Below, piece by piece: positions 1 through 22,281 of a DNA stretch of 22,281 bases. The translations under genes and the position numbers were made by a program. The stretch lies in IMG/VR virus record IMGVR_UViG_3300047274_000044, positions 1-22,281 of that record. One strand, 5' to 3'. This stretch comes from a virus. Below the pieces are notes generated by a model. The model saw nothing but the letters and a program-made list of their open reading frames with translations. It did not search any database and had not been told where the DNA came from. Each line of letters opens with the position of its first letter. Position 1 is the stretch's first letter.

Positions 1-303
1 ACTTTGTATATAGTATTTAAGACTGGAGCCAAGAGCCAGCAAGTTAAAACTGGACAGCGTTATCCAATTCCACATTGAACGCACAACACCCCACAACACG
101 CCTGTGGTGGGATAAACAATTGCAGTGCTTACTCCTGCAACATCAGTAGACAAACCCCCCGCGTCTTTTGCCCAGCCGCCAATCTTCTCTGGTAGACCCG
201 AACGAAAGCGTACCTTGTTGGTCTGATACCAACCGCCTTCATTGCCGTAGTTGGTGCTTTCTCGGTTTGTCCCCGGCCTGAATGCAAGTTTCTGTAAGGG
301 CAT
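1..303 (-). CDS. Virion structural protein, partial (C-terminus outside window)
   Basis: The frame starts at the ATG complementary to 301-303 and stays open to the left edge, giving 101 residues with no stop, so it is truncated by the window. An AGGA site lies 6 nt before the ATG, and the gene begins 8 nt after the endolysin stop. The protein opens MPLQKLAFRPGTNRE and continues with NYGNEGGWYQ, VRFRSGLPEKIGGW and a tryptophan-rich stretch. This N-terminus is typical of a large virion protein of podovirus-like phages, often annotated as a P22-like tail or DNA-stabilisation protein. Structural role is likely; the exact position in the tail is inferred. Confidence 0.7.
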   Translation of the reverse strand, partial: MPLQKLAFRPGTNRESTNYGNEGGWYQTNKVRFRSGLPEKIGGWAKDAGGLSTDVAGVSTAIVYPTTGVLWGVVRSMWNWITLSSFNLLALGSSLKYYIQS

Positions 304-311
304 TTCGATTC

Positions 312-788
312 CTATGACAAGAACATGGCGCGTTCGTCAATCCGACGGTTTTGCAGCCCTTTGAGTATTTTCCCACCAGCCATGCAATACTTCAAGAGTT
401 CTTCCGCAGCACCCGCTTTATCGCCCCGAAGCAGCTTTTGACGAAGCGTTGAACGCTGGAGTGTTCCAAGACCGACATTAAAACTAAAGCTAACAAGGCT
501 ATCATACATACCTTGTGTAAGGGGAACGGGGCAGAACTGAGCCACTCCACGCTCAAACCTTGCAAGATCGCTTCTGAGAATCCCATCTACTTCATCCTTT
601 GAAAAAACCCGGCTATCTTCTGGCCGAAGCGGGTAAGCTCCTCTTTGATCCATTGGTATCTTAGCTTGGTCTGGGTAAAGTACATGTCCAACTCCTATTG
701 TCCAAAGCAGGGCTGGGCACCGATACGGCTTATATCGAATGCCCTCGTGGTGGCAGATGACCTTGATGGCCTCTGGGCTGAGATTCAT
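312..788 (-). CDS. Endolysin, GH24 (T4-type) lysozyme
   Basis: A muramidase of 158 residues that cleaves peptidoglycan at the end of infection. The catalytic signature E-8aa-C-5aa-T is present exactly as E15, C24 and T30 (CHHEGIRYK ... LLWTIGVGH), with the family's GVGH after it. Length matches small phage lysozymes. The frame is open 16 codons further upstream, but the ATG at 786-788 overlaps the TGA of the holin-like gene (ATGA) and gives a normal lysozyme N-terminus, so that start is preferred. No signal peptide or membrane segment is visible, so release should depend on a holin. It is the last lysis gene before the leftmost virion gene. Confidence 0.92.
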   Translation of the reverse strand: MNLSPEAIKVICHHEGIRYKPYRCPALLWTIGVGHVLYPDQAKIPMDQRGAYPLRPEDSRVFSKDEVDGILRSDLARFERGVAQFCPVPLTQGMYDSLVSFSFNVGLGTLQRSTLRQKLLRGDKAGAAEELLKYCMAGGKILKGLQNRRIDERAMFLS

Positions 789-1288
789 TTCTTGAATGCC
801 TGACCGCCAAACCAGAAGCTCACGATACACGCCCAAATGATTTGAGTTTCATCGTCCCACAGGTTGTCAAGCGCCACGGTGAATTCCACGTTTGTGTGCC
901 ATGCATAGTAGAAGCCAAAAATTTCCACGAACATGAACATGGCAAACATGCCGTAGGTAATGACGCTACGGGTAGCGGCTCTCATATTAATGACCCAGGT
1001 GCTGGCCCCTTGGCCCAGGGCTATGTCGTGTGCATACAGGGATTGGCGCTCCTGCATGGCGGTCTGGGCGTTCGTGACCTCTGCGTTGATCTGAATCTGC
1101 TCGGTCTGGATGTGTTCAATGCGTTCCTGCGCCTCCAGGCCAGCTTTCTTGAGCGTCAGTTCCCGCTCGGTCTGCATTGCCGCTAGGGCCAACTCATGCT
1201 TCTTGTCGGCTCGGTCTTGGAAGAACTCAAGGATTTTAGGCAAGCCGCCCATGAGGAAGCTGATGAGGGATGAGAATAGAGTGAGCAT
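785..1288 (-). CDS. Holin-like membrane protein (3TM / GTA-holin type)
   Basis: 167 residues. The order is a short amphipathic N-terminal segment (about 4-22), a long charged coiled-coil helix (about 25-85), a strong hydrophobic segment (about 105-127, YGMFAMFMFVEIFGFYYAW) and a second one near the C-terminus (about 147-163, IIWACIVSFWFGGQ). This architecture, immediately upstream of and overlapping the lysozyme by 4 nt, fits the 'holin of 3TMs' family first named in gene-transfer agents. Role inferred: pore formation in the inner membrane to time lysis. The coiled coil is long for a simple holin, so a structural membrane protein remains possible. Confidence 0.7.
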   Translation of the reverse strand: MLTLFSSLISFLMGGLPKILEFFQDRADKKHELALAAMQTERELTLKKAGLEAQERIEHIQTEQIQINAEVTNAQTAMQERQSLYAHDIALGQGASTWVINMRAATRSVITYGMFAMFMFVEIFGFYYAWHTNVEFTVALDNLWDDETQIIWACIVSFWFGGQAFKK

Positions 1289-1291
1289 TGT

Positions 1292-1747
1292 TTAGCCTTT
1301 CAGGTCGAAACTTAAATTGGGGTGACGGGGGTACTGCACAACACGCTCCCCTTCAGGGCATTTGTATTTGATGGTTGCTAGCAAGGTTGCCTTGCCGCTG
1401 GCAATCTTTTCTTTTTGCACCATCGTCAACTGGTACGTAAATGTATCAATCTCTGGGCCTGCGGGGCCGCTGAATCGGCTGGCTGTGGTGGTCGCCTCAT
1501 GCACCATGCCATTTGCGTCCCGGATGCTTGGGGTAAAGCTCTCCACAGAGCAGTCGTCCCGTTTTTTGATTCTGGCAACGGTGACATTGATGGGCTGTCC
1601 AGCCTCTGCCACGATCTTGAAGTTCTCAGGCGACCACTCAATGATTGCACGGTCAAACCAGCCAAACTTGTCGGCCAGCGTATAACTGCCACCCAGTGCG
1701 GCAACGCTTGCGGCAACGGCTCCAATGGCTTTGGTAAGGTCAATCAT
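1292..1747 (-). CDS. Exported small protein of the lysis region, unknown function
   Basis: 151 residues. The N-terminus is a weakly hydrophobic helix rich in Ala/Gly (about 5-28), a possible membrane anchor or signal sequence. The remainder is a soluble, beta-rich domain with two cysteines (C66 and C130) that could form a disulfide in the periplasm. Its start overlaps the stop of the preceding gene by 4 nt (ATGA) and its stop is 3 nt before the holin-like gene, so it is translated with the lysis cassette. I do not recognise a named family. A lysis accessory protein or antiholin is a guess from context. Confidence 0.6.
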   Translation of the reverse strand: MIDLTKAIGAVAASVAALGGSYTLADKFGWFDRAIIEWSPENFKIVAEAGQPINVTVARIKKRDDCSVESFTPSIRDANGMVHEATTTASRFSGPAGPEIDTFTYQLTMVQKEKIASGKATLLATIKYKCPEGERVVQYPRHPNLSFDLKG

Positions 1748-2043
1748 TTCTCTTCCTTCTTTTGAGCTTCTTCAACCTGCTTCCTGAGCTTTTCAACTTT
1801 TTCCATTTGTTGTCTGGCCTCCCGCTTCACCACCATCGTGTCCATGTACATCATCCCCACAAGGGGCAATACCAGCACAAAGACCAGTGCAAACAGGACT
1901 AAGACCAGAAGGTATCCAAAAGACCCCGATGCTGAAGATTGATTATCCACATTAGGCATATCAGGTATCCGATTACGAAAACCACCGCCAACGTTTCCAG
2001 CACCCTGTCCAGTATCTGATTTTTTAACCTTTGTCGCCGCCAT
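1744..2043 (-). CDS. Single-pass membrane protein with C-terminal coiled coil
   Basis: 99 residues from the ATG at 2043: a Gly/Lys-rich soluble N-terminus, one strong membrane segment (about 43-66, YLLVLVLFALVFVLVLPL), then a highly charged helix (VKREARQQMEKVEKLR onward). The layout recalls i-spanin-like proteins (one membrane helix followed by a periplasmic coiled coil), but the soluble N-terminus is longer and no lipoprotein partner with a lipobox is seen. The gene lies largely inside the 3' end of the upstream gene in another frame. The ribosome site before 2043 is weak, and a second ATG at 1959 (MPNVDNQSS) is a reasonable alternative start that shortens the overlap to 61 nt. Confidence 0.6.
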   Translation of the reverse strand: MAATKVKKSDTGQGAGNVGGGFRNRIPDMPNVDNQSSASGSFGYLLVLVLFALVFVLVLPLVGMMYMDTMVVKREARQQMEKVEKLRKQVEEAQKKEEK

Positions 2044-2468
2044 GCTTTTACCCGCTTTTCGTGCAGTTCACGAGCCGCCTGTTCCGATTTCTGATCCAAG
2101 AGCCGCTGGTACTCTTCTACGATGTCACGCCACATATCAGGCATTCCCATCTCCCAGCGCACCATTTTCTCTAAGTCAGCGTAAAACTGCTTGGTCTGCC
2201 GCAGATACATTACATTGTCTATGGCTTGTGTGGCAAGGTCGTCTTTGATCCCCTTCTTCTGATTGTCTTCCCGTTGTACTTCTGCTTTCTCGTGGCTGGC
2301 TTCCAACTCTGCGTGGCCTTTGAAGAACTTTGAGAGCGCCCCACCGACTTCAGTGGTGATCTTTGTCAGATCATTGCCTGTTTTCTTCAGGTCTTGATAA
2401 ACGGCAACGCACCCCTTTATGCCTTCATAGGCTCCCTTGCAAAGTGCGAATGCCGTGATTGGATCAAT
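1899..2468 (-). CDS. Membrane-anchored phage protein, probable ATT start
   Basis: The frame has no ATG/GTG/TTG until a TTG at 2306 (135 residues), yet it is open and looks coding back to the end of the upstream fibre gene. An ATT at 2466-2468, 2 nt after the fibre stop and 7 nt after an AAGG, would give 189 residues starting DPITAFALCKGAYEGIK. That N-terminus and the overall plan (soluble helical body, then a charged helix QKSEQAARELHEKR, then a C-terminal membrane helix about 163-182) resemble a widespread family of phage proteins of unknown function beginning 'M(I)DP.(T/S)A.A'. I therefore prefer the long form. The 3' part overlaps the next gene by 145 nt. Function unknown; it may be envelope-associated. 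Confidence 0.6.
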   Translation of the reverse strand: MDPITAFALCKGAYEGIKGCVAVYQDLKKTGNDLTKITTEVGGALSKFFKGHAELEASHEKAEVQREDNQKKGIKDDLATQAIDNVMYLRQTKQFYADLEKMVRWEMGMPDMWRDIVEEYQRLLDQKSEQAARELHEKRVKAWRRQRLKNQILDRVLETLAVVFVIGYLICLMWIINLQHRGLLDTFWS

Positions 2469-2470
2469 TT

Positions 2471-3754
2471 TTACGCCTTCATGATGTATGCCAGCGCATA
2501 GTACGGCGGCAAGTTTGCATTGGTGGCTGATGACCCCTCAGTCGAGATAGAGGTTGAAACAGAACCCGCTGGAGTTCCAGCGGATGCCGCCACAATAGTA
2601 ACGCCTGTTGTTGCTGAGTTGGTATCGATAGTCTGAACAAGACCAATATTAGAAAAATTTTGTGGGATTATGTAGGGAGTTGGTGGGCCACCAGCAGGAC
2701 CACCTGAAATGGGTATTGTATGAAAGTGACCCGGATCAGAAACAGTGTGGGTATGGGTTCCCAACGCAGAGCCCGTAAAACTAGAATTTCCTGTGTGGGT
2801 ATGAGATACCAAGGTGGCGTTTGCACTGCCGCCCGTTGCGGCAACTGCATAAGTGCTGCCCGCCCCAACAATGAATCTGTCGCGCAAATCAGGCGTACTG
2901 TTTGTGCCATCGCACAAATACCAACCACTTGGGATGGAGACAATACTGCCGTACCACATGGTAATCACGCCAGTAGGGATGATGTCCCGCACAAACGCAG
3001 TCGTAGCAATCTGTGTGGTGTCAGTCCCAACCGCAGCAGTCGGCGCAAGGGGTGCGCCTGTAAAAGTGGGGGACGCGGACAGCACAACCGCGCCCGTACC
3101 CGTAGAAGTGGTTACGCCCGTGCCACCATTGGCAACAGCCAGTGTGCCCGTTATGTCGGCAGTACTCAGGCTGATTGCATCCCAGCTTGAATTGGTTCCA
3201 TCAGTCTGAAGGTATTTGTTGGCATTGCTTGTTTGGCTTGGAAGCAGTGCGTTCAAGGCTGCGTTGGCTGTAACTTGCCCTGTACCGCCGTTGGCAATGG
3301 CCAGCGTACCCGTCAGGTTTGCGGCTTGAAGTTCGTAGAAGTTGGTTGCGTCCGACCACACCATGATCTTGGAGTTGTTGGTAACCGTAACCCCTGTACC
3401 CGCCGCTGTGGTGTTGCCAATCACAGACGAGTTGTAAATGGTCATCGAATAACCGCTGTTGTTCCAAACAATGTACGCTTTGGAAGCAGGGGGCGCATAG
3501 ACGGCAAAGGCCGCACCAGTCGTGGTGGTGAACCGCAACATGGCATACACAGCTTGGTTGCTTGCTGCCGTGGACGTTGGGCCGTTGGTGTATGTCAGGG
3601 CTTGACTGGCAGCAGTAACGCTGACCGTCTGGTATCCGGCAACGGATGTGTCTAGGATGTATGCCAGATTGCTGTTGGTCGTGTCTCCCCACGTACCCGC
3701 CTGGGTGCCATCACTGGGAAGTTCAATCCGAAGACTTGATGAATACGTACTCAT
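2471..3754 (-). CDS. Tail fibre protein with tail-collar domain
   Basis: 427 residues. The N-terminal 30 residues (MSTYSSSLRIELPSDGTQ, then GTWGDTTNSNL) are the conserved virion-attachment start of many phage fibres. Two ANGGTG motifs (about 154-159 and 208-213) occur in the shaft. A phage tail-collar domain (PF07484-like) follows at about 258-300 with the diagnostic IPSGWYLCDG, TPDLRDRFIVG. Next come HTH and HFH motifs that may bind metal in a trimeric fibre, and the typical end LPPYYALAYIMKA. AAAGGA lies 6 nt before the ATG. Expected to be a homotrimeric receptor-binding fibre. It follows the cupin gene and precedes the ATT-start gene by 2 nt. Confidence 0.88.
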   Translation of the reverse strand: MSTYSSSLRIELPSDGTQAGTWGDTTNSNLAYILDTSVAGYQTVSVTAASQALTYTNGPTSTAASNQAVYAMLRFTTTTGAAFAVYAPPASKAYIVWNNSGYSMTIYNSSVIGNTTAAGTGVTVTNNSKIMVWSDATNFYELQAANLTGTLAIANGGTGQVTANAALNALLPSQTSNANKYLQTDGTNSSWDAISLSTADITGTLAVANGGTGVTTSTGTGAVVLSASPTFTGAPLAPTAAVGTDTTQIATTAFVRDIIPTGVITMWYGSIVSIPSGWYLCDGTNSTPDLRDRFIVGAGSTYAVAATGGSANATLVSHTHTGNSSFTGSALGTHTHTVSDPGHFHTIPISGGPAGGPPTPYIIPQNFSNIGLVQTIDTNSATTGVTIVAASAGTPAGSVSTSISTEGSSATNANLPPYYALAYIMKA

Positions 3755-3770
3755 TGGTTTTCCTTTGTTA

Positions 3771-4121
3771 TCATTTGGTCAACGAAGTCCCGTAAAACCT
3801 TGATCCTTTTGGGATGTCTTTGGGGTCAACAATGTCTTCTATCCTCTCTCCGCTACGCATCGCATGTATGCAAAAACAAAGAGTATCATCTTCTGTAGCA
3901 ACAAGGTTGTGTTGGTTATCCGCAGCAATAAATATTATGGCGGGGGCTGAATAATATGACTCTTGTCCATTAACTGTAACTTTTACACCGCCTTTAGCGA
4001 GTAAAGTTGTATGGTCAAAAGTGTGTATATGGCCGTCCATAAAATCGTCTTTTTCATGAAAGCGCATCATTTTTGTCCACACGTTGGAGACAAGACTTAT
4101 TTTTATTTCTGGGTAATTCAT
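3771..4121 (-). CDS. Cupin-fold protein
   Basis: 116 residues, a single small beta-barrel. Cupin motif 1 is complete except that the usual Glu is His: G30-H31-I-H33-TFD-H37 followed six residues later by G44. Motif 2 is around P60 with H71 (DNQHNL). Four candidate metal ligands (H31, H33, H37, H71) are therefore seen. The start overlaps the stop of the oxygenase gene by 4 nt, so the two are translationally coupled. Cupins bind metals or small ligands and have many activities. Here a role in modifying a virion component or host small molecule with the neighbouring oxygenase is inference only. Confidence 0.75.
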   Translation of the reverse strand: MNYPEIKISLVSNVWTKMMRFHEKDDFMDGHIHTFDHTTLLAKGGVKVTVNGQESYYSAPAIIFIAADNQHNLVATEDDTLCFCIHAMRSGERIEDIVDPKDIPKGSRFYGTSLTK

Positions 4122-4738
4122 GCAGCTTCCTTCACTCGCTTCATAACAACATCAAATGCCGCTGATCTACGGACACCTTCATATTCTGTTGGATCAACAC
4201 CGTGTTGAACCCACGATTCCCATATACACAAATGCCCCTCTTCTGGATTAACTAGCCACCCAGGGGAATTGAAGGTATTACATTGCGCTATAGCTATATT
4301 TTTGTAGTCAAAACGCTCTTTATGAGAACGAAACATTATGCCAGGGGATTCTGGTGGCATATCAATGTAAATACACCCAGAAAAATGCATCCCCGGATGA
4401 GAGTGATAGCGATGCGCCGACCCAGGTTTCATCTCGTTTAACCAAAAATTTACAACGACTGGCGTGTAACTATCAACGTCATACCCACTGGCGGTGGCGT
4501 AGTCTTTGGCGGCAAGTTCTATAGCTGTACGAACCTTGTTGGCTTCTTCACTATCATCCAGTGCATTTGAGGGGTCCAACGCACTGTACTCAGCTAAAGT
4601 GGTTTTAAAATTTTTAGAAATGTGGGGTATTTCATGTAGATGGTCTCCCACATCGGCAAACAGCTTACGCAAATAAGGCAGAGAGTTCCCCACATTTGTG
4701 ACGCCAACAATAGTAGAAAAACCAGTGAGTAGATTCAC
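4118..4738 (-). CDS. 2OG-Fe(II) oxygenase-like protein
   Basis: 206 residues resembling the putative 2OG-Fe(II) oxygenase family known as TIGR02466/PF13759. Visible signatures are HRYHSHPGMHFSGCIYI (H109, H112, H114, with SGCIYI matching the family 'SGvyY' strand), then the distal CIWESWVQHGV with H179 as third metal ligand, and R190/R191 as candidates for binding the 2-oxoglutarate carboxylate. Such enzymes hydroxylate proteins or small molecules using oxygen and 2-oxoglutarate. The gene overlaps both neighbours by 4 nt. It sits between a tail-chaperone-like gene and a cupin gene, within the fibre region. Substrate unknown. Confidence 0.8.
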   Translation of the reverse strand: MNLLTGFSTIVGVTNVGNSLPYLRKLFADVGDHLHEIPHISKNFKTTLAEYSALDPSNALDDSEEANKVRTAIELAAKDYATASGYDVDSYTPVVVNFWLNEMKPGSAHRYHSHPGMHFSGCIYIDMPPESPGIMFRSHKERFDYKNIAIAQCNTFNSPGWLVNPEEGHLCIWESWVQHGVDPTEYEGVRRSAAFDVVMKRVKEAA

Positions 4739-5079
4739 AGTGTTTGTCCCTCACTAGCAGTTGTAGTGGTCGTTGGTGTATCAGTTGAAGTTACTACCCC
4801 CGCTGGAATAAATGTGGGTATTTCACGCGTTTTTTCTTCCGCTTCTACCCATTTAGCCATTGCTGCCACTGCCCATTCAGGCAGTTCTGTTATCGGTGTG
4901 TTTGGTTCAAGTACACCAAAGTCGTCTAAATAATATTCTAGCCAACCTGCATTTTTGTCAGTATTAAATTGCAACACTCGCACAGGCGCGGGTATGCCAC
5001 AACCGCTTAAATCTAAACCGGAAAAAGAAACACTATCTTGATAGACTGTTTTGTCGGGGACAATAATTGTGACTCTCAT
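4735..5079 (-). CDS. Small tail-region protein, tail-fibre-assembly-like
   Basis: 114 residues. The N-terminal domain (MRVTIIVPDKTVYQD ... FSGLDLSG, VRVLQFNTDKNAGWLEYY) matches a small domain found next to phage fibre genes, where 'V.G..YSGLDLS' and 'VQW' strands recur. The C-terminal 25 residues are Thr/Ser-rich and probably disordered (TSTDTPTTTTTASEGQ). Start and stop both overlap neighbours by 4 nt. A role as fibre chaperone or small tail component fits the position, but no catalytic motif supports anything more specific. Confidence 0.6.
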   Translation of the reverse strand: MRVTIIVPDKTVYQDSVSFSGLDLSGCGIPAPVRVLQFNTDKNAGWLEYYLDDFGVLEPNTPITELPEWAVAAMAKWVEAEEKTREIPTFIPAGVVTSTDTPTTTTTASEGQTL

Positions 5080-5363
5080 TTCAACATCCTCATGTGTGCG
5101 GCTTCAAGCATGACTTTGGTGTTCAACTCATTTGATTTGACCATTTCATTCCTAAAAGATTCCACAGCAGCCCCAGTCTGGCGTTGCTGCTGACTGTTCT
5201 CTACCATCAGCATAGGCAAAAATGTAATAGAACAGCCCCACTTGTCAATTTCTTGGCCTGTGTTTGGGTTTTGCCCTCGCAACTGTATAAACCAAGTGCA
5301 CTCTAACTTCTTGCAAGGTTCAAAATTATTAAGGGGACAATTGTCTTTTACTTCAAGCTGCAC
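5076..5363 (-). CDS. Conserved small protein with four cysteines
   Basis: 95 residues. The N-terminal half carries C9, C17, C22 and C44 in the pattern NCPLNNFEPCKKLECTWF ... DKWGCSIT, suggesting a zinc or disulfide knot. The C-terminal half is helical and charged (SFRNEMVKSNEL ... AAHMRMLK). The same kind of protein occurs near tail genes of other environmental phages as a hypothetical protein. It starts 3 nt after the upstream fibre and overlaps the next gene by 4 nt. Function unknown. Confidence 0.6.
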   Translation of the reverse strand: MQLEVKDNCPLNNFEPCKKLECTWFIQLRGQNPNTGQEIDKWGCSITFLPMLMVENSQQQRQTGAAVESFRNEMVKSNELNTKVMLEAAHMRMLK

Positions 5364-5366
5364 GAT

Positions 5367-6692
5367 TTAATCCTTTGAAGCAATGATGAAATCAATATAC
5401 TTGACTGCAAGGTTGATTGCAGTGCCTGTAAACGTGTGCGTGTGAGCATCTTGTGTGTGCGTGTGCGCGTTTATTGTTAAGGTGCTGGTCACAGTAATGG
5501 TGTGATTGTGTGCATTTTGCGTGTGATTGTGTGACGTTCCAGTAAAAGAACTTGATGTGCTGATAGAGTGGTTGTGTGCGTCTTGCGTGTGATTGTGTGA
5601 TGACCCAGAAAACGAACCTGAAAAACTCCCACCAGTGTGGCTGTGACCACCCCCACCGCCAGCGTTAGCAGTGGCGTAGTTTCCATAACCCGTCCTATAG
5701 AACACAGGTGCCGCTGACCCGCCGCCCGGCCCGGCTGCTTGGTTGGATATAGTGTGCGCGTGCGCGGGTATCTCGCCAGTACCAAGGGTCGTTGCCCCAG
5801 ATGTACCCACGGAACCACTGATGGAACCCCCAGCCGTGGCAGCTTGGTTGGTTGCCGTTGTGTTCCCTGAAGACGACGACGAAGATACAGAGCCCCCAGC
5901 CGTGGCAGCTTGGTTGGTTGCCGTTGTGTTCCCTGAAGACGCTGGAGAACTCACAGAGCCTGTGGCTGTAGTGTTTTGGTTAGTTGCAGTGGTGCTAGAA
6001 AGGGTTCCTGCTACTGACTGACTTGCAAATGCGGTTGAAAACGCAACCGTACCACCAGTAGACACAGTGCCCGTAACAATACGCAATGCGCTGTCATTTA
6101 ACGCAGCCGTAGTATCTTTTGTCCAACCAGTAGGCGCAGCGGTCTGTTTAAAGATCATCACTGTGCCAGAAGGTATCGGGTTTGTTACGCTGCTGGCAAT
6201 TGTGATTGACCCCGCTCCATTCGTAATGGTTATACCTGTGCCTTGAGTCAGCGTTGCTCTCGTAAACCCAGTCCCATTACCAATATCAACCTGTCCGTTT
6301 GATGGTGTAGAAGTTAATCCTGTACCACCAGAAGCAACTGGTAAAACTGAACTATTTGTGGCAGTTAATACGGCCCCGTCAGCATAAACCGACCTTTCAG
6401 CCGGGTACGTGACAAACACATCTTTGGTGCCTGGTGTAAAAATAACTAAATTTCCAGCGTTGCTTGACTCTAAAACCGTGTCCCTTGAGAGCGTTGTGCC
6501 CACCAAAGTGTATGTACCGATTCCCACTTCCCACTCAGAACCAGTTTGCCCCGCAATGGTGTAGTAAGTGGTGTTTGCGTCACCAATAGCCGAGAAAGAT
6601 TGAAAACCAGTCGCTGCCCCAAGCAAAGTCACCGTTCCCGTACCCGTTGTAGAGGTGGTTTCTTTAACTCTATCTTTTAGTACTAAAGCCAT
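5367..6692 (-). CDS. Tail fibre protein with HxH-rich C-terminal shaft
   Basis: 441 residues. The N-terminus (MALVLKDRVKETTSTTGTG ... FQSFSAIGDANTTYY) is a common phage tail attachment domain. An ASGGTGLTS motif lies near residue 125, then VMIFKQTAAPTGWTK, a collar-like strand. A low-complexity region then carries three 22-residue copies of GNTTATNQAATAGGSVSS. The C-terminal third has eight HxH motifs (HAH, HSH, four HNH, two HTH) spaced by Ser/Thr/Gln, as in needle-like fibre tips where paired histidines bind iron. Probably a trimeric receptor-contacting fibre. Followed 3 nt later by the four-cysteine protein. Confidence 0.82.
   Translation of the reverse strand: MALVLKDRVKETTSTTGTGTVTLLGAATGFQSFSAIGDANTTYYTIAGQTGSEWEVGIGTYTLVGTTLSRDTVLESSNAGNLVIFTPGTKDVFVTYPAERSVYADGAVLTATNSSVLPVASGGTGLTSTPSNGQVDIGNGTGFTRATLTQGTGITITNGAGSITIASSVTNPIPSGTVMIFKQTAAPTGWTKDTTAALNDSALRIVTGTVSTGGTVAFSTAFASQSVAGTLSSTTATNQNTTATGSVSSPASSGNTTATNQAATAGGSVSSSSSSGNTTATNQAATAGGSISGSVGTSGATTLGTGEIPAHAHTISNQAAGPGGGSAAPVFYRTGYGNYATANAGGGGGHSHTGGSFSGSFSGSSHNHTQDAHNHSISTSSSFTGTSHNHTQNAHNHTITVTSTLTINAHTHTQDAHTHTFTGTAINLAVKYIDFIIASKD
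5827..5940 (-). repeat. 48-bp exact direct repeat, 66-bp period
   Basis: Positions 5827-5874 and 5893-5940 are identical over 48 bp, separated by 66 bp (22 codons), inside the HxH fibre gene. A third, diverged copy follows at about 5959-5997. They encode the N-T-T-A-T-N-Q-rich units of the shaft. Exact identity suggests a recent duplication and a site prone to copy-number change. Confidence 0.85.
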
Positions 6693-6701
6693 TTTTTATC
6701 C

Positions 6702-7508
6702 TTAAGCCGTCTCAACCAAAGACCAAGTTGCAGTCTGCGCCGTATTTACATTTTGCCAGTTTGCGACTTGGCTGTCATCTACCAATTTCCAGTAGACAGC
6801 AACCACATTCCCAACTGAGCCCGTTGCTTGAACACCAGTAAGAGCAAGCGATTTTGTGACCCCAACTGTCCCAACTGCGCCAGAAGCCCCCACCCCCGTT
6901 ATAGCCACCAGCTTTGTAAAAACGACTGTCCCTACCGCACCAGAAGCCACTACACCTGTGAGTGCGGCTGATCGGCTTGGGCTTACTACCCCAACTAAGC
7001 CCGTTGCTTGAACACCAGTAAGAGCGTACGATTCTGTATACCCGACTGTCCCCACCGCTCCCGCCGCAGACACCCCCGTCAAGGCTGCTAGTTTGGCAAA
7101 ATCAACAACCCCAACTGAACCAGAAGCCACTACCCCTGTGATTGCTTTTGACAGGCTTGGGCTTACTGCCCCTAACAGCCCGGAAGCTGCAACCCCCGTG
7201 ATTGCTTTTGACCGGCTTGGGCTTACTGCCCCTAACAACCCAGAAGCTGCTACGCCCGACAACGCAACTGTGCGGGTAACTCCTACGTTCCCAACAAAAC
7301 CAAAAGCTACATCGCCGTCTTCTGCTGGGCTGTTTGTTTCTGTAACAGACCCAACTACGCCAGAAGCCGCAACACCTGTTAGCGCGACTGTTCGATCTGG
7401 CGTTACTATCCCTACCGCTCCAGCCGCAGATACGCCGTTTATAGAAACATTTGGCGGACCTGCAAGGGATGCGAATGGTGTTTCAGCAAATGCGGATATA
7501 CCAAACAT
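6702..7508 (-). CDS. Tail protein with about 11 tandem 20-residue repeats
   Basis: 268 residues. The N-terminus MFGISAFAETPFASL is typical of small phage tail proteins. About eleven repeats follow with the consensus A-[LI]-T-G-V-x-A-[ST]-G-x-V-G-x-V and a variable 6-residue linker such as SPSRSK. One unit (about SPAEDGDVAFGFVGNV) is degenerate. The C-terminus is tryptophan-rich (YWKLVDDSQVANWQ ... TATWSLVETA), as in fibre-tip pieces of other phages. The regular Gly/Val pattern suggests a beta-solenoid or beta-prism stalk. It begins 26 nt after the upstream structural gene and ends 9 nt before the fibre. Confidence 0.72.
   Translation of the reverse strand: MFGISAFAETPFASLAGPPNVSINGVSAAGAVGIVTPDRTVALTGVAASGVVGSVTETNSPAEDGDVAFGFVGNVGVTRTVALSGVAASGLLGAVSPSRSKAITGVAASGLLGAVSPSLSKAITGVVASGSVGVVDFAKLAALTGVSAAGAVGTVGYTESYALTGVQATGLVGVVSPSRSAALTGVVASGAVGTVVFTKLVAITGVGASGAVGTVGVTKSLALTGVQATGSVGNVVAVYWKLVDDSQVANWQNVNTAQTATWSLVETA
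6820..7440 (-). repeat. Tandem 60-bp coding repeats
   Basis: The DNA under the 20-residue repeats has a 60-bp period. Adjacent units at about 7138-7197 and 7198-7257 are nearly identical, while others have drifted mainly at the linker codons. The gradient of similarity suggests growth by slippage or unequal recombination. Confidence 0.8.
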
Positions 7509-7534
7509 GGCTTACGGCCTGCGCCGCCTCCGCA

Positions 7535-8026
7535 TTAAGTTGTGGCCAAACGCAACAGGGCAGTTGAAGTTGTGTTGGAAGGCATCGTCAAAGCAAAGGT
7601 TCCAGCCGTAATCGTTTGCGAACCAAAAGTGTGAACACTTATTGCCTTGTTGCTTTGAGTTGAGTTATAGATTAACACTGCATCAAACGCCGTGGTCAAA
7701 GTCACCGAGGTGTAGGTGATCGATGCCGAAGGAGTAAAGAATGCCACGCCCGCAGTTGCTGAAGTGTTGGTCGAAGTCGGAGCCACGGCGTTTGTTACTA
7801 TCACACCACCAGCCGTATAACCTGTTCCAGACACTTCACCCGTGGCCGAATAGACCGTGGTGGCAGCATCAACAGTGGCTGAAGCCAAATACAGTGCCGC
7901 TTTGAGCGTGTCTGTAGTGGGTGCAGTCAAGCTGGTGCGTGAGACAAGCGTTGCAGTGCCAAGTTGATGTTCACCAAGCATAAGCTGGCTCATAAACGAA
8001 GTACACATTGATTGGGTATTTGCCAC
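7535..8026 (-). CDS. Beta-rich virion protein, paralogue of the 140-aa protein at 8234
   Basis: 163 residues, starting at GTG with AAGGA 6 nt upstream. The sequence is Thr/Ser/Ala-rich and beta-like. The stretches TTVYSATGEVSGTGYTAGG and FALTMPSNTTSTALLRL match TTAYTAADEASGGNYVAGG and FTVTMPANTSTSALIRL of the protein at 8234-8656, so the two are paralogues that have diverged in between. Such proteins are annotated as virion structural proteins in related phages. A role as a tail or decoration component is likely, and the exact location is unknown. Confidence 0.65.
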   Translation of the reverse strand: MANTQSMCTSFMSQLMLGEHQLGTATLVSRTSLTAPTTDTLKAALYLASATVDAATTVYSATGEVSGTGYTAGGVIVTNAVAPTSTNTSATAGVAFFTPSASITYTSVTLTTAFDAVLIYNSTQSNKAISVHTFGSQTITAGTFALTMPSNTTSTALLRLATT

Positions 8027-8035
8027 GATAGTTCC

Positions 8036-8224
8036 TTAAAAAGATGCCACTGAGCTAGTGAGCGTTACAGTTTTCTTTAGGGTCACATGAGCAGAACGGT
8101 GAACCAGTTCGCCCTCCAACCAATACTCCACCCATGTGGTCAGTTCGTTGTCATTATCCACGGTTCCTTCCCGCTTTTCAAGCAGGGCGTCGTCCATGTC
8201 GCCTTTTGTCGTAGTTACCAGCAT
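8036..8224 (-). CDS. Small protein of unknown function, tail region
   Basis: 62 residues, acidic in the first half (KGDMDDALLEKREGTVDND) and beta-like in the second (TTWVEYWLEGELVHRSAHV). An AAGGAG site lies 5-6 nt before the ATG, and the gene sits 9 nt from each neighbour, between the two paralogous structural genes. No domain is recognised. The consistent spacing and ribosome site make it a real gene. Confidence 0.65.
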   Translation of the reverse strand: MLVTTTKGDMDDALLEKREGTVDNDNELTTWVEYWLEGELVHRSAHVTLKKTVTLTSSVASF

Positions 8225-8233
8225 TATTGCTCC

Positions 8234-8656
8234 TTAAACAAGCCGAATGAGTGCCGATGTGCTTGTGTTTGCAGGCATCGTCACGGTGAAAGTGTTGGTG
8301 GATGTTTTGTTACTGCCAAAGTCCAAGACGCACACAGCGCCGTTGGCCCCGGCCTTGTAAATCAAAGCGCCCCTGGCAGTGATAACCCCCGTCCAAGACG
8401 GGGATGAAAAATTGATGAACACAATGCTTCCAGAAGAAGCCAACTCCGTGCCGATGGTTGCAGTAACCACCAGACCACCAGCAACGTAGTTGCCCCCAGA
8501 CGCCTCATCAGCCGCAGTGTACGCCGTGGTGTTCTGGTCAAGTGTGGCCGCGTTGGTGTACAGCGCCAAGTAAAACGTGTCTGACGCAAAATTGATCGTG
8601 CCGTTTGCCAGCCCGGAGCGAAGGGTGTTGCAACTGAAGTTGCCCTGGAACGCCAT
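8234..8656 (-). CDS. Beta-rich virion structural protein
   Basis: 140 residues from the ATG at 8656, which overlaps the upstream TGA by one base (TGATG). A TTG one codon earlier is less likely. The start MAFQGNFSCNTLRSGL and following FYLALYTNAATL identify a family of small virion proteins common next to adaptor genes in environmental phages. It is a paralogue of the 163-aa protein two genes downstream. Probably a head-tail or tail-surface protein; direct evidence for location is lacking. Confidence 0.7.
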   Translation of the reverse strand: MAFQGNFSCNTLRSGLANGTINFASDTFYLALYTNAATLDQNTTAYTAADEASGGNYVAGGLVVTATIGTELASSGSIVFINFSSPSWTGVITARGALIYKAGANGAVCVLDFGSNKTSTNTFTVTMPANTSTSALIRLV

Positions 8657-9399
8657 CAACGCACCCCGTTATTTTGTGGCAACGGCGCTTGCCGATACTG
8701 ACCACTGCGGTACGCATCACTGCGCTCCAACCCATCACCCAAGCGCTGAGCCAGTGCAAGTGCTTCCATGTACTTCTGGTTATACCCGGTGATGATGTCC
8801 ACTTCACCCTTCATGAAGGTGTAGGCTTCCACCAAAGACCCATACAACAGCACGGTATCAAAGTTGTCGCCCAGCCATGTTTGTCCAGATGCCGCCGTAG
8901 TGATTGATTCGGGGTAATAGTAATAGTGCAACTCTACGTAATATGTTGCATCTGGCGTAGGGCCAAGAATAAGAGACAACTCGTTTGTGATTGCTGAACT
9001 GATAACTGTTGGGCCGAACAAAGCATAGTATTTTGGCTCGCCCGTGTCATTTGGACTTGGGTATGCCTGACGGATAAAGTTCACATCCTTGTTGAGTAAA
9101 TACTCAAACGTGCCAGTATCTAGGTTAGCACCCGTAACACCTGTTACCAACGCCAAAGAGTACACAGACAAGAAATCGTTGGGTAAAGACACATACTTGT
9201 TGTTTGCAGTAATTGGGCTGTACTGATTTTTACGCAACGATGGGAACTGAACAGAGTTGTATATACGTTGCTCAGCCTGCGTGATGAAAGTATTGATCTG
9301 TGTCGTTGCAGACACAGTACTCCCGCTCGCAAGGTACACATCGGGAAACTGATTCTCGGTGTAGCTCTGAATTGTGTTGTACAACTCGGTGTAGTTCAT
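8656..9399 (-). CDS. Head-tail adaptor protein (SU10-adaptor-like)
   Basis: 247 residues. The N-terminal half is helical with FITQAEQRIYNSVQFPSLR, followed by beta segments (KYVSLPNDFLSVYSL) and an aromatic strand (YYVELHYYYYP). The C-terminal helices (LYGSLVEAYTFMKGE ... YNQKYMEALALAQR) are the part most typical of SU10-type adaptor proteins, which sit under the portal ring and connect it to the tail. The start overlaps the preceding gene by 4 nt, and the stop overlaps the next start. Position after the packaging and head genes supports the call. Confidence 0.75.
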   Translation of the reverse strand: MNYTELYNTIQSYTENQFPDVYLASGSTVSATTQINTFITQAEQRIYNSVQFPSLRKNQYSPITANNKYVSLPNDFLSVYSLALVTGVTGANLDTGTFEYLLNKDVNFIRQAYPSPNDTGEPKYYALFGPTVISSAITNELSLILGPTPDATYYVELHYYYYPESITTAASGQTWLGDNFDTVLLYGSLVEAYTFMKGEVDIITGYNQKYMEALALAQRLGDGLERSDAYRSGQYRQAPLPQNNGVR

Positions 9400-9650
9400 G
9401 CCATCGGGCCTCTGGCCATCTTGCCTTTGGTCTGCGCTTTACCGCCACGCACCACAATACCCGAGGTCTTCATGGGTGGGTAGTCCTGGCTGCGCGTGTT
9501 GGCCACAACCACGTTTGCTTTGCGCATCGTCTCTTTGGCTGGCTCTTCGCCAACAATCACGTTGGGGACTGTAACTGGCTGTGGGCCAGCAACGCGAGTT
9601 GCGGTAGTTTTTTCCCCGGCAGGTACGGGGCGTCCAAATTTAGTTGCCAT
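9396..9650 (-). CDS. Small basic protein, unknown function
   Basis: 84 residues, rich in Lys, Val, Pro and Gly, with little predicted structure (MATKFGRPVPAGEKTT at the start and GGKAQTKGKMARGP at the end). It starts one base after the stop of the 59-residue gene and overlaps the adaptor gene by 4 nt. It belongs to the run of small basic proteins between capsid and tail genes. No family recognised. Confidence 0.6.
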   Translation of the reverse strand: MATKFGRPVPAGEKTTATRVAGPQPVTVPNVIVGEEPAKETMRKANVVVANTRSQDYPPMKTSGIVVRGGKAQTKGKMARGPMA

Positions 9651-9651
9651 A

Positions 9652-9831
9652 TTAGCCCCCCCGCTGGTTCATGACCTTGGCCATGTTGCGTCCGTATTTC
9701 AACATGTCGCCGTTGGTCTTGCCGCCAGCTTTGAGTTTGGTCATGGGCTTGCCTGGGTGCATCTTTTTCTCATGCTTATGCACCGCGCCTGCGACCATCT
9801 TCTTGTCTTGTGCCAAGTCTTTCTTGTCCAT
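9652..9831 (-). CDS. 59-residue lysine-rich protein
   Basis: A short gene, easily missed by length cut-offs. ATG at 9829-9831 has AAGGAG 6 nt upstream, and the stop TAA is at 9652-9654. The product starts MDKKDLAQDKKMVAGAV and ends YGRNMAKVMNQRGG, with Lys, Met and Gly dominating and a central LKAGGKTN. Proteins with this 'MDKKD.AQDKKM ... FGRN.A.V.NQR' pattern recur in environmental phages as hypothetical proteins. Spacing to both neighbours is 1-10 nt. Possibly a DNA-binding or virion cargo protein; unproven. Confidence 0.7.
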   Translation of the reverse strand: MDKKDLAQDKKMVAGAVHKHEKKMHPGKPMTKLKAGGKTNGDMLKYGRNMAKVMNQRGG

Positions 9832-9841
9832 CTTCGACTCC

Positions 9842-10270
9842 TTATGTCGTTACTACTGTGACTGTACCTAATTGCACACCTAAAACCAAGTTATTTGGTG
9901 TTAAAGCGGCATCAAAGAACTCTGAACCCCCAACGGGTGTCCACCCCCACTGAAAAATCCTGCTGCCCCCGCTGAGAATCCCCTGCGCATCAGCCGCCGA
10001 ACTGTTGGTCAGCACGATCTGCAAACCTGTCCGACCAGACACTTTGTAGCTGATGTCGGGCCTGGGGTCTCGTATCCCTTGCGGGTCATCCACCGGGTAC
10101 ATACCCAGTTGCAACTGCGGCTGATCCGGGTCCCAACACTGGGGGCAAACCTTGAGATCATATACCTTGGTCTTGACAACTTCTTTGCGCAGCGCGGTCA
10201 ATTTGAAGCGGAACCCACAACGGTCACACTCCGCAATTGAGTTCTTGCCAGACGCAAACCTGTTACCCAT
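9842..10270 (-). CDS. Zinc-ribbon virion-region protein
   Basis: 142 residues. A four-cysteine zinc ribbon opens the protein: C15-x2-C18 (AECDRCGFRF) and C42-x2-C45 (KVCPQCWDPD). The remainder is beta-rich, with WGWTPVGGSEFFDAALTP and a Val/Thr-rich C-terminus. Its start sits directly at the stop of the gp4-like gene (ATG and TAA share one base). Similar proteins occur beside adaptor genes in related phages. A structural role is likely from context; nucleic-acid binding through the ribbon is possible. Confidence 0.65.
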   Translation of the reverse strand: MGNRFASGKNSIAECDRCGFRFKLTALRKEVVKTKVYDLKVCPQCWDPDQPQLQLGMYPVDDPQGIRDPRPDISYKVSGRTGLQIVLTNSSAADAQGILSGGSRIFQWGWTPVGGSEFFDAALTPNNLVLGVQLGTVTVVTT

Positions 10271-11208
10271 TACGTACCCCCAATGAACATCTGCCTGGGC
10301 ACAAGCCGCAGGGACGCACGTTCTTGGTCTTCATCCGCAGCCGACATCCAGGCTTCGTCATACTGTTGTTTGAGCACCCCCAGACGGTCTATGCCGCCAG
10401 GGATTTTGAGCGCAATGTAGTACGACAAGCCAGCCACCATGCAGGGATAAAAGCGGAACGGCACATCCATGACGTTCACGCCACCGCCAGCATCTTGCAC
10501 CCGGCGCATGCGCCAGTAGACAAACTGGTAGGTCTGGGAGCCATCAGGTGTGGGCCACACAGTGACACGGGGGGTGTTGTTGATGCGGATGGGGTTGCCC
10601 GCCGTAGGTGTCTGTTGGGTCGTGCCGTTTTGTGCACGAAACACGTTACTCAGGGTATTCCCTGATATATAGTTGTAAAACACCGTCTCTGTGCCGCCTG
10701 TAGCCACGATGTCCACGTACCCAAGGGCTGGGAGCCCGACAACTGAGTTCAGCGTGATTGTCGCAGCGGTCAAATCTTGGGACACAAACGTCGAAGCGGT
10801 GGGGGCCACCTGCCCGTCCAGGCGCTGATACCAGACCTGAATTGGTCGGGCTTGGTTGAGCTTGTTGGGGATGGTTGCGTAGGTGGACACGCTGATGCGC
10901 GTGATGGTCAAGTCCGCTTGATTGGACAGGATGTTGGCGTTGGTGCGGATCACATGGTCCAGCAAATCAACGGTATCCGTTGGAATAGCGTAGGTGTTCA
11001 GTCCTTGTGTCAGGGTAATCGTGCCCTGCTCAAACGTCCACATGTTGACGCCACGGTTGGCCCAGTCAGCAAACAGCAAGTTAAGGGACCGACGCGCAGT
11101 TCGCAGGTCATACCCCGTGCGCATCTCTGAACCCGCACGCTCAAACGCCTCTTCGACCACTTCAGTGAGGTCGAGGTTAAAGCCTGATTGTCCAGAGGTG
11201 ACTGCCAT
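10270..11208 (-). CDS. Tail adaptor / accessory factor, P22 gp4-like
   Basis: 312 residues. The N-terminal helical part (LTEVVEEAFERAGSE, RTARRSLNLLFADWANRG) resembles the portal-binding helices of P22 gp4-like tail accessory factors. The middle is an inserted beta domain (about 130-215) with repeated Thr/Val strands. The C-terminal part returns to helices (YPCMVAGLSYYIALK, LKQQYDEAWMSAADED). It starts within the stop of the preceding gene (TAATG) and ends one base into the next start. Expected to sit under the portal and close the DNA channel. The insertion makes it longer than P22 gp4 (about 166 aa). Confidence 0.7.
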   Translation of the reverse strand: MAVTSGQSGFNLDLTEVVEEAFERAGSEMRTGYDLRTARRSLNLLFADWANRGVNMWTFEQGTITLTQGLNTYAIPTDTVDLLDHVIRTNANILSNQADLTITRISVSTYATIPNKLNQARPIQVWYQRLDGQVAPTASTFVSQDLTAATITLNSVVGLPALGYVDIVATGGTETVFYNYISGNTLSNVFRAQNGTTQQTPTAGNPIRINNTPRVTVWPTPDGSQTYQFVYWRMRRVQDAGGGVNVMDVPFRFYPCMVAGLSYYIALKIPGGIDRLGVLKQQYDEAWMSAADEDQERASLRLVPRQMFIGGT

Positions 11209-11441
11209 TATCTAAACCCTGCTGTTTTCTTCGCAATACTTTTGGGCTGGGCCACAAACTGTTTACCTGCCGCCTTGCCTTTTCGTTTGGCCTTGGTGGT
11301 GGCCGCGTACTCAGCAGGAGACAAGGACTTGATTGCCGCTTCTGGAAGATACCGCTCCCCCGTCTTTGACGAAGGCTTCCCCGACTTGGTGCGCCACTTC
11401 TGGTCACCCCAGTTTTTAAGGGAAGTTTGCGGTGCTTTCAA
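11208..11441 (-). CDS. Small basic protein, KWRTKSGKPSS family
   Basis: 77 residues. The conserved core is NWGDQKWRTKSGKPSSKTG, then ERYLPEAAIKSLSPAEYAATT, then a Lys-rich tail with KQFVAQPKSIAKKTAGFR. The same module occurs in phages, giant viruses and some bacteria, alone or joined to the other small modules of this cluster (DUF5872/DUF6321-like; name from memory). Strongly cationic. It overlaps the upstream gene by 4 nt (ATGA) and the adaptor gene by one base. Function unknown; DNA binding or packaging into the capsid is a hypothesis. Confidence 0.7.
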   Translation of the reverse strand: MKAPQTSLKNWGDQKWRTKSGKPSSKTGERYLPEAAIKSLSPAEYAATTKAKRKGKAAGKQFVAQPKSIAKKTAGFR

Positions 11442-11713
11442 TCGCGGTAGCCCCCGCCCGCAGCCTTGTACTTCTTGGCAACAAGCTGTGCTTTACGTGC
11501 TGACCATTGCCCCGCGCCCGTGCCATGAGTTGCTGCGGCTTTTACCTGAGACACAATTCGCTTGCGCAAACTGGGCTTGGTGTAATTGCCAGCAGCATTG
11601 ACTTTCCCGCCTTCTTTGTACTGCTTGAAGTCGGTGTCGTCACGGCGTTCTTTTCGAACGCCCTTGGGCATTTTGGATGGGCTGATGTCGCCCATCCCGC
11701 GTGAGGCCATCAT
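11438..11713 (-). CDS. Small basic protein, GQWSARKAQL family
   Basis: 91 residues. Two ATG codons lie in tandem at the start, and either may be used. Core motifs are MASRGMGDISPSKMPK, KPSLRKRIVSQVKAA and GAGQWSARKAQLVAKKYKAAG, the last being the hallmark of a conserved module of unknown function found in phages and large DNA viruses. Very basic, with no hydrophobic segment. The start lies one base after the preceding stop, and the end overlaps the next gene by 4 nt. Confidence 0.7.
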   Translation of the reverse strand: MMASRGMGDISPSKMPKGVRKERRDDTDFKQYKEGGKVNAAGNYTKPSLRKRIVSQVKAAATHGTGAGQWSARKAQLVAKKYKAAGGGYRD

Positions 11714-11714
11714 C

Positions 11715-12080
11715 TCAGCACTTGCCGCCAGACTTCATGCCCAGGGGCTTGGAGCCAGCCATCTTGACCATGGTGCCCTTGGTCTTGCCCTTGGAAGCGA
11801 TGCCGTCACGGCTGGGAGCACCAGTCTTGACGCTGCCCATTTTGGCGCTGGTCATGCCACCAGAAGCCATTTTCTTTGTGCCCATTGCTTTTTTCTTAGC
11901 AATCATTTCCATGAAAGGGTTCGCTTTAGCCATGTCACCACCTCTTTTAAAAGATTTGCCTTTGTCGGCGTTGCTGAAATCTTGGCCCACGGACTGTGGG
12001 ACTCCTACTTTCTTGGCGAACGACGGGTTGTTGGCCACCGCAGCCATGAAATTGTGCTGTTTCTTACTTGTTGACGGCAT
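11715..12080 (-). CDS. Lysine-rich two-part protein with likely internal start
   Basis: 121 residues made of two segments. Residues 1-48 (MPSTSKKQHNFMAAVA ... KKVGVPQSVGQDF) match a small phage protein that usually begins 'MPS.SKKQ'. Residues 50-121 begin MAKANPFMEM and end SRDGIASKGKTKGTMVKMAG..., a segment that in related phages is often its own gene. The second segment's ATG at 11933 has GAGGTG 5 nt upstream, so two products (121 and 72 residues) may be made. Overlaps the upstream holin-like gene by 17 nt. No enzyme motif. Highly cationic. Confidence 0.65.
   Translation of the reverse strand: MPSTSKKQHNFMAAVANNPSFAKKVGVPQSVGQDFSNADKGKSFKRGGDMAKANPFMEMIAKKKAMGTKKMASGGMTSAKMGSVKTGAPSRDGIASKGKTKGTMVKMAGSKPLGMKSGGKC
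11931..11947 (-). promoter_or_regulatory. Internal ribosome-binding site and ATG
   Basis: On the minus strand AGAGGTGGTGACATG places a near-complete anti-SD match (GAGGTG) 5 nt before an in-frame ATG (codon 50 of the 121-codon gene). It would yield a separate 72-residue protein. Confidence 0.5.
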
Positions 12081-12252
12081 CTTTATACGCCCACCGTTGT
12101 ACGGTATCCGTTTCCCAGATGCGGATAACCATCCATACGATGGTCAACACGCCGCCAATAAGCGTTACCACGGGCGTCATCCACCCTAAGAAACCCCCAA
12201 GGCCCATTACTACGGCAGCGCCATCAGTCATTGTTTTTACGTCGTGGTTCAT
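12064..12252 (-). CDS. Small holin-like membrane protein
   Basis: 62 residues: a polar N-terminus (MNHDVKTMTDGAAVV), one or two membrane segments spanning about 13-45 (GLGGFLGWMTPVVTLIGGVLTIVWMVIRIW), and a short charged tail (ETDTVQRW). Small phage proteins of this plan, with 'IW...RIWET.TVQ' after the membrane helix, are often annotated as holins. Here it lies among small basic proteins, about 11 kb from the lysozyme. It starts 1 nt after the preceding stop and overlaps the next gene by 17 nt. Holin function is inferred from shape only. Confidence 0.6.
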   Translation of the reverse strand: MNHDVKTMTDGAAVVMGLGGFLGWMTPVVTLIGGVLTIVWMVIRIWETDTVQRWAYKDAVNK

Positions 12253-12253
12253 G

Positions 12254-12508
12254 TCAGCACTTCCAAGCCCGCAGGCTCTTGTTAATCCGACTGTTTGGGT
12301 CTTTGGCTGTCTTCTCGGATGTGAGTTTTTTCTTCATCCCAGTCATCCTTGCACAGAAAGAGTCGCGCCTGCTGCCGCCCTCTGGCTGCGGTGCTTTCAA
12401 CCCCGGTTTGCCGGGATTGGCCTTGTTGTAGGAAGCCCGACCCTTGGCGTTCAAGCCGCCCTTCTCGGATTTGCCTTCCTTGCGTTGCCATGCTGGTGTT
12501 TTAGCCAT
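12254..12508 (-). CDS. Small basic protein, DUF6321-like
   Basis: 84 residues. The signature WQRKEGKSEKGGLNAKGRAS, then RRDSFCARMTGMKKKL, then AKDPNSRINKSLRAWKC is characteristic of a conserved family of unknown function (DUF6321 from memory) found in phages, including cyanophages, and in algal and giant-virus genomes. Two cysteines (one in FCARM, one at the C-terminus) are retained. Strongly basic. It overlaps the upstream gene by 8 nt. Presence beside the related KWRTKSGKPSS and GQWSARKAQL modules suggests they work together, possibly on nucleic acid. Confidence 0.75.
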   Translation of the reverse strand: MAKTPAWQRKEGKSEKGGLNAKGRASYNKANPGKPGLKAPQPEGGSRRDSFCARMTGMKKKLTSEKTAKDPNSRINKSLRAWKC

Positions 12509-12797
12509 AGAACACCGAGAGACTGGTTAACGAGCCAACGCTCAGCGTCAAATACAGACCCGCAGACGCCAAAATACCTTCGCCGGGGACGAGGACATAC
12601 GTGGAGTTGGCTACTGTTTGGCTTGTAATGTCCATCGTAAACAAAACAGCGCCTGAAGCACTGCCATTACGAATTTCAAATGTGCACGCGGTGCTTATAG
12701 CAGGTGTAACAACAAAACCTTTTAGTCGTGTGCGTTCTGCAAGATACGACCCAGCGGTGCTACGGTGCGCTGATTTAACGTCTGTTTGCATCGTCAT
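12501..12797 (-). CDS. Small beta-rich virion-like protein
   Basis: 98 residues from the ATG at 12797, chosen because GGAG lies 7 nt upstream; a TTG two codons earlier is too close to that site. The sequence (TAGSYLAERTRLKGFVV ... CTFEIRNGSASGAVLF ... ILASAGLYLTLSVGS) is beta-rich without charged clusters, in contrast to the basic genes after it. Probably a minor capsid or decoration component given its place near the capsid gene. No family recognised. Confidence 0.6.
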   Translation of the reverse strand: MTMQTDVKSAHRSTAGSYLAERTRLKGFVVTPAISTACTFEIRNGSASGAVLFTMDITSQTVANSTYVLVPGEGILASAGLYLTLSVGSLTSLSVFYG

Positions 12798-12818
12798 AAT
12801 CAAACTCCTTTTTTAACA

Positions 12819-12832
12819 GGGGCCGAAGCCCC
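12819..12832 (-). other. TTCG-capped stem-loop between genes
   Basis: GGGGC-TTCG-GCCCC on the minus strand lies between the 180-aa gene and the next ribosome site. It is followed by TGTTAAAAAAGGAG rather than a T-run, so it is not a good terminator. It may protect mRNA ends or set relative expression. Confidence 0.5.
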
Positions 12833-12842
12833 GTTGGGTTGA

Positions 12843-13385
12843 TTAAGAGTTGGCAAACGGCGTGGCAACCGTACCCGTACCAAGCACTGTGCCAGTAACC
12901 ATGTACTTGTTGGCCGCTATTGCAAAAATCTGTACCCATGAACCTGCAACACCGCCAGTGGTCGTGCCATTCAAGTTGATGAAGTCGTTTGCAGCGGCAG
13001 CAAAGAAACCAACCAATGCCGCGCCGTCTGAGTCAACGTCGTTCATGGTGATTGAGCCAACATATTTGTCAGTACCGTTTGTACCGATTTTTAACGAGCT
13101 AGTGGAAATGGTGGTGGGAACCCAGATCGTGTAGACAACGCCTTCGTTGTTCAACGTGTTGGGGTCTTGACCAGGGCCAGAAGTAATGGGGTTTGTTGCT
13201 GCGCTAATAGTTGGCAACGTCAGCGTAAGTGCTGCGGCCAATGATCCACCAACGCTAATGATGCGACCACCATGAGCTTCAGGACTCAAAGTGGTACTAG
13301 AAGTGATTTCAACAACAGAGGCTGGGCCTTGCTGATAGATGCCGCCCAAAGAACGAATTGGGCCTTGAAATGTACTGCGTGACAT
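12843..13385 (-). CDS. Probable virion structural / decoration protein
   Basis: 180 residues, Thr/Gly/Ala-rich and beta-like (RSLGGIYQQGPASVVEIT at the N-terminus; GSWVQIFAIAANKYMVTG near the end). AAGGA lies 7 nt before the ATG. It is the first gene after the capsid terminator and follows a predicted promoter, so it can be expressed separately from the head operon. The composition and place fit a capsid decoration protein. No catalytic motif and no firm family match. Confidence 0.62.
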   Translation of the reverse strand: MSRSTFQGPIRSLGGIYQQGPASVVEITSSTTLSPEAHGGRIISVGGSLAAALTLTLPTISAATNPITSGPGQDPNTLNNEGVVYTIWVPTTISTSSLKIGTNGTDKYVGSITMNDVDSDGAALVGFFAAAANDFINLNGTTTGGVAGSWVQIFAIAANKYMVTGTVLGTGTVATPFANS

Positions 13386-13452
13386 AATAATTTCCTTACA
13401 TGCAAGTGAGGCGTATCTGTCTGCATGTCGTCAGCCGGGACTGTCAGATACA

Positions 13453-13465
13453 CCGGGGACCCCGG
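13453..13465. other. GC-rich perfect palindrome near the predicted transcription start
   Basis: CCGGGG-A-CCCCGG, 6+1+6 bp, lies about 10 nt downstream of the predicted -10 element. It could be an operator or a 5' mRNA hairpin. Confidence 0.45.
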
Positions 13466-13474
13466 AATGGTTGC

Positions 13475-13503
13475 AATATATCACGGTTTTAAATGGGGCG
13501 CAA
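13475..13503 (-). promoter_or_regulatory. Predicted extended -10 promoter
   Basis: On the minus strand TTGCGC (13498-13503) and TGATATATT (-10 hexamer TATATT at 13475-13480 with the TGn extension) are separated by 17 bp. It lies in the only sizeable gap inside the module, between the capsid terminator and the 180-aa gene, and would restart transcription for downstream genes. The -35 is poor; the extended -10 is good. Confidence 0.5.
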
Positions 13504-13590
13504 CAAAATGTTGGCGGCTCACTGTACAGCGACTTGGGCCATACGCGCTTATTGTCCCGAATGGCGACCACCAACATGGAAATAATACAA

Positions 13591-13615
13591 TAAAAAGGGC
13601 TCCCGAAGGAGCCCT
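13591..13615 (-). terminator. Intrinsic terminator after the major capsid gene
   Basis: On the minus strand AGGGCTCC-TTCG-GGAGCCCT forms an 8-bp stem with a TTCG tetraloop, followed by TTTTTA. It lies about 37 nt after the capsid stop codon. This is a textbook rho-independent terminator separating head from later genes. Confidence 0.88.
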
Positions 13616-13651
13616 AGTGGCAGGCCAGTCACCTCTACCGTACTGAACTTA

Positions 13652-14581
13652 TCAAGCGCCTGCGGAACCCCACATGCCGAGGGGATCAGACCAGCCGAAG
13701 CTGTAACGCTCACGAGCCTTGTAACGGACGTTGCCCGTGTCAAAGTCGCCGTCCATCGAGTTAGCCAAAGGCATACGCTCGAAATGCTTCATGCCGTTGG
13801 GAACGTCGGTAATCAAATACCAGCCGTTGCTGTCGGTCAAGAAGTGGTTGACACAGTAGCCTTCAGGAATCGCACCCATCTGCTTGATAGCGTTGATGTC
13901 GTTATCAGCAGTAGAGACGCGCAGTTCAGTGTCAAGCAAACGCTTGGCAACAAACATCAGCGCTGGGGGGATGACCATCTTGCGGGGCTTGGCAGCGATC
14001 AACAGACCACGCTCATCGGTCCATGCAGCGATTTGAATCACGGCATTTTCCAAGGAGGTCTCGTTCAAGTCCACGCCAGTGGTGGGGCTGTTGTAGTTAA
14101 CAGCGCCATTAACCAAGGGGTGGCCAACACGAGTGCTGGAGCTGTTGTTACCGAACAAGGTCACGCCGTCACCGCCCAAGTACGAACCGTTGAAACCGTT
14201 ATTGATAACGGAGGCGGCTTTAACTTGCTTGGTGTAGGACATCGCACGGGCCAGGGCTTTGGTGTAACGAGCAGACAGTGAGTCATACAAGTTATCTTCC
14301 ACAGCTTCCTCGGTGATCGAGAAGCCCAGGGCGATGGTTTCGTGGTTGTAACGGGCGGTGAACGCTTCTTGTGCGTTGTCATACGCGATGGCGGAGCCCT
14401 CGTTCTTGACGGGAGCAGCACCGAAACCAGCAAGCTTGGTCTCTTCTTCGAAGCTACGCTCTGATTTCTCAGTTTCGTAGATTTCTTTGTGCTCTTCGCC
14501 GTAACGAGCGTATTCCAAACCGAACAAAGCGTTCAGACCAGGGAGCAACTCTTTAAGTAGTTGTGCGCGTGAAATTGCCAT
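13652..14581 (-). CDS. Major capsid protein
   Basis: 309 residues, without a fused scaffold. The N-terminal helix (AQLLKELLPGLNALFGLEYARYG) and E-rich arm (YETEKSERSFEEETKLAGFG) precede an HK97-fold-like body with FSITEEAVEDNLYDS, YTKQVKAASVINNGF, ERGLLIAAKPRKMVIPP and the end YSFGWSDPLGMWG. It resembles Mu gpT-like capsid proteins in overall motif order. Position directly after the decoration-like gene and scaffold-like gene, and the strong terminator behind it, match a highly expressed capsid gene. Expected to form the icosahedral shell. Confidence 0.85.
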   Translation of the reverse strand: MAISRAQLLKELLPGLNALFGLEYARYGEEHKEIYETEKSERSFEEETKLAGFGAAPVKNEGSAIAYDNAQEAFTARYNHETIALGFSITEEAVEDNLYDSLSARYTKALARAMSYTKQVKAASVINNGFNGSYLGGDGVTLFGNNSSSTRVGHPLVNGAVNYNSPTTGVDLNETSLENAVIQIAAWTDERGLLIAAKPRKMVIPPALMFVAKRLLDTELRVSTADNDINAIKQMGAIPEGYCVNHFLTDSNGWYLITDVPNGMKHFERMPLANSMDGDFDTGNVRYKARERYSFGWSDPLGMWGSAGA

Positions 14582-14594
14582 TTTGAGTTACTCC

Positions 14595-15221
14595 TTACAG
14601 ACCAACTGCGTTGGTAAATGAGTGATAGCCGGGATTGATTTTAACCAGGATGTCGGTGTAGGCGTCGCCCACAGTCGAGAAACCAACCATATCAACAAAC
14701 CCAACAACACGGAATGCTGCGGTGGTGGTCACAGCCGAGGCACCTGCCACGACAGAAGCCGTAGAGTTACCAGTGGATGTGCTACCAGTTGCCACAGCGC
14801 CAGTTGAGAAAAACACGTTTGCGCCCACGGCAGCTTGCGTGACAGAGCCAGCAGACTGAACTTGGAACACAACACCGGGATCATCCACAACGTAAGCGTT
14901 AATCACGCCAGTGGTACCCGTGGGGTAGTACTGAGCGTAGATCACTTGGCCTTGTGCGTTGATGTAAGAACAGCCAACAAACACACCTACGATGCCCGTG
15001 TTAGCGGTACCGACAGGAAAGCCGTTGGTGGTCGCATCTGCGCCAGTTGCGGTGGCCACAGCCAGATAGCCAGACGCATTCACGTACACGGGCGAACCGT
15101 TGTAAATGTTCGAGGCAGTGCCTGCGGGGTCGATGAGATACGAACGGGTTGCACCTGCGTATGGTGTGCCACCCAGCTCATTCACGGGTTTTAGCCCGTA
15201 TGGGGATGCTACTGATGCCAT
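14595..15221 (-). CDS. Head decoration-like structural protein
   Basis: 208 residues, nearly devoid of charge, rich in Val, Thr, Gly and Ala. The N-terminus ASPYGLKPVNELGGTPY is a recurrent start among phage proteins encoded immediately before the major capsid gene. The body is beta-rich (NIYNGSPVYVNASGYL, VFVGCSYINAQGQVIYAQYY). AAGGAG lies 7 nt before the ATG, suggesting strong translation. Probably a capsid-binding decoration or cement protein; direct evidence is lacking. Confidence 0.7.
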   Translation of the reverse strand: MASVASPYGLKPVNELGGTPYAGATRSYLIDPAGTASNIYNGSPVYVNASGYLAVATATGADATTNGFPVGTANTGIVGVFVGCSYINAQGQVIYAQYYPTGTTGVINAYVVDDPGVVFQVQSAGSVTQAAVGANVFFSTGAVATGSTSTGNSTASVVAGASAVTTTAAFRVVGFVDMVGFSTVGDAYTDILVKINPGYHSFTNAVGL

Positions 15222-15236
15222 TTAAGGACTCCTTGT

Positions 15237-15689
15237 TTACTTAGAACCTGAACCAAACCCCCTGCCGCCGCTGACTGTGGACTTGCGGTCCGCAAACAAA
15301 GGCATACGAGGATCATTGTTTCGCATGAAGTGGTTGTCCACCGATTCCATCTGGTTTTGTGCTTGTCGGTCGTAGTAATCGTCCCGAGCGCGTGCTCGTT
15401 CCGCCACCATTTTGCAGAGCATGAGTCCGCCAATTTCGACGTTCCCGGTCTTTGCATTACCTTCAATCATCAATTCCGGATGATCTTCTGCCTTGACTGG
15501 CTCCCAACCGTCGCGCATCTTTCGAGACACGTTGGTGGGTTCAGCTTGCCCTAATACGTGGGTGGCCACCCAGCGGTAAACATATCCTGGCTCCGGGGTC
15601 GGATCAGGCAGTGCCGAGGAAGGCGTATACACATAACGGGTTTGCTTGTCGCGTGACACGAGATCACGGGGGGTACGGTTTTCAGCCAT
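15237..15689 (-). CDS. Conserved head-region protein
   Basis: 150 residues, starting MAENRTPRDLVSRDKQTR and containing PGYVYRWVATHVLG, RKMRDGWEPV and a C-terminal Gly/Ser-rich tail (TVSGGRGFGSGSK). The pattern of a 'YRWV ... R...GWE.V' core occurs in hypothetical proteins between scaffold and capsid genes in many environmental phages. It overlaps the scaffold-like gene by 8 nt. Probably an assembly or minor virion component. No enzymatic motif. Confidence 0.62.
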   Translation of the reverse strand: MAENRTPRDLVSRDKQTRYVYTPSSALPDPTPEPGYVYRWVATHVLGQAEPTNVSRKMRDGWEPVKAEDHPELMIEGNAKTGNVEIGGLMLCKMVAERARARDDYYDRQAQNQMESVDNHFMRNNDPRMPLFADRKSTVSGGRGFGSGSK

Positions 15690-16641
15690 TTTGACTCTCC
15701 AATTTTGCTACTTGAGCAGCATACTGCTGCGGGGTTAATCCAAATTTCTTTGCCAGTGCGACCTGGGTCTGAGTGAGTTGGACTTTCTTGGCACCCGACG
15801 AACGGGTCGCGGGCGCTGCAACGGCAGCAGGTCGTCTTGGGGAATCACCCGACCTTGGCTTGTCTTCGGCACCACCGAAAACTTCGGGGAACTTCGACTT
15901 CACGCGAGCATCGATTTGCTCGAAATATTCATCAGTGCGGGGATCGACCCCGTTGTTGACTAGTTTTTGATGCAGCCCTAGTGCAAAGCTGGTGACTTCT
16001 TCGAACCCGTTGGAACCGAACCACTGGTTTTTTGCCTGCCAGCGCAGAGTTTTTTCGTCCGGTTGAGCCTGTTCAGGTTCGCTTTTCCGCGTTTGTACAT
16101 CATATTCTTCGGTTTGTAAAGGGGGTGGGCGAAAACTTTTTGCTTGCTCCAACTTCCACTTGGCGTCAGTAAGTGCTTCCTGGGCTGCAATGATGGCGTC
16201 AGTGTCAAACGCTTCCTGGGCATCCTTGTACTGGCGGCGGGCTTTCTCCAGTTCGGCTTCCGCCGCTGTTTTGGCCATGGTGCCGTACTGTTCTGACCCA
16301 GTTGAAACATACTGTTTTAACTGCTTGTTCTCGTTGATGAGCTGCTGTGCGAGACGCTCGAGTTCTTGCTTCTCGCGCATGGTGGCTTCTTTGGCCCGGC
16401 GCTCGTCGTGGCGTGCGTGGGTCAACTCCTTGATGCGCCCTTTGACTTTATCGGAGTAGTTCTCGATTTCGTCGTCCGTGGGGTCTTCCACCTCCCGGTC
16501 CAGGGGCTTGCGGCCTCTGTCTTGGATGGGGGTATCGTCAACGACTTCGACTTCTACGTCGCCGTCGTCCTCCACGGACACATTGACCTGGGAGGTCTTT
16601 TCGTCATCCAGTTCGTCTGGGAACTTGTATTGTTCAGCCAT
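15682..16641 (-). CDS. Scaffold-like protein
   Basis: 319 residues. The acidic N-terminus (DELDDEKTSQVNVSVEDD) is followed by a long coiled coil from about 65 to 170 (IKELTHARHDERRAKEAT, KQELERLAQQLINENKQL), a linker, a globular part with RWQAKNQWFGSNGFEEV and a basic C-terminus (RRPAAVAAPATRSSGAKK, then LTQTQVALAKKFGLTPQQY). Acidic head, coiled coil and basic tail are the classic features of capsid scaffolding proteins, and the gene lies between portal and capsid. It should guide procapsid assembly and then leave. Confidence 0.75.
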   Translation of the reverse strand: MAEQYKFPDELDDEKTSQVNVSVEDDGDVEVEVVDDTPIQDRGRKPLDREVEDPTDDEIENYSDKVKGRIKELTHARHDERRAKEATMREKQELERLAQQLINENKQLKQYVSTGSEQYGTMAKTAAEAELEKARRQYKDAQEAFDTDAIIAAQEALTDAKWKLEQAKSFRPPPLQTEEYDVQTRKSEPEQAQPDEKTLRWQAKNQWFGSNGFEEVTSFALGLHQKLVNNGVDPRTDEYFEQIDARVKSKFPEVFGGAEDKPRSGDSPRRPAAVAAPATRSSGAKKVQLTQTQVALAKKFGLTPQQYAAQVAKLESQNG

Positions 16642-16651
16642 GTCTACTCCA

Positions 16652-17089
16652 TCAAGCGCGGGTTAACCCGCGAGGGTCTTGCACAACAGCATCGACTTGA
16701 TCGTCGTTAATCAAGCGAAACTCTTTACCGAAAATTTTGAAGCGCGTACCAGAATAAGTACGTACCAGTACAAAGTCACCTGCCTTGCACCACGCGCCTG
16801 CGGGGAACTTGGTAGTGTCTTTGTACGCGTCAAGGCCGACCTTGAGCACAAACAGAACAGTTGTGGCGTGTTCTTCTTGGCGCATGTAGGTTCCAGGCTT
16901 TACAAGATCAAGCTCAGTACCGTCAATCTTTTCAGAGATGTCGGGTACCGCACACAGCAGCTTCCAGCCTGTCGGCTCTGGCAGCGCGGTTGCTTTCTCG
17001 TTGTTGCTTGCGTCTTCTGCCGGGGCAGAGACGGGTTGGATTGCTTCAGGCAGGGCAAACTGCCCCGGTTCAAGTACGAGTTCACTCAT
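16652..17089 (-). CDS. GroES-like co-chaperonin
   Basis: 145 residues from the ATG at 17089, which overlaps the upstream stop by 8 nt; the open frame extends further but reads into a neighbouring gene. Residues 1-40 are a Pro/Ala/Glu-rich extension. Residues 41-138 follow the GroES plan: WKLLCAVPDISEKIDGTEL with a mobile-loop-like KPGTYMRQEEHATT, a VLKVG strand, then CKAGDFVLVRTYSGTRFKI and EFRLINDDQVDAVVQ, which parallel 'GD.V.F..Y.G..' and 'L..DD..AV' of GroES. Expected to cap host GroEL to fold capsid proteins, like T4 gp31. Sequence divergence keeps this short of certain. Confidence 0.7.
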   Translation of the reverse strand: MSELVLEPGQFALPEAIQPVSAPAEDASNNEKATALPEPTGWKLLCAVPDISEKIDGTELDLVKPGTYMRQEEHATTVLFVLKVGLDAYKDTTKFPAGAWCKAGDFVLVRTYSGTRFKIFGKEFRLINDDQVDAVVQDPRGLTRA

Positions 17090-17276
17090 CGGATTGTTCA
17101 ACTTTCTTTGCAAGGTCAATGATGTAACGCTCTGCGATGGCCAGACCCTGGATGATCCCGCAAAGTTTTTGGTACTCTTCAAAATTGCGACACGCACCAC
17201 CAGCGCAGTCATCTGCGTAGTTGTTCATGTCGGTGCGTATTTGTTCGCGCAATACGCGTGCGAAATCGTCAATCAT
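17082..17276 (-). CDS. Small helical protein after portal
   Basis: 64 residues, all-helical and acidic (MIDDFARVLREQIRTDMNN ... YQKLCGIIQGLAIAERYI). Two cysteines (DDCAGGACRNF) lie close together in the middle and a third is in KLCG. It begins 3 nt after the portal stop and overlaps the GroES-like gene by 8 nt. Similar short proteins downstream of portal genes are annotated as hypothetical. Function unknown. Confidence 0.65.
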   Translation of the reverse strand: MIDDFARVLREQIRTDMNNYADDCAGGACRNFEEYQKLCGIIQGLAIAERYIIDLAKKVEQSDE

Positions 17277-17279
17277 GTT

Positions 17280-19709
17280 TTAGGAGTTTCCTTTTGTGGT
17301 TGGTTGGTTGGTCTGCATACTCATTTCTTGTTTACGAAACTTTATATCGCCTGCTTTGGTTAACGCATCTACTTGAAGTTTCTTGTTGTCCATCTTTAGC
17401 TTGCCCGCTTGCGCCAGTGCATTGTTCTGAATTTTCTTGTTCTCAACGGCTAGTTTGCCTTGAATCTCTTGCGCTTTAAGCTGGAGTTCTTGCTGGCGCA
17501 ACTGCAACTCCTGCTGCTGCATCTGTAGCACCGGGTCCTGCGCTTGTTGCTGGGCTTGCTGCTGGGCAGCCTGCTGTTGGCTTTGCTGGAGCACTTGCTG
17601 TGCTGCCTGCGCCATCATCCCTGACAGAGCCACCTCGATCTGCGGGGGCAACTTCTCGTCTGCTGGGGGCAACGGCATGCCAAGCTGCTGTTCAATCTTC
17701 TGACGGTACGCAAAGCCTACGTGCTCAGAAATGTGCGCCATCATGGCTGCTTGAATCTGCGGTGCCTTGGGGTTTTGACCAACCAACTGCATGACGATGG
17801 GGTCTTGCATGGCCATCATGTGCACCTTGATGTGCGACTCGTGGTCTTGGTAGAAGAACGCCTTGAGCGGCTCCATCTTGAGCGCGGCCATGTTCTCAGA
17901 CACGGGATCTTTGGGCTTTTGGTCGTCAGGCAGGGGCACGAGCTTGTCTGCATCCTTGATCCCCAAGACCTCCAGCATCTGGCGATGCAACTGGGGCAAG
18001 TCGTAGATGTCCGGGGCCATCTGTGCCATCTGGATCACGGCTTGGTACTGCACAACCCGCTGGCTCATGGTGGCCGCGTTGGGGTCACTTACCGGGATGA
18101 TGTCAACGTGGTTGTAGTCCTCTTGCTTGGCGCGTCTGGTGGACTTGTCTGGGTCGTAGTCGTACTCGGGGTCTGTGTAGTCCCGAATCAACCCGGCCAG
18201 CAGTTGTAGTTCTTGTTTGAAGCTGTAGTGCAACCGGGCCTGAACAGCCGACATCACCTTCAACTGACGCTCCAAGAGAGCCAGCGTGGTGCCCACGGGC
18301 GCTTGTGCGCTCATGTCCGAGACCTTCATGTCCGCCGTGGCGGCAAAGCGTCTGCCTTCTTCCACGATGGTGCCCAGCAACTGGTACAGAACGCTGCTTG
18401 GTTCTTTGTACGGCAGGGGCAGGATGTTGTCTCTGAGCGCCCCAGAACTGATGTCTACGTCTCTAAACTCACCGGGCTGAATCGGTGTGTCATCACCCTT
18501 AATGCGAAGCCCTCTAGTTTTGAGGCCCCCCGGCAGGTTGGAGAGCGTACCCGCATCGACCAGTTGGCGCATGATGCTGGTTGCAGACTTGGCAAACCCG
18601 CCGATGAGGTGGAAAAGACCAAAGCCATAAGCCCCGAATCCTGGGATGTATTGGTAGTGGACAAAGTGCTGTCGTTTGAGTCGCAGGTCATCGTCTTCCT
18701 TCCAGTTGCGGCGCACGGCCAACACCTCGTTGGTCCCTTTTATTAGGGTAACTACGTATGGTAAGGCGATACCAGTCTCTTCGCCGTCACCGTCTTTGTC
18801 TTGGTAGCCGTCTAGGTCCAAGTCAACGTGGCACTCAAAGATGATATAGCGTTCGTCGTTCAGGTCACTGAACCCCGTCTCTTTGTCCTTGGCTTTCTGG
18901 ATGTTGGTCTGCTCTTTGGACGGATCGGGCAACTCAACGTCCCGGTAGAACCCGGCTTTCTGGAGTTTCACAACCTCGTTCTTGGTCTTGCGCATCACAT
19001 GGGTGACGCGGTAGCAGGTGTCCAAGTCCGTGGCCCCGTAGGGCAGGATGATGTCTTCTGCGGGGATGAACATCGACACCTGACGCCCCAGGCTTGGGTC
19101 GTAGTACACCTTTTTAAACGCACTGCCAGTGGCTGGCAGGCTCCACAGCATGCGCTCATGCTCGGGCCTGAACTCACGCATCACCTCTGTTAGCTCGTAG
19201 TTCATGTCGAACTCAACGCGAACAGCGGCTTCTTGCTTCTGCAAGGTCTGTTTGCCAAGTATCTTGGTTCGCACCGGGCCTTGCGCGGGGAAGGTCTCCG
19301 TGATCGTCTCAGACTGGAAGCGCACAACCGCTTCGGTAATCATCGGGTGGAACACGCCAGACGCGCCGTTCCACGGTTCCGTGCGATCCTCGTACTGGAG
19401 GCCTAACAGTTTTAAGCCCTCTGTGTAGGCTTTCTCCCAGTCCTTGCGGGAGTTCTTGTCGTTCTCAATGTCCCCGGCCAAGTCCCCAGCCAGGGTCTCC
19501 AAGGCAGACTGGTCCATCTCCTCGGCCAAGTTGTCATTGAACGTGTCGTCTTCTTCGTCGCCTGGGCGGATGGACATCGCAAACCCTGGGCCTTCAATGT
19601 TGACTTCTTCAGGATCGATGATCTCGATCTCCAGCGCCTCTTCTTGCTCTCCCAGTTCGTCGATGCCCTGGGGCTGTTGGTAAAGCGCTTTGTCGATATT
19701 GGTTGCCAT
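17280..19709 (-). CDS. Portal protein (P22-like, long form)
   Basis: 809 residues. An acidic N-terminus (residues 10-65) precedes the portal core, which shows RKDWEKAYTEGLKLLGL, the WNGASGVFHPMI motif, ITETFPAQGPV, a DP-containing strand set (YDPSLGRQVSMFIPAED), YQYIPGFGAYGFGLFHLIGG and a long helix (LALLERQLKVMSAVQARLHY). This order is seen in large portal proteins of podovirus-like phages. The last 110 residues are a Gln-rich coiled coil with duplicated QQELQL units, recalling the barrel of P22 gp1. It forms the dodecameric DNA channel and docks terminase. GGA lies before the ATG, and the start is 8 nt after terL. Confidence 0.88.
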   Translation of the reverse strand: MATNIDKALYQQPQGIDELGEQEEALEIEIIDPEEVNIEGPGFAMSIRPGDEEDDTFNDNLAEEMDQSALETLAGDLAGDIENDKNSRKDWEKAYTEGLKLLGLQYEDRTEPWNGASGVFHPMITEAVVRFQSETITETFPAQGPVRTKILGKQTLQKQEAAVRVEFDMNYELTEVMREFRPEHERMLWSLPATGSAFKKVYYDPSLGRQVSMFIPAEDIILPYGATDLDTCYRVTHVMRKTKNEVVKLQKAGFYRDVELPDPSKEQTNIQKAKDKETGFSDLNDERYIIFECHVDLDLDGYQDKDGDGEETGIALPYVVTLIKGTNEVLAVRRNWKEDDDLRLKRQHFVHYQYIPGFGAYGFGLFHLIGGFAKSATSIMRQLVDAGTLSNLPGGLKTRGLRIKGDDTPIQPGEFRDVDISSGALRDNILPLPYKEPSSVLYQLLGTIVEEGRRFAATADMKVSDMSAQAPVGTTLALLERQLKVMSAVQARLHYSFKQELQLLAGLIRDYTDPEYDYDPDKSTRRAKQEDYNHVDIIPVSDPNAATMSQRVVQYQAVIQMAQMAPDIYDLPQLHRQMLEVLGIKDADKLVPLPDDQKPKDPVSENMAALKMEPLKAFFYQDHESHIKVHMMAMQDPIVMQLVGQNPKAPQIQAAMMAHISEHVGFAYRQKIEQQLGMPLPPADEKLPPQIEVALSGMMAQAAQQVLQQSQQQAAQQQAQQQAQDPVLQMQQQELQLRQQELQLKAQEIQGKLAVENKKIQNNALAQAGKLKMDNKKLQVDALTKAGDIKFRKQEMSMQTNQPTTKGNS

Positions 19710-19717
19710 GTCTGTCC

Positions 19718-21253
19718 TTAGTAATACGCCGCCTTACGGCGGAAGTAGATGGGGTCGTCTTTCTCGTCGGTGTTCAAACTGATGAACCCGCCCTGTCTGA
19801 ACCGCAGCAACGCCTGGGAGGTCGTGTCCACGTAGTCGTCGTTCTCGCCGTTGGGGAAGGACGCCACCTCCTCGATGACCTCCCTGGCCCAGCGTGTGTC
19901 TGGTGCCCAGACTGTACCTGAAGAGAATAAATCCGCAACCGCGTTTAGACGCACAACTTTGTCATTTCCCCTAGAGGGGTTGGTCTCTTGCACAGGTATG
20001 CCCATCCTGCGCAGCTCTTGTATCAACGGCGCTCCTGCGGCCTTCTTCTCCACGATAAACGCGTCTGGCTCCCACTCGTTGTAGTGCTTAAGCGCCGTGG
20101 CCTTCAGTTCGGGGAACTGCATCCTGTCCTTGAACGCATCGAGCAGTATGACCTGCGCCGCGTCGTTCTCTTCCTCGTTGTAGAACACACCCCAGGTCGT
20201 ACAGGCCGAATAGTCGGCGCTGGTCTTGGCTTCAAACGCCGTGTCCCAGGACTGGATGATGTACTCACAGGTGGGCGGTTCTTCGGGCTCCCAGATGCGC
20301 CAGTTCTTTCTGGAGATGATGGCCGCGTTGTCGCTGGTGGGCTGCTGCATGTACTGCGCGTTCCAGTACTGGGGGTCGATCGACGCTTTGGCCGACTTCA
20401 ATGCCGCCAAGGGCCACTGCTCTGGCCACAGGGACTTCTCATCGTCCGTGCCTTCGTTCAGTATGGCGGGCAACTCCACGATCTCCCAGGCCGGGGCGTC
20501 GGGGTTCTTGGTCTGGTAGTCGATCAGCCGCCCGGTCAGGTCCAGTTTGCCCCAGCGGGTCATCACCACAATGATTCCGCCCCCTGGCATCAAGCGCTGA
20601 AGAGGTCCAGTTTGGAACCAACTCCACGCCGTGTCAAACGCTAGACGACTGTTGGCTTTTACGTCTTGTTCCGAATGCGGATCATCAACAACGAATAGAT
20701 CAGCGCCGCGTCCAGCAAGTGCGCCGCCAACACCAGCGGCGTAGTACTGTCCGCCCGCCGCAGTGGACCATTTTCCAGCCGCTTTTTGGTCATCGGCAAC
20801 AACGGTTTGGGGAAATAGTTCACGGTAGTCCTCGCTGTCAATCAAATTGCGCACCTTGCGGCCAAAGTCTTCCGACAAAGACGCGGTGTGCGTACCCATG
20901 ATGATCTTCTTATTAGGGTATTTACCTAGAAAGTACGCTGGGAACAGGTAAGAACTGAATTCTGACTTGCCCATACGGGGTGCAATGTTGATGATGACCC
21001 GGTTTTTGCGCCCCTCAATCACATCGGTGAAGATTTTGGCCAGTTTCCTGTGGTGCGGACCCACTTTGAACCCCGGATAGACCCGTTTGGCAAAGGAAAT
21101 CATGTCCTGGCGTGCTGCTGCCACACCGTAGCGCCGCTCACGCTCTTCAAGCATGTCAAACAGCTCCATCTTCTCCTTGAGAGACAGTGTTGGGAGCGCT
21201 TGCTGGATAGCAGCGATCTCAGTTGGGGAGAGCGTCAGGTCGTTGAGCTTCAT
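19718..21253 (-). CDS. terL: Terminase large subunit
   Basis: 511 residues, full length. ATPase motor: Walker A-like APRMGKSE (91-98), Walker B LFVVDDPH (186-193) and coupling motif MTRWG (231-235). Nuclease domain (RNase H fold): D337 in SWDTAF, E402 in VEKK, and the D-rich NGENDDYVDTT (468-478) giving the third metal ligand. It drives DNA into the procapsid and cuts it. It overlaps the small-subunit gene by 35 nt and is followed by portal, a classic packaging order. The Arg-Met in Walker A (PRMGKS) is typical of this terminase branch. Confidence 0.95.
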   Translation of the reverse strand: MKLNDLTLSPTEIAAIQQALPTLSLKEKMELFDMLEERERRYGVAAARQDMISFAKRVYPGFKVGPHHRKLAKIFTDVIEGRKNRVIINIAPRMGKSEFSSYLFPAYFLGKYPNKKIIMGTHTASLSEDFGRKVRNLIDSEDYRELFPQTVVADDQKAAGKWSTAAGGQYYAAGVGGALAGRGADLFVVDDPHSEQDVKANSRLAFDTAWSWFQTGPLQRLMPGGGIIVVMTRWGKLDLTGRLIDYQTKNPDAPAWEIVELPAILNEGTDDEKSLWPEQWPLAALKSAKASIDPQYWNAQYMQQPTSDNAAIISRKNWRIWEPEEPPTCEYIIQSWDTAFEAKTSADYSACTTWGVFYNEEENDAAQVILLDAFKDRMQFPELKATALKHYNEWEPDAFIVEKKAAGAPLIQELRRMGIPVQETNPSRGNDKVVRLNAVADLFSSGTVWAPDTRWAREVIEEVASFPNGENDDYVDTTSQALLRFRQGGFISLNTDEKDDPIYFRRKAAYY

Positions 21254-21890
21254 CAGCCGTGGGTGGGGGTTGTGTGTGAGTACTAACTTCTATGTCTTCG
21301 ATCACGGCGGCGTCGGTGACGCCCATAAACCTGTTGAGCTTGTCTTTGATCTTCTGGTCGATCTCGTCGTCGCTCAAAGACTCCTTCTTGACCTCGATCT
21401 TGTCGGTGAACAGGCCGACTTCCGTGATTTTTCCCAAAAGACCAAGCGCCTTCAGGCGGATGTTGGCGTTGGGGTTCTCTGCTTCTTCCAACAGTTTAGC
21501 CACGGTGTAGCCACGAATCTCTTTGGCGCGTTCCACAAATTCCCAGTCGTATGCAGACAGCATCCCAACCAGATGCTGCACAGCCGCTGGGGTTTTTATC
21601 TGTGACAGGTGTTTGTGTGTGATCTCGGCTGGGACCGCCGTAATCATCCCGGTAAAAGACGCCCTGGCGGCGTCAATTTCTGCTTGTGCCACCGCTTCGT
21701 CGGTATCAACCGCGCCCAAGCCTTTAAGCCAGTCGGCAGTCTTTACTTTGGCGTCCACCAAATCTGCCGGGGACAGTTTGTTTACGGCAACGCTTTTCCC
21801 TTGGTGAGTACTCACCTCGGGAGAGAAATCTATTAAGTGATCCAGCATACGCGCATAAGCCCTTGAACCTGCGATTGAGCTAATGTACAC
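21219..21890 (-). CDS. Terminase small subunit-like protein
   Basis: Up to 223 residues, directly upstream of terL and overlapping it by 35 nt. Helical and charged: NKLSPADLVDAKVKTADWLK, AAVQHLVGMLSAYDWEFVER, NANIRLKALGLLGKITEVGLF, then an acidic, Pro-rich C-terminus (STHTQPPPTADEAQRPD). The 'R.KAL.LLGK.TEVGLF...IEV' stretch is typical of small-terminase proteins. The start is uncertain: the GTG at 21890 has only a weak GGGA upstream, and the ATG at 21848 has none well spaced. A 24-codon ORF with a strong ribosome site ends at 21880, so coupling or a +1 shift could set the true N-terminus. Role: DNA recognition for packaging. Confidence 0.75.
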   Translation of the reverse strand: MYISSIAGSRAYARMLDHLIDFSPEVSTHQGKSVAVNKLSPADLVDAKVKTADWLKGLGAVDTDEAVAQAEIDAARASFTGMITAVPAEITHKHLSQIKTPAAVQHLVGMLSAYDWEFVERAKEIRGYTVAKLLEEAENPNANIRLKALGLLGKITEVGLFTDKIEVKKESLSDDEIDQKIKDKLNRFMGVTDAAVIEDIEVSTHTQPPPTADEAQRPDALPN

Positions 21891-21954
21891 TCAATCCCGG
21901 TAAGTGTGCAAGCAGTTGCCAGTTGGCCTTCGGCCAATCAGCAAAAATGCTCAT
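21880..21954 (-). CDS. 24-residue leader ORF with strong ribosome site
   Basis: GGAGGAG (21961-21967) lies 6 nt before an ATG, the best ribosome site in the window. It reads MSIFADWPKANWQLLAH and seven more residues before a TAG at 21880. It overlaps the GTG start of the small terminase by 11 nt in another frame. It could be a leader peptide that couples translation, or the real N-terminus of the small terminase if a +1 shift or a sequencing indel is involved. Confidence 0.45.
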   Translation of the reverse strand: MSIFADWPKANWQLLAHLPGLSVH

Positions 21955-21967
21955 TTGCTTCTCCTCC

Positions 21968-21988
21968 GGGGGTTTGTGATTATCCCCC
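21968..21988 (-). other. G5/C5 hairpin touching the leader ribosome site
   Basis: On the minus strand GGGGG and CCCCC pair around an 11-nt loop, and the stem ends at the base before GGAGGAG. It could shape ribosome access to the leader ORF. Confidence 0.45.
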
Positions 21989-21996
21989 CTCTTCAT

Positions 21997-22027
21997 CCCC
22001 TGACTGGCAACGGTCAGGGGACTTTTT
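21997..22027 (+). terminator. Hairpin with T-run on the plus strand
   Basis: CCCCTGAC-8 nt-GTCAGGGG followed by ACTTTTT has the form of a rho-independent terminator for rightward transcription. No plus-strand gene to its left is convincing, so it may stop antisense transcripts or act as a hairpin in the minus-strand leader. Confidence 0.5.
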
Positions 22028-22080
22028 CGTTTTGGAGGTGTTGGTGGCTGGTACTGATCTCCAGCATTGGCGTGCACTCC

Positions 22081-22152
22081 AAGTGCGGGCAGATTTGAAC
22101 TGCCGATTAATTAGGGTCTTCGCCAAAGTATTTAACTTACCCTTTCACACTG
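22081..22152 (-). other. 72-nt tRNA-like element
   Basis: Minus strand: a perfect T-arm (GGCAG-TTCAAAT-CTGCC, 22088-22104) with all invariant T-loop bases is followed by a 7-nt acceptor strand CGCACTT. This pairs in six of seven positions (one G-U) with CAGTGTG at 22146-22152. The middle 41 nt has tRNA length but lacks a GG in the D-loop and T33 in a plausible anticodon loop, and an alternative AGGGT/ACCCT stem competes. It is not a canonical tRNA; a relic, a tRNA-like RNA or an attachment core are options. Confidence 0.4.
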
Positions 22153-22183
22153 CACATCAGTCTGCGCATTCACCAACACACAC

Positions 22184-22192
22184 AGTATACCA
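22184..22192 (-). promoter_or_regulatory. Predicted extended -10 promoter for the packaging/head operon
   Basis: TGGTATACT on the minus strand (hexamer TATACT at 22184-22189 with TGn extension), start expected near 22177. No good -35 is seen; a dyad covers that region, and an A/T tract lies where an UP element would be. Confidence 0.5.
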
Positions 22193-22214
22193 CCTGTCAA
22201 TCGTTTGACAGGTG
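22191..22214. promoter_or_regulatory. Perfect dyad, candidate operator
   Basis: CACCTGTCAA-TCGT-TTGACAGGTG, 10-bp arms with a 4-bp centre. It covers the spacer and -35 region of the leftward promoter and contains TTGACA facing both ways. It is followed on the plus strand by TTTTGT, so a weak rightward terminator is the alternative. Confidence 0.55.
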
Positions 22215-22233
22215 TTTTGTAGAATTTTTTAAA
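22205..22233 (+). promoter_or_regulatory. Possible rightward promoter
   Basis: Consensus TTGACA (22205-22210), 17-bp spacer and TTTAAA (22228-22233). It points to a possible ORF beginning at 22240. The -10 is mediocre. Confidence 0.3.
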
Positions 22234-22238
22234 AAATT
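22223..22238. other. A/T palindrome, possible UP element
   Basis: AATTTTTTAAAAAATT, a 16-bp perfect palindrome of A and T tracts, 46-61 bp upstream of the predicted leftward start, the usual place of an RNA polymerase alpha-subunit contact. Confidence 0.4.
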
Positions 22239-22239
22239 T

Positions 22240-22281
22240 ATGGAGGTAGTGGTTAAGTATTACAAAAGATTGATTTATGGC
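22240..22281 (+). CDS. Possible start of a divergent gene, partial
   Basis: ATG at 22240 opens MEVVVKYYKRLIYG up to the right edge, with a GTG three codons in. GGAGGT overlaps the first codons rather than preceding them, so the ribosome site is poorly placed for either start. The divergent promoter-like sequence supports it, but only 14 codons are visible. Low confidence. Confidence 0.2.
   Translation, partial: MEVVVKYYKRLIYG

Follow-up and report, generated by a model that had tools for sequence, protein, structure and literature searches.

A small four-histidine cupin and a 2-oxoglutarate (2OG)-type oxygenase, encoded side by side among tail-fibre genes, form a coupled arrangement that recurs in phages. 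Both are real genes whose products retain their metal ligands; the cupin represents a conserved family of viral proteins, and its oxygenase partner turns over from locus to locus. Our preferred reading, which we rate at not quite an even chance, is that the two are part of a modular cassette, expressed late, for the finishing of tail-fibre proteins, in which a constant cupin would be combined with an exchangeable oxygenase. The window, that is the whole stretch of DNA that was analysed, is the virus record IMGVR_UViG_3300047274_000044 with a length of 22,281 bases. Open reading frames, here and in the loci compared, were called mechanically, and some of their starts are therefore wrong.

In the direction of transcription, the upstream fibre gene is followed by the genes for a 95-aa and a 114-aa protein, the oxygenase, the cupin and the downstream collar/fibre gene (Table 1). 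The original prediction had the oxygenase and cupin genes overlapping by 4 nucleotides, which is borne out by the reading frames, and the metal ligands that it had listed for both proteins are all found as numbered. Overlaps of 4 nucleotides are also present between the 114-aa gene and the oxygenase gene and between the 95-aa and 114-aa genes, and purine-rich stretches resembling ribosome-binding sites lie upstream of the oxygenase start (AGGG) and the cupin start (AAGGAAG). This gene order corrects the setting given in the original prediction. The 114-aa protein has no match in Pfam or PHROG, so that its description as "tail-assembly-like" is based on its position and its relatives. These relatives are found in cupin loci, several of them immediately 5' of the cupin. 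The upstream fibre protein contains many histidine-rich repeats (HNHTQDAHNH and similar), which are possible metal-binding stretches.

Table 1. Features of the cassette and its surroundings in the window
Feature	Position	Strand	Matches and residues
Upstream tail-fibre-like gene	5367..6692	-	phrog_31660
95-aa gene of the cassette	5076..5363	-	Relatives (52-67% identity) in cupin loci, among them L185, L319 and L329
114-aa gene	4735..5079	-	39-46% identity to relatives in L184, L285, L313, L334 and L336
Fe(II)/2OG-type oxygenase, 206 aa, GTG start	4118..4738	-	PF13759 / TIGR02466 / phrog_81; HxH (112, 114), H179, R190
Shared ATGA in which the oxygenase stops and the cupin starts	4118..4121	-	4 nt
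Small single-barrel cupin, 116 aa, ATG start	3771..4121	-	Four-histidine site H31/H33/H37/H71; conserved C84 and H86
Downstream tail-collar/fibre gene	2471..3754	-	phrog_1800

Membership of the oxygenase in the PF13759/TIGR02466 family is secure at the level of sequence. The protein scores above the cut-offs of PF13759 (E 6.8e-21, 75 bits against 27) and TIGR02466 (70.3 bits against 62.5), matches phrog_81 (E 1.1e-27) and has homologues of solved structure (3bvc and 2rg4). H112, H114, H179 and R190 are invariant in all six rows of an alignment of the window protein with five phage proteins, to which it is 22-26% identical, and the HxH..H..R pattern is likewise present in all three rows when it is aligned with the two solved members. 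W99 and N101 are common to the family and the window protein as well. What sets the latter apart, beyond its low identity to the phage members, is its place in a two-gene unit with a cupin. Neither the window oxygenase nor the aligned members of the subfamily have the canonical HxD/E..H facial triad, as all of them carry HxH. Because the middle residue of the triad is a histidine in the sampled subfamily, dependence on 2OG is suggested by the family rather than by a canonical triad, and the 2OG-dependent reaction that the family name implies is a probable one for the window protein.

On its own, the window oxygenase matches 163 phage records. A single-protein pattern scan of IMG/VR with it returned no relative, and a profile built from the window protein and the five phage proteins had no match among the 2735 reading frames of all 160 sibling loci; PF13759 itself found nothing above its cut-off in 50 sibling records and one weak match below it. 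The closest relative that was found (35% identity over 158 residues, PF13759 E 2.2e-19) is encoded in L306, two genes 3' of a four-histidine cupin. It keeps HxH..H..R, so that the loss of ligands in close homologues that would have spoken against the original prediction is not seen here. L306, L308 and L312, which are identical in the genes compared, all carry this relative. In L306 the oxygenase adjoins a 247-aa protein (L306:6263-7003, phrog_7084, unknown function), a possible further partner, and the PF13759 oxygenase of L342 adjoins a 249-aa protein (L342:2921-3667). L342 also has three consecutive 2OG oxygenase genes according to Pfam (L342:3680-6149), with a fourth that looks PF13759-like by eye.

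The cupin is less easily recognized from its sequence. Its match to Cupin_2 (PF07883; E 0.0029, 17.7 bits) stays below the gathering cut-off of 27.2, which a relative from another branch of the family passes (L197, 35.4 bits). In its AlphaFold model (pLDDT 87.9), it is a single double-stranded beta-helix barrel that matches many cupins with Z scores of 12-13.5 and rmsd values of 1.8-2.7 over 87-92 residues; TM1459 and KdgF, a cupin of pectin-sugar metabolism, are among the top matches. Judged by this model, the small 116-aa protein is predicted to have the cupin superfamily fold.

The likeness to TM1459, a small single-barrel manganese cupin of Thermotoga maritima (1vj2, Z 12.0), extends to the predicted metal site. 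According to an excerpt of the report on this protein, TM1459 binds manganese through H52, H54, H58 and H92 (PMC5031596), and the spacing of these residues (2, 4, 34) equals that of H31, H33, H37 and H71 in the window cupin. Cys106 of TM1459 lines the cavity, and Cys84 is invariant in the phage cupin family. The same excerpt describes alkene cleavage by TM1459 on styrene derivatives (PMC5031596). However, TM1459 is not a phage protein, its structural identity to the window cupin is about 11-20%, and a sequence search of the PDB with the window cupin gave no row for it.

Relatives of the cupin were found with profiles. A single-protein pattern scan of IMG/VR and a tblastn search of phages with the window cupin returned none, and its sole plasmid match (39% over 61 residues) is to a plasmid of Massilia violaceinigra B2 that carries phage genes (N4-gp56 capsid, tail fiber). 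The plasmid cupin keeps all four histidines, and its gene is overlapped by a gene for an aspartyl/asparaginyl (AspH-type) hydroxylase (L168:867-1734; PF05118 E 1.6e-7). A first profile, made from the plasmid cupin aligned with two phage cupins, found 246 relatives in IMG/VR, and a second one, built from the fibre-region branch, yielded 394. When a genome collection was scanned in this manner, there was one match, L344, on a contig that also has phage-like genes (a collagen-like fibre and the upstream fibre protein). The family is thus mostly viral. We aligned 60 cupins from the fibre-region and terminase-linked branches, namely the window cupin, 54 of 63 cluster representatives (nine with doubtful long starts were omitted) and cupins from 5 of 63 loci of the other branch. 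M19, H31, H33, H37, L41, G44, P60, H71, A75, C84 and H86 are invariant in all rows, so that a loss of the cupin ligands is not seen either.

More distant relatives are the cupins of podophage type, some of which are annotated as short tail fibers (phrog_12032, phrog_24280; ORF43 of phiAP1). They are related to the window cupin by profile scores, weakly for the window protein itself (phrog_12032, E 0.039) and with E values of 7e-5 to 1e-20 for three of its relatives, and an excerpt mentions an RmlC-like cupin domain in the short tail fiber of phiAP1 (PMC8703784). Unlike the window cupin, they do not keep the four-histidine site: in the eight members that we read, the fourth histidine is absent and one or two of the other three are kept. 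One of these podophage-type cupins is fused to a SET domain (L171:3420-4181; PF00856 E 6.4e-6), a family with protein-modifying members, and L179:3390-4268 has a C-terminal part that is SET-domain-like by likeness to L171 only.

To what extent the pairing recurs was read from 98 cupin loci of the tail-fibre branch (17 of the best 80 of the 246 relatives, all of the best 80 of the 394, and L344). As many of these loci are near-identical, we also counted by 63 clusters of cupins at 90% identity. To detect oxygenases, we clustered the neighbours from position -4 to position +4 and made models of the clusters, three of which (C3, C5 and C67) are oxygenase clusters; since the models miss other oxygenase families, all counts of oxygenases, on both sides of a comparison, are lower bounds. 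An oxygenase of one of the three clusters is the direct neighbour of the cupin in 36 of 98 loci and 24 of 63 clusters, and thus the co-occurrence outside this phage that the original prediction had called for is there. Counting L306, L308 and L312, an oxygenase lies within three genes of the cupin in 40 of the 98.

The position of the oxygenase is specific. Among reading frames of 90-300 aa, it was found in 33/74 at +1, directly downstream of the cupin, 7/64 at +2, 3/77 at -1 and 0-2 at each of the other seven positions. The +1 position thus compares with 15/462 for the nine others together (p 7e-21), or 21/46 with 13/318 when clusters are counted (p 4e-13). Cupin and +1 oxygenase genes overlap at 26 of the 33 junctions, 14 times by 4 nucleotides, and 33 of the 36 direct neighbours retain the HxD/E..H..R pattern. 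The three that have lost it (L181:501-968, L182:3922-4473 and L183:4341-4895) still keep the 4-nucleotide overlap with the cupin. A 51-aa oxygenase-like piece in L296 was left out of the count. Apart from lysis and fibre genes, the +1 genes that can be named are nearly all 2OG-type oxygenases; the others are two kinase-like genes, one glycosyltransferase-like gene and one TusA sulfurtransferase gene directly 3' of the cupin (L193:3535-3789, PF01206 E 3e-13), and many +1 reading frames are unnamed.

Two controls point in the same direction. In 54 sibling fibre regions that were not selected for a cupin, 3 of 154 reading frames are oxygenases, all three in loci with equal match scores and without an adjoining cupin; one further oxygenase-like gene, 3' of the fibres in the cupin-less sibling locus L079 (L079:17113-17673, PF13640 E 0.02), is below the cut-off and was missed by the models. 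A further 53 loci, 52 of them readable, were selected by a domain of an upstream protein. Here 10 of 27 loci with a cupin match, but 0 of 25 without one, have an oxygenase no more than 2 kb away (p 5e-4), or 7 of 21 and 0 of 15 when equal tails are counted once (p 0.014). Several loci of this set are the same contigs as in the best 80 of the 394 cupin relatives, L389-L391 were scored as cupin-less yet their contigs hold a cupin farther off (L337-L339), and the cupin-less L380 has an oxygenase-like gene by eye that the models missed.

The partner is not always of the same kind. C3, the commonest one, was below every Pfam cut-off in the members tested, and it has an HxD motif, a distal histidine and two arginines that are invariant in 18 aligned members (the three with lost ligands are excluded). 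A model of the member in L191 (pLDDT 89.3) matches PHD2 (E 1.7e-7) and the prolyl 4-hydroxylases (P4H) of P. putida and a chlorella virus (vCPH), and C3 partners are therefore predicted to fold like prolyl hydroxylases, with the HxD..H..R residues in common. This fold was predicted for the partner in a relative, while the window oxygenase belongs to the PF13759 type. For C5, the tested members gave matches to PF13640 and phrog_61. The least certain oxygenase is C67, which has HxD and a distal histidine by eye and matches phrog_2954, labelled as ferrochelatase. The same label is attached to phrog_3531 (L334:4047-4631), and the matching protein has an oxygenase-like HxD and distal histidine by eye. 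Families with a prolyl-hydroxylase fold and those of AspH type include protein-modifying enzymes. As for viruses, an excerpt calls their use of P4H cryptic (PMC9301287). Collagen-like repeats were considered as a prolyl-hydroxylase substrate and found no support, as they occur in 3 of 36 loci with an oxygenase and in 12 of 62 without one, and the window has none.

In the majority of cupin loci, the models detect no oxygenase within three genes (58 of 98). Some of these loci keep the gene order of the window: L185 has a relative of the 95-aa gene, a small gene in the slot of the 114-aa gene, the cupin and the fibre gene with no oxygenase in between, L319 has the same arrangement with one more gene ahead of the fibre, and L184 retains the cupin together with a relative of the 114-aa gene. 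The cupin should therefore have a role of its own. Taken together with the placement of the window oxygenase's relative in L306, L308 and L312, these loci suggest that the cupin is the constant part, and the oxygenase an insert that is optional and can be exchanged. Where the slot lacks a four-histidine cupin, it holds a 169-178-aa protein (L360:3300-3806, L364, L373, L377, L380, L388 and L389), and in some cases a cysteine-dioxygenase-like cupin or a PF10118 metal hydrolase comes next. By profile comparison, this slot protein resembles the cupin weakly (E 2.3e-5, probability 76).

The protein encoded directly upstream of the cupin often ends in a similar way, with a tail like IPVTxL (in L180-L196 and L260-L339). 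A short motif of the kind I/L-P-V/T is present within the last eight residues of 29 of 71 distinct tails, in 13 BLAST clusters, whereas the numbers are 11 of 431 for seven other positions taken together and 43 of 1525 for sibling reading frames, the pattern having been defined after the tails had been seen. In the sibling control, clusters C10, C11, C15 and C17 had no matches, and C2 had one, which is untagged. The tail goes with the cupin and not with the oxygenase, since it occurs in 15 of 22 clusters with an oxygenase and in 24 of 39 without one, and in three loci that have the oxygenase first, the gene before the oxygenase carries it, twice with two or three residues after it. Its codons vary, so that the likeness is at the level of the protein and a DNA signal is disfavoured as its cause; a distant C-terminal domain may be common to some of the tail-bearing clusters. 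An exclusive link between motif and cupin is not supported. Where this cupin is missing, the relatives end in different short hydrophobic tails, of which some fit the looser pattern, and in most of the cases inspected the 169-178-aa protein follows. The proline is variable, too, being replaced by G, Q, N or A in certain relatives. In the 114-aa protein of the window, the stretch EIPTFIPAGVV ends 18 residues before the C-terminus and is not terminal. We regard the tail as a lead rather than a result.

Other explanations for the cassette have to be weighed. It might make or alter a small molecule or a sugar of the host surface, and thereby change adsorption or exclude other phages. The cupin would then resemble a sugar isomerase or handle uronates, and the oxygenase would hydroxylate a sugar or metabolite. 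We consider this unlikely, and these roles for the two proteins equally so. The fold matches to KdgF and TM1459 fit such a function, as do a related phage cupin that comes close to the MannoseP_isomer cut-off (L173, 23 bits against 23.6) and the glycosyltransferase-like +1 gene of L316, which was identified by eye. There is also a precedent, since a review of jumbo phages, in the part available, describes 2OGFeDO, halogenase and cupin-like genes that occur together in cyanophages, and for which capsule decoration or a secondary metabolite has been proposed (PMC7824862). In S-SZBM1, such a cluster lies near a tail-fiber-assembly gene, which adds to the resemblance; however, its cupin gene encodes 234 aa and not a short four-histidine cupin, and it comes with a halogenase, whereas no halogenase adjoins the pair in the window. 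Moreover, no sugar-nucleotide or transferase gene is regularly the direct neighbour of the cupin in the 98 loci, and the location among late fibre genes and the protein-hydroxylase-like fold of the commonest partner speak against this explanation.

Somewhat unlikely as well is the idea that the cupin is a structural protein of the tail tip or fibre with a structural metal, and that the oxygenases are independent passengers that have landed repeatedly in a permissive slot. It would account for the scores, mostly weak, that family cupins reach against PHROGs with the names short tail fiber protein and tail fiber adhesin, for the eight podophage-type relatives with their incomplete histidine sites, for the slot proteins that take the place of the cupin, and for the 62 of 98 loci that have no oxygenase at positions +1 or -1. 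It does not explain why the nameable +1 genes belong so predominantly to one enzyme class, and the four histidines, Cys84, His86 and Met19, invariant in 60 rows from both branches, exceed what a structural barrel needs. That ordinary auxiliary genes have become neighbours by chance in a hypervariable fibre region is highly improbable. 2OG oxygenases are indeed common in aquatic phages, and the many phage records matched by the window oxygenase alone illustrate this, but chance adjacency does not predict an enrichment at one position, with overlapping gene ends and for several oxygenase families, or the difference (10/27 against 0/25) in loci that were selected in another way.

The reading that we prefer, a cassette for finishing fibre proteins, can be put as a model. 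The cassette would comprise a fibre gene, a small fibre-associated protein and the four-histidine cupin, to which one or several Fe(II)/2OG-type oxygenases, or none, are added. Its products are presumably co-produced at a late stage of infection. The oxygenase would consume O2 and 2-oxoglutarate, with Fe(II) as its metal, and hydroxylate side chains of a fibre or fibre-associated protein while the virion is being assembled or before that. The cupin would bind a metal and either act on this target as well or dock to it, possibly by way of the tail at the C-terminus of the immediately upstream gene product. The original prediction that oxygenase and cupin may act jointly on fibre residues agrees with the order of the genes and with a C3 fold that resembles prolyl hydroxylases. 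The two are not obligate partners, given the many cupin loci in which no oxygenase was detected within three genes. A more specific version, in which a fibre-associated protein presents a C-terminal docking tail, the four-histidine cupin reads this tail and an exchangeable hydroxylase modifies the tip, is speculative and in our view rather doubtful, and so is the proposition that goes with it, that this hydroxylase may be of the PF13759, P4H-like, PF13640 or AspH type.

Cyanophages have many copies of 2OG oxygenases whose role is not known, and DNA repair is one published guess for such phage enzymes, according to an excerpt (PMC9146016). Among the titles that we saw in the literature on phage cupins, 2OG-Fe oxygenases, tail fibers and hydroxyproline, none describes an oxygenase-cupin cassette of tail fibres. 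A cassette that is compact, keeps its cupin while its oxygenases interchange, and has a fixed location in the fibre region offers a defined place and a short list of targets for asking what these oxygenases do. The recurrence of a barrel protein and, often, an iron-dependent hydroxylase next to the fibre genes of many freshwater phages suggests that phages themselves give their host-binding parts a chemical finish. If the docking-tail version were true, phages would diversify their receptor-binding parts not only in sequence but also in chemistry.
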